Below are positions 1-64,000 of a stretch of DNA of 64,000 nucleotides, one piece after another. Origin of the DNA: Candidatus Nitrosopelagicus sp. (GTDB lineage: Archaea; Thermoproteota; Nitrososphaeria; Nitrososphaerales; Nitrosopumilaceae); NCBI GenBank assembly GCA_028344575.1, contig JAOMBO010000002.1, positions 62,001-126,000 on the forward strand. The letters are read 5' to 3'. Both the position numbers and the translations under genes were made by a program. Numbering within the stretch: the first letter of the stretch is position 1; every line of letters begins with the position of its first letter. The notes beneath the pieces are model-generated. The model searched no databases, was not told where the DNA came from, and saw nothing but the letters and a program-made list of their open reading frames with translations.

Positions 1-1
1 A

Positions 2-535
2 TGCCTCAGAAGAGCATTTTATGATAGAACAGATGAAATTGAAAAAGATAGAACCAGTTTTTCAGATCTAATAGGAGGTATGTTTAGACAGTTAGATTAT
101 GGTGCAAAACCTCAAGATTTTTCCCTAGAAGATATCAATCTACAAGCTCAAGCAGACCTGATTGTAGATGATTTAGTAATGGTTTTCAGATCAACTGGAG
201 ATTTTCCAGAGAGCCCAAATGCAAAAGATTTGTTGTACATTAACGCATGTATGTACGCATACGAAAAGGTTGATGGAGTTATAATTTACATAAACGGAAA
301 AGGTGATGAGATATCATTTTCAGTTACAAAACATAAGAAAATGTTCGAAGAAACTATCAGAAGAGTTCGCGTACTAAACGATTTACTAAAAGAGAAAAAG
401 ACCCCAATTTTAGAGACATCTGTAGAATGTACAGATTGTCAATATTTTGAAAGATGTTATACAAATAGGAAGGCTGGGAAGACCATCAACTTCTTTGGTG
501 CAGGAAAAGACTTCCTCGACAGCATGAAATCTTAG
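2..535 (+). CDS. Cas4/RecB-like PD-(D/E)XK nuclease, 5'-truncated by window edge
   Basis: Frame is open to the left edge (CLRRAFYDRTDEIEKDRTSFSDLIGGMFRQ...), typical N-terminal Cys block; C-terminal CTDCQYFERCY Fe-S-type cysteines. No cas genes or CRISPR seen in the window. Confidence 0.7.
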   Translation, partial: CLRRAFYDRTDEIEKDRTSFSDLIGGMFRQLDYGAKPQDFSLEDINLQAQADLIVDDLVMVFRSTGDFPESPNAKDLLYINACMYAYEKVDGVIIYINGKGDEISFSVTKHKKMFEETIRRVRVLNDLLKEKKTPILETSVECTDCQYFERCYTNRKAGKTINFFGAGKDFLDSMKS

Positions 536-579
536 ATAAAAATAAGAAAAAGAAAAGAAAATTCTTTTGTGGTTTTAGT

Positions 580-693
580 TTATTCGCCTGGTTCTTCTGG
601 GTGGCCTTTGCCTCTAAGTGCAAATGTAACTACTGCTAATGCGATTGCTACGCCAATTGCTGAACCGAATGCGGCCATATCTGCTTCTGCCAT
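580..693 (-). CDS. 37-aa single-TM small protein MAEADMAAFGSAIGVAIALAVVTFALRGKGHPEEPGE
   Basis: Read by hand in a gap of the ORF track; clean ATG..TAA, hydrophobic helix, charged tail. Confidence 0.5.
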   Translation of the reverse strand: MAEADMAAFGSAIGVAIALAVVTFALRGKGHPEEPGE

Positions 694-757
694 GGTGAAA
701 TCTTTTAGAAATAGAATATAACGTGTTGTATCATAATTTTGAAAAATTGTGATACTA

Positions 758-1309
758 TTACTTAGTGAATTCGAAGAATACTTCGTTTTCTCCGCCTGCA
801 GTCATAGAACTGAGGTTGTAGTATGCCTCACCAGTAACTCTCCACTTAGGATCGCCATTTTCTAATGCACTCCACAATTCAGGAATATTGCCATTATTCT
901 TGATAGTAAACTCATCTGAGATAATACTTGGTCTATCACTTAGAATTGTGAAGTAATTTGATGCAGATACTATTCCACCAGGAGCGGCTCTATCGCCAAT
1001 TGATTTTACACCAATCTTCATATCATCTTCATAGACAGTATAACGAATCATTTCCAAGATTACACCTTTGTAATTTGGGTTTGTGACCTTGAATGAGATT
1101 TCAACAAATGCGGTTCTTTCATCAACGTCTAGAATCTCTACATCTTCAAGCTCAATGATTAATGGAATTAATGTAGGCATTCCACCAGAAGTACCGATAC
1201 GAACCTCGCTTGAGGTATCATCGATAATTGAGGTACCTGAATATGCAATTATCAGAATTACTACCGCAAATGCGCCAATAACTCCAAGAACAGGTATTTT
1301 TGGATTCAA
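758..1309 (-). CDS. Membrane-anchored LEA14/WHy-like conserved protein
   Basis: N-terminal TM then beta-rich IELEDVEILDVDERTAFVEISFKVTNPN; resembles 53811..54305. Confidence 0.6.
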   Translation of the reverse strand: MNPKIPVLGVIGAFAVVILIIAYSGTSIIDDTSSEVRIGTSGGMPTLIPLIIELEDVEILDVDERTAFVEISFKVTNPNYKGVILEMIRYTVYEDDMKIGVKSIGDRAAPGGIVSASNYFTILSDRPSIISDEFTIKNNGNIPELWSALENGDPKWRVTGEAYYNLSSMTAGGENEVFFEFTK

Positions 1310-1375
1310 TAAAAATTTCTTGTTTTTTGTTCATAAAAAGGAACCTAAAATATAGCACTAGTACTGAAGGAGATT

Positions 1376-1729
1376 ATGCAGTATTTTCAGGCGGTTCAGG
1401 AAGGCAAAAAACGAGCAAATGAAGCTCAAATGAAATTATTTGATGTTGCAGGATTTGCCATGTTAACTCTGACTACAAAAAAGAAGGATGGAAAATTTAT
1501 TCCCATAGGAGTGGAGAACTACTGTGCTGCAATACATCGACCTGAGGGGTATTTGGTAATCTTAGTTGATGCAGAAGGCTATACCAAAGCACAGACAAAG
1601 GATTTAGAAAAAGAAGAGGCTGCAAAGATTTATTCCAAAGTTGAAGAATCAGGAATTGAGCAATTTCCCGGAAATCAAATTACAATTTGGACAGAGACAT
1701 TTGATACGATTCAATCAGAATTCAAATAA
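1376..1729 (+). CDS. Conserved hypothetical protein
   Basis: 117-aa ORF in an otherwise gene-free strand interval. Confidence 0.6.
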   Translation: MQYFQAVQEGKKRANEAQMKLFDVAGFAMLTLTTKKKDGKFIPIGVENYCAAIHRPEGYLVILVDAEGYTKAQTKDLEKEEAAKIYSKVEESGIEQFPGNQITIWTETFDTIQSEFK

Positions 1730-1736
1730 TATAATT

Positions 1737-2228
1737 TTAGATTGTAACTGCTTTAAACTCATTTAGATTTTTGATATCAATAAAATCAATATCACATTTT
1801 GCTTGTTCCTTGTATGCAGCATCTAATTTTATCAATTGAGATAATACCTCTAATCCCTCTGTGAGTTTCCCGGATTTGATTAAAGATGATGCCATATTGT
1901 ACATTCCAGTCTTACTGTCTGGTTTTACCTTCAAAACTAAATCAAAACATTCTATGGCCGGATTATACTGTTCAATTTTGTGATAGCATAATCCCTTATT
2001 CAGTAATGCCAAGATGTTTTCTTTTTCTTGTACCAAAACACCATCATAACAAATTATTGCATCTTCAAATTTTCCAAATTTTCCAAATATGTTACCTTTT
2101 TTGAGTAACGCCTCTAAATTGGTTGGATCTTGGTCAAGAACTTTTTGATAAAATACTAATGCATCTTTTGGATTACCGAGATTTAGTGATGTTTGTCCAC
2201 TTTTTAGTAATGATTCTATTTCAGACAT
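1737..2228 (-). CDS. TPR repeat protein
   Basis: A-x-x-C-x-D/x-x-L-x-x-x-P TPR periodicity. Confidence 0.85.
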   Translation of the reverse strand: MSEIESLLKSGQTSLNLGNPKDALVFYQKVLDQDPTNLEALLKKGNIFGKFGKFEDAIICYDGVLVQEKENILALLNKGLCYHKIEQYNPAIECFDLVLKVKPDSKTGMYNMASSLIKSGKLTEGLEVLSQLIKLDAAYKEQAKCDIDFIDIKNLNEFKAVTI

Positions 2229-2239
2229 GAATTATGTGA

Positions 2240-2923
2240 TTATTTTTTTCCTAAAAGAATTTCAGTACCTGCTGCACCACCCTTGATTGCCTTTTCAAGA
2301 GTTTTGATATCAGATTTTATTACTCTAGTTTTAATTTTTGAGCGTTCTATAATTTTGAGTGCAACAATATCCATTAGATCATATCCGCCGGCTACAGAAT
2401 CCTCATGAATTAGAAGTTTTTTCAGGTTTTTCATTTCAATTGTTTTGAAGAGTTTTGCTTTTTTATTTTTGTTAGGATCAGAGTCATAAATTCCAGAAAC
2501 ATCAGTTGCGTTAAGAAACTGTTCAGCATCTACCTTTTCAGCAATTAATGCAGCGGTTCCATTTGTTGATTGTCCTGGATGTAGTCCGCCAGCAATTACA
2601 ATTAATCCACTATCTACTGCATGCTTTGCTTCTCGCAAAGTGGTTGGTGGATGTGGGTATGCCTTGTCTTTTAGTGCATAAATGAGTAATTTTGCATTTA
2701 ATCTTGATATCTCAATTCCTAATTCATCTAGGGTGGATTCATCAGCGCCTGAAGAGCGAGCATGTGTAATGTAGTGTCTTGCAATCTTTCCACCACCAGC
2801 AACTATGATTGGTTGGTATGTTTTGCTAATTTTTACCAAAAATCTAGCATAATCCTTGAGGAGTTTGACGTTCTCCATTGCAAAGACCTTGCCTGAAAAT
2901 TTGATTACAATTTTTTTCTTCAT
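2240..2923 (-). CDS. pyrH: UMP kinase (archaeal)
   Basis: [47 protein letters not shown] motifs. Confidence 0.9.
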
Positions 2924-2925
2924 TA

Positions 2926-4164
2926 TTACAGTTCACCAAGAATTGATTTTGCAGCAATTTCAACTTTGTTTCTGTTCTTTTGTTGAGTATATGCTCTAAG
3001 AATATTCATTTTTCCAGACATTGTAGATACGAGAGGTATTTCTGATATTGGGATTATTTGAGGAGTGATTTTGTTTCCCTCTTTTTTGATTAAGATTATA
3101 GAGTTTGATTCTTTTTTAGATGGAGCAAGAGGCATGGAATGAGTAGTAGTGGTATCTATGAAAACTTGATTTTCTGCTAGTTTTGCTTTTTTAGCAATAT
3201 CTTCTCTAAATTGTTTTAGCGTATTTTTTCCAAATGACTTTTTGCCAGAAATTGTTTTCTCAAATACGCATTTGAAGAGTTTTCTATCCTGATAGTCAAC
3301 TGCAATTTTTTTGGCTGCCTTTAACTCTGAATTTGTTTCTGGAAGAGATGTTAATTGTTCTAAAATGGTATCATCTGTTTGTTTTACATATTCTTGAGCA
3401 TTCATTTTACTTAATCCCAAATGATCATCAGCCAAAGTCATTGCCTCTAACAGCATTACTTCTCCTGCACGGACAGTTTTGTGAAAGTATACAGCCTTGA
3501 ACATCTGAAAACGAGAGATCATCATAGTTTCAAAATTTACTAGAGCCGAACTTTGTAGCGCAAGTTTATTTTTGTAAATCTCAAAGGAGTTTGTTATACG
3601 ATTATGATCAATTTTTGCATGCTCAGCGCCTGTGAAATAGCCGTCTCTTAGAAGATAATCCATCATATCAGCAGAAAGTGCACCAGAGATAATTTCATTT
3701 TCAAACTGTTTACTTCCTTCTCCAACTGCAAGACGATTAATTTTTTTCTTATCAGTTGTTTTAGAAATTATATCACCAATTTCTGATTTTAAGATTATTT
3801 CTTTTCCAATCTGTTCATGTGTTATCCGTTTTTTTTTCTGTAACACCTCTTCAAATAGATGTGAAAATGGACCATGACCAATGTCATGTAGTAATGCTGC
3901 TAATCTAATATCATCAATGTCAGTTACTGGCATTTGTTTTTTTGATGCTAGTGAGTTTGCAGCCATTCCGGCAATGTGCATCACACCAAGTGAGTGTTCA
4001 AATCTTGTATGTTGTGCGCCAGGATATGTCAAATGTGCACCAGATAATTGTTTGATTCTTCTCAATCTTTGAAAGACGGATGTATCAACTATTTTTTGTT
4101 CAGTACTGTTCAGTCGAATGAAATCATGAATTGGATCTGTAATTTCTAAAAATTGGTTTTTCAT
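2926..4164 (-). CDS. HD-domain phosphohydrolase (dGTPase-like)
   Basis: [15 protein letters not shown] ... [18 protein letters not shown]. Confidence 0.9.
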
Positions 4165-4742
4165 AGCCCCATCTTTTTTGCTACGACCTTCATTACGTCA
4201 TTATGAACATCATTTTTTGACTGAGATGCATTTACCACCTTCCATCTTTTCTTTTTTGCTAATTTACGATATCCTTGAGAGATTTTGTTTGAAAATTTCT
4301 TATTTTTTTCAAATTTATCACGATTTTGTTTTTTTCTTGCAAATGACTCTTTTTGAGGCACATCTAGAACAATGACTAGGTCAGATTTTGGTAATCCCTC
4401 ATCTAATTTCTCTAGCCAATCTAGTTTGAGGCCGTTTGTTATTCCATATACCAGATTAGATTCCCTGTATCGATTCATTATAACAACAGAATTTTTCTCA
4501 TTAGCTTTTATGACATCACCTGCTCGTTCCCATCTGTTTGCTGCAAGTAAACAGTGGATTACCTGTGCGGGATATTTTCGCTTTCCATGAAGATATCTAT
4601 CAATTTCTTTTCCAATAGGAGTTGTATAATCAGGAAATGAGAATAGCTTTACCTTTAGTTTTGCAGAACGAAGTTTTCTTTGTAACATAGCAGACTGGGT
4701 CTTTTTTCCAGCTTGGTCACCACCTTCAAATGTAATTATCAA
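4161..4742 (-). CDS. tmk: Thymidylate kinase
   Basis: P-loop-like FEGGDQAGKKTQ; SFPDYTTPIGKEIDRYL; NRYRESNLVYG. Confidence 0.88.
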   Translation of the reverse strand: MIITFEGGDQAGKKTQSAMLQRKLRSAKLKVKLFSFPDYTTPIGKEIDRYLHGKRKYPAQVIHCLLAANRWERAGDVIKANEKNSVVIMNRYRESNLVYGITNGLKLDWLEKLDEGLPKSDLVIVLDVPQKESFARKKQNRDKFEKNKKFSNKISQGYRKLAKKKRWKVVNASQSKNDVHNDVMKVVAKKMGL

Positions 4743-4784
4743 TGTATAGACGAATCTTTCTTTGAATTAAAATCTTGGGCAGGA

Positions 4785-4913
4785 TTATGAAAAGTTTTTT
4801 CTACCTACCTTTAGTTTATCGAGGCGTGTGGTTTCTTCATCATTTACCTTTTCTTCAACCTCTGTTTTGATTTTACTTGATTTTCTCGACTTTGATGATG
4901 CCATTTTGCTCAT
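4785..4913 (-). CDS. 42-aa basic small ORF
   Basis: MSKMASSKSRKSSKIKTEVEEKVNDEETTRLDKLKVGRKNFS in the gap between tmk and the UbiB-like gene. Confidence 0.35.
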   Translation of the reverse strand: MSKMASSKSRKSSKIKTEVEEKVNDEETTRLDKLKVGRKNFS

Positions 4914-4975
4914 ACACCACTAAGCCTTTATTCATTTTAAAGAAAGCGATCGTTCTTTGGAATGAGAATCTAGAA

Positions 4976-6526
4976 CTATCTCTTCTTGAATAGAGCAGAA
5001 ATTCCAATTATTACGCCTGATGCGATCATTCCTAGTACTCCAACGGTTTCATTTGACTGGAACATAAATGCAGAACCAAGAAAAACGGCTGCAGCAAAAA
5101 TACTTCCGGCTAACATTGTATTGTTCTTTTTACCAGACTGTTGTTGCATCAGTTTTGTATCATCCATGAATTTTTTAATTTCAGGTGCTATCGTTAATGT
5201 ATCTTCAATTGTTTTTGCAAAACGTGAAAATGATCTTTTAATCTCTTCAACGTATGCATCTTTGATTAGTGATTCTTCTTCTAAGATTTGTCCTAGTACC
5301 TTGATGAACTTGAAATCAACTTTGTGTGTATGGTAGATGCCTTCTATTATTGTGGACATTCTCAAGTATAACGCTAAATGTTTTGGTAATTTGAATGGAA
5401 ATTTGGACATTGTCTTATTTGCCATATTCATTAACTGTTCAACCTCCATCTCATCAGGTTTCTTACCATACATGGATTTGATTGATAGCTCGATTCCTTT
5501 TTCAATCACTTGACGGTTAAAATCAGGTGCTAGCATTCCTAGCTCGTCCATTGCTGTGACCGTACGTGGTGGATTTTTTTCTATTAATCCAAGGTATAGC
5601 CTGACTAGCTTTACTCTAGTTTCATCATTAATACGACCAATCATACCAAAGTCATACAAAATTAGAGTACCATCATCTTTTACAGAGATATTTCCGGGAT
5701 GTGGGTCTGCATGAAATATGGAATGCTTGAGAAGCATCGTAAAGAAGACCTTGTGAACATCAATTACCAGTTGTTGTCTGTCTATGCCCTTTTCATCTAA
5801 TGATTGAATATCTGTAACCTTGATTCCTGGGATATACTCCATTGTGAGAATGTTTTTGGTAGAATAATCATCATGTACGTTTGGAATGACGACATTGTCG
5901 TATGGTTCCATGTTTTTCTTTATTGTCTTTAGATTGTCAGACTCTTTTGTATAGTCTAACTCTTCATGCATCGACTCTACGAACTGTTTCATTATAGGAA
6001 TTATAGAGAATCTCAAGTTTGGGTCTACAAACTTCATTGCAAATGGAATGATCTTCATTAGTACCTTGAGATCTTTTTCTACAACCTTTTCAATTCCTGG
6101 TCGTTTTACTTTAACAATTACCTGCTGACCATTCCTAGTTCCTCTGTAAACCTGACCTAAAGAGGCACCAGATAGCGCGGTAGTTTCTAATGAATCGAAT
6201 TTTTCATCAATCTTTCCAATGTCTCGTTCTATAACCGGTCTGACCTTCTCAAAGGATTCTGCTGGAACATCATCTTGCAGTTTTGATAGCTCTTTGAGAT
6301 ATGGTTCTGGTAAAATGTCAGCTCTTGAAGATAGCCATTGTCCAAATTTTATGTAGACAGGACCTAAAGAGATGCATGTGTTTAGGATTCGTCTTGCATG
6401 ACGCTTGAATCGTTCTTCATCTACATCTTTTTTGTCATCAGATATCCATAAGACGCGATCTTTTCTTAACGCTAAGATTGATGGCAATAATTTGATGAAA
6501 ACGTAGATTGTCCTTCCTAAAACCAT
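4976..6526 (-). CDS. ABC1/UbiB-family atypical kinase with C-terminal TM helices
   Basis: GASLGQVYRG, VKVKRPGIEK, FHADPHPGN, LILYDFGMIG. Confidence 0.92.
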   Translation of the reverse strand: MVLGRTIYVFIKLLPSILALRKDRVLWISDDKKDVDEERFKRHARRILNTCISLGPVYIKFGQWLSSRADILPEPYLKELSKLQDDVPAESFEKVRPVIERDIGKIDEKFDSLETTALSGASLGQVYRGTRNGQQVIVKVKRPGIEKVVEKDLKVLMKIIPFAMKFVDPNLRFSIIPIMKQFVESMHEELDYTKESDNLKTIKKNMEPYDNVVIPNVHDDYSTKNILTMEYIPGIKVTDIQSLDEKGIDRQQLVIDVHKVFFTMLLKHSIFHADPHPGNISVKDDGTLILYDFGMIGRINDETRVKLVRLYLGLIEKNPPRTVTAMDELGMLAPDFNRQVIEKGIELSIKSMYGKKPDEMEVEQLMNMANKTMSKFPFKLPKHLALYLRMSTIIEGIYHTHKVDFKFIKVLGQILEEESLIKDAYVEEIKRSFSRFAKTIEDTLTIAPEIKKFMDDTKLMQQQSGKKNNTMLAGSIFAAAVFLGSAFMFQSNETVGVLGMIASGVIIGISALFKKR

Positions 6527-6532
6527 TGTAAG

Positions 6533-6667
6533 TTACTCCCTTAGTTCCTGTTGTTTTTTGATCGCTGTTTGTAGTTCTAGATTTAATTTTTTAAGTTGAA
6601 TTTTGTTTTCTCTTATCTCAGATGCGATAAAATCAATTGTTTTTTGAATTGTCTCTTTTTCGTCCAT
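6533..6667 (-). CDS. 44-aa coiled-coil small protein
   Basis: MDEKETIQKTIDFIASEIRENKIQLKKLNLELQTAIKKQQELRE; fits the gap just before the UbiB-like gene. Confidence 0.45.
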   Translation of the reverse strand: MDEKETIQKTIDFIASEIRENKIQLKKLNLELQTAIKKQQELRE

Positions 6668-6671
6668 TGTA

Positions 6672-7067
6672 TCAATCCATTTTTTCCTTTATTTTTTTAG
6701 ATATTTTGTATGATGCATACCCTGCAGCTAACGATGCTGCCAATCCACCAATTACCGCTTGCTGTTTTCTATATGGACTGTTTTTTTTAATTTTGTAAAT
6801 GTAAGATCCAATTGCTGCACCGCCAATTGCAGCACCTGCTAAACCGATTAACACTTCTTGTGCATCATGAATGAGATGTCCCATTGGGTCTTCTCTTGGG
6901 TCTACCTTATCGGTATGAACTGTAAATTTGTCTTTGTACTCTCTGATGTGTAAATTTCCTTTTCTGTATTGTTTTAAAGCGCCTTTCTTATCACCAAGTT
7001 TTGTCTCTTCAGCACCCATCAGTACGACTCGTTTCAAATCTAAAGGGATGTCAATTTCTTGTGTCAT
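6672..7067 (-). CDS. Conserved protein with Gly-rich TM segments
   Basis: VLIGLAGAAIGGAAIGSYIY / AVIGGLAASLAAGYASY. Confidence 0.7.
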   Translation of the reverse strand: MTQEIDIPLDLKRVVLMGAEETKLGDKKGALKQYRKGNLHIREYKDKFTVHTDKVDPREDPMGHLIHDAQEVLIGLAGAAIGGAAIGSYIYKIKKNSPYRKQQAVIGGLAASLAAGYASYKISKKIKEKMD

Positions 7068-7164
7068 AGTGATCGATCCTAGACTGCCATTACTATAAGA
7101 ATTGTATCTGAGTAACTAGGCACAACTAGGCAGTTTTTGTCTCAAACCTTCAATCTAACATAAA

Positions 7165-7210
7165 AGAACTATTATTTTTTGAGAAAAAGAAGAGACGAAA
7201 AAATAGTTCT
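7165..7210. promoter_or_regulatory. Inverted repeat AGAACTATT-N28-AATAGTTCT upstream of HTH gene
   Basis: Arms 7165-7173 and 7202-7210 are exact reverse complements; ATG follows at 7239. Confidence 0.45.
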
Positions 7211-7238
7211 CTTATACTTTTTTGTTCTACTGTATATC

Positions 7239-7649
7239 ATGAGTGAAGAGAAGAGAGGCGGACCATACACAAAACCGCAACAAGAAAAGCGTCGTAGACA
7301 AGTGCATGAGATGTACTTTGAGAAGGGACGTTCTGCTGTGAGTATTGCAAGAGAGTTGGGCGTGAATAGAAATACTGTAAATGAAGATGTTAGATTTTGG
7401 TGTGCAGAGATTGCATCTGAATACAAAAAAGAAAGACTTTCAGAGATGGCTTCTGGGCAATTTGAAAGATTTGAGTTACAAAGAGAGAGGTTGATGTGTT
7501 TGCTAGAGTCTGCTGGAAATGATGAGAAGCTTCGCATAGAGAAGCTTATGTTTGATATGGACTACAAGATGTTTTCATTGGTTACAAAGTATACAGGTGG
7601 ATTTAGAAACTTTGAGAAGCTGATGTTTGATGATAGAATTCAGTTTTAG
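7239..7649 (+). CDS. Helix-turn-helix protein
   Basis: Likely start MSEEKRGG at 7239; SAVSIARELGVNRNTVNEDVRFW HTH. Confidence 0.75.
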   Translation: MSEEKRGGPYTKPQQEKRRRQVHEMYFEKGRSAVSIARELGVNRNTVNEDVRFWCAEIASEYKKERLSEMASGQFERFELQRERLMCLLESAGNDEKLRIEKLMFDMDYKMFSLVTKYTGGFRNFEKLMFDDRIQF

Positions 7650-7717
7650 AATATTCGAAGTAGAGGGTTGAATGTAAAAATCACTATAAGCTAGTAGCGC
7701 CTCAATATACTGATATT

Positions 7718-9043
7718 TTGAATAGAAAAGAAATACCTGGAGATGATCCAGAAGATGATCCAGAAAAAGAAAATTTTGAATGGTATTTTTCTGAAAAATT
7801 TCCTACAAACAAATGGGATAAACTAGAAAAACTGTATGACGAGTATAATGAACTTATTGAACAAAATAAATCTAATGAAGAGATTTTAGAAAAATTAACA
7901 GAGATTATAAAAATTAGTCCAAACGAAACAGGTACTTGGCGTAGGATGGGGAGTTATTTATGGAGATTAGGTAGAAGTGAAGAGGCGTTGGAAGCTTTTG
8001 ATAGAGCAATTCAGCTAAAGGGAGGAAATGTGCTTGCATGGCATTACAAAGGACTAGTATTGTTATATGATTTTGAGAAATTTGGAGAATCACTAGAGTG
8101 TTTTGAAAAGGTGATGAAATATGATGAAAAACATGTTGATGCACGATATTATACTGCAGTTGCATTGGCTGGATTGAAAAGAAAAGATGAAGCGATTGAA
8201 TGTTGTGATGAAATGATGGAACTTGCAGGAAATACTTCAGAAGCATGGGCTCGTAAAGCAGACTTGTTACAAAATATGAATAGAAAGAAAAAGGCAATCG
8301 AATGTTATGATGAGGCAATCAAACTTGATAGAGAAAATATCAATTTATGGAGATTAAAATATGAAATATTATCTGAACTAAAAAACTTTCAAAAAACAAT
8401 AGAGTGTATAGATGAAATTTTAGCGCTTGATCCAGATGATGCAGATATCCAGTATAGCAAAGGCTGTTTGTTAATTCAATTACAAAGAGATGAAGAGGCA
8501 GTTGAGTGCTTGATGAAATGTAAAGATGGTTTATCCAGATTTGCCAATGGTATGACAGCGGGAGCAGATTACGCGCGTCGTCAAAGAAATTTTGGTGCAG
8601 CAATAAAAATTTGTGATAGAGCATTAAAGTTTGATAAAGAAAATGCAGTTGCATTACTCATCAAAACAATGTCACTAGTAGACGAATGGAGTGAAATTGC
8701 AACAGCGGCAATAGAAGCAGGATTAAAACATGATTTTGTGCGTAAACATGAAGCAATAAAGTACTGTCAGAAAATAATCAAATCAGATCTAAAAAGTACT
8801 AATGCTTTTCATCATATTAGTACCAGATTATTCATATCAGAACAATATGAGATAGCAATTGAATTTTGTGATAAAATTTTGCAAATTCAATCTTATGAAA
8901 ATGACGTTAGAGCATTAGGAGTAAAGGCGTTTTGTCTTAAAGAGTTGAACAAAAAAGAACAATCAGATGCTATGATGAAATTAATTCCTGGCAATACACC
9001 TCTAGATTTGATTTGGGAGAGAGCGGAATTTGCCAGATATTGA
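7718..9043 (+). CDS. Large TPR repeat protein
   Basis: Multiple TPR units (GRSEEALEAFDRAIQLKGGN, KKKAIECYDEAIKLDRENI, ...). TTG start. Confidence 0.85.
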   Translation: MNRKEIPGDDPEDDPEKENFEWYFSEKFPTNKWDKLEKLYDEYNELIEQNKSNEEILEKLTEIIKISPNETGTWRRMGSYLWRLGRSEEALEAFDRAIQLKGGNVLAWHYKGLVLLYDFEKFGESLECFEKVMKYDEKHVDARYYTAVALAGLKRKDEAIECCDEMMELAGNTSEAWARKADLLQNMNRKKKAIECYDEAIKLDRENINLWRLKYEILSELKNFQKTIECIDEILALDPDDADIQYSKGCLLIQLQRDEEAVECLMKCKDGLSRFANGMTAGADYARRQRNFGAAIKICDRALKFDKENAVALLIKTMSLVDEWSEIATAAIEAGLKHDFVRKHEAIKYCQKIIKSDLKSTNAFHHISTRLFISEQYEIAIEFCDKILQIQSYENDVRALGVKAFCLKELNKKEQSDAMMKLIPGNTPLDLIWERAEFARY

Positions 9044-9062
9044 GCATAGCATGTCAAAATTT

Positions 9063-9311
9063 CTATTTTTTTCTAATACAGTCTAACAGAAACTCACCAA
9101 ATTTTTGAAAACCATTTTTGTAAAGCCATCTACTGTCTATGTCTTCGATATGACCTTTTTTCTGATATTCTTTCATTAAATGAAATACTTGTTGTCCTTT
9201 CATTGTTAACACCCATTTTCCTGGGGTAGATTTTATGTAACCAAGATGAAATAATGACGCTTCTAATAGCTTGGCTTCTGTTTCAGTGATGTCTGGTCTA
9301 GGTTTTATCAT
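9063..9311 (-). CDS. 82-aa protein, possible winged helix; distal gene of island operon
   Basis: ORF start overlaps stop of 9298..9438. Confidence 0.55.
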   Translation of the reverse strand: MIKPRPDITETEAKLLEASLFHLGYIKSTPGKWVLTMKGQQVFHLMKEYQKKGHIEDIDSRWLYKNGFQKFGEFLLDCIRKK

Positions 9312-9438
9312 TTTTAATCACCTCATTTTTACAATTAGGACACAAGACTGGTCCAAGACTATTACTTTCGATAGTTCCATGACATTTTGCACATGATAAT
9401 TCACCTTTTGAAATTTGTTCAGTTTTATGCATATGCAT
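9298..9438 (-). CDS. 46-aa zinc-ribbon protein
   Basis: Read by hand: MHMHKTEQISKGELSCAKCHGTIESNSLGPVLCPNCKNEVIKNDKT; CxxC...CxxC; overlaps both neighbours. Confidence 0.6.
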   Translation of the reverse strand: MHMHKTEQISKGELSCAKCHGTIESNSLGPVLCPNCKNEVIKNDKT

Positions 9439-9847
9439 GTCCTCCTAGTCTTCTACATTTGTCAAGATATTCTATCAAAGATTCATCTAATTCTTCAGTA
9501 TCAATGGTTAGATCTCCACCAAATGCATATGGTCTGATTTGGCCACGATTGTTTTTTTCAATTAATTGTAATCTACCAAATTTTCCTTTAGTTAATTGTA
9601 ATTTTCCATCATATTCATTCATGTAACCATTTTCAATCAAAATTTTATCATGATTCTCTATTGTTTTAGCATCATTTTCCCATAATGTAATTATGATTTC
9701 ATCAGAATCATCAACTAGAATTGCATGTGAAACATCAACAGTTTTGCCAAATTTTGTTTGAACAGTTCTAATGTTTCCTTTACGTTCAATTGTTCCAAGA
9801 ACACTAATTCCTTGTCTCATGTTTTTTGCTTCAGCAATACTTGACAT
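9425..9847 (-). CDS. OB-fold ssDNA-binding protein (RPA/SSB-like)
   Basis: Start MSSIAEAKNMRQGISVLGTIERKGNIRTVQTKFGKTVDVSHAILVDDSDEIIITLWE is RPA-like OB fold. Confidence 0.75.
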   Translation of the reverse strand: MSSIAEAKNMRQGISVLGTIERKGNIRTVQTKFGKTVDVSHAILVDDSDEIIITLWENDAKTIENHDKILIENGYMNEYDGKLQLTKGKFGRLQLIEKNNRGQIRPYAFGGDLTIDTEELDESLIEYLDKCRRLGGHAYA

Positions 9848-9848
9848 T

Positions 9849-10127
9849 TTACAACTCCAACCCAAAGGTTTCAGCAAAATCACTAAACCTTCTATATTCT
9901 TCTAGTAATAATCGGCCTTTTTCAGTAATGACAAAGATGTTTTTCTTATCATATTCAATTATGTTGATTAATCCTGAACCTGAAAGATTTTGGACCAGTT
10001 TTTGTAATCTTGTATGAGATAGATTTGATTTTCTAATTAGTTGTGTAATTGATAATCCATCCATGCCAGCATAACTCATGTTATCAAGAACATCAGTCAT
10101 GATTTGAAGGGAATTTCTGTATGTCAT
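9849..10127 (-). CDS. Winged-helix DNA-binding protein
   Basis: ISITQLIRKSNLSHTRLQKLVQNLSGSGLINIIEYDKKNIFVITEKGRLLLEEYRR-type wHTH. Confidence 0.8.
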   Translation of the reverse strand: MTYRNSLQIMTDVLDNMSYAGMDGLSITQLIRKSNLSHTRLQKLVQNLSGSGLINIIEYDKKNIFVITEKGRLLLEEYRRFSDFAETFGLEL

Positions 10128-10128
10128 T

Positions 10129-10485
10129 TTATGCCATTGCTCCTATTGCTTTTTTTTGATTGTAAAATTTCAAAGAATCACCTTTTTCATATTGAATTAG
10201 AGATGTGATTGGATTTTCTGGGTCATGAATTTTTTGATGACATTTACAGTGCACATATGCTATAACTTGAGGAAAATACGATACGTGATGTTTGAGTAGT
10301 GGTTGCAAAATTTGCGTCTCTTCATTTTTTTCCATACCATTACCACAGACTATACATTTCTCACAATTATTTAGAAATGAAATGTTTTGATTTGTTAGTC
10401 TTTCATGATTCTCATGTAGAGATTCACTTAGTACGTTATTGAAAATTTCACTTCCTGTGTTGTCTTTGAAAGAAATAAGGCTCAT
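10129..10485 (-). CDS. HNH-like zinc protein (possible nuclease)
   Basis: CIVCG ... LLKHHVSYFPQVIAYVHCKCHQKIHDPENP resembles HNH/Zn-finger core. Confidence 0.6.
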   Translation of the reverse strand: MSLISFKDNTGSEIFNNVLSESLHENHERLTNQNISFLNNCEKCIVCGNGMEKNEETQILQPLLKHHVSYFPQVIAYVHCKCHQKIHDPENPITSLIQYEKGDSLKFYNQKKAIGAMA

Positions 10486-12494
10486 TTTATGACTCCTTTT
10501 TTTCTTAAATCTGCCAAAAAATCAGCATAATCAGATTTTATTTCGTCATCTTTCATAGTTACATGTTCAGGATTTAATTCAAATGGTCTTATGTGATCAC
10601 CTAATGCAGTACGCATTCGTCGTTCTTTTTCTTCTAATCTACCATCTACCCAATCATCAATATGACAAGGTAAAGCTTTATTTCCATTTTCAGATGCATA
10701 TGCTGAACGGAAAATATGATATGTTACTTTTGTATCAGATTTCATTCCTATACGATGAATTCTATCTTTTGATTGAATATATTGAGCAGCATTAAAAGTT
10801 CGATCAAAGTATATTGCGTGCTTACAAACTGTATCTCCAAGATTATTGATATGAAGTGATACAGATTCAGAACATGATGGAGGAGTTGCAATTAGGATTT
10901 TTCGATTAGGATTATTTTTGAATTCTCTAATATTTTTTTCTCTGTTATTTTCAATATCATCATCATCATCTTTAGGAATTTGACCAGTGATTGTAACTAC
11001 CTCACTCTGATCAAAATTATATTTCAGTAGTTGATTTTCTATCATCTTTATGTTGTGAAGAAATGATGTGAAGATGACTACTTTTTCATCAGATTTGGTA
11101 AGATCTATTGCAGTTTTACAAACCTCCATGAGTTTGTTTGGAATATGGCCTTGTTTTGCATAATTTTTGATTAACTCGGATGTTTCTTCATCAATTAATG
11201 TTCTTGTTAGTATGTCATTAACTTCCTGATCTAAATTAAACTCATTATCTTCTTTTGTTAATAATGCAGGATTTGATGCAGCTTGGAGCATACGAATAAT
11301 TTTTCCTCCTTTGTCTCCTCGATAACGTGACATTCTAGAATGTTCAGATACAGTTTCACGTTGCAATTCTTCTATCGCATGAGATTCAATTGATTTGTAA
11401 ATTCTATTTTGTAGAGGATCCATAGCAACATCAATAACTTTAGCAGGATTTGGATCTGGAAGATTCAATTGTTCTTTAGAAATACGTGTAGATAATCCAT
11501 CAACTATTTGTTGGAATTTTCCAAGATCATCATGATCTTTTGTATATCTACTAAAATGAGAAAAACTGCCAAAAATATTTGCGTTAGGCCATAGAAAATC
11601 AAATTGTGACCAAAGATCTTCAAATGCCTGAGGACAAGGTGTTCCACTCAATATCATTCTTCTTTTAGCATATGGTGCCAAATCTCGAGCATTTTTAGAA
11701 TATGCAGTTGCATTTGTTTTTCGTCCATTTTTGATATTATGTGATTCATCAAGAATCAATAGAGATTTTTTCTTTTGTAAAAGTTCTACAAATGCATCGA
11801 TGTGTTTTGCCATCATAGCGTACGAGCTAAGAAAAAGATCAACATCTTCATGATTATTTCCTAGATTTTCTCCTCGTAATCGAAGAGTGTTTGGAATAAC
11901 ACCAAAACATTTCTCATATTCATCCTCCCAAGATGCAAAGGCAGCACGTGGACATATTACAATAATTGTTTCAACTTCTTTTTTTTGTTCCATTAATGAA
12001 TAAATTGCAAGCGAAATTGTAGTCTTGCCAGAACCAGGTACAGAAAAATTTGCTCCATTTCCAACTGCATAAAGTTGTGCTACAGAAGGTTTTTGATATG
12101 GCATTAATTTTCTTCTAAATTTAGATGGTAATTCAATTTCAAAAGATTGATCATTTCTTTGATTTCTTATTTCTAAACCAGCATGAATTGCTGATTCAAC
12201 CGTTTGAGATGTAGATTCCACATTTTCAAGTAGATTTTTGGTTTGATTATCGAATGAAACATCAATTTTATCTCTCTTACAAAGTCTACTTAATGAGAAT
12301 AAAATTTTGTGAAGTGAATAAACAGATTTTTTCCAATTTATTGAATGTGTATTATTGATAGGATTGTATTCGGAATTTAAAATTTTAAGTAAACTACCTA
12401 ATGCGGGATAGTTATCTGGAGAATCTTTATCCAAGATTACAAGTAATTCTTGATCAGTTTTTGATATATTAATCATCAGAATCCGTATCCTCAT
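10482..12494 (-). CDS. SNF2-family DEAD/DEAH-like helicase/ATPase
   Basis: VPGSGKTT, LLILDESHNIKN, LSGTPCPQ, VVIFTSFL, KDRIHRIGMKSDTKVTYHIF. Confidence 0.92.
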   Translation of the reverse strand: MRIRILMINISKTDQELLVILDKDSPDNYPALGSLLKILNSEYNPINNTHSINWKKSVYSLHKILFSLSRLCKRDKIDVSFDNQTKNLLENVESTSQTVESAIHAGLEIRNQRNDQSFEIELPSKFRRKLMPYQKPSVAQLYAVGNGANFSVPGSGKTTISLAIYSLMEQKKEVETIIVICPRAAFASWEDEYEKCFGVIPNTLRLRGENLGNNHEDVDLFLSSYAMMAKHIDAFVELLQKKKSLLILDESHNIKNGRKTNATAYSKNARDLAPYAKRRMILSGTPCPQAFEDLWSQFDFLWPNANIFGSFSHFSRYTKDHDDLGKFQQIVDGLSTRISKEQLNLPDPNPAKVIDVAMDPLQNRIYKSIESHAIEELQRETVSEHSRMSRYRGDKGGKIIRMLQAASNPALLTKEDNEFNLDQEVNDILTRTLIDEETSELIKNYAKQGHIPNKLMEVCKTAIDLTKSDEKVVIFTSFLHNIKMIENQLLKYNFDQSEVVTITGQIPKDDDDDIENNREKNIREFKNNPNRKILIATPPSCSESVSLHINNLGDTVCKHAIYFDRTFNAAQYIQSKDRIHRIGMKSDTKVTYHIFRSAYASENGNKALPCHIDDWVDGRLEEKERRMRTALGDHIRPFELNPEHVTMKDDEIKSDYADFLADLRKKGVIK

Positions 12495-13725
12495 CTTGAT
12501 GTTTATTCCAAAATTCTTCTAGAAGTTTTGATGTAGATAATATATCACCTATTGATTTTAGATTTTTTGGTTTTTGTAGTAAATCATCTGCTTCATTCTT
12601 TTCTAGAATTTCCTTTAGTTTTTCAAAACTGAATTTTATTGAATTGATCAGTTTTTCTGGTTTTTGTGAAATTTCGATTACATTTTGTTGATATACTGCT
12701 CTATCCCAATGTTCCCAGATAGAATCAACATCAAATTCTTCGCCTGTTTCTTCATTAATTTTAGCTCCATCCAATAGTGATTCAGCAATTCTTTTTTCAG
12801 CAAGCATAGCTGGAATTTTTCTAATGTCTTTGTGATGGAATTTTTTATGAAACATTAGCTTGAAAATTAATCGTTTTGCCTCCATTACATCTAATGGATC
12901 AATGTCAGCTAGAGCATTTTCACTTAGAATGTAGGTATGTAAATCTACAAAATATGCATATTTCCCATCTAGTCGTTTGAATTCGCCCTCCCATCCGTTT
13001 TGTTCAAGACATTCTTCCATGTATCCATAATAGATTACTTGATGATCAACATGGTCTGTCTCTAGATCCATTTTTTTTGCAATATGATCGTGAGATAATC
13101 CACGTTTTTTGCCTTGCATAATTTTTAGAATTTCATTATTTGGCGTATAGTCTAATTTGTCTTCTTTTTCCATTTGACATTCAACTTCAATATCAAAAAG
13201 CTCAGTAGAATCAATTTCAGATCCATCAATTTCTTTAGGTAATCGTACTACACGAATAAATCCATATTTCTCAGGATCTTGTTTTGCTAGTTCATGTAAT
13301 ATTGCTAAGCGTCTATTAGCATTGACAAGTGTTCCATCGTGTGATATTATTCCTGGTTGCTCTTGGCCATTATTTTGTATTTTTCTGAGAACTCTAGCAA
13401 AACTTTTTGGATCTACGTTCCTCAACATTTCTCTAATTAATTTTGCATCAGTATCTAATGTAGAATCAAGATCCCAGTCTTCTGGATTTCTATCTGGATC
13501 CATTGTCTTTTTTAATTCCAAGTAATCATCTAAGTATCGTCCATTAGATACGTTATGATATACTAGATTGATTGGAAGTTTGATTGTAGAATATTGTTTT
13601 CTCTCACCTCTTAACGTTACAAGAAAACTTTTAGCACATACATCATCGTCATCTAATTTTACTTTATCAGGATTAGTTTCAATCCACTCATCAATTGTTT
13701 GTGCTAAGATTTCTTGGTATGTCAT
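12469..13725 (-). CDS. ParB/sulfiredoxin-like domain protein
   Basis: IKLPINLVYHN ... QPGIISHDGTLVNANRRLAILHELAK. Confidence 0.65.
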   Translation of the reverse strand: MTYQEILAQTIDEWIETNPDKVKLDDDDVCAKSFLVTLRGERKQYSTIKLPINLVYHNVSNGRYLDDYLELKKTMDPDRNPEDWDLDSTLDTDAKLIREMLRNVDPKSFARVLRKIQNNGQEQPGIISHDGTLVNANRRLAILHELAKQDPEKYGFIRVVRLPKEIDGSEIDSTELFDIEVECQMEKEDKLDYTPNNEILKIMQGKKRGLSHDHIAKKMDLETDHVDHQVIYYGYMEECLEQNGWEGEFKRLDGKYAYFVDLHTYILSENALADIDPLDVMEAKRLIFKLMFHKKFHHKDIRKIPAMLAEKRIAESLLDGAKINEETGEEFDVDSIWEHWDRAVYQQNVIEISQKPEKLINSIKFSFEKLKEILEKNEADDLLQKPKNLKSIGDILSTSKLLEEFWNKHQDEDTDSDD

Positions 13726-14249
13726 TGACTCTCACCTATAGTATTTTTAGTATTTGAAGACTCGGTGTTTCTTTTTGTACAAAGTGGTCTTAGTTGTCTT
13801 GTTTCAACAGTAATTGGTTTTGGAATATCTATATCTTTGACAACATAATTTACATTTTTATTTTCAATTATACTTCGAAGTTTGTTTTCTTTTGTTGTAA
13901 TGCCTGCTCCTTTTTTCTTAAACTCTAAGAAATCCATTCTATCATCTTTAATTCCAATCATATCAAGAGATGGAGCTCGTGATGTAGTAGATAATGTAAT
14001 TAGTTCATCATATTCAGTGAGCATTTTAAATTCACCAAGTATTTGATGAATGTTTCCAAGTTCAGAGTTACCACCAAGTTGATAAGCCCTACTTTGTTTT
14101 TTCAATAATGCATTTTCTGCATTAATTAATGCCAAATGCAATTCTGCTACTGATTTTTTATTTTTGTATAGTGTGATTGCTAAAACTGTAACAGATGCTA
14201 CAAGAACTAGCAAAATCATGAATATTTCAGAAGAAATTCCAGCGATCAT
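13722..14249 (-). CDS. N-terminally TM-anchored endonuclease related to archaeal Holliday junction resolvase
   Basis: TM helix EIFMILLVLVASVTVLAITLY; NIHQILGEFKML...APSLDMIGIKDDRMDFLEFKKKGAGITTKENKLRSIIENKNVNYVV matches the D...ExK pattern of that family. Confidence 0.7.
   Translation of the reverse strand: MIAGISSEIFMILLVLVASVTVLAITLYKNKKSVAELHLALINAENALLKKQSRAYQLGGNSELGNIHQILGEFKMLTEYDELITLSTTSRAPSLDMIGIKDDRMDFLEFKKKGAGITTKENKLRSIIENKNVNYVVKDIDIPKPITVETRQLRPLCTKRNTESSNTKNTIGESQ
13726..13770 (-). promoter_or_regulatory. Island promoter copy 4 (internal): AAACACCGAG-TCTTCAAATACTAAAAATAC-TATAGGTGAGAG-TCA-ATG
   Basis: Shares 20-bp block AAACACCGAGTCTT(T/C)AAATA with copy 1 at one mismatch; lies within the end of the TM-nuclease gene, just before the ParB-like ATG. 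Confidence 0.65.
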
Positions 14250-15241
14250 GCCGAATTCCTCTCTAAAATTGTATCAATCATTGCGGAATTGGTTCTGACC
14301 GTTAGGTCTGATACTCCAAATGCGGCTGCAACTTTTCTTTGAGCTCCAACTGGTTTAATCCTCAATTCTTTCATGGATGTAAAGACAAGTGCGGCTGCAA
14401 TTCCTAGTGGATTTTTTCCTTCGAAAAATGAGTTTCCTTCAAGTTTTTGAAAAATCTCTCTAGCTTTACCATATACATGATTTATGGAATATTCACTAAC
14501 TTTACTTTCTCTTAAGATTGGGCCAGTAAGGCATTCTATCGGGTTTATAGGCATATGTTTTGAGATTATAGCCTTGCCAAATTCAGATTCAGTTCTTAAT
14601 TTTGAGTAAAGAGAGGAAATTGATTTTTCCATCTCTTTTGGGTTTACTGAATTCTCAGTCTTTGCAAGATATTTAGCTATTTCTCCAAATGTTACAGGAG
14701 TATGATGAATTTTTAATGCTTCGTACAGACATGCTCCTAATAATATTTTAGTTCTGAGATGTTTTTTGTTTTTGATAGCATTTAGTGATAGACGCTTTAT
14801 GTCCTCTATAACTGGTCGAGTAACATTACGGATTTTTTCAATTTCCACACCTGTTTCTGGATCTATTGTAACAAACAAATCCTGTTGTAGTAAACGATCA
14901 ATTTTGTCATACTGTTCAGCAATTCGTCTTTGTTCTCCTGTTCCTGTTTCTAAACCTCGAATTTTGGTAACAGTTAATGGTTTTGTTGTTTGACCTAAGA
15001 AATCTTTCTGTACTCTATTTGGGCTTGTTACACTAACAGATCTTGAAGAAATTCCAGGTATATCGTCTCGTGCAATACGTAATTCATTTACTGTTTCTTC
15101 AATTTGGACTTGTACACCACAATTATTACAAATGTAATTAGTTTCTACAAGATCTGGATCTTTTATCTGCCAATCTCCTTCATATTCCTGAATTAATTTT
15201 CCACCACATTCAGAACATGTTGTTTGTGAATTATTGGCCAT
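14246..15241 (-). CDS. tfb: Transcription initiation factor B (TFB)
   Basis: N-terminal Zn ribbon CSECGGKL...YICNNCG; DDIPGISSRSVSV B-finger-like region; two cyclin-like repeats. Confidence 0.9.
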   Translation of the reverse strand: MANNSQTTCSECGGKLIQEYEGDWQIKDPDLVETNYICNNCGVQVQIEETVNELRIARDDIPGISSRSVSVTSPNRVQKDFLGQTTKPLTVTKIRGLETGTGEQRRIAEQYDKIDRLLQQDLFVTIDPETGVEIEKIRNVTRPVIEDIKRLSLNAIKNKKHLRTKILLGACLYEALKIHHTPVTFGEIAKYLAKTENSVNPKEMEKSISSLYSKLRTESEFGKAIISKHMPINPIECLTGPILRESKVSEYSINHVYGKAREIFQKLEGNSFFEGKNPLGIAAALVFTSMKELRIKPVGAQRKVAAAFGVSDLTVRTNSAMIDTILERNSA

Positions 15242-15716
15242 TTTCTACTCCTGATAATTTTATGATGTATTTTTCAGCACGATAAATCCATGATGGAATT
15301 ATTCCTTGTCTCATTACTTTATCTGAAATTTCGAAAATTTTTCTTTCTGAGACTTTTATCTCAAAAAGTTCTAGAATATTTCTGATTAATGTTGCAGATA
15401 ATTGATGTTTTTGATGTAATTGGTAAATAGCATTGTTAGATGCGACAGTGCCACGTCGATATTTCTTTTTTGTAATAATTATGGTATCAAAATTGTCTAG
15501 AATGTCTGCCAACTCTTTAGTTGGCAAACCTTTGAAATCATTAGCCGGCTTAGCCGAAAAATGTTTTCTTGCGTAGTTGACAGAGTAACCTGATTTCACT
15601 AATGCCTCAAAAAAAGCGTGGAGGGTTTTGTCAAATTTTGGTTCATCTATTGCGTTTCGACCATTTCCGGCTTCAACGATTTCGATGTTTCTGGTGTGTG
15701 TATGTGTTCTAGACAT
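15231..15716 (-). CDS. Uncharacterised 161-aa protein, first gene of the island operon
   Basis: Start immediately follows the shared promoter motif; no family recognised. Confidence 0.65.
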   Translation of the reverse strand: MSRTHTHTRNIEIVEAGNGRNAIDEPKFDKTLHAFFEALVKSGYSVNYARKHFSAKPANDFKGLPTKELADILDNFDTIIITKKKYRRGTVASNNAIYQLHQKHQLSATLIRNILELFEIKVSERKIFEISDKVMRQGIIPSWIYRAEKYIIKLSGVENGQ

Positions 15717-15758
15717 CTCTATTCTATAGCATTTTATCTATTTAAAGACTCGGTGTTT
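15717..15758 (-). promoter_or_regulatory. Island promoter copy 1: AAACACCGAG-TCTTTAAATAGATAAAATGC-TATAGAATAGAG-ATG
   Basis: Same CCGA-N20-TATAGAATAGAG layout as at 18019-18057 and 18072-18108; TATA-like TTTAAATA. Confidence 0.75.
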
Positions 15759-15903
15759 TTTTGATATAACTATGCATTTTATAGGAATAAAAGCTATATT
15801 TCACGTTTTTTATCACAGCGATCTAAAATTAAGGGTTACATTTGAATAAAAAGGACTTATTTTAGGTATAATTTATTAACTTCAAATGTTTATAGTAGTT
15901 ATA

Positions 15904-17394
15904 ATGAGTAAACGTTCTGCTGATTCGAAACTAAGCACTGACACATACAGAGATTTGGTAGGTAGTTTTGAGGATTCAGACCCAAATGATGAGAATTATC
16001 GTATTCCACCAAACCTGTTTGCTAAAATCAAAGGTATTGTTAATGACCCAAGAGTACCAAGATATCGAAATATCGATGAATTCCTGAATGAATCAATCGA
16101 TTTGTTCACTACATGGTGGATTAGCCCACAACTAGTGCAAGGGATGATGGCTAATCTTTGGGAAGATTTGACGCCAGAAATGAAATCTGAAATTAAGAAA
16201 ACCGCTCCAACTTACTTTAAACAAATGGAGCAAATGATGGCTGCAAAAAATCAGATTATGGACATGCCAGTTGATGATGAAAATCTAGGTTCATTGAGTG
16301 AAAATATTGCTCATGCAACTAAAATGGATCCTAAGGTAGAAGGATTTGCACATAAAGCACTCAGAATAGATGCATCACAAATCTTAGATGAATATCCAAT
16401 GGTGAAAAGTAAATCCACAAATATTCTATCTGCTAGTTTTAAGAAGAATACAATTTTACCATATGATGGTTATCCACTTATCTGGAGTTTTTACACCAGA
16501 ATTTTTCCAGCTAAAATTGCTCTTGTTGCTTTAGGAGATATTCTAAATAGACAACATGAAAGTTTAGATGAAGCAGGTTTTGTTGATTTTAAACACTTCC
16601 AGAATGAAGCATATAATTTAGCATATAAAATATCGGAAGATTTTCGTAAATTTGAAATACATAACCAAGTACCAAGAAATAAAAGATTTTCTACAGGCCT
16701 ACCAGTTCCATTACCAGAATATGAAATTCAAGATCCTGAAATTGCATATATGGAAAGAAAGAAAGTAGAGTCTAGTAGAAGAAGATATACAAATCAATTT
16801 CTAGGAAGACTTGGAAATGATGGATATGTAAGCGGTATCCTTAATGCAACAGGTCTTGCACATTTTATTGGTGATAAAAAGAATCTTAAACTGGGATTTA
16901 GTAAGGAAGGATTAGAATTTTATAAATTAGAAAATAATGTTTTAGATAACTATTCAGAAGTTGTTGAAACAAAGTATGATTCTATATTATCATTTAATGA
17001 ACAAGAGTTTCTCATAACAAAAATAATTCCAAAATTTACACTTGAAAGTTTGATTGTAAATGGAATTTGTGATAAATTAAAAGAGAGAAAAGAAATTAAG
17101 GCAGATGTTATTGATATTGAGATTGATGAATCATTATCAAAATGGATTAAAACCGAGCGTAAAACAGCATCAGCTTTCAAATTAGATTCAAAGATTAATC
17201 GAGAAAGACTCATACTTTCTACTAGAATTGGTACTATGGGAAGACTAACTGAATTAGGAATTGTAGAATGGAAAATGGAAAAAGATGGGTCTTCAACATA
17301 TACCAGTGGAAAGGACTTTAATCCTCTTTACCGTTCATTTCAAAAAAGCTGCAAAAAAACACTTGAGCCAAATATGATTAAACTGCTAAACTAG
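15904..17394 (+). CDS. Uncharacterised ~496-aa protein with RHH-like N-terminus and possible C-terminal wHTH
   Basis: Start MSKRSADSKLST at 15904 in the 15886 ORF; YRIPPNLFAKIKGIVNDPRVPRYRNIDEFLNESIDLFTTWW is RHH-like. Confidence 0.7.
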   Translation: MSKRSADSKLSTDTYRDLVGSFEDSDPNDENYRIPPNLFAKIKGIVNDPRVPRYRNIDEFLNESIDLFTTWWISPQLVQGMMANLWEDLTPEMKSEIKKTAPTYFKQMEQMMAAKNQIMDMPVDDENLGSLSENIAHATKMDPKVEGFAHKALRIDASQILDEYPMVKSKSTNILSASFKKNTILPYDGYPLIWSFYTRIFPAKIALVALGDILNRQHESLDEAGFVDFKHFQNEAYNLAYKISEDFRKFEIHNQVPRNKRFSTGLPVPLPEYEIQDPEIAYMERKKVESSRRRYTNQFLGRLGNDGYVSGILNATGLAHFIGDKKNLKLGFSKEGLEFYKLENNVLDNYSEVVETKYDSILSFNEQEFLITKIIPKFTLESLIVNGICDKLKERKEIKADVIDIEIDESLSKWIKTERKTASAFKLDSKINRERLILSTRIGTMGRLTELGIVEWKMEKDGSSTYTSGKDFNPLYRSFQKSCKKTLEPNMIKLLN

Positions 17395-17447
17395 GCACAA
17401 ATTTGGTTGTTTTTGCTGTAATTTAGAGAAAAATACTATCTTCAATA

Positions 17448-17813
17448 TCAAAGGTTTCTAAGCCAATTTTGGTATGTGTATTTCATTAATTTATCCAAAT
17501 CAGGATCTTCTTCTATCATATGTTTATACAAAATAGCGAGATTGTATCCTAGATCAAGCAAACATTCTTCTTTGTATTCATGTGGTAGTTCCAAAACTCG
17601 ATCTATTGCCCATCTTGCTTGAGCAGGTTTGTTAAACAAACTAGAATAGAAAAGTTTTGTAGCAAGAACAGAAGCCTTTTGGCCCAACAAGTAAGTTTGC
17701 TCAAAGCAATGTTCTGTAAAGTGAGTGGTATCTTCAGAACTATATTTCATTAATTCGTCAACAAGCCATCCTTCATAATCTGCTAAATCTTCATTTTTAT
17801 TTTGTCTCATCAT
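17448..17813 (-). CDS. Uncharacterised protein
   Basis: Likely start MMRQNKNEDLADYEGW; start overlaps stop of 17797..18021. Confidence 0.6.
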   Translation of the reverse strand: MMRQNKNEDLADYEGWLVDELMKYSSEDTTHFTEHCFEQTYLLGQKASVLATKLFYSSLFNKPAQARWAIDRVLELPHEYKEECLLDLGYNLAILYKHMIEEDPDLDKLMKYTYQNWLRNL

Positions 17814-18021
17814 TACCTCCAAGAAGTTGGTTGTACATGTGTGACCATCTATATGCTTCTGCTTTAGAATCATCATCTAATCTATCAAACAATGCATGTT
17901 GAGCTTGACCGATCCTTGCTTCCTCTATAGATTGAATTTCTACAAATTGTTCTTCTTTTTTTTCTAAATCTTTTTGAATTTGTGCTCGTTTGTTACATTT
18001 TGATTTAATTTCTTTTTTCAC
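17797..18021 (-). CDS. Uncharacterised coiled-coil protein, GTG start
   Basis: GTG lies directly in the shared promoter motif (TATAGAATAGAGTG). Confidence 0.6.
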   Translation of the reverse strand: MKKEIKSKCNKRAQIQKDLEKKEEQFVEIQSIEEARIGQAQHALFDRLDDDSKAEAYRWSHMYNQLLGGNDETK

Positions 18022-18057
18022 TCTATTCTATACAAAAATTAATTTTTAAATTATCGG
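18019..18057 (-). promoter_or_regulatory. Island promoter copy 2: CCGAT-AATTTAAAAATTAATTTTTG-TATAGAATAGAG
   Basis: Divergent with copy 3; the TATAGAATAGAG arms (18021-18032 and 18097-18108) form a perfect 12-bp inverted repeat. Confidence 0.75.
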
Positions 18058-18071
18058 CAAATCTAAAATCA

Positions 18072-18108
18072 CCGATCGTTTTTAAGTTAAAAATTCTATA
18101 GAATAGAG
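18072..18108 (+). promoter_or_regulatory. Island promoter copy 3: CCGAT-CGTTTTTAAGTTAAAAATTC-TATAGAATAGAG
   Basis: Same motif and N20 spacing, upstream of ATG 18116. Confidence 0.75.
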
Positions 18109-18115
18109 AAAGGAA

Positions 18116-18616
18116 ATGTTAAAGAGTGAAGTACAAATGTTTAAAGGATTACCAGCAAGATTTGGTTGTTCAACAGAAAGAAATCCAAATCGTGCTTTTG
18201 AGAAATTTGTAACTAGATTAGTAACAGAAACACTTTCTCTTTCAGGATATGAAGTGTTATCACAGTTTTCAAAAAAGTCATGGGTTGGAAATAATGGAGA
18301 TTCAAGAGAAATAAGACCAGATATCATAGTAAAATCAGGAAGAGATGTAATTGCAATCATTGATGCAAAATGTAAAGAACAACTTTCATCGGGGGATATG
18401 GCTGAAATTGCATTGTACGCAAAAGAATTCAATGTAAAAAAAGCAGTGGCAGTTTTACCTACATATCCAGGAAGAGAAGGGATAAGATGGAACTCAATAG
18501 ACACAGATACAACAATTTTTGAAAAAAGAATAGATATTGAACAGGTTATTGTTGATTTGAAGAATGGGTATACAGGAGATATTTCTAGAATGATCCACAT
18601 ATGGGCAGGAGTATAA
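18116..18616 (+). CDS. PD-(D/E)XK nuclease, McrC C-terminal-like
   Basis: IRPDIIVKSGRDVIAIIDAKCKEQLSSGDMAEIALYAKEFNVKKAVAVLPT. Confidence 0.75.
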   Translation: MLKSEVQMFKGLPARFGCSTERNPNRAFEKFVTRLVTETLSLSGYEVLSQFSKKSWVGNNGDSREIRPDIIVKSGRDVIAIIDAKCKEQLSSGDMAEIALYAKEFNVKKAVAVLPTYPGREGIRWNSIDTDTTIFEKRIDIEQVIVDLKNGYTGDISRMIHIWAGV

Positions 18617-19452
18617 TGAATATTCTTGAAGCAATATTGAATCTATCAAGATGTGAGGATTTCAGTTTAACAAATACTAAAGAAAATGTCAACAATATTG
18701 TTTCTGATGAAGGAAAGCCCTTAGAGAAATTTGTAAGAGCATCGTTTTGTGGAAGACCTGATTCAGAGGAATCAGAAAATGTATCAGAAGACGTTTTTTG
18801 TTATGAAGGAGGTGTAAATAATCCACCTGATGCAATGATTAGAAATCAAGGTGATGCAATTGAGATCAAAAAGATTGAAAGTAAGATGGGCGGTATTCAG
18901 CTAAACAGTTCATTACCAAAACAGAAACTTTTCTCATCTGATAAAACGATTACAAACAATGCAAAAACTTGTGAGAATTGGGAATCACGAGACATGTTGT
19001 ATGTTGTCGGATATGTATCAAACAATAACATATGTTATCTATTTTTTGTGTACGGAGATTGTATTTTTAGAGAGAATCAGTTCTACGAAGATAAATTTAA
19101 CGCAATAAAAAAAGCGCTTGGTTCACTTGATATAGAAGAATTAGATCAAACAGGAAACGAATACGGTACTTTAAAAAATGTAGATGGATTAAATATTAAC
19201 ACAAACATGAGATTAAGACCTCTGAATAGTTTTGATAATCCATTGAAAATATTTTCAGATATTGTAAAGTTGGAAAATGAGGATAATTTTTCAATGTTTA
19301 CAATAATGAGAGATGCAAAATATGAGACATTTATGCCTGAAATTAGACGTGAAATAGAAGATTCTGATGTTGATGTTAGAGATTCAACAATTAATGATCC
19401 TGATAATCAAGAACAAAAGGTGAAGATCAAAATTCTTTCATTTAAAAATTAA
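18616..19452 (+). CDS. NgoPII-family type II restriction endonuclease
   Basis: MNILEAILNLSRCEDF start; NPPDAMIRNQGDAIEIKKIESKMGGIQLNSSLPKQKLFSSDKTIT is characteristic of the family. Confidence 0.82.
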   Translation: MNILEAILNLSRCEDFSLTNTKENVNNIVSDEGKPLEKFVRASFCGRPDSEESENVSEDVFCYEGGVNNPPDAMIRNQGDAIEIKKIESKMGGIQLNSSLPKQKLFSSDKTITNNAKTCENWESRDMLYVVGYVSNNNICYLFFVYGDCIFRENQFYEDKFNAIKKALGSLDIEELDQTGNEYGTLKNVDGLNINTNMRLRPLNSFDNPLKIFSDIVKLENEDNFSMFTIMRDAKYETFMPEIRREIEDSDVDVRDSTINDPDNQEQKVKIKILSFKN

Positions 19453-19453
19453 A

Positions 19454-20839
19454 ATGACTAGTGTTACATTTTATGGTGGAGTAAATGAGGTAGGAGGAAA
19501 TAAAATTCTTCTAGAAGACAAAGATACCAAAGTTTTACTTGATTTTGGAATGTCTTTTGGAAGACGTGGAGATTATTTTGATGAATTTATGAGTCCTAGA
19601 ACACCTACTGGCTTGAAAGATTTTTTGGAAATGGGATTAATTCCAAATATAAAAAATGCATACAGAACTGATTTACTAAAAATGATGGATAGAACCGATA
19701 TTGAAACGGACATAGATGCAGTATTACTTACACATGCACATGCAGATCATGCTGATTACATTTCATTTCTAAATGAAAATATTCCTCTTTACATGGGAGA
19801 TACATGCAAACTATTACTTGAAGCAATAGAAGGTAGAACCGCTAGAGATTTTGAGCGTGAAATTTTATCATTCAAACCACGTCCATTAGTAAGAAGTGAT
19901 GAGGAAATTCAGAGAGATGTTCGAACATTTCGTACAGGTGATAAATTTAAGATTGGTTCGCTAGAAGTGGAACCAATTCATGTGGATCATTCAGTCCCAG
20001 GTGCATATGGTTTTATCATTTACACATCATCAGGCCCTGTTGTTTATACTGGAGATATTAGATTACACGGAACTAAACCTGAAATGACTCAAGATTTTGT
20101 AAAAAAGGCAATAGAAGTAAAACCAATTGCACTACTAGCCGAAGGAACTAGAATTAATGATTTAGAGAGTGACGAATCAGAGCAAAAAGTGTACAATGAT
20201 TGTAACAGTCATGTTGAAAAATCTGATAAACTAGCAATTGCAGATTTTAACTTCAAAGATATGGATAGATTTCGAACATTTTATAATATTGCAAAAGAAA
20301 ATGGTCGTAAACTTGTAATCAACATTAATGACACATTATTTTTAGAAAAATTATCTCAAGATCCGCAGCTAAATTTACCAAAACCAGATGATGAAAATAT
20401 TCTCATATACAAACCAAAAAAAACAATTTGGAAAACATTTGAAAAGCAATATCTTGAAAATACTAATGCATTAACAGCCGAGGAATTAGTTGAAAAACAA
20501 GAAAAATTGCTTTGTGCATTTTCATTTTGGGATTTTGGTGCCATGATAGATATGAAACCAAAATCAGGTGGATTATACCTACATTCAGCAAGTGAGCCGT
20601 TTAATGAAGAAGGAAAATTGGATTACAAAAGAGTGGATTTGTGGCTAAATCATTTTGGTTTAAATCGAATTCAGAGTCATTGTTCTGGACATTCAAAAGG
20701 AAAGGATTTGCTGGAAATTGTAAAATCAATTGATTCAGACATGTTGTTTCCAATACATACAGAAAATCCAGATTCTTACAAAAAAATTACAGATAAAATT
20801 ACCATAGTTCAAGAAAGCAAAAAGTATGAGATAGGATAA
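19454..20839 (+). CDS. MBL-fold metallohydrolase, RNase J-like
   Basis: GGVNEVGGNKILLED, LLTHAHADHADYISFL, VDHSVPGAYGFII, VVYTGDIRLHG, CSGHSKGKDLLE. Confidence 0.82.
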   Translation: MTSVTFYGGVNEVGGNKILLEDKDTKVLLDFGMSFGRRGDYFDEFMSPRTPTGLKDFLEMGLIPNIKNAYRTDLLKMMDRTDIETDIDAVLLTHAHADHADYISFLNENIPLYMGDTCKLLLEAIEGRTARDFEREILSFKPRPLVRSDEEIQRDVRTFRTGDKFKIGSLEVEPIHVDHSVPGAYGFIIYTSSGPVVYTGDIRLHGTKPEMTQDFVKKAIEVKPIALLAEGTRINDLESDESEQKVYNDCNSHVEKSDKLAIADFNFKDMDRFRTFYNIAKENGRKLVININDTLFLEKLSQDPQLNLPKPDDENILIYKPKKTIWKTFEKQYLENTNALTAEELVEKQEKLLCAFSFWDFGAMIDMKPKSGGLYLHSASEPFNEEGKLDYKRVDLWLNHFGLNRIQSHCSGHSKGKDLLEIVKSIDSDMLFPIHTENPDSYKKITDKITIVQESKKYEIG

Positions 20840-20853
20840 CTATATCCTAAGAA

Positions 20854-21192
20854 TTAGTATTTTGAATCTTCTTTAAAATCATCTAAGAATCTCTTTTTCC
20901 ATCTTTCTCTTTCTAATTTTGAAAGATCATCTTTGAATTCTTCATTGATGCTCTCTTTGATCCTTCCATCTGCATCACCGGAACAACATGATTCACATAT
21001 CCACTCTGGAACTACCTGATATGATGGTAATTTTGTGGGATTACAAATAATTTGTTTGTCGATATCCACTCCACAGTACTTACATTGATGTTGCACATCC
21101 GAATCCGTAAAACATTCGTCACAATGATCTCCTTCTAAGATTTCATAGGGAACTTCTCCATCACAGTTTGGGCAATGGTAACAATCATCCAT
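20854..21192 (-). CDS. Cys-rich zinc-ribbon protein co-oriented with MTase
   Basis: CPNCDG..CDECF..CKYCG..CESCC. Confidence 0.65.
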   Translation of the reverse strand: MDDCYHCPNCDGEVPYEILEGDHCDECFTDSDVQHQCKYCGVDIDKQIICNPTKLPSYQVVPEWICESCCSGDADGRIKESINEEFKDDLSKLERERWKKRFLDDFKEDSKY

Positions 21193-21194
21193 AA

Positions 21195-22364
21195 TTATGA
21201 ATTAGTATTTCGAATCTTTTTCTCTGATTCAATTTTTTTGTAATCAAATGCGTGCGCTCTGACAACTTCAATTAATTCATCAACTGAATCGTATGATTGT
21301 AATTTTGTTTTCTTTGCTTCTTTGTAAGACCTTAAAATTGCATTTCCAATTGCTTTTCCAAGAAGTGGTGGAACCGCATTACCAATTTGCCTCCATTGTT
21401 GAGAAACTGACCCTTCAAAAATGAAATCATTAGGGAAGCTTTGAATGGATGCAGCCTCTCTTGCGGTGAGATATCGAGGTTCTGTTGGATGATAGTATGT
21501 GTGTCTACCAGTCATTATAGTTGGAGAAAGACTGTTTCTGTCTAAGCGATTAAGTTTCTTTTCACGAAATCTAGATTCTTCAATTGTATCCCAATCAACA
21601 TCAAATCGAAGTTTTGGTGGCAAATATTCAAGTTCATCTTTTTCATATCTAACACTTTTACCTTCAGGAATTTTCATTATTCGTTTCTTTTCAAGTTCAT
21701 TTTTAATTTGAGCAGCCTCAATGTCATGATTATGTTCTACATCATCAAATCGCATATCTGAAAATGCATCATTGACCGTTCTTGATTTTTTCACGTGTGT
21801 TGGTTCTGGGAAAAAATTTTCTATTCCAAGTCTATTACCGATAAAAATTGATCTTCGTCTTCTTTGCGCTACACCATAATGATCAGCTGACAAAACACGT
21901 ACTGACATGTTGTAACCTAATTTTGCAAATTGAGTGATTATTCCTGCTGAAATATTGATATTTTTTTTACTTAGTATACCGGTGACGTTTTCTAAAATAA
22001 CAAAATCAGGCTTGATGTTTTTTACTGCACGTACAAATTCTAGAAATAAGAAATTTCGTGGATCATCTGGAATTCCCTCTCCAACTGTTGACAAGCCTTG
22101 ACATGGAGGACCTCCACAAACAATGTGTACTTTTTGAGATTTTGAAAGTTTTTTGAATTTTTCATTTGAAACATCAGAGATATCTCCAAGATATGGTTCT
22201 GCATGAGGATGATTACGCTCAAATGTTGACATTGCTGCTTTGTCATTATCAGTTCCCATTACACACTGTAATCCTGCCATCTCTAATCCACAAGATAATC
22301 CGCCTGCTCCAGAAAATAGATCTACAAAATTTAATTGATTTTTTGTAATATTCAATCTAATCAT
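21195..22364 (-). CDS. DNA (cytosine-5) methyltransferase
   Basis: DLFSGAGGLSCGLEMAG, GGPPCQGLS, LENVTGI, QRRRRSIFIG, RYLTAREAASIQSFPNDFIFEG, QIGNAVPP. Confidence 0.95.
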   Translation of the reverse strand: MIRLNITKNQLNFVDLFSGAGGLSCGLEMAGLQCVMGTDNDKAAMSTFERNHPHAEPYLGDISDVSNEKFKKLSKSQKVHIVCGGPPCQGLSTVGEGIPDDPRNFLFLEFVRAVKNIKPDFVILENVTGILSKKNINISAGIITQFAKLGYNMSVRVLSADHYGVAQRRRRSIFIGNRLGIENFFPEPTHVKKSRTVNDAFSDMRFDDVEHNHDIEAAQIKNELEKKRIMKIPEGKSVRYEKDELEYLPPKLRFDVDWDTIEESRFREKKLNRLDRNSLSPTIMTGRHTYYHPTEPRYLTAREAASIQSFPNDFIFEGSVSQQWRQIGNAVPPLLGKAIGNAILRSYKEAKKTKLQSYDSVDELIEVVRAHAFDYKKIESEKKIRNTNS

Positions 22365-22433
22365 TATGAATTTGTTAGATTACTAATTAAGAATGTTCAA
22401 TGAGTTTTAGCTCACTAAAACAAAAGAGGAATT

Positions 22434-22658
22434 CTATTTCTTTTCTCTTTCAATTATTGATGCAACTAACTGAATCATCATTGAAAATTCTTCTATATTC
22501 CCCTTACAGATTTCCAACATTTCATCTTTCTCAGGTGAGTCTGGCTGTTTTTGTACATTCTCAACTATTCCAGTCTCTCGAATACGATTAGTCTCAAACC
22601 ATTCTTGTAAAACCTTCAAGTCATTAGCAGAATCTTCTTGCATGAATGTACATTTCAC
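22434..22658 (-). CDS. Uncharacterised small protein
   Basis: 74-aa charged ORF. Confidence 0.45.
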   Translation of the reverse strand: MKCTFMQEDSANDLKVLQEWFETNRIRETGIVENVQKQPDSPEKDEMLEICKGNIEEFSMMIQLVASIIEREKK

Positions 22659-22849
22659 TCCTAGCTAAATAATCTTCATTTGAAATACCTATAACCAAAC
22701 TGTTCATACACAATGATGGAAGAGCTTTAGTAATTTTCTTGTAAAAGAACTGAAACTACTGTCTCTGCTCACATTTTTAAAAAATAGTTTATAGCAAACG
22801 CTTGTTAAAAATTCAGAAAAACAAAAGGGGCCGCATTTTTGTTAAGGTT

Positions 22850-23035
22850 CTAGATTAGGGCTTCTGCTTTAGCTTTATCTGAACCACATATTCTCATAAC
22901 TGTGATACCTGTATCAGGAGATGTTCCTTTAATCGCATAACGTCCGTTCTTTAGTTGAACGACTTTAGGATCCTTGATCTCTACTTTCTTTCTGGCCTTC
23001 ACATCATATGCTTCTACCATGATATACCACATCAT
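22850..23035 (-). CDS. Small conserved protein (DUF5679-like)
   Basis: VEAYDVKARKKVEIKDPKVVQLKNGRYAIKGTSPDTGITVMRI. Confidence 0.6.
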   Translation of the reverse strand: MMWYIMVEAYDVKARKKVEIKDPKVVQLKNGRYAIKGTSPDTGITVMRICGSDKAKAEALI

Positions 23036-23238
23036 CCAGAGTATTTGAAATAAAATTATGAGAGAAAGTTATCTTAGAGGTTTAATTTTTTGACAATTCT
23101 CAAGTTTTGTTATATATGAGCATCCAAAAGTCATTCATTTCAAAGAAATATCCTGCCTTTTTCTCTATTTTTCATATATAGAATAAGTTTGAATAATCAT
23201 CATCTGTTTTTTAATAAAATCTAAATGTAAAATAGCAA

Positions 23239-23424
23239 ATGATTGATTCGTCAATTTGTGAGTTTTGTAAAAAGAAACATGCATCAAAATCCTTTCATTG
23301 TAACCATTGTCTAAAACCACACAAAATTTGTGCATCCTGTATTCTAAAAAACAAGACAAAGATGAATCTACGTAAAGTTCACAAGAGAACTATCTTTGAT
23401 AGTAATTTGGAAAAATGGGCATAA
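23239..23424 (+). CDS. Small zinc-finger protein
   Basis: CEFCKKKH...CNHCLKPHKICASC. Confidence 0.5.
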   Translation: MIDSSICEFCKKKHASKSFHCNHCLKPHKICASCILKNKTKMNLRKVHKRTIFDSNLEKWA

Positions 23425-23464
23425 AGAAGTCTAGAGAAATATCCAATATTGTAATCTCTGATGT

Positions 23465-23857
23465 TTAGTTTTTTGTAGGATCGCCGCTAAGGATATTCAA
23501 GACATGTTCAACAACATCTTCTCTTCCACCTTGATGGTAGTCATCCCTTACCGGATTTGAGGCCATGCTAACAAATACCAAATGATTTTTTCCTGCAGGA
23601 AAAGTCATTCTTGTTAGTTTTTCAAATGCTGCAACAGCATATTGTCCTTGACCAATCTTTGGGGATAGTTGTTTTCGTGCCTTCCATGAAGTTGCTGCAC
23701 GTTTTAGTGATTCAGATGTTTCTTCATCACTAAGATAGTTACGGATTCCAGCTCTATGCATTACTGCCTTGATTTCTCCTTCACTATCAGCTACAATGCA
23801 GTTTCTTATGTTTGGATCAGAGTCCATTATTCGTTTCATGGTTGCATCATATTTCAT
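23465..23857 (-). CDS. Conserved protein, possibly Roadblock/LC7-like
   Basis: 130-aa ORF; NCIVADSEGEIKAVM...NHLVFVSM layout. Confidence 0.5.
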   Translation of the reverse strand: MKYDATMKRIMDSDPNIRNCIVADSEGEIKAVMHRAGIRNYLSDEETSESLKRAATSWKARKQLSPKIGQGQYAVAAFEKLTRMTFPAGKNHLVFVSMASNPVRDDYHQGGREDVVEHVLNILSGDPTKN

Positions 23858-23923
23858 GGGATCGTATAGGTCATCGTGAGATTTAGGTTTTTATCACTGG
23901 CCATACTAGCACAATCGTTGATT

Positions 23924-23975
23924 CCATGAACACGCAGTTCATGGGTGGGAGAGAAATTTTCAGTTTCTCTTCCAC
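23924..23975. ncRNA. Candidate structured RNA or leader: two abutting hairpins (7 bp and 12 bp, each with 7-nt loop)
   Basis: CCATGAA-CACGCAG-TTCATGG then GTGGGAGAGAAA-TTTTCAG-TTTCTCTTCCAC (one G-U pair), no gap between them. Confidence 0.45.
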
Positions 23976-23987
23976 ACTATTATTTTA

Positions 23988-24089
23988 CTAACTAGTTTGG
24001 ATGTACAAAATTACGCAAATAGTAACAAACATTGAGATTATTGCAATTCCACGAAGATTAACAATTTTGTTTTCTTCATCTTCAGACAT
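23988..24089 (-). CDS. 33-aa single-TM small protein
   Basis: MSEDEENKIVNLRGIAIISMFVTICVILYIQTS; TAATG stop/start overlap with upstream ORF. Confidence 0.45.
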   Translation of the reverse strand: MSEDEENKIVNLRGIAIISMFVTICVILYIQTS

Positions 24090-24205
24090 TATTTTTTCCA
24101 GCCCGAGGTCCAGTTTTTCAATGAGCATTTTGCTAATTCACTTCTAGAATGATCTTTTAGCTTGCGTCCACATTTTGGACACTCCATCTTCATGTATTTA
24201 CTCAT
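24089..24205 (-). CDS. 38-aa zinc-binding small protein
   Basis: MSKYMKMECPKCGRKLKDHSRSELAKCSLKNWTSGWKK. Confidence 0.5.
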   Translation of the reverse strand: MSKYMKMECPKCGRKLKDHSRSELAKCSLKNWTSGWKK

Positions 24206-24741
24206 GTGTTAGTTACGTCATCAACTAGGATAATCTTTTCCTTTATCAGATATTGTAATGCTTGTAACAGCTCTTTTTCTGAAATGCTATCTTCGGCATA
24301 CCAAACAAAGATGTTTCTAACCCAGTCAGGAATCTTACTTTCTTCTCCTATTACACTGATGGTGGTTTCTGCAGTCTTGTGTGTACAAATATCTCGATGT
24401 ATCTCTCTGCACATACTCATTATGTTTACTAGATAATCACCAGATGTATCATCGTTAGACAACTCAAAGGGAAACTCAAACATTCCATTAGAGTCACTAG
24501 TCAAAAAGAAATCAGAGATGACCGTTCCATTTGGATTTGATATCTTTACACTTAGTAAGACATCTGAAGTTGCTGCATCATCATACTCAACCCAGCCGGT
24601 TATCGCTAAATCATCACCAACTGAATAAACAAAATTCTCATCAATTGTTAAGATTGGTTGCGAAATGTGAGTTGAATATGCATTTTCAACACCAACTATT
24701 GTAATTGCTGCAATTATGAATAAGACAAATATTTTCATCAT
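24202..24741 (-). CDS. Secreted protein with Ig-like domain and C-terminal PxWV(R/K)N motif
   Basis: Signal peptide; IPDWVRNIFVWYAEDSISEKELLQALQYLIKEKIILV resembles the repeat in 26574..28820. Confidence 0.7.
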   Translation of the reverse strand: MMKIFVLFIIAAITIVGVENAYSTHISQPILTIDENFVYSVGDDLAITGWVEYDDAATSDVLLSVKISNPNGTVISDFFLTSDSNGMFEFPFELSNDDTSGDYLVNIMSMCREIHRDICTHKTAETTISVIGEESKIPDWVRNIFVWYAEDSISEKELLQALQYLIKEKIILVDDVTNT

Positions 24742-24896
24742 AATTTTCTCTGTAAATCAAATAATTTAAAGATGGAAACGGCTTTCACCTTTTTCAAAGC
24801 TACTCACCATCTCCGTAACCACAACGGCCTAATCATAGACCGCTACTGACGAAGACAGTGATCAGAATAGGTCAATTACCATATTTTAGTTTTGAA

Positions 24897-25121
24897 TCAG
24901 GCGCCACTAATGCTGTCTGTCAATTCCATGAAATAGGCAATGACAAAATTTAGTGCCTGAAATGCGACAAATCCTATACCAAAACATAGTACAATTTTTT
25001 TTGGTAATGATATCTTATTCCACCAGGAAAGAGTCTTTTTTGATGGTGTATTACACGATGAGCAATAATCACCATGTTCGGCTATTTTTATGCCACATTT
25101 TTGACAGAACATACAATACAT
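24897..25121 (-). CDS. Zinc-ribbon plus TM protein
   Basis: MYCMFCQKCGIKIAEHGDYCSSCNTPS then TM. Confidence 0.65.
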   Translation of the reverse strand: MYCMFCQKCGIKIAEHGDYCSSCNTPSKKTLSWWNKISLPKKIVLCFGIGFVAFQALNFVIAYFMELTDSISGA

Positions 25122-25205
25122 TATTCCATACTTAAATTAAGAATTTCGAGAATGTGCCTATTTTTTTTCGCATACTATATTTAGAGTAAATGCAGATCGA
25201 ATACA

Positions 25206-26081
25206 TTGTCTAAATACCAAAATCAGCCAATTAACGTAAATTTCGGAAAGGCTAAAGGAGTAGTTTTAGGATTAATTGTTTTAATTATAATTGGAGTAAT
25301 GGTCGGTTCTGCAGTATCAATTGTAGATGCAGGATTCAGAGGCGTACTACTTCACTGGAACGCTGTAGATTTAGTTGATCCTCCACTAGAGGAAGGACTG
25401 CATTTTATAGTTCCATTCCAAGATTCAGTTGTTCCACTTGAGGTTCGTACCCTAAAGTATACAAAAGCGACAACGTCGGCATCACAGGACTTGCAGACAG
25501 TGTCAACTGAGATTACAGTAAACTATCATCCAGACCCAACTCGTGTTAACTATCTGTACAAAGAAGTTGGTTTAGACTATGAGAATCGTATCATTCAACC
25601 AACTGTAGAGGAGGTTGTAAAACAGGTAACAGCCAATTATAACGCTGAAGAGTTAATCACAAAAAGACCGCTAGTAAAACAAGACATTCAAAATGAGATT
25701 TCTGAACGTCTTGCTGACTTTAACATTACAACTGAAATTGTATCAATTACAGATTTCCAGTTCTCAGTATTATTTGCACAAGCAATTGAATCTAAAGTAG
25801 AGGCAGAACAACGCGCACTAAAAGCAGAAAATGATTTGGTGAGAATTGAGGTAGAAGCAAGACAGTTTGAAGCACAATCATTTGGTATTGCAGAAGCAAA
25901 TATTGCAGAAGCAAGAGGTGAAGCAGAAGCAATTAACATTATCAACCAAGCACTTGCAAACAACCCATACTATCTAGAATGGCTCAAGATTCAGAAATGG
26001 GATGGAATACTACCGCTAGTTACTGGCGGTGATGGAGCAACTCCATTTATTGAAATTCCAACAAATAACCAAAGACCTTAG
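25206..26081 (+). CDS. SPFH/Band 7 (prohibitin-like) membrane protein
   Basis: N-terminal TM, GLHFIVPFQDSVVPLEVRTLKY, Ala/Glu-rich coiled coil AEQRALKAENDLVRIEVEARQFEAQSFGIAEANIAEARGEAEAI. Confidence 0.92.
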   Translation: MSKYQNQPINVNFGKAKGVVLGLIVLIIIGVMVGSAVSIVDAGFRGVLLHWNAVDLVDPPLEEGLHFIVPFQDSVVPLEVRTLKYTKATTSASQDLQTVSTEITVNYHPDPTRVNYLYKEVGLDYENRIIQPTVEEVVKQVTANYNAEELITKRPLVKQDIQNEISERLADFNITTEIVSITDFQFSVLFAQAIESKVEAEQRALKAENDLVRIEVEARQFEAQSFGIAEANIAEARGEAEAINIINQALANNPYYLEWLKIQKWDGILPLVTGGDGATPFIEIPTNNQRP

Positions 26082-26371
26082 TTCTTAGGTTTATCTCTCA
26101 AGTTATCGTACATTGATAAAAATTGGTCAGGTTCGTTTCTACGATAATGTTTAGCTAAGCGATTAATCTCTGCATCAGATAATGTTTCACCTTTGTTTTC
26201 GTTAAACTCTTTGATTATCTCAAACTGTGTTTTTTTGATGTTATACCTTCTCAAGGTTCTATTGATTGAACCATTTGCCAAGATATCAAAAATCACATAT
26301 CTATACACCAGATAGCCAGATATTCCTAAAATTGCGACTATTGAGATTGGAATTATCCAAGCATATACCAT
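26078..26371 (-). CDS. Membrane-anchored hypothetical protein
   Basis: N-terminal TM; ends in TTAG stop overlap with SPFH gene. Confidence 0.6.
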   Translation of the reverse strand: MVYAWIIPISIVAILGISGYLVYRYVIFDILANGSINRTLRRYNIKKTQFEIIKEFNENKGETLSDAEINRLAKHYRRNEPDQFLSMYDNLRDKPKN

Positions 26372-26573
26372 GATTATGGTTAGTCAAAAGAGTATTTCAT
26401 TGTTATCCGTTAGAAAGGTTTTAGTTTGTATCAAAATTGATAATTTCTATTGGTTTGCACGCCAACAGGAGATTAATTTCTCTGCCTGAAGAGACGACAA
26501 ACGTTGTCTTTTCAGGATATTATAATTTCAGTATAGAAATGAATTTTTATGATTCATTTGATTTTAGTACATT

Positions 26574-28820
26574 ATGAAAAAAATTATCGTATCTATCACA
26601 ATTTTAGTAATTATTTCATTAGCCTTTCCTTTAACATACGCTGAAGGAGTTCCCAATTGGGTGAAAAATACCGCAGGATGGTGGTCAACAGATAAGATTT
26701 CTGAACAAGAATTTGTTAATGCGATTGAATTTTTAATAAAAGATGGAATCATCCAAGTTAGTTCATCAAAATCTACAGAAGAATCCGAAGGAGTTCCCAA
26801 TTGGGTGAAAAATACCGCAGGATGGTGGTCAACAGATAAGATTTCTGAACAAGAATTTGTTAATGCGATTGAATTTTTAATAAAAGATGGAATCATCCAA
26901 GTTAGTTCATCAAAATCTACAGAAGAATCCGAAGGAGTTCCCAATTGGGTGAAAAATACCGCAGGATGGTGGTCAACAGATAAGATTTCTGAACAAGAAT
27001 TTGTTAATGCGATTGAATTTTTAATAAAAAGTAATGTCATAAGTTTTGATAAAATTTCATCAGAAAAAGAAACATTATTAGAAAAACGTCAAAAATTAAT
27101 TAATTATATTTGGAAAGAGAATGGATTTCCAACACATTTCCCAGATTTAATTGAGAACGATATCACTGATACAAATTTTGAAAATTTGAAAAATTTGAAA
27201 AAAATTGATAAATTTACAATTGAGATGAAGCATGGAGTTAATTCTATTGCATATATGTTAGTACCAATTGAACAAACAAATAATGATTTGATAATATATC
27301 ACGGAGGGCATGGCGACTATCTTCATGATGGTATAAAACAAATAAGATTTTTTTTAGATAGAGGTTTTACTGTGTTAACATTTTCTATGCCATTATCAGG
27401 TATGAATAGTACTCCAGAACTAAATGTGAATGGACAGAATATTGTGTTTAATGATCATGATTATTTTACGCATTTAGACTCAAATGAGTTTTCATCAATT
27501 TCTTATTTTGTTGAACCAATTACAGTATCACTAAATTTTATTGAAAAAGACTTTGAGTTTGATAATTATCATATGGTAGGCATTTCAGGTGGGGGATGGA
27601 CAACAATAATTTATCCAGCAATAGATGATAGGATTTCTCATAGTTTCTCTGTTGCAGGTTCAATTCCATTAGAGCTACGAACAAATCCAAAAGATTTAGG
27701 AGATTATGAACAACGTTTACCAGAATTATATGAGATAACAAATTTTTATGATCTTTATACACTTGCAGCTTTTGGTCAAGATAGAAAACTTACACAAGTT
27801 TTCAATTCTAATGATCCATGTTGTTTTGCAGCAGATAGATTGGACTTTAGTTATGAACAAACGATAAAAGATAATTTAAAAAATCTTGACGGTGAATTTT
27901 CCATATTTGTTGCTACTGAAAGTAATCATATTGTTTCAGGTATATCATTGATTGAATTTTTTAAAACTAGTGACGAGAAGTATAGAAACATACACGAAAA
28001 TTATGAACAAAGAATATCTAAAAATGATTATTCAGGACTAAAAATGGAATATTTGGCTGGGCCAAAAAGTGGAGATATTCAAAATCTTGATTTAACAGGT
28101 TCAATGATAAAAAATGTTGATTTTCAAAATCAGGACATAGAAAATAGTATAATGTTTTCATCAGCACTTCTTAATGCCGATTTTACTAATTCTAATATTT
28201 CAAATTCAGATTTATCATTTTCTCTTATAACACCAATTTTCCAAGATACAAAAATTGAAAATGTTGATTTCAGTAGTAGTCGTTTTTTAAATGCAGATTT
28301 TTCGCCAAGTGAAATTAAAAATATAAAATTCGATATCAAAATGTGTTACACTTGTAATTTTGAAGGAGTTAACATATCGGAAATGAAAATTCAAGAAGGA
28401 AATCATTATTATGTTTCTATGGTAGATTCAAACTTTAGAAATATAGATTTTAGAAGTTGGGAAAATAAAAAAGTAGATTTTACTTCAAAAGCTGGAACTA
28501 TATCAACTAATCCATCATCTGATTTATCATATTCAAATTTATCAAATATGGATTTGAGGAGTTTTATATTTTCTCACATAGATCAAGAAATAAAACAAAC
28601 TGGTGACATTCTAAACATCGGTGGAGTTGATTACAATATTTCAGATGTTGGTGGACATGGTGCAAATTTGTCTGGTGCAAATTTGTCTGGTGCAAATTTA
28701 GAAGGAATGAATTTATCATTGGTGAATTTGTCTGGTGCAAATTTGTCTGGTGCAAATTTGTCTGGTGCAAATTTGTCTGGTGCAAATTTAGGATGTTTTG
28801 GTCACATAATATGTGAATAA
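26574..28820 (+). CDS. Secreted multidomain protein: signal peptide, 3 identical [11 protein letters not shown] repeats, alpha/beta-hydrolase-like domain, pentapeptide repeats
   Basis: [31 protein letters not shown] x3; GISGGGW nucleophile-elbow-like motif; [13 protein letters not shown] and [10 protein letters not shown] repeats. Confidence 0.85.
26643..27029 (+). repeat. Tandem 144-bp repeat (2 full copies plus 99 bp)
   Basis: Copies begin 26643, 26787, 26931; no mismatches found by direct reading. Confidence 0.9.
28663..28790 (+). repeat. 15-bp tandem repeats GGTGCAAATTTGTCT encoding GANLS pentapeptides
   Basis: Near-identical 15-bp units interrupted by a short variant segment. Confidence 0.85.
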
Positions 28821-28999
28821 CAATGAATGATTCTAAATAGTCAATGTGTATTAGAATATTTGCTGATGATTATAGATTAGACGAGGTTCTCTCTGACTTC
28901 CTCAAACAGTGATGAGATAAAGTTCATTTGAACGCCGAATTATGAAGCACGAAATTTTTTATTGCATAGAATTTTAAGCAAAAAACGCATGTTTGAATC

Positions 29000-30172
29000 A
29001 TGAGATATTTAGCAGTAATTTTTTCTTTATTATTTTTTTCAATTGTTACTCCAGCATTTGCAGAGTTAAATGTCGATGTGATAGCTGATGGATTGAATAA
29101 TCCATGGGAAATTGTGTTTGGACCAGAAGGAGAGATTTACTTTACAGAAAGAGACGGGCGGTTATGGATAATTGAAGAGTTTGGTCAGGCAAAAATAATC
29201 GAAACATTCCCAAAGAGTGGTTCTGTAGAAGGTGGAACTTTAGGACTTGCACTGGATCCAATGTTTGAGCAAAATAAACGAATCTACATTTATCAAACAA
29301 ATCTAGAACTAGAATTTTTCCAAAACAAAGTTTTTAGTTTTACACTTGATGATTATACATTAACTAACAAAGAAATCATAATTGAAAACATACCTGGGGC
29401 TCCATGGCACGACGGCGGAAGAATATCTTTTGGTCCTGATGAAAAATTATACATAACAACAGGTGATGCAATTAATCCTGGATGGTCACAAGATTTATCA
29501 TCTCTTGCAGGAAAAATTCTTAGAATTAATTCTGATGGTACAATTCCTGATGATAATCCATTTGATTCTAGCCCAATTTTTTCTTATGGTCATCGTAATC
29601 CACAAGGAATTGCATGGAATGAAGATGGTTTGTTTGTATCATCAGAACACGGACCATCTGGAGAGATGGGGTATGGACATGATGAGATTAACGTAATTGT
29701 AAAGGGGAAAAATTATGGTTGGCCAAAAGTTGTGGGTGATTCATCTGATGGTACATTTGTAAATCCAATTATTCACAGCGGTGAACAAACTTGGGCACCA
29801 AGCGGAATGGTGTTTTACAATTCAGATAAAATTTCTATTTTAGAAGGAAAGTTTTTGGTTGGAACGTTAAGAGGTCAACATCTAATGGTGTTAGATGTTG
29901 CAAATGATGGTTCGTTAATCAGTAAAGAGAAAATGTTTGAGGGAGATTTTGGTAGAATTCGTACCGCACAGATTGGTCCTGATGGAGTTGTGTATCTACT
30001 AACATCAAACGGAGACAATGATAAGATAATTCGCATCTCTGAATCACCGCTTGAAGAGGTTACAAAGTTTACATCTAACGAGTCTGGAGATAATCTAACT
30101 ATAGTATATGTGATAGTTGGAATTATTGTTGTAGGAGTTATAGGCGCTATTGTAATTAAACGAAGAAGATGA
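29000..30172 (+). CDS. Secreted/membrane-anchored PQQ-dependent sugar dehydrogenase-like beta-propeller
   Basis: GLNNPWEIVFGPEGEIYFTERDGRLWII, HDGGRISFGPDEKLYITTGD, YGHRNPQGIAW, GKNYGWP; C-terminal TM. Confidence 0.9.
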   Translation: MRYLAVIFSLLFFSIVTPAFAELNVDVIADGLNNPWEIVFGPEGEIYFTERDGRLWIIEEFGQAKIIETFPKSGSVEGGTLGLALDPMFEQNKRIYIYQTNLELEFFQNKVFSFTLDDYTLTNKEIIIENIPGAPWHDGGRISFGPDEKLYITTGDAINPGWSQDLSSLAGKILRINSDGTIPDDNPFDSSPIFSYGHRNPQGIAWNEDGLFVSSEHGPSGEMGYGHDEINVIVKGKNYGWPKVVGDSSDGTFVNPIIHSGEQTWAPSGMVFYNSDKISILEGKFLVGTLRGQHLMVLDVANDGSLISKEKMFEGDFGRIRTAQIGPDGVVYLLTSNGDNDKIIRISESPLEEVTKFTSNESGDNLTIVYVIVGIIVVGVIGAIVIKRRR

Positions 30173-30598
30173 TTATTCGTTTTCTAGTTCCTTTACTTTA
30201 GCAAAACAGGTTTCGGCCTCGTCATCTAAACCCTTGTGCTTCAATAATTCTGCTTTGTTATACCATGCATCTGCATAACCAGGCGATATTTCAATTGCTT
30301 TTTCATAACTAGAAATGGCATCATCATACTTTTCCAATTGTGTTAGTGCAACACCTCGGTCATACCAGATAAGTGAATCATTAGCATCAATAGTTGCAGC
30401 TTTATCATAACATGTTATAGCATCTTCATACTTTTCTAGTTCCACTAATGAAATTCCTTTGTTTAGATAAATTTCTGAAGTTTCTACAATTTTTAGAGCT
30501 TTATCATAAAATTCTATGGCCTCTTTATGTTCATCATAATCTGCTGAAAGAACTCCTTCGTTAACCAAAGCCTTGGCATCTGCCTCTGTTAATCCCAT
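30173..30598 (-). CDS. TPR repeat protein
   Basis: YDDAISSYEKAIEISPGYADAWYNKAELL. Confidence 0.85.
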   Translation of the reverse strand: MGLTEADAKALVNEGVLSADYDEHKEAIEFYDKALKIVETSEIYLNKGISLVELEKYEDAITCYDKAATIDANDSLIWYDRGVALTQLEKYDDAISSYEKAIEISPGYADAWYNKAELLKHKGLDDEAETCFAKVKELENE

Positions 30599-30632
30599 TA
30601 CGATAGATTATCGTAATTTTAGATAAGCTTTA

Positions 30633-30887
30633 CTAAATTTTCTTTTTGTATTTGATTTTTTTACAGTTATGAGGTCGACTTGTATTTTTATCAATTGGAA
30701 TAAATTTTCCATCTTCTGTTTTAAAATCTTCATCAAAGTAAATTTTTCCTCCACATCCCTTATCACAACTGTTAATTTTTTGATTTGAATAATCGGAAAA
30801 TTTTATTCTTTTAGGAAGTTTGTCTTTATCACAAGTGGTACAAAATTTACCACTCATTCGGTCATTACATTTTGGACAAAATTTCAT
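30633..30887 (-). CDS. Zinc-ribbon protein
   Basis: CPKCNDRMSGKFCTTC ... CDKGCGGKIYFDEDF. Confidence 0.6.
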   Translation of the reverse strand: MKFCPKCNDRMSGKFCTTCDKDKLPKRIKFSDYSNQKINSCDKGCGGKIYFDEDFKTEDGKFIPIDKNTSRPHNCKKIKYKKKI

Positions 30888-30892
30888 AATTT

Positions 30893-33160
30893 TTAAGGAT
30901 TGTAGTCATGATTAATTTTATAAATGAAAACTGCAGTCATTGGTCCTTGTTGTTGACTGTAAAAACTAGGTGAGGCATATACAAGATAGTATGGATCATT
31001 ATCAGGATCTTGGAATTTTATGTCGTTAACATAAACAGGAATTAAACCATTTTGGTATACATCAAACGCTCTACCAGAAGAAGGATCAACATATTTGAAA
31101 ATTGAAAATGGGGTTAGCATTCCTAATGTAGAATTTTCCATGTAAAATGGCGTTGGAGAGATATTATCATCTTCTAACATTTTAGAGACATCATGATTAG
31201 AAATTGCTGTATACCAAGTTTTCTTACTTTCATCACCACCGCCTTCAAGAGTGTAGAAAGGTACGTTAGAATTTTCTGAGTAAAATCTTTCACCTGCTAA
31301 ATAAATTAACAAATAATCAGCATCCATTCCTTGTGGAATTGGATGACAACTTTGTTCAAGAACGCCCAATTCTTGTGCTTCTTTTTTGAAAATTTGTTTA
31401 CATGATTCATTAAATGTTAAATCAGTTGTAGGATCCTTAATTTTTCCCCATAATCTTATATTTTCTTCACCAATATACTGTGAAACATCTTCAGAATAAT
31501 GGGACTTTAACATGTGCCATGAATTTTCAGGAGTAGTGATTAAAGCATAAGCTATTTTTTTGATTTGCCAATCAATTAGAGTTGCATTATCAGCTAAAGT
31601 TGTACGTTCACTTAACGTAGTAATCCAGTATCCATAATCCCACCATGATGCAATAATAGCATCTTCAGGTGTATTTTGTTTTAACCATAATGTTGCATCA
31701 AGCCAATCATCAGTTGAATAGTTAGCAAATGAAGAACCGCCATTCAATATGGACGGGGTAAAGTCAGCCCAAGTTAGCCAAGTATTATTTTCAGGCAGGG
31801 TTATAGGAATAAGGAATAAAATAATGATTACAATCGGAAATATGAATTTCGTTAAGATTTGTTTATCTTGTTGAAATATTTTTTGAGTTAGAATTGTCAG
31901 TCCAATAGAACCTAAAATTATAATTCCAACTGATGCAAATAATTCTAATCTAATAAAGGCCGAACTAACATAGATAGCAAGAATGCTAGTAAATATAGCG
32001 AAAATTCTCATGTCGGTTTTTAGATTAATTGTTTTTTTGGAGAAAAGAAACCATATTCCAATTACTGCAAATATAAGAAAAACTGATAAAAATGTGAATG
32101 ATAGTGTTAAATTAGTAGTCATGTGCTCTGCAACAGAATCAGTTAAGCTATCTTGACTAGTTAAGAAAGGATTTACAGCGTTAAGATATCTAAACGAAGG
32201 CAATCCAATAATTCCAGAACTTAAAATTCCTATACCAGATGCAATAAATGAAACTAAAACAATTACGCAGTTACGAATTTTTGTACGTTCACTACTAAAC
32301 TTCATAATAACTCCAGAAATTATTATGAAAATTGTGGGTAGAAGAATTGCTATTCCAGCATATCCAATTATGAAGGTAGAAGTTCTTTCAAATAATAAAG
32401 AAAACAGTATCAATGATGCTGAGAATGAAGGAGCTGCCCACATTATGAAATTATCTTTATTTTTGAATAATGGTAATGAAAAATAAAATAATACAATAGG
32501 CAGTACAAAGAACAAGATACCACCCCAGGATGACAATCCCAATGACAAAAAGAATCCAGCTGTAATTAATTTAATAAAAGAGATTTTGCCTTTGTTAAAT
32601 TTTATTCCTGAAACAAAAAGATAGATTGCTATAAACGCGAAGAAAAGTCCTAAGGGTTCTGATTTAAACCATCCAAGTAGTCCTCTAGTAAAAATTGGGA
32701 CCGATACTGAGAAAATTAATGCCGCAAATAATCCAGCAGTTGTACCAGCTAAAACACGAACAAATGCGAAAACTACAAGTGCAGTTAGAGAACCAAAGAC
32801 AATCGGTAAGAGGATTGTAAAGTCATAGACAGATAAGCCAAAATTAAAAACCTGATAGAGTGATGCAGCTGTAAGATGTAGAGTTACTTGTGACGTCTCA
32901 GACACATTTCTTCCAAATGGATGCCAACTTTTTTCATCAATCCAATTGAAGTATGCATCAGTTCCGTTATCTAAAATATATTCAGTTGCTCTAAAATTAA
33001 AAAATGGATCAAATTCAAACAATTCAAAACCATATGTTGCAGGAGTAGAGCGAATTATAATTGAAATTGAGACAGAAAGAGCTAAAATTCCAATTACAAG
33101 TAAATGTTGTAATCTAAAATCAAAATTACCTACTGAAAATAATTTTTGATTAGATACCAT
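30893..33160 (-). CDS. aglB: Oligosaccharyltransferase STT3/AglB
   Basis: Many TMs; ASWWDYGYWITTL catalytic motif. Confidence 0.93.
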   Translation of the reverse strand: MVSNQKLFSVGNFDFRLQHLLVIGILALSVSISIIIRSTPATYGFELFEFDPFFNFRATEYILDNGTDAYFNWIDEKSWHPFGRNVSETSQVTLHLTAASLYQVFNFGLSVYDFTILLPIVFGSLTALVVFAFVRVLAGTTAGLFAALIFSVSVPIFTRGLLGWFKSEPLGLFFAFIAIYLFVSGIKFNKGKISFIKLITAGFFLSLGLSSWGGILFFVLPIVLFYFSLPLFKNKDNFIMWAAPSFSASLILFSLLFERTSTFIIGYAGIAILLPTIFIIISGVIMKFSSERTKIRNCVIVLVSFIASGIGILSSGIIGLPSFRYLNAVNPFLTSQDSLTDSVAEHMTTNLTLSFTFLSVFLIFAVIGIWFLFSKKTINLKTDMRIFAIFTSILAIYVSSAFIRLELFASVGIIILGSIGLTILTQKIFQQDKQILTKFIFPIVIIILFLIPITLPENNTWLTWADFTPSILNGGSSFANYSTDDWLDATLWLKQNTPEDAIIASWWDYGYWITTLSERTTLADNATLIDWQIKKIAYALITTPENSWHMLKSHYSEDVSQYIGEENIRLWGKIKDPTTDLTFNESCKQIFKKEAQELGVLEQSCHPIPQGMDADYLLIYLAGERFYSENSNVPFYTLEGGGDESKKTWYTAISNHDVSKMLEDDNISPTPFYMENSTLGMLTPFSIFKYVDPSSGRAFDVYQNGLIPVYVNDIKFQDPDNDPYYLVYASPSFYSQQQGPMTAVFIYKINHDYNP

Positions 33161-33200
33161 ATTTCAATTCAATTTTGATAGTTATTTACAGTTTATTGCA

Positions 33201-33626
33201 CTATGGTGCAAAAGTTCCAGTTAATTTGGCTTCAGCTAGAATGTGACCTTTCATTGCATCTTCTAATTCCTGTTTTGTGTAACCTTCTTTTAGAACTAAT
33301 TCTTTACCAAGTGCATATGCTTTGAATACATAGGTATGTCGTCCATCTGGAGGTGCAGGTCCACCATAACCAATTTCGCCAAAATCTGTTTTACCCTGAA
33401 TTAGAGTAACATCATTTAGATCATGATATGTTAACCAATGAACCCAAATCTTTCCTACTGCAGCCATAGCATCTGGATCATCCATGATTAATGCTAATGT
33501 TTTTGTTTCATCTGGAACAGAACCAAATTGAATATTTGGTTGTTCATTTTCATGTTTATATCCAAATTTTTTAGGAATCTCTGCTCCATCATTGAAATCA
33601 GAACACGTTATAGAAAATTCAGACAT
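33201..33626 (-). CDS. YbhB/YbcL-type PEBP family protein
   Basis: TLALIMDDPDA...WVHWLTY...YGGPAPPDGRHTYVFKAYAL. Confidence 0.92.
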   Translation of the reverse strand: MSEFSITCSDFNDGAEIPKKFGYKHENEQPNIQFGSVPDETKTLALIMDDPDAMAAVGKIWVHWLTYHDLNDVTLIQGKTDFGEIGYGGPAPPDGRHTYVFKAYALGKELVLKEGYTKQELEDAMKGHILAEAKLTGTFAP

Positions 33627-33661
33627 GATTCATTGAATAATTATTTTTAAAATAAAGTTTT

Positions 33662-34030
33662 CTAGTTTTCAAGAACAATTTTATCATTATGAATAGATAA
33701 AATTGAACTTCCTGATTGTTTTATCTTATTTTTCAATTCTCTATCCATCGTAGCTACAATACTTCTATTTTCTTTGATAAAATCAAGAATTGCTACATCA
33801 GCATTGCTGCCATCAATGTCATTTGTTTTAAAATTTTTGATGAAATGTAAGGTTTGTTCTGAAATAATTTTTTTATCAGGATCTCCTGCTAAATGTTCTA
33901 ACTCTTTTTTAACAATTTTAGGTACAATGAATGATAGAGTTCCAATTTCAGTCTCTATAGAATCAATATTTTTTATTCTATGAGTGGCTAAATGAATTAA
34001 AAAACTAGTATCAGAGATTACTTTAACCAA
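33662..34030 (-). CDS. PIN-domain nuclease
   Basis: VISDTSFLIHLA...ADVAILDFIKENRSIVATMDRELKNKIK. Confidence 0.85.
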   Translation of the reverse strand: MVKVISDTSFLIHLATHRIKNIDSIETEIGTLSFIVPKIVKKELEHLAGDPDKKIISEQTLHFIKNFKTNDIDGSNADVAILDFIKENRSIVATMDRELKNKIKQSGSSILSIHNDKIVLEN

Positions 34031-35285
34031 TTATTCCAGCACCGATTAATCTCCATCTATCAGCGATTCTTCTACTAATTGCAACATTACTTTTTTCAAA
34101 CAAACATGCAGGACGTCTTAATGTTACTTCAATATCAGTTCCTTTTACTTTTGTAACTTTTCCAGGAATTGGGGCAGTACCAATGTTTAATCTCAACATT
34201 TCACCCATGTTGATTGGAGAAATTTTTTCATTACCTGTAGATCCAACTGCTGAATCAAATAAACTGACTTTTAATTTTGCAATATCAGAATTTTCCGGTA
34301 ATGAATCTGGTTTACCAATTACAGAACCAATGAATGAATCACCACGTGTTAAATTAGGATCAAGTTTAGTTCCAATTGCAACTAGACCACCAGGCTTTAC
34401 ATTATCAACAGTTCCCGCGCCAGTTCCTAAAGAAACAATTTCAGTGATTAATGGTTCATAATTTTTTTTCTTTTCATTTAATAATCCAGGTTTAATTTCA
34501 ATTTCATCACCAATGTTAAACTGACCTTCAGTTAGACTTCCACCAATAACTCCACCTTTGATATTTGCAATTTTTGAACCAGGTTTGTTAATGTCAAATG
34601 AACGTAAAACATGCATTACCGGAGACTTCTTGATATCATGCTCTGGTGTTTTGATTTCGGTTTCTATTGAATAAATGAGCGCATCTAAATTCAGATTAGA
34701 TTGTGCAGACACTGGGATTACAGGTGATTTTGCAGCATTTGTTCCTTTGATAAATTTTGAAATATCAGAATAATTACCCATTGCTTCTTTGTATGTAATT
34801 AAATCAACTTTATTTTGAACTACAACAATTTGTTTAATTCCTAATGTTTGAAGTGCTAAAAGATGTTCTTTACTTTGCATTTGCGGGACTTTTTCATTTG
34901 CAGCAAGTAGTAAAATAGCACCGTCCATTAATGCAGAGCCGGATAACATGTTTGCCATCAAACTTTCATGTCCAGGACTATCAACAAAACTAACTACTCT
35001 ACTTAGTTCTCCTTCTTGTTTACAGTTTGGGCATTTAGGTGATGTAGAATAATTTGTTGGAGGTTCACAATCAGGACATTTGTAAAATGCTGCATCAGAA
35101 TAACCAACTCGAATTGTAATTCCTCTTTTCAATTCTTGACTATGCACACTGGTCCATTTACCTGTTAATGCCTGAATCAAAGTAGTTTTTCCATGATCTA
35201 CATGACCTGCAGTACCAATGTTTACGCATGGTTGGTTACCATATTTTTTTACATATGAGTCAGGAAGTGAATCTTTCCAATGCAT
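34023..35285 (-). CDS. eif2g: Translation initiation factor 2 gamma subunit
   Basis: GTAGHVDHGKTTL, VDSPGHESLMANMLSG, NKVDL, Zn motif CPDC...CPNC. Confidence 0.95.
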   Translation of the reverse strand: MHWKDSLPDSYVKKYGNQPCVNIGTAGHVDHGKTTLIQALTGKWTSVHSQELKRGITIRVGYSDAAFYKCPDCEPPTNYSTSPKCPNCKQEGELSRVVSFVDSPGHESLMANMLSGSALMDGAILLLAANEKVPQMQSKEHLLALQTLGIKQIVVVQNKVDLITYKEAMGNYSDISKFIKGTNAAKSPVIPVSAQSNLNLDALIYSIETEIKTPEHDIKKSPVMHVLRSFDINKPGSKIANIKGGVIGGSLTEGQFNIGDEIEIKPGLLNEKKKNYEPLITEIVSLGTGAGTVDNVKPGGLVAIGTKLDPNLTRGDSFIGSVIGKPDSLPENSDIAKLKVSLFDSAVGSTGNEKISPINMGEMLRLNIGTAPIPGKVTKVKGTDIEVTLRRPACLFEKSNVAISRRIADRWRLIGAGIIG

Positions 35286-35334
35286 AATAAAATTACAAAT
35301 CGAGAGTATGTTAATTTATGCATTAAATTTTGAG

Positions 35335-36651
35335 TTATGCAGATTTTTTACTAATCATTGGCAATTTGCCTTTCTTGTATAAAATTGCAATAATGGCAAC
35401 AATAATGATAATTGCAGCAATTGCACCCATTGGTGAATCACCTTCTTCAGTATCTAACATGGATAATGCAGAAACATCAATCGTAGTATCATATGATAAA
35501 ATATGCTCATCTCTCATAGAATCTTTGTATCTAACTTCGATTGTAATGTCATGTTTGCCATCTAAAGATACACCATCAAAATCAATTGGAATGTTAAATG
35601 GTACAGGACTATCAGGTTCTATTTCATCAATATATTGTGTGGATTCTATAATGTTAGAGTCTCCTCGTGGTTTTAGAGTAACAAATCCAAATAATCCATC
35701 ACTATTTCCTTCATTAAGAATTTCACCAATTACTGTTTGTTTTCCAGACAAATCAATTACTTTAACACCATAGATTGACGGGTCAACTAATCCATTAATG
35801 TAAAAGTCAGTTACCCTGGTAACAGTTTCTAATTCACCATGAGCATCATAGTATGAAATTGTCATAGGAAGATGTAATGGTTCATTTTTGATTGTTTCAG
35901 GAACAAATACTTTCAATGAAAATGTCACAGAAGATTGTGGTTTTATTGTTCCAACATCCCAATGTGTTTGATCAAAAATTACATTTTCTAGATTAGTAAC
36001 AGAAGATGAAGTAGATGCAACTGAAGTTTGATCATTTTGCAAAACAATATCTACATTGTTTAATGGTGCACTACCAGCATTTGAGATCTCAATTACTACA
36101 TTATTGTTTATGATAGAAGTGAGAGGACCAGATATTGGTCTTAAGTTAACTATACTATCGCCAGTAAGTTTGAATGTAAAGGGAAAATTCTCACTTCTTT
36201 CACCAGATTCTCTTAATCTTGAAAATGTAAGATCAACAGTTCCAGAATAATCTTTGATAGGTGCAAGTTCAGAAACATCAACAAAAAATGTTAAAGCAAA
36301 TGTATTACCTGCAGATGCTTTTTGATCATTGTCAGCCATCATAGCTACACCTCTTCCACTTGGAGATTGATATGGTGCAGGAAGAGAAAGTTTTCCTTTG
36401 ATTCCAGTAATATCTTGCGTTCCCACATTACTCATTACAACAGTAAATGGAACATTTCTGTCGCCAGGTGCAACTTCAATTTTATTCCCTTCAGTTCCAA
36501 AATACGCATCAAGGAATTTTACACTAATTACAAAGTCTCTTAATACACCTAGAGGAGCATCAGCAGGTCCAAGTCTAGCATCTCCAAATGATAATGGAGT
36601 AAGTGAGCTTACCATTAAAAATGCTAGAAAAACTATAACGAATTTGTTCAT
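35335..36651 (-). CDS. Secreted COG1361-like Ig/S-layer-type membrane protein
   Basis: Signal peptide, repeated beta domains, C-terminal TM; operon with ABC transporter. Confidence 0.7.
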   Translation of the reverse strand: MNKFVIVFLAFLMVSSLTPLSFGDARLGPADAPLGVLRDFVISVKFLDAYFGTEGNKIEVAPGDRNVPFTVVMSNVGTQDITGIKGKLSLPAPYQSPSGRGVAMMADNDQKASAGNTFALTFFVDVSELAPIKDYSGTVDLTFSRLRESGERSENFPFTFKLTGDSIVNLRPISGPLTSIINNNVVIEISNAGSAPLNNVDIVLQNDQTSVASTSSSVTNLENVIFDQTHWDVGTIKPQSSVTFSLKVFVPETIKNEPLHLPMTISYYDAHGELETVTRVTDFYINGLVDPSIYGVKVIDLSGKQTVIGEILNEGNSDGLFGFVTLKPRGDSNIIESTQYIDEIEPDSPVPFNIPIDFDGVSLDGKHDITIEVRYKDSMRDEHILSYDTTIDVSALSMLDTEEGDSPMGAIAAIIIIVAIIAILYKKGKLPMISKKSA

Positions 36652-37349
36652 ACCGTAATCTCCATTGTGTTTTCTTCTTCATACGATTTACCATCTTTAA
36701 TTGTAATTATCCTATCAACATCTGGGAATTGATGTTTATCGTGTGTAACAATAATGAATGTTTGATTTAATTCCTTAGCCATTGTTTTTGCTAGTTTTAC
36801 AACTTTTCCTGCAGTAACTGAATCTAAATTTCCTGTTGGTTCGTCAGCTAAAACCACAGTTGGACGATTAACCAATCCTCTGGCAATTGCGGCTCTTTGT
36901 GCTTGACCACCAGAAATTTTGTTTGAACGTTTGTTAATTTGATCCTCCAATCCAACTTTAATCAATAAATCAGTTGCATTTTGGCGAATATCCTCAGAGC
37001 TTCCTTGAATTTGCTGTGGCAACATTACATTTTCTAAGACTGTTAAATCAGGTAACAAATTTGCGAATTGAAATACAAATCCTAGTTTTTCATTTCTATA
37101 TTGTGAGACTTGTCCATCTTTTAGAGTAGTCGTTTCTTTTCCGTCTAAGATTACTTTTCCTAATGTTGGTTTATCTAATAATCCAATCATGTTTAGTAAT
37201 GTAGATTTTCCAGAACCTGAACTTCCCACTATTAGAACAAATTCGCCACGTTTAATTTTAAATGAAACATCATCTAATGCTTTTACTTGTGTATCACCTT
37301 CTCCGAAAATTCTTGAAACATTTTGTAGCTCTAAAACAATATCAGACAT
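36648..37349 (-). CDS. ABC transporter ATP-binding protein (LolD/MacB type)
   Basis: GSSGSGKSTLLN, KISGGQAQRAAIARGLVNRPTVVLADEPTGNLD. Confidence 0.95.
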   Translation of the reverse strand: MSDIVLELQNVSRIFGEGDTQVKALDDVSFKIKRGEFVLIVGSSGSGKSTLLNMIGLLDKPTLGKVILDGKETTTLKDGQVSQYRNEKLGFVFQFANLLPDLTVLENVMLPQQIQGSSEDIRQNATDLLIKVGLEDQINKRSNKISGGQAQRAAIARGLVNRPTVVLADEPTGNLDSVTAGKVVKLAKTMAKELNQTFIIVTHDKHQFPDVDRIITIKDGKSYEEENTMEITV

Positions 37350-38538
37350 TTCTCATCGCCTCCACTGGTTGTAGTTTAGTCGCTCTATAAGAGGGATATA
37401 TTGCTGCAAGAATTGCTAAGAAGAAAGCCAAGAGTGCGGTTTCTGCAATTTTTGACCAATTATAGTTTACCTCAAGCGCTAAGCTTCCTTGGAATTGCAT
37501 ATTGGTTTCTTTTGCATATGTTGTATATGCTAAACCAATTCCAGTTCCAGCACCTGCACCAATTGCACCAATAATCATTCCTTGTAAAATAAATACCATT
37601 AAGATATCCTTTCGTTTTGCACCAATTGCTCGCATAACACCAATTTCTCTAGTCTTACTGTTTACAAGCATCATTTGTATAGTAACAATTGCAAATGCAG
37701 AAGATCCCATTCCAAAGTATCCAATTAAATTAATCATTGCAATTCCAGAGCGAAATCCTTTGAGTGTTGCCTCAGCTGCCTCTTCAATTGTTTGTGCCTT
37801 GAGATCATCATTAGCATATGCAGCTAAGAACTGTTTTCTAATTTCTAATGCGGCCTCTGGATTTTTTTCATTTAATTTTACAAAGATTGAATTTGATTCA
37901 TTAGGTCTATCAACTAAACTTCGTAGAGTATCAATATGAACAATCACGCTTGTATCAAATCCTTGACCTCCAGCAGTTTTTGAAATTCCGGTAACAACAA
38001 ATCTTTTTGAATTTTCTTCCCCACCTTGATTCGTCATAATTAGTTTAAGATTATCACCAACTCTTACGCCACCTAAATCTTCTGCAACAGTTTCACCAAC
38101 AACAATTGAGTTTCTAGCATAGACATACTGACCATCACTAATTGTTGTATGAATTTTTGAAGCTTGTATATCAGATACAGGTTCTACACCAACTACGGGT
38201 ACATCGTATTCTTCGTGAAATTCTCCCATGCTTCTAAATTCTATATCGGCACTGCCCGAAAGCCGGGGCGTCGCGGACTGTACTAACGGCACTCTTTCAA
38301 ACCAGTTTGTGTAAACCACATGAGATCTTTCAATAGTTGCTTCTTCTTCATGGCTTACAAAAATATCTCCAAATCTATAATCAGTCATATCACGAATTAT
38401 TGCATCATAAATTCCCTGAAAAATTACAAAGTTAACATGAATTACCAAAATTCCAATTGACACGGCAAGTACCGCGCCAATCAAACTACCTCTTTTGTTT
38501 GCAAGCATTCTAGCTGCTAGGTTTACTCGATAATCCAT
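37342..38538 (-). CDS. ABC transporter permease (MacB/FtsX type)
   Basis: Four-TM layout, MMLVNSKTREIGVMRAIGAKRKDIL. Confidence 0.92.
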   Translation of the reverse strand: MDYRVNLAARMLANKRGSLIGAVLAVSIGILVIHVNFVIFQGIYDAIIRDMTDYRFGDIFVSHEEEATIERSHVVYTNWFERVPLVQSATPRLSGSADIEFRSMGEFHEEYDVPVVGVEPVSDIQASKIHTTISDGQYVYARNSIVVGETVAEDLGGVRVGDNLKLIMTNQGGEENSKRFVVTGISKTAGGQGFDTSVIVHIDTLRSLVDRPNESNSIFVKLNEKNPEAALEIRKQFLAAYANDDLKAQTIEEAAEATLKGFRSGIAMINLIGYFGMGSSAFAIVTIQMMLVNSKTREIGVMRAIGAKRKDILMVFILQGMIIGAIGAGAGTGIGLAYTTYAKETNMQFQGSLALEVNYNWSKIAETALLAFFLAILAAIYPSYRATKLQPVEAMRNV

Positions 38539-38653
38539 AACCTATTAGGAAATGTCGAATATATAATACTGATCAAGTATAGTGCTAACATTTTGGACAT
38601 AATCAAGTAGAATGGTAAGATTAATTAGATAAATATACAATTTACTTTACATA

Positions 38654-39553
38654 TTGGACATTTTAGATATGAAAATTCTCAGTAGATTACTGAATAATTG
38701 TAGAAAACCAGATAGACAAATTGGAAGGGAATTAGGAATTTCTGGCGGGGCAGTTGGTTCAAGAATTAGTAAAATGGAAAAGTTAGGAATTATAGAAAAA
38801 TTCTGTCTTAAAGTTGAACCACCACTTTTAGGATTGAATATGTTTTACATTGTAGTAAACACCCAAAATCAAAAAGAGATTATCAAAAATGTCAAACTAG
38901 CTGGAATGCCATTTGCAATTGTTCCATGTGTAGGAGGAAATACTGTCATCGGAGTTATAGTTAAAGAAGATATGAAACAAAAAATTAAACTTCTAGAAAA
39001 ATTAATGCAAAGTGTACGTGTGATGTCAGTTTTTGAAGCTGACAATACTAAGATTACGCATAATCTAACTAGGACCGATTTAGAAATTTTAAATCAATTG
39101 ATAGAAAATCCTAGAAAAAAGATTGAACAGTTATCAAAGGATACAGAACTATCAACAAAAACAATCAACAGAGGATTAGAAAAATTACAAAATAATGAAT
39201 CAATACAATTTACACTTGTATATGATCCTAGTAAAATTGAAGGTTTCTTATGTTATGCAGTTGTAGCAATTACACAAGAAGATATTCCACAAATGTTAAA
39301 AAAATTTGAAAAAGAATTTTCAGAAGATTATCTAATGACACCATTTTTAGCAAAAAATCAAATTGTTTTATTTTTGTATAGTGAAAGTATTTTCAAAATG
39401 GATGAAATGACAGAAAGAGTGGCAAAAGTGGAAGGAACAATAACAACTGAATTATTTATTCCAAAAAAAATTGATATGCCAGAAAAATGGTTAGAAAAAA
39501 GATTGGAAACATTAACAAAGTCACAAACATTACATATTTCTCAGGTAAACTAA
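38654..39553 (+). CDS. Lrp/AsnC-like HTH transcriptional regulator
   Basis: [48 protein letters not shown]; second w[26 protein letters not shown]-like. Confidence 0.85.
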
Positions 39554-39555
39554 AA

Positions 39556-40071
39556 ATGAAAAAAGAAAAATTATACAAAGGAAGATTGTTTGAAGTAAAT
39601 GCATATAATATGCAAGTAGAACATAGAAAAGTTAGAAGAGAACTAATAGAACATCCAGGTGCTGCGGCAATGCTTGCATTTGATGAAAAGGGAAAAGTGC
39701 TTTTAGTAAAACAACATAGATTTCCTCATGGATACATTCTAGAAATTCCAGCTGGTACTTTGGAAAAAGGAGAAAAACCAATTGATTGTGCATATAGAGA
39801 AATTATTGAAGAAACCGGCTACAAGGCCAAAAAGATGACTAAATTAGTCTCATATTTCCCTTCTGTAGGCTATAATAAAGAAGAAATTCATGTTTTTGTA
39901 GCATCAGGAACAAAAAAAGAATTTGAATTAAAATTAGATAATGATGAATTTATCACCGTTGTCAAAATGGATATTAAAAAATTAATTGGGATGATTAAAG
40001 CTGGAAAAATTATTGATTCAAAAACAATTTGTGCAGTAATGATTTATGCAGCAAAGAAAAAATTACTTTAA
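39556..40071 (+). CDS. NUDIX hydrolase (ADP-ribose pyrophosphatase-like)
   Basis: [25 protein letters not shown] Nudix box; likely start 39556. Confidence 0.92.
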
Positions 40072-41049
40072 CTATTTGTAACTTGGTTTGACTAAATCGG
40101 CTATATCTGACCAAGACTGTAATACTTTTTCAAACATATAGATAAGATCAAAAAATGCAAGAGAAATTTGTTTTTTACTTTCTAGTGAAGATCTGATTTT
40201 TGAAATTTTAGTAGCATTATTTCTTTGTAATCTAATTGCATTAATTGCAAGTGTTCTATTATTAGAGATAAAAGAATCAATAGATTTAATCTGTATTTCT
40301 TCCATATCTTTTGCGAAATCATGAAGTTTCTTTAATTCAACTTTAGAAAGATTTGATTTTATTAATGATTGCGATAATTCAACAACGGTATCACCTGCAA
40401 TTTCAAGGGTATTTGCTGCAATTCTATAATCAAGAATATCAATATTTTCTAAATTAAAAATATTAGCTAATCTCGTATCCATTATAGTACTTCGAATTAA
40501 TCTAACAAGAAGGAAATATTGTCTATTAATTTCTGCATCACGATTTACTATAGTCTCTAAATTTGTTTTGTCACCACTTTCTAATGATGATACAACATCA
40601 CTAAACATTCCAAGTGCAATAGAACTCATTCGTTTTAGAATATTTTGCGGATTAATTGATGTCTCATCAAGTAAAAATTGAACAGAAATATTTGTTGCAT
40701 CTTCATCAATTATTTCCATTCCAACTAATCTTCTTGTTGAACCACGAACACTTTCCCTATCAGTAATCGAAATTGGAGATTTACTTACAATTTTGATCAT
40801 ATCAAATCCTAAAAGATACGCACCAGTAATTGTTGGTACAATACTTTCACCCTTTGGAAGAGGATAAGTAATTTCAATATCCTTTGATGGTCTTTTACTT
40901 AGCTGTGTTCTAATAGAAAGATTGTTTTTGTTTGTTTCAATTTCAACTTGGTTTGTTTTATCTAAATTATTTGCATCAATCCATTCTTTTGGAAGAGATA
41001 CTAGAATACTACTTCCAATTTTTTGCAGGCGTCGTGTGAATGTAGTCAA
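40072..41049 (-). CDS. PhoU-domain protein with AbrB-like N-terminus
   Basis: RRLQKIGSSILVSLPKEWIDANNL then helical PhoU-like domain. Confidence 0.8.
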   Translation of the reverse strand: MTTFTRRLQKIGSSILVSLPKEWIDANNLDKTNQVEIETNKNNLSIRTQLSKRPSKDIEITYPLPKGESIVPTITGAYLLGFDMIKIVSKSPISITDRESVRGSTRRLVGMEIIDEDATNISVQFLLDETSINPQNILKRMSSIALGMFSDVVSSLESGDKTNLETIVNRDAEINRQYFLLVRLIRSTIMDTRLANIFNLENIDILDYRIAANTLEIAGDTVVELSQSLIKSNLSKVELKKLHDFAKDMEEIQIKSIDSFISNNRTLAINAIRLQRNNATKISKIRSSLESKKQISLAFFDLIYMFEKVLQSWSDIADLVKPSYK

Positions 41050-41097
41050 TTTATACTAATTTATATTATTTAAGCCAAGTATTAATATTTTCCAAAT

Positions 41098-42006
41098 ATG
41101 TCAAGTGTGATCATGATGGCAACAGCGTTTTGTCCGGCACATATTACAGGTTTTTTCAAGGCAGAATTAGATAAAGAAGATTCCAAACAACTCGGATCTT
41201 TAGGTGCAGGATTTTCTATACAAAAAGGTGTTAAAACAACAGTCACCATAAGAGAGAGAACAAAACATGACATTTCAGATTTTGCAATAAAGGTAAATGG
41301 TTTTGAATCAGGAGATATGCGAGTATCAGAATTAGTTTTAAGTAGATTTAGTGTAAAAGGAAAATTCATTGACGTTACACATGATATTGATGTTCCAGTT
41401 GGTTATGGATTTGGTTGTAGTGCAGCAGTTGCACTATCATTATCTATTGCATTAAATGATGCATTAGATTGTAAATTAACAAAAATTCAGGTAGCGCAAA
41501 TTGCACATGATATTGAGATAGAATGTAGAACAGGATTAGGAGATGTTTTAGCATCATACCATGGAGGATTTGAGGTTAGAGTAAAACCAGGTGCACCAGG
41601 AATAGGTCAAGTAAAAAAAATTAATTCAAAAGAAAAACGAGATGTGATTATAATTTGTTTTAATCCAATTTCAACAAAAAAGTTTCTCAAAGAAAAGATT
41701 TCATCAATTAATGGACTAGGCGGAAAAATGGTGAAAAAACTTATTGTAAGTAACGATACTGAAGAGTTTCAAGATATGTCAATAAAATTTGCAAAATATG
41801 TTAACGTAGTCACACCAAAAATGAATCAAGTTATCAATCTTTTACATAAAAATAGAATAAAATGTGGTGTAGCATTATTTGGTGAAACAGTATTTTCACT
41901 AGTAACAAAAGATGAAAAAAATAAAGTTAAGGCACTTTTGAAACAATTTGATGATGGATTAATAATTACGTCAAAAATTGATAACTCTGGTGCAAGATTA
42001 CAGTAA
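41098..42006 (+). CDS. Pantoate kinase (GHMP family)
   Basis: VGYGFGCSAAVALSLSIALN GHMP motif; followed by archaeal CoA genes. Confidence 0.85.
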   Translation: MSSVIMMATAFCPAHITGFFKAELDKEDSKQLGSLGAGFSIQKGVKTTVTIRERTKHDISDFAIKVNGFESGDMRVSELVLSRFSVKGKFIDVTHDIDVPVGYGFGCSAAVALSLSIALNDALDCKLTKIQVAQIAHDIEIECRTGLGDVLASYHGGFEVRVKPGAPGIGQVKKINSKEKRDVIIICFNPISTKKFLKEKISSINGLGGKMVKKLIVSNDTEEFQDMSIKFAKYVNVVTPKMNQVINLLHKNRIKCGVALFGETVFSLVTKDEKNKVKALLKQFDDGLIITSKIDNSGARLQ

Positions 42007-42013
42007 ATTTTTG

Positions 42014-42757
42014 ATGCATATGAACATACCAAAGTCGCATCCTCGATATCTATCTCTTCAAATTAGAGAAAAATTAGTTAAAGGTTTTGATAATAACTTA
42101 GTTGCAAAAGAAGGACTGTTAGCTCATGGTAGAGGAGAAGCTTTTGATTATTTGATAGGTGAGAAAACAACAAAATCTGCAAAAGATGCAATTAAAGCTG
42201 CATCAATTATGCTAAATCAAGCAGAGAATTCGGTAATTTCAGTTAATGGAAATTTTGCTGCACTTTGTCCAAAAGAAATTATTCAGTTAGCAAAAACAAC
42301 AAAATCAAAGATAGAAGTGAATTTATTTTATTCAAGTGAAAAACGAAAAAAAGCAATTTCAAATATTTTGAAAAAATCTGGTGCAAAAGAAATTCTAGGA
42401 ATGGACAAAAAACAATCTACCAAACTAAAGGGAATAGATAGTGCCAGGAGAATTGTTGATAAAAATGGGATATTTTCTGCAGATGTAGTCTTGGTTCCAT
42501 TAGAAGATGGCGATAGAACTATTGCTCTAAAAAAGGCAAAAAAGAAGATTATCACATTTGATCTAAATCCACTTTCAAGAACTGCACAAACTGCAGATGT
42601 GACAATTGTAGATAATGTGACTCGTGCAATGAAATTACTTATTTCTGAATCAAGAAAAAAATCTAAAAAACAAAGTTCATTTGATAACAAGAAAAATCTA
42701 AAAAATACAATTTTAGAGATTCAAAAAAATCTAAAACGGAGAGCAAAAAATGTCTAA
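42014..42757 (+). CDS. 4-phosphopantoate--beta-alanine ligase (archaeal)
   Basis: IPKSHPRYLSLQIREKLVKGFDNNLVAKEGLLAHGRGEAFDYLIGE; DLNPLSRTAQTADVTIVDNVTRA. Confidence 0.9.
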   Translation: MHMNIPKSHPRYLSLQIREKLVKGFDNNLVAKEGLLAHGRGEAFDYLIGEKTTKSAKDAIKAASIMLNQAENSVISVNGNFAALCPKEIIQLAKTTKSKIEVNLFYSSEKRKKAISNILKKSGAKEILGMDKKQSTKLKGIDSARRIVDKNGIFSADVVLVPLEDGDRTIALKKAKKKIITFDLNPLSRTAQTADVTIVDNVTRAMKLLISESRKKSKKQSSFDNKKNLKNTILEIQKNLKRRAKNV

Positions 42758-43565
42758 AACTGTGAATGACATAATACAGATGAAGTCAAAAGAAAAAATT
42801 ACAGTATTAACGGGATATGATTCAACTATGACTACACTGTGTGATAAAGCCGATGTAATTCTAGTCGGAGACAGTGCTGGAATGGTGATGTTAGGATACG
42901 ATAACACAAAAGATGTGACAATGGACGACATGGTACGTTTTACAAATGCCGTAAAAAATGCAAAAACCGATTCATTAATTGTCACAGATCTTCCAATTAA
43001 GTCCTATGAAAATGAAGATTCAGCTATAACTAATTCAAAAAGACTAGTACTAGCAGGAGCACATGCAGTAAAATTAGAAGGTGGAAAAGAGGTTGCACAT
43101 ATTATCAAAGCTGTAAAAGATTCAGGTATTCCGGTAATGGGACATCTTGGATTACTTCCACAAACTGCAGAAAAATATTCTGTTCAAGCAAAAGAAAGTG
43201 GAGATGCAGTTAGATTGATAGAAGATGCCAAAATTTTAGAACAATCAGGAGTATTCAGTATTGTTTTAGAGATGGTTACAAGTGATGTTACAAAAATTAT
43301 TACAAAAAATGTCACAGTTCCAACTATAGGAATTGGTTCAGGCAAGGATTGTGACGGTCAAGTATTAGTTATTCACGATATGCTAGGAATGTTTGAGAAA
43401 ATAAAGCCAAAATTTGCTAAGAGATATCTGAATTTATCAGAGGAAATTAGGAATGCAGTTAGTTCATACGTAAAAGATGTAAAAGAAGAGCAATTTCCTG
43501 GAGAAGAACATACATTTTCTATGGAAAAAGACGAGTTAGAAAAGTTGGAGAAAGAAAATGTCTAA
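42750..43565 (+). CDS. panB: 3-methyl-2-oxobutanoate hydroxymethyltransferase
   Basis: ITVLTGYDSTMTTLCD, VGDSAGMVMLGYDNT, VKLEGGKE, PVMGHLGLLPQ. Confidence 0.94.
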   Translation: MSKTVNDIIQMKSKEKITVLTGYDSTMTTLCDKADVILVGDSAGMVMLGYDNTKDVTMDDMVRFTNAVKNAKTDSLIVTDLPIKSYENEDSAITNSKRLVLAGAHAVKLEGGKEVAHIIKAVKDSGIPVMGHLGLLPQTAEKYSVQAKESGDAVRLIEDAKILEQSGVFSIVLEMVTSDVTKIITKNVTVPTIGIGSGKDCDGQVLVIHDMLGMFEKIKPKFAKRYLNLSEEIRNAVSSYVKDVKEEQFPGEEHTFSMEKDELEKLEKENV

Positions 43566-44793
43566 GAAAGGATTACCACATCCATCACTTGACATTGTAG
43601 AAAGTAATGGTACTGAACTTACTGGGAAAAATATTGTTCTTTGTGTTGCAGGTTCAGTTGCTGCATACAAGTCAATTGAACTTGCAAGATTATTGATGAG
43701 ACATGGGGCAAATGTCAAATGTGTTATGTCAAATGCAAGTACAAAATTAATCAAACCGGATTATATGAAATGGGCTACAGGAAATAATGTAATTACAAAA
43801 TTAACTGGAGATATGGAACATATTGGATTAGCAGATTACAAAAGGTCTGATTTACTAATAGTATACCCTTCAACTGCAAATACCTTAGGAAAATTAGCAA
43901 CAGGTATTGATGATACACCAATTTCAACAGTTCTTACAGTTGGATTTGGTTCAAAAATTCCAATAATCATGGGTCTTGCAATGCATCGTTCAATGTATGA
44001 AAATGCTGCAGTTAAGAAAAATATGGATTTTCTAAGAAAAAAGATAGATTTTGTATCACCACAAATGATTGAAGGAAAGGCAAAAGCACCAGAACCAGAA
44101 GATATGCTATCATTTGTTTTAAAAAAATTTGGAGGTTCAGAAAAATTGCGTGGAAAGAAAGTTTTGATGACTGCAGGCCCGACTATAGAAAAAATAGATT
44201 CTGTTCGTATGATAACAAATCAAAGTTCTGGAAAAACAGGAACATTATTAGCTTCAGAGTTGATTTCAGCAGGAGCAAAAGTCACTTTGGTATATGGTCC
44301 AGGAACAAGTGAACCACCAAAAGGTGCTAAAGTAATTCGAGTAGATTCTGTAGAAGAAATGAATAAAGCAATCAAAGAATGTTTGAAGAAGAAATTTGAT
44401 ATTGCAATAATGGCTGCAGCTGCATCAGACTATGTAGTCAAAAATACAATCTCAAATAAAATAAAAAGTGACAAAAAAGAAATTAATGTAAAACTTGTAA
44501 AAGCACCGAAGATTATTGATGTCATAAAAAAGAAACAAAAAGGAATTTTTCTCATTGGTTTCAAGGCTGAAACTGATATTTCTAAAAAGGAATTAGTTAA
44601 TCGTGCAAAAAAGAAATTAAAAGAATCAAATGCGGACATGATAATTGCAAATGATATTGGTCATAAGTATAACAAAGATTCAAGTTATAACGAAATTATA
44701 ATTATAGAATCTAAAAAAATAACAAATATTCCAAGAACTAAAAAAGAGAGACTTTCTAAAATAATTTGTAAAAACATTGAAAAAAGATTCTAA
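43558..44793 (+). CDS. coaBC: Bifunctional phosphopantothenoylcysteine decarboxylase/synthetase
   Basis: VAGSVAAYKSIELARLL, PSTANTLGKLATGIDDT, TAGPTIEKIDSVRMITNQSSGKTG. Confidence 0.93.
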   Translation: MSKKGLPHPSLDIVESNGTELTGKNIVLCVAGSVAAYKSIELARLLMRHGANVKCVMSNASTKLIKPDYMKWATGNNVITKLTGDMEHIGLADYKRSDLLIVYPSTANTLGKLATGIDDTPISTVLTVGFGSKIPIIMGLAMHRSMYENAAVKKNMDFLRKKIDFVSPQMIEGKAKAPEPEDMLSFVLKKFGGSEKLRGKKVLMTAGPTIEKIDSVRMITNQSSGKTGTLLASELISAGAKVTLVYGPGTSEPPKGAKVIRVDSVEEMNKAIKECLKKKFDIAIMAAAASDYVVKNTISNKIKSDKKEINVKLVKAPKIIDVIKKKQKGIFLIGFKAETDISKKELVNRAKKKLKESNADMIIANDIGHKYNKDSSYNEIIIIESKKITNIPRTKKERLSKIICKNIEKRF

Positions 44794-45619
44794 AGGTCTA
44801 AAATACAAAAAACGTACTATTTCAGTTTGGAATGAGGTTGCACCATTTTATCATAAGAGGTGGGCAAAAAATGAAGTTGGACCATTTGGCGTTACAAAGA
44901 AACTGTTAGAGTTGTCTAAAATAAAAAAGAATGATACAGTTTTAGATCTTGCATGTGGTACAGGGCTTGTTACAAAGAAACTAATCAGAAAAGTTGGAAG
45001 TAAAGGTGAAATTTATGCAATAGATTCATCAGAATCTGCAATTAAAATAGCAAAAAGATGGACAGGTGGTGCTAAAAACCTACATTTCATTAGAGCAGAT
45101 GCTGAAAAAATTCAATTTAATACAAAATTGGATGCAATTACATGTCAATATGCATTATTCTTTTTTCCTAATGAACAGAAAGTATTAAAAAATATGAAAA
45201 AGTTTTTGAAGGAAAATGGAACAATTACACTTGCCGTTCATGGAAAATATAATGTTCCATACTTTGATTGTATTTTAGAATCAGTAAAGAAATTCATTCC
45301 AGATTACCTACCAAAATATCCAGAGATGGACAGATTTGGAACAAAAGAAACCTTTGCAAAGTCAATAAAAAAAGCAGGATTTAGTAAAATTATAGTTAAG
45401 AAATTTGTTTTCAAATACAGTCCAGGTACATTTTCAGAGTATTGGAATAATTATAAAAAACATCTATCAAAACCTCTAAAAGAAAAATTTGAGTCTCTAA
45501 CAAAATTTCAAAAAGATAATCTCAGAGAGATGATTAAAGATAAAACCATAAAATATACTAAAAAAGATGGAAAGATTGTATTTCCATGGGAAGTTCTAGT
45601 CTTGACTGCAAAAAAATAG
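44777..45619 (+). CDS. Class I SAM-dependent methyltransferase
   Basis: VLDLACGTGLVTKKLIRKVGSKGEIYAIDSSE. Confidence 0.9.
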   Translation: MKKDSKGLKYKKRTISVWNEVAPFYHKRWAKNEVGPFGVTKKLLELSKIKKNDTVLDLACGTGLVTKKLIRKVGSKGEIYAIDSSESAIKIAKRWTGGAKNLHFIRADAEKIQFNTKLDAITCQYALFFFPNEQKVLKNMKKFLKENGTITLAVHGKYNVPYFDCILESVKKFIPDYLPKYPEMDRFGTKETFAKSIKKAGFSKIIVKKFVFKYSPGTFSEYWNNYKKHLSKPLKEKFESLTKFQKDNLREMIKDKTIKYTKKDGKIVFPWEVLVLTAKK

Positions 45620-45658
45620 TGACATCAGACATAAATTCAGATTAAGAATGCATTAAGA

Positions 45659-46729
45659 TTGTTGAAGGTTAGAAGAAAAAGACTCTTAAAAAATTGTAAA
45701 GAGATTACAGGTTGTGATATGCTAGTTGCATTAGAGCCAGAAAATCTATTTTACATGACTGGGTTTTGGGGGGAAGCAATTGGAATTTTAGAAAAGAATG
45801 GAAAGACAACCATTATTGCACCAGAACTAGAAGTCGGTAGGGCAAAAGAAGAAGGAACTGATTGCACAGTAATTCAATCTGATCGTGGCATGAGTTCTTT
45901 GTTAACATTGAAGAAATTTCTCAAAGGGAAGGTCTGTACAGATTGCCAGAATTATTCTGTTATGCAATCATTAAAAAAAACATTTCCAAAAATTAAAAAT
46001 TCAATTGAACCATTTAACAAATCAAGAGAAATTAAAGATGATAATGAAATTAAAATTCTAAAAAAAGCATCTAAAATAATTGATGAAATGTTTGGGATTT
46101 GTCAGAAAAAAATTAAAGTAGGACAAAAAGAATCAGAACTTCAAGCCATTTTGATGTCATATGCAGTAGAAAATGAAATGTTTGATACAGGATATAGTTC
46201 TACATTAAATCCATTAATTATTGCAGGAGGACCTAATGGAGCATTACCTCATGCACAGGTTACGGGTAGAAAGTTTAAGAGAAATGAATTGATAGTTGTA
46301 GATTTAACATTAAGATACAAAGGTTATGTTTCAGATGCAACAAGGACATTTGCAATAGGAAAAATTTCTACCGATGAAAAAAATGTTTATGATATTGTTA
46401 AACAATCACAAAAAGCGGGATTAAAAGCTGTTAAACCAAACATAGATTGTAAAAAAATTGATGATGCATGTAGAAAGATTATTGATGAATCAGGTTATGG
46501 AAAATATTTTATTCACTCAACTGGACATGGTATTGGACTAGATGTACATGAATTACCAACAATTGGTCCAAGAAGTTCTACAAAGTTAGAAAAAAACATG
46601 GCAATAACTGTAGAGCCAGGTATTTACATTCCAAAAAAGTTTGGTGTACGAATTGAAGATTCATTAGTTGTAACACAAAAAAATCCAATTCTTTTGCACA
46701 AATTTACAAAAGACTTGTGTGTCGTGTAA
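45659..46729 (+). CDS. M24-family Xaa-Pro aminopeptidase
   Basis: VDLTLRYKGYVSDATRTFAIG, HSTGHGIGLDVHELP, MAITVEPGIYIP. Confidence 0.93.
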   Translation: MLKVRRKRLLKNCKEITGCDMLVALEPENLFYMTGFWGEAIGILEKNGKTTIIAPELEVGRAKEEGTDCTVIQSDRGMSSLLTLKKFLKGKVCTDCQNYSVMQSLKKTFPKIKNSIEPFNKSREIKDDNEIKILKKASKIIDEMFGICQKKIKVGQKESELQAILMSYAVENEMFDTGYSSTLNPLIIAGGPNGALPHAQVTGRKFKRNELIVVDLTLRYKGYVSDATRTFAIGKISTDEKNVYDIVKQSQKAGLKAVKPNIDCKKIDDACRKIIDESGYGKYFIHSTGHGIGLDVHELPTIGPRSSTKLEKNMAITVEPGIYIPKKFGVRIEDSLVVTQKNPILLHKFTKDLCVV

Positions 46730-46786
46730 TTTCTGAGGCTAAATAGATCAAAAGAGTTTATGAAGGTGTAGATCGGGAATATAGCT

Positions 46787-47065
46787 GTGCAGAAACAAGA
46801 AAACACAACGTACTTGAAAGCAATCACTATTCGTGATCCTAGTGATTTACATTCAATAAAAGAAGACATCAAAAAAGGAATGGTGCTAATTTTAAGAGTT
46901 ACACCATTAGCACAATCAGATGTTGAGAAATTACGTAAGGTTGTTGAAGAGCTTTATGTTATTGCACGCAATGCAGAAGCAGATATTGCAAGATTAGGAG
47001 AAGAAAGAATTATTGTAACTCCACCAAATGTAAAAATTTGGAAACCAGATTATGATTTAAAATAA
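46787..47065 (+). CDS. sepF: SepF-like cell division protein, GTG start
   Basis: TYLKAITIRDPSDLHSIKEDIKKGMVLILRVTPLAQSD. Confidence 0.8.
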   Translation: MQKQENTTYLKAITIRDPSDLHSIKEDIKKGMVLILRVTPLAQSDVEKLRKVVEELYVIARNAEADIARLGEERIIVTPPNVKIWKPDYDLK

Positions 47066-48994
47066 TTTTATAGCTTCTTGAACTTGTGGATAATGAGTTG
47101 TAACTCTATACATTCTATTAATTGCTGATGAAAGATTTTGGGATTTTCTTCTTTCTCCATGATTAACAAGAACTCTACGAAGTTTTGGTCTTAATCTTTG
47201 CACATATGACATTAATTGATTATAATCACTATGACCGCTAAATCCTTCTAGTTTTTCTGTACCACAATTAATTGAAACAACTTCAACTTTTCCATCTCTA
47301 CCCATAATTGTTACCTGTCTTGCACCATCCATTACCCTTCGTCCTAAAGTTCCATTTACTTGATAAGAGACGAAAAGAATCTTATTTTTTGGGTTTGGTG
47401 CAAAGTTTCTGAAGTATTCTAAAACGGGACCACCTTCAAGCATTCCAGATGTAGCAATTACAATACATGGTGAATCTTCTCTTAGAGGTTCATCTCGTCC
47501 GTCTGCATGTTCAATATTTGTGAAATATTCCGAATCAAATGGATTATCGTCTGTTTCTAAAATTTTCTGTTTCAGTGATCTCTCAAGATACTCAGGATGT
47601 GCTTCATGAATTGCAGTAGCTTCCTGAATCATTCCTTCCATGAAGACAGGTGATTCTGTTAATTGACCAGATTTCATATACTTGTCAATAACCATCATCA
47701 GTTCTTGTGCACGTCCTACAGCAGGAATTGGAATGAGAACTTTTCCACCACCTTTTAGAATTTCATTTACAGATTTGATAAATGCCCCTTCAACTTCTTC
47801 TCTTGTTGGTTGAATGTCTTCTTTTGCACCGTATGTACTTTCAACTAGTAATGTTTCAACACGTGGAAATCTTGTATCAGCACTTTCTAAAAGCATACTT
47901 TTTCCATATTTAATATCACCAGAATAAACAAAATTATGATCACCATTACCAATATGAAAGTGACATGATGCAGAACCTAAGATATGACCTGCGTTTGCTA
48001 ATACAAGTTTGATATCAGGTGAAATATCTGTGACAGTTCCATATGAAAGACCGATTGTTTGTCTCATAATTTGATGTACATCTCTTTCTGCATACATTGG
48101 TGTTCGTCCTTGTGCACCTGCAACCTTGATTGCATCTAATTGAATCAAATTCATCATAGGAAGGGTTGGTTCAGTACAATAAATTGGTCCTTTGTACCCA
48201 TATTTTGTTAATACAGGGAGAAATCCCGTATGATCCAAATGGGCATGACCAATTACAATTGCATCTAACTCATCTAATGAAATATTTGCCCAGTCTAAAC
48301 GAGGAAATGCTTCAGAAGGAGTTCTCGCACCAGGGTTGATGCCACAATCAATTAGCACCTTACTATCTGGAGTAGTCAAAAGCATACAGGAACGTCCGAC
48401 CTGTCCAAATCCACCTAATGTTAGTAATGATACCTCAGATTTTTGTACTAGTCTAGGTCTAAAGATTTCCTCTCCAACAGATTTTAGTTGTTTTGCTCTT
48501 TCTGCAGATGAGATTTTTAATTGATAATTGATTGATTTGATTGTGTTAGATGGTTTTGTAGTTGATTTTTTTATTCTTAATCTCCAACCGGTTTGTTCAG
48601 TAACTTCCGTATGATTAAATTCTTCTGCATTTCTTTGACAAAGCCATGGTCTTTTTAGCTCAATTGAAACCTCACCTGTTGCAGTATCAAAAAATGTAGC
48701 CTCTAATCCAGCATCATCTGGAACTAAATTATCTAAAATTTTTCTTGCATCTTCTTCAGACTTTCGAATTTTTTCATCAGTTCGTATTACAATTCGTTTC
48801 TTGATTTGGTTTACTAGATTGGATATGATTTCATTATTTTCCATCAAAAAGCGCGGTGTATCAGTATAGAGAGCAATACGAGGACCCTCATAATCAATTT
48901 TCGTAACATTTGCATCTTTGGGTATACTTGTCAGTATGGTCGCCATTATATTCTGGCTAGATTGATCTGCTTGCTGCTGTTGTTTTTTTTGCAA
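47057..48994 (-). CDS. aCPSF1 beta-CASP ribonuclease with KH domain
   Basis: GGFGQVGRSCMLL, IGHAHLDHTGFLP, SGDIKYGKS, GFSGHSDYNQLM. Confidence 0.94.
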   Translation of the reverse strand: MQKKQQQQADQSSQNIMATILTSIPKDANVTKIDYEGPRIALYTDTPRFLMENNEIISNLVNQIKKRIVIRTDEKIRKSEEDARKILDNLVPDDAGLEATFFDTATGEVSIELKRPWLCQRNAEEFNHTEVTEQTGWRLRIKKSTTKPSNTIKSINYQLKISSAERAKQLKSVGEEIFRPRLVQKSEVSLLTLGGFGQVGRSCMLLTTPDSKVLIDCGINPGARTPSEAFPRLDWANISLDELDAIVIGHAHLDHTGFLPVLTKYGYKGPIYCTEPTLPMMNLIQLDAIKVAGAQGRTPMYAERDVHQIMRQTIGLSYGTVTDISPDIKLVLANAGHILGSASCHFHIGNGDHNFVYSGDIKYGKSMLLESADTRFPRVETLLVESTYGAKEDIQPTREEVEGAFIKSVNEILKGGGKVLIPIPAVGRAQELMMVIDKYMKSGQLTESPVFMEGMIQEATAIHEAHPEYLERSLKQKILETDDNPFDSEYFTNIEHADGRDEPLREDSPCIVIATSGMLEGGPVLEYFRNFAPNPKNKILFVSYQVNGTLGRRVMDGARQVTIMGRDGKVEVVSINCGTEKLEGFSGHSDYNQLMSYVQRLRPKLRRVLVNHGERRKSQNLSSAINRMYRVTTHYPQVQEAIKLF

Positions 48995-48999
48995 TTATT

Positions 49000-49632
49000 T
49001 TAAAGAGGAAGTACTGCTTTCTTTTGTTCTTCTGTTAAAAGACGGAATCCATTTTTATCAACCAGTGCTATATTGATTCCATCGCCGGTTCCAATATTTC
49101 GTGTTATGGCTGCTTTGACTGCACGTAGTGCAACATTTTTTGCATCTTCGAGTGTCAAATCTTTGTGGTATTCTTCTTCTAACAGACCATATGCAACTGG
49201 AGAACCACTACCAGTTGTTACATAATTTTTATTTTCTACAGAGCCAAACATGTCGATATTAAATAAAGCAGGACCTTTTGCATCAACGCCACCTACTAAG
49301 ATGTCTGCAATGAATGGATAACCTCTGTTTTGATGGAACATTAAAGAGGTTAGTCTTGCTAATGAGTTAACTGGAATAGGTTCTTGATTTTGAATTCTAT
49401 GTAAATTTGCATGATAACGTAATACATCTACAATGTTTTGTGCATCTGCTACACCACCTGCTAAAGTAAGACCAACATGTTGTTCAATTTTTTGAATTTT
49501 CATTGTATTGTTATTTGCAATGAAATATCCTGCGCTTGCTCTCATGTCTGCACATAAGACTACACCGTCTGTAGCCTTGATACCTACAGTGGTTGTTCCG
49601 TGTAATATTTTTTCTTCAACATTGTTTGACAT
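49000..49632 (-). CDS. psmB: Proteasome beta subunit
   Basis: TTTVGIKATDGVVLCADMRASAGYFIANNNTMKI; start likely MSNNVEEK. Confidence 0.94.
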   Translation of the reverse strand: MSNNVEEKILHGTTTVGIKATDGVVLCADMRASAGYFIANNNTMKIQKIEQHVGLTLAGGVADAQNIVDVLRYHANLHRIQNQEPIPVNSLARLTSLMFHQNRGYPFIADILVGGVDAKGPALFNIDMFGSVENKNYVTTGSGSPVAYGLLEEEYHKDLTLEDAKNVALRAVKAAITRNIGTGDGINIALVDKNGFRLLTEEQKKAVLPL

Positions 49633-49706
49633 AAGTTTAACCTCGTTTTGAGATAATATCAATGATATTAGACCCTTTTAAATAACTTTGTCATAGGATC
49701 GAAGTA

Positions 49707-50762
49707 TTGAACAAGAAGGTTAAGTCCCACACAATGGAGCTTCCAAGACAGATTGTTGTTGGTGAAAAGAACATAGGACAAGTTGGAGAATTTTTACGAT
49801 CACTTTCTAATCCAAAAAAAGTTTCAATAATTTCTGGGAAAAATGTAAAGAAAATAATTGGAAAAGAGATCGACAAGTCATTAAAAAATGCAAAAATTTC
49901 AGCTGTTTGGCATTTAGCAAAATCAAATCAAGTAAAAGAAACTGACGTGATACAAAAAAAAGTCAAATTAACAAAAAGTGACATAATCATAGGTTTAGGA
50001 GGAGGACGCTCAGTAGATGTTGCAAAATTATGTGCATTTAATCTAAAAAAACCATTTGTTAGTATACCTACCTCTGCATCACATGACGGTATTGCAAGTC
50101 CATTTGTTTCAGTTAGAGGTGAAAAACCACATTCGCTGGTTGCAACTGCACCTCTAGGTGTATTTGTTGATTTAGACATAATCAAAAAAGCCCCTAAAAA
50201 ATTACTGGCAAGTGGATGTGGAGATTTGATGGCAAAGGTAACTGCAGTTCATGATTGGGAGTTAGGTCGTGATAAGGTAGGAGAATATTATGGAAGATAT
50301 TCAGCAAACCTTGCTTCAATGAGTGCAGAAATATTAATTGAAAGTGCAGAAAATTTTTCAAAAAATAAAATTGATGTTAGAATAATAGTTGAAGCATTAA
50401 TCAGTGCAGGAGTTGCATCATGCATTGCAGGAAGTAGTAGACCTTGTTCAGGTGCAGAACATCTATTTTCACATGCAATTGATCATTTAGAATTTGGAAT
50501 TGGATTACATGGTGAAAAATGTGGTATAGGTTCTATAATGATTGCAAAGTTACAAGGACAAAACTGGAAAAAAATTGTAAAAACTTTGAAGAACTCGGGT
50601 GCACCAACTACAGCAAAAGAGATTGGATTAAAACCAAAGATTTTAGCAAAAGCATTAGTTATCGCACAATCATTACGACCTGAGAGATATACAATACTAA
50701 AAGAAGTTAAAATGACTGAAAAAGATGCATTAAAGCTTGCAAAAAGTACAGGCGTTCTATAA
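49707..50762 (+). CDS. egsA: sn-glycerol-1-phosphate dehydrogenase
   Basis: GLGGGRSVDVAKL, VSIPTSASHDGIASPFVS, SGAEHLFSHAIDH. Confidence 0.93.
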   Translation: MNKKVKSHTMELPRQIVVGEKNIGQVGEFLRSLSNPKKVSIISGKNVKKIIGKEIDKSLKNAKISAVWHLAKSNQVKETDVIQKKVKLTKSDIIIGLGGGRSVDVAKLCAFNLKKPFVSIPTSASHDGIASPFVSVRGEKPHSLVATAPLGVFVDLDIIKKAPKKLLASGCGDLMAKVTAVHDWELGRDKVGEYYGRYSANLASMSAEILIESAENFSKNKIDVRIIVEALISAGVASCIAGSSRPCSGAEHLFSHAIDHLEFGIGLHGEKCGIGSIMIAKLQGQNWKKIVKTLKNSGAPTTAKEIGLKPKILAKALVIAQSLRPERYTILKEVKMTEKDALKLAKSTGVL

Positions 50763-51518
50763 TTATTTAGATTTTTTTTCAGCAGGTTTTGCTGGTTTGT
50801 CTTCTTTTTTGGCTGGTTTGTCTTCTTTTTTGGCTGTTTTATTTTCGTATGATTCTACAAAATTTACTTTCCCAAGTGATGGAACAAATTTGAACAAGTC
50901 CATCTGAGTGAAGTGTTTGATAATTGCTAATCCATCTGCTCTAAAAATTTCTTCAGGAATTGTGATTTCTACTACATTACCAGTTTTTTTGAAATTGATT
51001 TGATCATTTTCTACAGGTAATCTTGATTTTAAAATTTCAGATATTTTATCATCGTCTGTATCAAGAGATTTTTTTACGTTAACATCATAGATGATTGTTT
51101 TTCCTGCAAATCTATGATTGTAATCAATTTGAACTCTACCTGAACCGATGAAACGAATAATTCCTTTTTTGTTATCAATTTCTACGGTATCACCTACGGA
51201 TACTTTTTCTTGATCTTCTCCAAGTTTTCTCAGAGGAATCATTCTGACTTTGCCTTTGTCTCTTGCACCAAATCCTTTTTCAGCAGAAACTTCGATTGTC
51301 TTTTTTTCACCTTCTTTTGTTTCAGGTAAAGCATCGTCTAGTCCTTTGAGAACCCATGCTTCTCCAACAGAAACAAGTTTTGGCATATATTTTAGATTAG
51401 GATCATGAATTGAATGTTTTTTTGCTTCTTCCTCATTTGTGCTTTCAAAAACTTCTCCGCTATCTTTGATCTTAGCAGTATAATCAAGTAAAATTAATTG
51501 TCCTTTTTTGAATGTCAA
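50763..51518 (-). CDS. FKBP-type peptidyl-prolyl isomerase with Lys-rich repeat tail
   Basis: ILLDYTAKIKDSGEVFEST...GLDDALPETKEGEKKTIEV. Confidence 0.9.
   Translation of the reverse strand: MTFKKGQLILLDYTAKIKDSGEVFESTNEEEAKKHSIHDPNLKYMPKLVSVGEAWVLKGLDDALPETKEGEKKTIEVSAEKGFGARDKGKVRMIPLRKLGEDQEKVSVGDTVEIDNKKGIIRFIGSGRVQIDYNHRFAGKTIIYDVNVKKSLDTDDDKISEILKSRLPVENDQINFKKTGNVVEITIPEEIFRADGLAIIKHFTQMDLFKFVPSLGKVNFVESYENKTAKKEDKPAKKEDKPAKPAEKKSK
50791..50832 (-). repeat. Two perfect 21-bp tandem units encoding the KKEDKPA tail
   Basis: GCTGGTTTGTCTTCTTTTTTG repeated at 50791 and 50812. Confidence 0.85.
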
Positions 51519-51549
51519 CGTTGTCGATTTTGAATTTCCTTATATTAAG

Positions 51550-52704
51550 CTAAAGGGAATCAAGTGGCTTTAGTTTTTCTTCAGCTACCTTAAGACCTGC
51601 TTGAGCGTCAGTATCATAACCCATCATTGTTAATGTTGATGCAATTCCAGATATACATCTCATAACATGATAACGATCAACTTCACCCATACAGCCAACT
51701 CTGAAAACTTTACCTTTTAGATTTCCAAATCCACCTGCTACTAAGATTCTGAATTTTTTTGCTAATGTATCTCTGAATATTTTATCTTCTAGTCCATCTA
51801 GATAATTTAATGCAATTACAACTGTAGAACGAGAGTTTTCATCAGCAAACGGAGATAATCCAATTGCAGATAGACCAGAATAGAGTGCATCAGAGCATGT
51901 TCTATGTCTTTGAATTCTTTTTTCCATTCCTTCTTCTAAGATTATTCTCATTGCTTCTCTGTATGCATAAAGAACTGGTAACGCAGGAGTAAATGGTGTA
52001 TGTTTTGCCTCTTCATAATATTTGAAGTATCTTGGTAAATTGAAGTACATTGTATTAGGTGGATTTGCTTCCATGTATTTTCTGGTTCTACCATTAATAC
52101 AAATTGGTGATATTCCAGGTGGACATGCAAATGCTTTTTGTGCACCAGTCATTGCAATATCAATTCCCCATTTGTCCATGTGAAGTTCTTCTCCACCAAC
52201 AATTGATACACCATCTAAAACATAATAGGAATCGTTTCTTGATGTCAAGTCTTTAATTCTATCAAGATAATTAATCATGGTTCCAGTTGATGTTTCATTC
52301 CAAACACAGTAAAATGCTTTAACATCTTTATTGTTATCAAATGCTTCTTTTACTTGATCATAAGTTGCATTTATTCCAGGTTCAGTTTCAATTCTAATTG
52401 TTTGACCGCCTGCCCATTCAATTTGTTGTGCTAAACGAGTACTAAATTCTCCATTAACTGGAATTATTACTTTATCATCTTTTTTAATTAAATTTACAAC
52501 AGAACATTCAGTTGCACCTGTACCTGAAGCAGAAAGACATACTGCATCGCCTTCAGTTTCAAATATTTTTTTTGTATTGTTAACACATTCTTCGTATAGT
52601 TCAACGAAATCATCACTTCTATGATTAATTGATGGAGTAACCATTGCACGTGTAACACGTTCTGGTACGTTTGTTGGACCCGGTAACATTACTAAATATT
52701 CCAA
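51550..52704 (-). CDS. Class V aminotransferase (alanine-glyoxylate/serine-pyruvate type)
   Basis: MLPGPTNVPERVTRAM...NHRSDDF; SIVGGEELHMDKWGIDIAMTGAQKAFACPPG. Confidence 0.9.
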   Translation of the reverse strand: MEYLVMLPGPTNVPERVTRAMVTPSINHRSDDFVELYEECVNNTKKIFETEGDAVCLSASGTGATECSVVNLIKKDDKVIIPVNGEFSTRLAQQIEWAGGQTIRIETEPGINATYDQVKEAFDNNKDVKAFYCVWNETSTGTMINYLDRIKDLTSRNDSYYVLDGVSIVGGEELHMDKWGIDIAMTGAQKAFACPPGISPICINGRTRKYMEANPPNTMYFNLPRYFKYYEEAKHTPFTPALPVLYAYREAMRIILEEGMEKRIQRHRTCSDALYSGLSAIGLSPFADENSRSTVVIALNYLDGLEDKIFRDTLAKKFRILVAGGFGNLKGKVFRVGCMGEVDRYHVMRCISGIASTLTMMGYDTDAQAGLKVAEEKLKPLDSL

Positions 52705-52748
52705 ATTCTATATCTCCTAAGCTTGAGATGTTTGGAGGTTATTTATAA

Positions 52749-53243
52749 TTAAAGATCTGACAATCGTTTTTTTGGATCAATTTCAGACAAAACGTCTACT
52801 GTTCCTGAAGGAAGAAACTGTTTCCAGTTTTGATCGGTTAAGATGAGATTTCGAATATTTGTTCCTGATAAATCACTACGTGATTTCAGTTCTACAGAAA
52901 TAATTGATTTTCCTCTTTTACCATAAAGCTCATGAGTAAAATCATCATTGGAAAAAACGACATCATATTCAGGAATTATTTCATCTACAAGATGTGTCCA
53001 TTTAGAATGATCATCAACATCAGGGATATAGTGTAATGATAATTTTTTTTGTAATTCACTATCTATAGATGATAAAATCATCTTTTTTCTTTCATCAGCA
53101 GTGAAAGGATTTCTTTCTTCATGGCTCTTGTTTGAGCTGCCTATTCCAACATGAAGATGCTCAACTTTACCCAATGCAAATTTTATTGCTTCTAAGTGGC
53201 CTAAATGAAATGGTTGGAATCTACCTATTAGAAATCCAATCAT
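52749..53243 (-). CDS. nadM: Nicotinamide-nucleotide adenylyltransferase (archaeal)
   Basis: GRFQPFHLGHLEAIKFAL ... SGTNIRNLI. Confidence 0.88.
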   Translation of the reverse strand: MIGFLIGRFQPFHLGHLEAIKFALGKVEHLHVGIGSSNKSHEERNPFTADERKKMILSSIDSELQKKLSLHYIPDVDDHSKWTHLVDEIIPEYDVVFSNDDFTHELYGKRGKSIISVELKSRSDLSGTNIRNLILTDQNWKQFLPSGTVDVLSEIDPKKRLSDL

Positions 53244-53740
53244 AATTGCCCGCCAGCATTGAGTACTGATGCTAAGAATAGAATTATGATAGATAAAACA
53301 ACAGTTACCTCTCCCAGTATGATAATTTTTTTTCTTAATTTTTGCAATTCTTCTTGTGGCATTTCTTTAGCAATAATTTTGTCTTCAACATCTTTTCTAA
53401 TTATTCTCACATGAACAGCGTATAGAACTAACAATGCGGCAACCAAAATCATTTTAATAATTAAAACATGACCATAACTAGTTTCATACAAAATATCAGA
53501 TTTTTGTAGTACAAGATGTGCTTGATACATTCCTGTTGCAATTAAGATAAACAAAGCTGGTAAGGCTAATTTGTTAAAGCGCCTACCAACTTGTACCATC
53601 AATTGTATTCTTTCCTCAACAGGCATTGACATTTTTTTTAAAATTGGTGCAAATACCACACCTATGAATAAGGAACCACCAACCCAAATTGCTGCACTTG
53701 TAATGTGAATCCATGTTAGTAATGCTTGCTCTAGTGCCAT
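53240..53740 (-). CDS. CopD-like membrane protein
   Basis: LLTWIHITSAAIWVGGSLFIGVVFAP; multiple TMs. Confidence 0.75.
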   Translation of the reverse strand: MALEQALLTWIHITSAAIWVGGSLFIGVVFAPILKKMSMPVEERIQLMVQVGRRFNKLALPALFILIATGMYQAHLVLQKSDILYETSYGHVLIIKMILVAALLVLYAVHVRIIRKDVEDKIIAKEMPQEELQKLRKKIIILGEVTVVLSIIILFLASVLNAGGQL

Positions 53741-53810
53741 GACAATTAATGATTAGAACTCTATTTGACTCTTAACAAGGTTTTTTAGTATAAAACCTAA
53801 AAAAATTATA

Positions 53811-54305
53811 ATGAATCCACCAGGTCGTTCGATACTTGTTATTGCAATTCTTGCATTGTTAGGAATGATGGGAGGAATTGTTTATTATGCAAGTTTGGAT
53901 AATGACGATCTTTCTATGGCTACAATTGAATTAGAATCTGTTGAACTAACTGATGTTAACAGTGTTGAAAGTCGTGCAACATTAAAAGTAACATTTCTAG
54001 TTGCAAATCCAGGTGAAGTTACAGTTACTGTACCAGTAATTACATATCGATTGTATGCTGATGGAAGTGAAATTGGAAGTGGAACCTACTCAACAGAAGA
54101 TGTGGCAATGCCAGGTCGTGCAGCATTTTACCCTGATGCAGAAATTCCATTAAAAAATAAATTAACTATTGTAATGTCAGAAATGAATGAAACAGTCTAT
54201 AAGAAAATAGTCAGTGGACAAGTTATACAATATGCTGCAACAGGACAAATGACTGTAGAATCAGCATGGAGTATTGTAGAATTAGATTTCGATACTAGGT
54301 CTTAA
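53811..54305 (+). CDS. LEA14/WHy-like membrane-anchored protein
   Basis: IELESVELTDVNSVESRATLKVTFLVANPG, parallels 758..1309. Confidence 0.6.
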   Translation: MNPPGRSILVIAILALLGMMGGIVYYASLDNDDLSMATIELESVELTDVNSVESRATLKVTFLVANPGEVTVTVPVITYRLYADGSEIGSGTYSTEDVAMPGRAAFYPDAEIPLKNKLTIVMSEMNETVYKKIVSGQVIQYAATGQMTVESAWSIVELDFDTRS

Positions 54306-54320
54306 TTTTAAAATTAAAAG

Positions 54321-54395
54321 TGGGCCTGGAGTGATTTGAACACTCGATCACTGCCATGTCGAGGCAGCATCATAACCAAACTAGACCACAAGCCC
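54321..54395 (-). tRNA. tRNA-Val (GAC)
   Basis: Reverse strand GGGCTTG..CAGGCCC acceptor, CTGCC-TCGACAT-GGCAG anticodon arm, GAGTG-TTCAAAT-CACTC T arm. Confidence 0.85.
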
Positions 54396-54460
54396 ACGAA
54401 TTAAAAATTCTGAAAGAACATTATTAACGTTTAAGAGATGTTGAAAGTGAGGCTAGAAAA

Positions 54461-55165
54461 TTGAGCGACGAATTTACAGATGATGAAAAGGCTGGATTTT
54501 ACAAAGCAATCTACTCTAGAAGAGATGTTAGATCACATTTTACACAAGAATCGATTAAGGAAGAAACATTAACAAAAATTCTTCATGCCGCACATCATGC
54601 ACCATCAGTTGGATTTTCACAGCCATGGAACTTTATTTTGATTAAAGACATGAAAACTAAACAAAAAGTCAAAGAATCTTTCCAAAAAGAACATGAACGA
54701 GCATCAAAATTAGTTGAAGACCCAAAAAGATCTGAGTATCTTTCGATGAAATTAGAAGGTATAATGGAATCAGATGTCAACGTTTGTGTTACATATGATC
54801 CAACAAAATTTGGGCCATTCATCATAGGAACAACAAGTATACCAGAAGCAGGAATTTACAGTGTTTGTGGTGCTATACAGAACTTATGGTTGGCTGCACG
54901 AGCAGAAAATATTGGACTAGGTTGGGTTAGCATAGTATCTAATGATGTATTAAGAAAAGAATTGAATTTGCCTGAACATATTGTACCTGTTGCATATCTT
55001 TGTCTTGGTCATGTGACAAATTTTGAAACAAAACCAGATTTAGAACGTTCAGGGTGGCTTCCAAGATTAGAGCTGAAAGATGTGATTTATTTTGAAAAAT
55101 GGGAACAAAAAGAAGATGAATCTTGGAATATGATTCAAAAAATGATAAAATCCAATCTCAAGTAA
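54461..55165 (+). CDS. bluB: BluB-like nitroreductase-fold protein (5,6-dimethylbenzimidazole synthase)
   Basis: YSRRDVRSHFT...HAAHHAPSVGFSQPWNFILI; NIGLGWVSIV. Confidence 0.85.
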   Translation: MSDEFTDDEKAGFYKAIYSRRDVRSHFTQESIKEETLTKILHAAHHAPSVGFSQPWNFILIKDMKTKQKVKESFQKEHERASKLVEDPKRSEYLSMKLEGIMESDVNVCVTYDPTKFGPFIIGTTSIPEAGIYSVCGAIQNLWLAARAENIGLGWVSIVSNDVLRKELNLPEHIVPVAYLCLGHVTNFETKPDLERSGWLPRLELKDVIYFEKWEQKEDESWNMIQKMIKSNLK

Positions 55166-55195
55166 GCTTAAATTATTTCAAGTTATTTTTCTGCT

Positions 55196-55270
55196 GGGCT
55201 CGTGGCGCAGCATGGATAGCGCAGTAGCTTCCTAAGCTATAGGTCGAGGGATCGAAGCCCTTCGAGCCCG
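55196..55270 (+). tRNA. tRNA-Arg (CCU)
   Basis: GGGCTCG..CGAGCCC acceptor, GTAGC-TTCCTAA-GCTAT anticodon arm; T-run follows. Confidence 0.9.
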
Positions 55271-55310
55271 CTTTTTTATTACTTAAATTATGTACCAGTC
55301 GACAAGATAC

Positions 55311-55838
55311 ATGAAAGTTGTAGTTTTGTCTGGAAGCCCAAGAAAAAATGGTAATACGCAAATTATGATGAAACATGTTCTAGAATATGTAAATCAGAAA
55401 GATGTTGATGTGAAATTTATCAATCTAGCAGATGATGGTTTTGAGTCTTTCAAGGGTGCTGCTAATGAGGTAAATTACAAAGAAAAAACATTACAGGCTG
55501 CTAAAGATATCACAGAAGCTGATGTTTGGCTAGTAGGAATTCCAGTTTACAATTCCATGTTTAGTTCAGCCTTGAAAAATATTTTTGAGTTTATCAATTA
55601 TAAAGAAACTGAAGGAAAAACAGCAGGACTAGTAGTTGTTGCTGGTGGAATGATTAGCTTTGGAGATGTACAAACACTATTTACGCAATTAATGTCATAT
55701 TTCAGAGTAATAACAAATCCTACAGCTGTTTATTCAACAGGAGAAACAATTGTTGATGGAAAGATTACAGATAATGAAGTAAAATCTAGATTAAATGAAA
55801 TGGTAGATAAAACATTGGATCTAGCAAAAAGAAGTTAG
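55311..55838 (+). CDS. NAD(P)H-dependent FMN reductase/flavodoxin-like
   Basis: MKVVVLSGSPRKNGNTQIMMKHVLEYV; VWLVGIPVYNSMFSSALKNIFEFI. Confidence 0.9.
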   Translation: MKVVVLSGSPRKNGNTQIMMKHVLEYVNQKDVDVKFINLADDGFESFKGAANEVNYKEKTLQAAKDITEADVWLVGIPVYNSMFSSALKNIFEFINYKETEGKTAGLVVVAGGMISFGDVQTLFTQLMSYFRVITNPTAVYSTGETIVDGKITDNEVKSRLNEMVDKTLDLAKRS

Positions 55839-56242
55839 ATTAGATTTTTACCTGTAATTTGTATTGATTTGAAGATTTTAACTTCGTATTCACCTTCGTA
55901 CACTTTTACAACATTATTTCCATCTAGATTTCTTGCGCGAAATTTGTATTCATATGTGCCATCTTCATTCACATTAGTTTGTGCAAAATGAACTGGTTCA
56001 TCATTTTGATAAATTTGGAGAATTACAGGAAAACCTTCTGCATGATTATCTATTGTACCCTCAATGAACCCCCATGGCATTGTGTTATCAGAAGAAATGG
56101 ACATTGGTACAACTGTTTTTGTAAGTTGCACACCATCATTTGTAGAAAGTATAGTTGTGTTAGAATCAGCAAAGGATGGCGACATACCAATCAGTGCTAC
56201 TAGTACAAATAATCCAGCAAAAATTCCAATTTTGGTCTTCAT
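55835..56242 (-). CDS. Secreted beta-rich hypothetical protein
   Basis: Signal peptide; Ig-like beta pattern. Confidence 0.6.
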   Translation of the reverse strand: MKTKIGIFAGLFVLVALIGMSPSFADSNTTILSTNDGVQLTKTVVPMSISSDNTMPWGFIEGTIDNHAEGFPVILQIYQNDEPVHFAQTNVNEDGTYEYKFRARNLDGNNVVKVYEGEYEVKIFKSIQITGKNLI

Positions 56243-56291
56243 TAAAAAAAATATTGCATCAATAATATATTAAGATGACTGATAATTTATC

Positions 56292-56405
56292 ATGATGGAA
56301 ACTGAAAAATGTGAATGTGAATGTCACTTTGGAGGGGCAGAAAGTTGTCCAGGTTGTAAAAAGAATCACAATTTTGAATTCAAGTGTGAACACTGTAAAG
56401 AATAA
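56292..56405 (+). CDS. 37-aa Cys-rich small protein
   Basis: Read by hand: MMETEKCECECHFGGAESCPGCKKNHNFEFKCEHCKE. Confidence 0.5.
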   Translation: MMETEKCECECHFGGAESCPGCKKNHNFEFKCEHCKE

Positions 56406-56819
56406 TTATTTTTGTTGTGCTAACATCTTTAGATTATAAATTTCGGCGCGAATTGTTTCAATCTCAACTTTTGTCTTAAGATTCTCAATTTCACTTTTTA
56501 GATGTGTGATTTCATCATCTTTTGCGTCATGTATGTCAGAAAGATCCTTTTCCAAACCTAGTTTGTACGTAGTAATTTCTTTTTCTGTTAATTCATGGTT
56601 TTTTTTTTCATCATGATCATGAGATGTACCGTGATTGCGATCCGCTGCTAATTGTGCAATCCAGATTACAAACACCATAAACCACATGATTGGCACAGCC
56701 ATTGTGAAAATGAATGATAGTGACGGTGCAAAGTCAACTAATGGGAAGTATAATCCAGTCAAAACGATCGCCCATACACCTGAAACAAGTGTGGCAAGAT
56801 GGTTTCTTACATAACCCAT
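56406..56819 (-). CDS. Membrane protein with cytoplasmic coiled coil
   Basis: TM helices then DITHLKSEIENLKTKVEIETIRAEIYNLK. Confidence 0.6.
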   Translation of the reverse strand: MGYVRNHLATLVSGVWAIVLTGLYFPLVDFAPSLSFIFTMAVPIMWFMVFVIWIAQLAADRNHGTSHDHDEKKNHELTEKEITTYKLGLEKDLSDIHDAKDDEITHLKSEIENLKTKVEIETIRAEIYNLKMLAQQK

Positions 56820-56893
56820 TGTTGAACAAGAAAAATCTCCAAAATATAACGTTAATGGTAGATTTAGAACTAGTTCAATATAGAAAAGGGGAA

Positions 56894-57166
56894 TTATTGC
56901 TCTGCAGGAACTTCTACAGTAGCAGTTGATGTTTTAGTATCAGATTGTAGTATTTGTATTTTCTCTAAAAGTTCATTTCTCAAATCACGAGCAACTCTTC
57001 TTACAGTTGGTCTTGGAACTCCTAGTTCGTCAACTACTTTAGTATAGATGTCTTGTTTGTCTGTAACACCTTTATCAAGCAAAGAATTGATTGCTGCTTT
57101 GATTACAGTGCTTTGATTAGTACGATTCACAAGGATCGTGTAATACTGATCTATATAAAATTTCAA
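56894..57166 (-). CDS. Conserved HTH-like protein
   Basis: DKQDIYTKVVDELGVPRPTVRRVARDLRNELLEKI. Confidence 0.7.
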   Translation of the reverse strand: MKFYIDQYYTILVNRTNQSTVIKAAINSLLDKGVTDKQDIYTKVVDELGVPRPTVRRVARDLRNELLEKIQILQSDTKTSTATVEVPAEQ

Positions 57167-57301
57167 TTAACAAAATTATAGAAACGTCATTCGCAGTTTG
57201 TGGAAAAGAAATCATGAAATTATTACAATGATAAAAGGCTTTCATTGGAAAAATAATTAGTGATCAAAAGGTTATTATGATAATCGCATGTCGTTGCGAC
57301 A

Positions 57302-57784
57302 TTGACTAGTGTAAATATAGAAACCAATCATGGAAATATTTCATTTAATTTACTTCCTGAGTTAGCACCAGAAACTGTAAGAAGTTTTGTTAAATTAACA
57401 AATGATGGATTTTACAATGGTACATTATTTCATAGAGTCATTCCTGGATTCATGATTCAAGGAGGAGATCCAAATACAAAAGATCCAAATATGAAAAGTC
57501 AATGGGGAATGGGCGGACCTGGATTCAATGTTAAAGGTGAATTTAGTTCAAGATCACATTTACGAGGTATTGTTTCAATGGCAAGAGCAACAGATCCTGA
57601 CAGTGCCGGTTCACAATTTTTCATAGTAACAAAAGATAGTACATTCCTAGATAGAGAATATACAGTATTTGGAGAGGTAACAGAAGGAATGGATGTTGCA
57701 GATAAAATAGTAAGTCTTGATAGGGATGGAAATGACTGTCCTCTAGAAGATGCAAAGATGCTCAAAGTTTCAATCTCAGAGTAA
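57302..57784 (+). CDS. Cyclophilin-type peptidyl-prolyl isomerase, TTG start
   Basis: FHRVIPGFMIQGGDP, GSQFFIVTKDSTFLDREYTVFGEV. Confidence 0.94.
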   Translation: MTSVNIETNHGNISFNLLPELAPETVRSFVKLTNDGFYNGTLFHRVIPGFMIQGGDPNTKDPNMKSQWGMGGPGFNVKGEFSSRSHLRGIVSMARATDPDSAGSQFFIVTKDSTFLDREYTVFGEVTEGMDVADKIVSLDRDGNDCPLEDAKMLKVSISE

Positions 57785-57788
57785 AATC

Positions 57789-59006
57789 TTGGAAAAGAAA
57801 GTTTCATTCATAATAGTTTCAATTGTAATGATTTCAATTTCACCACAAATTTTTGCTGAAGAGAGCTTGGATGCGTTACTTGAAGAGAAAAATGGAGTAT
57901 TAGTTGAACAACAAGAAATAATTTTTGAGGTAGGAAAACATTCCGATGCTCGTGTTAAACATGTAATAGAGACTGGAGGATGGAATGCTGACAGGCCTAG
58001 ATTAATTGAGATATTACCAGGTATGCACTCAGATTTGATAGTATTGGATGAAGACGGTGACAGATTAAGTTTCACACATGATGAAGAGACGTTTGAAGAA
58101 TCCAAGTATATTATTTTAAACCAAAAAAATGGGAATTATGATCTTATAGCTGAATATAATTTAGATAATTTTATGGAATTAAAAGATGGATTATGGCTAA
58201 AACAGCTGAATTACAACTTTGATGTAACTGTAATGTTAGAAGAAGATATGGAATTAATTTTTACAAACTCTAGACCGATAGATGTCAGTGATGCAAAGGG
58301 AATTAATTGTATAGGATGTAACATGACATTAGAATATTTTGAAGATGAAAAAATATTTACAAAAGAAATTTCTTTGGATGAAAATAAGTTTGAAGTAGAA
58401 TTTTTATCAAATGAAGAAATTTTTAATATTGAATTTATTGAGGGGGGAAATCAGATTGAAAGAGTAACACAATTACTAAATTTCGATGTAAAAGATAAAA
58501 ATCAATTGTATGTGTTAAAAATTCCTTTAGAAAATTTTCTAAATCCATATGAGGTATACTTTACAGAAGAAGAAGACACAAGTTTAGATCAATTAGATAA
58601 AATTAGAAAAACAGAATTTTCTCAAGATGAAACTCATGTAAGTATATCATTTAGAACATTTGGTGAAGGAACTGTCTCCATTGTTGGTGCAACTCCAGAA
58701 GAACATCAAAAATCATTAGAGAGAATTGAAAGTATTAAAGCAAAAGAGGTAACAACTCAAAAAGTTGAAGAAGAAAAGAAAGGTGTTCCACTCCCAATAC
58801 CAGGAACTAAAGCAGCTTCAGAGTTAGCAGCAGAATACAGTCAAACAAGTGAGGAAGAAAAAGTACCAAAATTATCATTTGCTGATGAATTGAAAAAAGG
58901 CCAAACGCAGAATTCGGATAATATTATGACAATTGTAGGAATTATTGTAGGACTAATTATTGTAGGAATTATTAGCGGTGTTATTTTTAAACTAAAGAAA
59001 AACTAG
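57789..59006 (+). CDS. Secreted/membrane-anchored hypothetical protein
   Basis: Probable TTG start at 57789; signal peptide and C-terminal TM. Confidence 0.65.
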   Translation: MEKKVSFIIVSIVMISISPQIFAEESLDALLEEKNGVLVEQQEIIFEVGKHSDARVKHVIETGGWNADRPRLIEILPGMHSDLIVLDEDGDRLSFTHDEETFEESKYIILNQKNGNYDLIAEYNLDNFMELKDGLWLKQLNYNFDVTVMLEEDMELIFTNSRPIDVSDAKGINCIGCNMTLEYFEDEKIFTKEISLDENKFEVEFLSNEEIFNIEFIEGGNQIERVTQLLNFDVKDKNQLYVLKIPLENFLNPYEVYFTEEEDTSLDQLDKIRKTEFSQDETHVSISFRTFGEGTVSIVGATPEEHQKSLERIESIKAKEVTTQKVEEEKKGVPLPIPGTKAASELAAEYSQTSEEEKVPKLSFADELKKGQTQNSDNIMTIVGIIVGLIIVGIISGVIFKLKKN

Positions 59007-59158
59007 TCACCTTTTGAATCACAAGCACATCCTTCAAACTCATCAAATCTAGAATTACATAAAGGACATTTGTCACCGTATTCTACTTCCCATGGTTCTT
59101 TTCCAAATAGTTTGTAATGATCATCAATTTCTTTTGGAATTTCTTGTTTTTCATCCAT
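59003..59158 (-). CDS. 51-aa zinc-binding small protein
   Basis: Read by hand: MDEKQEIPKEIDDHYKLFGKEPWEVEYGDKCPLCNSRFDEFEGCACDSKGD. Confidence 0.55.
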   Translation of the reverse strand: MDEKQEIPKEIDDHYKLFGKEPWEVEYGDKCPLCNSRFDEFEGCACDSKGD

Positions 59159-59213
59159 AGTATAATGTAATTCTCAAAGTATGTATAGATTATCTAGAAT
59201 TAGACTTAGATTT

Positions 59214-59642
59214 TTAATTTGTTAGTAGTGCTTCTTTTGAAACATATTGATTTCTATCATCTACTGTATTTTTTAGAAATTCTTTGTTAAATGCCATCTT
59301 TGTTAATGCTACAGATACATCAAATGGACTTGCAGTCCAACCATATTCAGACATTTGTGCAACTGTTTCACCAACAGTTTTTGGTTGATCAAAAAAAGAA
59401 TCTTTTTCTAAAATTCTCAACTTATGTCTAATATCATCAACTGCAATTGTAGATGGTGATGAAAATTCAGGTTCATGGAATTCAGCGTCTTCTAATGAGC
59501 TCATCACATCAGGTTGCGATCTTTCATTAAGTAATTGTTTTAGTGATTCAATTACCTCACCTACAGAATCATTATCAACGTAAAAGTCTCTAGAATCAAT
59601 CTCAATTTCATTAGGACCTTGTTTGATTCGTATTTTTGCCAT
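59214..59642 (-). CDS. Conserved hypothetical protein
   Basis: MAKIRIKQGPNEIEIDSRDFYVDNDSV; helix-rich C-terminus. Confidence 0.6.
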   Translation of the reverse strand: MAKIRIKQGPNEIEIDSRDFYVDNDSVGEVIESLKQLLNERSQPDVMSSLEDAEFHEPEFSSPSTIAVDDIRHKLRILEKDSFFDQPKTVGETVAQMSEYGWTASPFDVSVALTKMAFNKEFLKNTVDDRNQYVSKEALLTN

Positions 59643-59776
59643 ACGTAATCTACTCAATTATTGATTTATTTTACTAGCTCAAAGTAGCTTAAAGAAATAA
59701 TCAAAAGATATACACAAATCATTAACAAGTAATTTTTTTGACAAGGGATTTATACATAATTCCTATTAAAAAATAC

Positions 59777-60670
59777 ATGTTAACAGTTTTTGGTTCAACT
59801 GCACTCGATACAATCAGAACACCGAAAAAAACTCTGAAAAATGTACTAGGAGGTGCAGCGACATTTGCTGCAATTTCAGCAAGTTTTTTCACAAAACCAG
59901 GACTAATTGCAGTTGTTGGTAGTGATTTTCCTAAGAAATATCATACAGTATTGAAAAATCATCTTGATCTAAAAGGACTAACGGTTCTAAATGGGAAGAC
60001 ATTCAGATATGATGGTAAATACGATGCAACAATGAGCGTACGAGAAACACTAAAAACAGAACTAAATGTATTAGCAGATTTTAAACCAAAAGTACCGGAT
60101 GTATACAAAAAATCAGAATTTGTTTATCTAGCAAATAATGATCCAGAACAAAACGCAAAAATAATAAAAGAATTTGATAATGTAAAATTTTCAATGTGTG
60201 ATACAATAGAGTACTGGATTGCAACAAAACGTAATGCTGTAATTAAAATGATAAAATCAGTTGACGCGGTAGTGATTAATGATGAAGAGGCAAAATTACT
60301 CACAAAAGAAGACAATTTGATCAAATGTGCAAAAAAAATGATGAGTTGGGGAGCCAACTATGTTGTAATTAAAAAAGGAGAACATGGAGCATTACTATTT
60401 CATGAAGATGTGATTTTTCCATCAGTTGGATTTTCATTAGAATCTGTTGTAGATCCAACCGGTGCAGGAGATTCTTTTGCAGGTGCAATGATTGGACACT
60501 TGGCTGCAAAAAATAAGACCAGTTTTTCTGAAATTAAAAAATCAATTATTTATGGAAATGTAATGGGATCATTTGCTGTTGAAAAATATGGATTGGCAGG
60601 ACTAACATCATTGAAAAAATCAGATATTTCAAAAAGAATAAGACAGTATGAGAAAATGGTTACTTTTTGA
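59777..60670 (+). CDS. PfkB-family sugar/nucleoside kinase
   Basis: GGAATFAAISASFF, VINDEEAKLLT, VVDPTGAGDSFAGAMIGHLA. Confidence 0.92.
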   Translation: MLTVFGSTALDTIRTPKKTLKNVLGGAATFAAISASFFTKPGLIAVVGSDFPKKYHTVLKNHLDLKGLTVLNGKTFRYDGKYDATMSVRETLKTELNVLADFKPKVPDVYKKSEFVYLANNDPEQNAKIIKEFDNVKFSMCDTIEYWIATKRNAVIKMIKSVDAVVINDEEAKLLTKEDNLIKCAKKMMSWGANYVVIKKGEHGALLFHEDVIFPSVGFSLESVVDPTGAGDSFAGAMIGHLAAKNKTSFSEIKKSIIYGNVMGSFAVEKYGLAGLTSLKKSDISKRIRQYEKMVTF

Positions 60671-60702
60671 AGAGTTATAGATAAGATTTTTTTTTATAAA
60701 TT

Positions 60703-61035
60703 ATGGAAGATAGACTGGATTCAATTTTTTCTATGCAAAAAGGTTTGTCAGAGATGATGAATCTTGACAGATATCCAAAAGATACTGAAGGTAAAGTATC
60801 TGCATTGTGTACTGCAATAATGCATGAAGCAGTAGAACTACAACGTACTACAAATTGGAAGTGGTGGAAAACACCAACCGAATTTAATGAAGCAGAAGCA
60901 AGAGAAGAGCTGATAGACATTTGGCACTTTGTTGTTCAAGCATCACTTGAGTTAAACCTCACACCTGACGATATCTTGAAAGAATATGAGAGAAAAAATG
61001 AGATTAACAGGCAGCGACAGAAAGATGGTTACTAG
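60703..61035 (+). CDS. All-alpha NTP pyrophosphatase (dimeric dUTPase-like)
   Basis: AIMHEAVELQRTTNWKWWK...EAREELIDIWHFVVQASLELNL. Confidence 0.8.
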   Translation: MEDRLDSIFSMQKGLSEMMNLDRYPKDTEGKVSALCTAIMHEAVELQRTTNWKWWKTPTEFNEAEAREELIDIWHFVVQASLELNLTPDDILKEYERKNEINRQRQKDGY

Positions 61036-61093
61036 TTTCATCGTATAATATGATTGAAATAATTTTATAGTAGGTCCATTAAAAACCGATGAA

Positions 61094-61669
61094 ATGAAAG
61101 TTCGTCATCTACAAGAAAGTGACAAGCAATACAGAGTTTTTCTGTACATATTTTATGCTGCTTCTGCAATGATGGTAACTATCATGATTTATGGAATGGT
61201 CATGATGATTGGCGAATGGCAAGAAACTGGATATTATGTAATGGGCGAAGTTTTAGTAAACACACATGTTCCATTTGAAAACTTTGCAAACCTTACTACA
61301 TGGTTATCATTTGCATGTATAATTTCATGGTACTGTGTTTCAAGAATTGGTTGGAAAAGAACAGTTGGATTACAATCATACAGAATGGCTTTACTGCAAC
61401 TAATGTTGTTAGGTTTTGCAGTAATTTGTTTGTACGAAGTTTTATGGAGTTTTACAGTACTAAATGCAGAAATTACATCACAGATGGTAATTGACGGAAC
61501 AACTCCAGACATAGACAAACTAGCGGTACATTATCCAGATCCAGACAGACCATGGAATCTAATATTTGCAACAAAAATTTGGTCTGTAGGATTTTTGATT
61601 AGTGCACATGCATTCTATTTGAGTACAAGACCTAGAAAATCAAAAGAAGAATTATTGCCTGAAGAGTAA
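61094..61669 (+). CDS. Multi-TM protein of unknown function
   Basis: Four hydrophobic helices. Confidence 0.6.
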   Translation: MKVRHLQESDKQYRVFLYIFYAASAMMVTIMIYGMVMMIGEWQETGYYVMGEVLVNTHVPFENFANLTTWLSFACIISWYCVSRIGWKRTVGLQSYRMALLQLMLLGFAVICLYEVLWSFTVLNAEITSQMVIDGTTPDIDKLAVHYPDPDRPWNLIFATKIWSVGFLISAHAFYLSTRPRKSKEELLPEE

Positions 61670-61704
61670 TTTAGTAATAAAAATTTCATTTCGATTAAAT
61701 ATTC

Positions 61705-62109
61705 ATGAATGAGTATTCTTTTATGACATACTTAATCAATGAAAAAAAATATTCAATATTTCTTATTGCAATAGTTGGTTCAATTGCAATCTTATCAATA
61801 CCATTGATTTTGAATCAGGTTTTAGAAGGTGAACATTTACTTCATGTTGCAATTCATGAGATCGGTTTTGTTCTAGCAGCATTTTTGTCAATAATGGCAG
61901 GAATTGCATACATGAAAACCAGAATTTCTAGAATGTTATTTTCTGCATTTGCGTTTGGAGTTTTAGCATTTGGACAAGCAGCTTACATGTATTCAGAAAT
62001 TTTACAACCACATCCTGAGGAAGATATGTTTAGCGGGGGGGAAATTTTAGATATTACAATTTTAATTATGACAATATTATTTGCTGTCGGTGTTTTTTAC
62101 AAACGATAA
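61705..62109 (+). CDS. Multi-TM protein of unknown function
   Basis: Four hydrophobic helices, downstream of 61094..61669. Confidence 0.6.
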   Translation: MNEYSFMTYLINEKKYSIFLIAIVGSIAILSIPLILNQVLEGEHLLHVAIHEIGFVLAAFLSIMAGIAYMKTRISRMLFSAFAFGVLAFGQAAYMYSEILQPHPEEDMFSGGEILDITILIMTILFAVGVFYKR

Positions 62110-62203
62110 ATGTAGTAATTTATGTTTAATTTTAAAAGTATTCTAAAAATTTAAAAAATGGATTTATATTCTAATGCTATAGAAAATGTATTAGAGAGAG
62201 TAA

Positions 62204-62698
62204 TTGGATAGAAGACAAACTGTTTTAGAAATTGTAAATAAAAATCCAGGAATAAGATTTAATGAAATTATGAAAGTTTCAAACATTAGAAATGGTACAT
62301 TAAGTCATTATGTAAAAAAATTAGAAGATGAAAAAAGTATTGAACTGGAAAGAACACCAAGAGTGACACGCCTATATCCTGCAGGAATATCAGCTCAAGA
62401 AGCTAAAATTTGCAAATATATGACAAAATCAAGCCAAAAAAAATTAATTTTATTTTTACTTAAGAAAGGAACCGCTACATCACTTGAAATTAGAAATTTT
62501 ATCAAAAAATCACCTTCAGTGGTATCTGTTAATCTAAATGAATTGTTCAAAGAAAAGATTATTGAAAAACAATACGATATACCTTCAAACAAGTATTCAT
62601 TAAGAAATCCTGAACAGATAGAAGGAATATTGAATGAATATTATCCAGAAACAATTGATAAAATTACAAACAATACAATAGAAATGTTAGATTTTTAG
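62204..62698 (+). CDS. Winged-helix transcriptional regulator
   Basis: ILEIVNKNPGIRFNEIMKVSNIRNGTLSHYVKKLEDEKSIELER-type wHTH, TTG/alternative start. Confidence 0.8.
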   Translation: MDRRQTVLEIVNKNPGIRFNEIMKVSNIRNGTLSHYVKKLEDEKSIELERTPRVTRLYPAGISAQEAKICKYMTKSSQKKLILFLLKKGTATSLEIRNFIKKSPSVVSVNLNELFKEKIIEKQYDIPSNKYSLRNPEQIEGILNEYYPETIDKITNNTIEMLDF

Positions 62699-62792
62699 TG
62701 TGTAATAGAAAATAGACATCGACAAATTTTATCATATAATTATAAAAATTAATACAATACTTTATAGATAAACAAAAGAAAAATCTGTTAAA

Positions 62793-63839
62793 ATGGATGT
62801 TGCGGAAAAAGTAGAACTAATCAAAAGACCACCTACAAAAGAAATAGTAAAAGACGAAGCAGAGTTAATTGAACTTTTAAACACAAACTCAAAACCAAAG
62901 CACTACATTGGATTAGAGATCTCTGGATTTTTACATCTTGGAAGTTTAATCAGTACAGGTTTTAAAATTAATGATTTCATGAAAGCAGGAATTGATTGTA
63001 CTGTATTTTTAGCAGACTGGCACACTTTGATTAACGATAAACTTGGTGGAAATTTAGAGACAATTTCTAAGGTTTCTAAATATTATGCAGATGCATTTCG
63101 ATTAGTTTGTCCAGGTGTAAACATTGTAATGGGTACAGAACTTTATGATTCAAAAAAAGAGTACTGGGCAGAACTTGTGAAATTTACAAAACATATGACA
63201 CTTGCAAGAACAATGCGTACACTAACAATTATGGGAAGATCAGAAAATGAAGATAAAATTGATTTAGCAAAATTACTATACCCACCAATGCAGGCAGCAG
63301 ACATCCACTCTTTAGATTTAGACATTGTTCATGCAGGAATGGATCAGCGGAAAATTCACATGTTAGTAAGAGAAATTTTCCCAAAGATGAAATGGAAGGT
63401 TCCTGTTGCCGTACATCATTCATTGTTACCAGGATTAACACAACCAAAAGGCGATGCCACAACAGAACCAGGAAAGATGAGTAAATCAGATCCAAATTCT
63501 GGAATTTTTATACACAATTCTGATGATGAGATTACAAAGAAGATTAGAAAAGGCTGGTGCGAAGAAGGATTAACAGAAAATAATCCAATCTTGGAACTTG
63601 CAAGACAAATTGTATTTCATGAATATGATTCAATATCAATAGAAAGACCCGAAAAGTTTGGAGGAAACATAACATACAACTCATATGAAGAGTTAGAATC
63701 AGATTTTGCTCAAAAGAAGTTACATCCAGGTGATTTGAAAAATACAGTAGGAGAATACATGGTGAAAATTATTGCTCCTATTAGAGATAAAATTTCATTA
63801 AGTAATGAATTGTTTGAACTAATTAAAAATAGTCACTAG
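62793..63839 (+). CDS. tyrS: Tyrosyl-tRNA synthetase
   Basis: HYIGLEISGFLHLGSLI, MSKSDPNSGIFI; archaeal length. Confidence 0.9.
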   Translation: MDVAEKVELIKRPPTKEIVKDEAELIELLNTNSKPKHYIGLEISGFLHLGSLISTGFKINDFMKAGIDCTVFLADWHTLINDKLGGNLETISKVSKYYADAFRLVCPGVNIVMGTELYDSKKEYWAELVKFTKHMTLARTMRTLTIMGRSENEDKIDLAKLLYPPMQAADIHSLDLDIVHAGMDQRKIHMLVREIFPKMKWKVPVAVHHSLLPGLTQPKGDATTEPGKMSKSDPNSGIFIHNSDDEITKKIRKGWCEEGLTENNPILELARQIVFHEYDSISIERPEKFGGNITYNSYEELESDFAQKKLHPGDLKNTVGEYMVKIIAPIRDKISLSNELFELIKNSH

Positions 63840-64000
63840 TTTTTAATTTCTGGCTCTTCTAGATTATACTTTGATTTGTAACCACGTGGATTAATCATTA
63901 AATCCTTAAAGTTGTATGTCGATGAGTTACCAACAATTACAGTACTAGTCATTCCTAATTGCTCTTCATAATTTTCCATGTGTTCTAAATCAGTCATAAT
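63836..64000 (-). CDS. cobJ: Precorrin-3B C17-methyltransferase-like, C-terminal fragment
   Basis: Partial frame MTDLEHMENYEEQLGMTSTVIVGNSSTYNFKDLMINPRGYKSKYNLEEPEIKN; conserved GNS..(M)I.PRGY..KY C-terminus. Confidence 0.75.
   Translation of the reverse strand: MMTDLEHMENYEEQLGMTSTVIVGNSSTYNFKDLMINPRGYKSKYNLEEPEIKN

Follow-up and report, generated by a model that had tools for sequence, protein, structure and literature searches.

The DNA analysed here, called the window below, is a stretch of 64,000 nucleotides from Candidatus Nitrosopelagicus sp. Up to base 7103 it can be aligned with other genomes of the genus (89% to genome G491), and so it can again from base 22433 (97% to G488 and G469); between these conserved flanks the cargo differs in each genome. 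Bases 7103-22433, an island of about 15 kb, are a hypervariable integration hot spot. No tRNA was found at the island borders, the tRNAs of the window lying only at 54-55 kb, and the ORFs scanned, a part of those of the island, included no conjugation genes (VirB4/VirD4-like) and no integrase.

The genes discussed are collected in Table 1 together with four copies of a promoter-like motif, M1-M4. On the reverse strand the genes for p161, a TFB, p175, a ParB-like protein, an SNF2 helicase, p118 and a winged-helix protein follow each other as one tightly overlapping operon behind M1. The relatives of the ParB-like protein adjoin an SNF2 gene in other islands too. This ParB-like/SNF2 pair (10482-13725 in the window) recurs in islands of the family (L023-L029), where a conserved protein of ~330 aa, not found in the operon of the window, usually comes next; the pair is probably an undescribed defence system. 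No relatives of the ParB-like protein, p496 or p120 were found in viral contigs.

Table 1. Genes of the island and the motif sites M1-M4, with positions in the window.
Feature	Position	Strand	Remarks
Winged-helix protein	9849..10127	-	92 aa; end of the M1 operon; PF14947 1.7e-13
p118	10129..10485	-	HNH-like by eye; continues the M1 operon
SNF2 helicase	10482..12494	-	670 aa; PF00176 7e-23; PADLOC ZorD/DrmD-like
ParB-like protein	12469..13725	-	418 aa; ParB/Srx-like motif by eye; no Pfam match
p175	13722..14249	-	Membrane-anchored (by eye); 4-nt overlaps with the TFB and ParB genes
Island TFB	14246..15241	-	331 aa; proposed reader of M1-M4
p161	15231..15716	-	First gene of the M1 operon; distant relatives in 3/400 genomes, none with the motif
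p496	15904..17394	+	ORF of 502 aa from the upstream ATG 15886; divergent from M1
p120	17448..17810	-	Follows p74 behind M2; 53-57% identity to homologs from other islands at this site
p74	17797..18021	-	First gene behind M2; homolog in L081
McrBC/Mrr-like nuclease domain protein	18116..18616	+	166 aa; first gene behind M3; PF10117 1.5e-4, just under cut-off
NgoPII-family type II restriction endonuclease	18616..19452	+	PF09521 5.5e-62; PADLOC 7e-65
Beta-CASP/RNase J-like metallo-hydrolase	19454..20839	+	2 nt after the endonuclease gene; M3 operon
C5-cytosine methyltransferase, HaeIII-like	21195..22364	-	PF00145 1e-71; M.HaeIII 2.8e-40, nearest solved relative
M1	15717..15753	-	CCGAG-N20-TATAGAATAGAG; putative promoter of the p161-TFB-p175-ParB-SNF2 operon; ATG directly adjoins, predicted leaderless
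M2	18021..18057	-	CCGAT-N20-TATAGAATAGAG; putative promoter of the p74-p120 pair; GTG begins on base 12 of the 12-mer
M3	18072..18108	+	CCGAT-N20-TATAGAATAGAG; putative promoter of the Mrr-like/NgoPII endonuclease operon; ATG 7 nt downstream
M4	13729..13765	-	CCGAG-N20-TATAGGTGAGAG; lies in p175 at its 3' end; the ParB-like ATG is 3 nt further on

The initial annotation had described four CCGAK-N20 sites in front of gene starts, and they are indeed there: all lie within 4.4 kb, each just ahead of a gene start, each is 37 nt long, and the distance from CCGAK to TATAG is exactly 20 nt in every one of them. The 12-mer which ends the site is identical in M1-M3 only (TATAGAATAGAG) and M4 has the variant TATAGGTGAGAG; the 17 element bases of M1-M3 are the same except at K. 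M2 and M3 are divergent and 14 bp apart. The gap from the 12-mer to the start codon is 0, -1, 7 and 3 nt for M1 to M4; thus the layout given earlier for M2 holds for the site itself and not for its start codon, the GTG of which shares the last base of the 12-mer and is not strictly downstream. Gaps of this size support the earlier prediction of leaderless or near-leaderless messengers. Since the distance between CCGAK and the 12-mer is fixed and that to the start codon is variable, the element would act in transcription and not in translation. Except for M1 and M4, which are 80% identical over 46 nt, including sequence beyond the motif, pairs of sites agree at 9-11 of the 20 spacer bases; the sites are therefore not simple copies, and it is the elements which are conserved and not the whole promoter.

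The A/T-rich stretch which had been noted after CCGA is an octamer in the same register, motif bases 8-15, in all four sites. In M1 the octamer (TTTAAATA) lies at -30..-23, the register of the bulk promoters of the genome, and the 12-mer spans -12..-1, i.e., the promoter-proximal or initiator region. The seven bases ahead of the octamer, which start with CCGAK, occupy the BRE position, as proposed before. With the predicted starts the sites would thus have what an archaeal core promoter has, a TATA box centred about 26 nt upstream of the start with an adjoining BRE. Neither CCGAK nor the 12-mer is palindromic. M4 is a possible internal promoter, which would give an extra start for the ParB-like and SNF2 genes.

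The ordinary promoters of this genome look different. An EM search on 209 upstream regions of the host resulted in a poorly defined motif, and position-wise counts (230 upstream regions) were used instead. From these a single strong signal emerged, TTTATA/TTAAAT, located at -30..-25 relative to the start codon, which implies that many messengers are leaderless; there was no CCGA signal and nothing at -12..-1. CCGAK is present in 6 and TATAG in 28 of 209 upstream regions, and none has both at the spacing of the motif. The window was excluded from an automated comparison of promoter pairs, in which antisense ORF calls masked the island sites. Two genes on the island serve as contrast cases: the motif was not found upstream of the methyltransferase gene, and CCGAK was not found in the p496 promoter. 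In a 404-kb sample of the same genome GATC is strongly under-represented (0.59 of the second-order expectation) and GGCC mildly so (0.81).

How rare the composite motif is was asked at several scales. Without mismatch, CCGAK-N20-TATAG occurs four times in the whole genome of 856,542 bases as available (the assembly is 66% complete), each time in the island, and the reversed pattern occurs twice. The 12-mer alone is unremarkable in such AT-rich DNA, with 11 matches at two mismatches in the window vs 9.4 expected. A weight matrix built from the four sites gives these 40-50 bits and the next best place in the 404-kb sample 10 bits; a matrix from any three of the sites finds the fourth above every other position of that sample. 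With at most one mismatch, 200 genomes of the family hold one further match, which looks like chance, and a stricter form of the motif had no match in 85,462 species genomes, a collection from which the window's own record was possibly excluded. The exact motif has two matches in viral contigs; these are isolated singles in unrelated-looking sequence, and as true sites they were rejected as chance. The motif is thus not frequent elsewhere in the genome or in related genomes, in line with the earlier claim that it is specific to the island. Of the regulon which the initial annotation had postulated, the link between the helicase/ParB operon and the restriction-nuclease operon stands; the gene at 15904 and the methyltransferase operon lack the motif, and the putative regulon would comprise a part of the island.

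The best candidate for a reader of M1-M4 is, we infer, the island TFB. Judged from its sequence it is a very divergent member of the archaeal TFB/TFIIB family, found by the NCBIfam TFIIB model (4e-7), by an HMM of the TFBs of the genus (8e-10) and by hhalign over residues 140-322 (96%); the Pfam score of 22.5 bits is just under the cut-off of 23.6. Its first ~45 residues hold the Zn ribbon pairs CSEC...CNNC, which the alignment shows with a longer spacer than in host TFBs, and two cyclin repeats follow with a BRE-type helix, GVSDLTVRTN. That this helix is only moderately changed from the canonical one is a point against the island TFB as a specific reader. The genome has three other TFBs, and the B-reader motif HDMGLST which aligns in all three is missing from the island TFB. 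It may therefore be a deviant member which does not necessarily act as a canonical TFB; TFB paralogues need not do so, as exemplified by Sulfolobus TFB3 (PMC7289017). In TFBs the BRE is recognised by the second cyclin repeat, and B-reader and linker work close to the active site (PMC7289017); judged from their position, the two private elements would sit where the deviant parts of this TFB meet the DNA. The single-sequence AlphaFold models of the TFB and of p161 had a mean pLDDT of 39 and were excluded from fold searches.

No match to the island TFB at 1e-10 was found in 400 genomes of the phylum, and close relatives were found neither in viral contigs nor in 85,462 species genomes, plasmids and phages, so co-variation of motif and TFB is not demonstrable in these collections. 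In the nearest related island, L025, there are counterparts of p496, p118, the winged-helix protein, ParB, SNF2, the endonuclease and the methyltransferase, all by homology; no TFB, no p161 and no motif were found in it. The genes for endonuclease and methyltransferase run in tandem there, and in the window the former has a motif promoter and the latter a promoter without the motif. Restriction and modification are thus divided between promoter classes where the TFB is present and not where it is absent. Since p161 is absent from L025 as well, the missing motif there does not single out the TFB. For p161 (161 aa) and the protein of the gene at 15904 as dedicated readers we found no support.

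Our model postulates that M1-M4 are island-specific core promoters read by a self-activating, divergent island TFB, which drives the genes behind M1-M4 while the methyltransferase stands apart; we consider this fairly probable. CCGAK would fill the BRE, the AT octamer would be the TATA box and TATAGAATAGAG would cover about -12 to -1. Together with the TBP and RNA polymerase of the host, the TFB would recognise CCGAK by its second cyclin repeat, and its non-canonical reader/linker would need the 12-mer. As M1 would drive the TFB gene itself, the TFB would activate its own synthesis in addition to that of ParB-like/SNF2 (M1, M4), p74-p120 (M2) and the NgoPII-type endonuclease (M3). From its ordinary promoter the methyltransferase could be transcribed by host TFBs at once after entry, and methylation can then precede restriction. 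The TFB operon would start slowly and feed back on M1, and when the TFB is abundant M3, M2 and M4 would be turned on. The wider proposal, an orthogonal and self-contained transcription system with a divergent TFB, a bipartite BRE plus initiator code confined to its own element, self-activation and an establishment timer for restriction, is made tentatively; we consider it less likely than not, though far from remote.

The reader hypothesis draws on four sites, of which M4 falls within a coding region, and other explanations have to be weighed. The host TFBs and TBP might use the sites as ordinary promoters, the shared sequences being operators of a separate DNA-binding protein of the island (p161, the winged-helix protein or another) which represses or activates. 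A 12-mer over the start site is in the classical position for a repressor, the M1 operon encodes both a winged-helix protein and p161, and p161 is, like the TFB, missing from the motif-free island L025. The 92-aa winged-helix protein is thus an alternative as reader or repressor, as is p161 as reader. We find this explanation unlikely, though worth serious attention. CCGAK and the 12-mer are non-palindromic and held in a fixed register to the TATA box, which is what TBP/TFB geometry predicts; moreover, a homolog of the winged-helix protein (57% identical) is present in L025 without the motif, and there are genomes with relatives of p161 and without the motif.

Common descent could also account for the likeness of the sites, if one promoter had been duplicated recently across the island with no dedicated reader involved. 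M1 and M4, alike beyond the motif, would fit this, and a near-identical duplicated promoter of 58 nt is seen in another genome (L080). The other pairs, with about half of their spacer bases in common and elements which in M1-M3 differ at K alone, show that the elements stay constant and the spacer is at liberty to vary, and the explanation is therefore improbable. We give still less credit to the idea that the 12-mer acts in the RNA, at the translation start or in a leader, and not in transcription: it is at most 7 nt from all four start codons, but its distance to them varies while that to CCGAK does not, and a transcription start at or just after the 12-mer would put the 12-mer outside the messenger.

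Other TFB-like genes and other paired elements were seen in the genus and family. Divergent TFB-like genes lie at L079:9220-9843 (-), L080:9443-10048 (-) and L081:10117-10899 (+), two of the three in islands at the same hot spot. The proteins of 207 and 201 aa are without Zn ribbon and B-reader and that of 260 aa is without B-reader; possibly they inhibit canonical TFBs or serve these as co-factors. In L080 (G442:C38) the gene for the 201-aa protein (10048 (-)) and that for a probably secreted protein of 680 aa (3594 (-)) have an upstream stretch of ~58 nt in common. It is nearly identical in the two, takes in the start codon and has no other occurrence in 31 genomes of the genus. The islands at the same site in L079 (G488:C12; ~10.8 and 13.2 kb) and L081 (G469:C7; ~11.7 and 14.4 kb) carry another repeated promoter element, the palindrome AGTATGCATACT-N13-ATAATAGG. 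It was rejected as a promoter of the same type as its downstream half is at the TATA position (about -28), which makes it look like an upstream operator instead. When two mismatches are allowed, 33 of 201 family genomes contain it, and the control gave zero matches among the genomes listed; it looks like a widespread operator of some regulator. Paired TAAGCT / AGCTTA sites, ~20 nt apart, lie upstream of genes in other genomes of the family (L147, L150, L153) and are possibly the operator of another host regulator.

Parts of the arrangement have been described in other systems. Most thaumarchaeal integrative-conjugative elements have a TFIIB/TFB gene upstream of a ParB gene, probably in one operon (Krupovic et al., 2019, PMC6563490), and the island resembles them in that its TFB gene, too, belongs to a mobile element and precedes a ParB-like gene. 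Those elements are conjugative with a partition-type ParB, and no promoter code is described for them, the word "promoter" being absent from the paper; in the island, in contrast, the ParB-like protein is without a Pfam match and has an SNF2 helicase as its partner in a defence island, and a private promoter can be seen. In a comparison with the TFB-ParB pair of the conjugative elements, ParB matches in the family mostly had no TFB nearby. Several TFBs per genome have been proposed to give promoter specificity in haloarchaea and ammonia-oxidising archaea (PMC7289017), and mesophilic ammonia-oxidising archaea have 4-11 TFB copies (PMC7554672). Such expanded TFB/TBP sets act on chromosomal regulons, whereas the island TFB is apparently confined to its own island; it is also far more divergent and has a unique initiator-region element. 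In Sulfolobus a promoter-proximal/initiator element is found at about -11..-4 upstream of the start (PMC8131849); there the elements are degenerate A/T-rich preferences genome-wide, here an exact 12-mer is confined to one island.

The bacterial C (controller) proteins of type II restriction-modification systems activate their own synthesis, and with the endonuclease under the regulator's promoter and the methyltransferase apart, restriction is delayed in a new host (PMC3874152; PMC3695507). The island has this layout: M1 stands before the TFB operon, so that the candidate regulator would be under its own motif promoter, M3 stands before the Mrr-NgoPII operon, and the methyltransferase is without motif. 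C proteins are small helix-turn-helix proteins which bind operators, whereas the candidate regulator here is a 331-aa TFB outside the C-protein family. By analogy the island would work like a C-protein timer without being a member of that class, and would delay restriction. Element-borne TFBs are thus already known; what appears to be new is that a bipartite promoter private to the island is coupled to restriction-modification.

It is an old suspicion that archaea with large TFB sets use them in the manner of alternative sigma factors, but clear-cut cases in which a single TFB goes with a single promoter class are, to our knowledge, scarce. The findings suggest that the island carries its own divergent TFB and its own promoter code, lock and key for its genes. 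The candidate pair, a deviant TFB and three promoters with identical elements, is boxed in 15 kb, and natural negative controls are at hand in the methyltransferase and p496 promoters beside the motif sites and in the related islands. If the model is true, it would show a way in which a new host could survive the arrival of a mobile island with an archaeal restriction system, it would provide archaeal genetics with an orthogonal promoter/TFB pair, and the island TFB would unite, in an archaeon, the roles of a sigma factor borne by an element and of a C protein.
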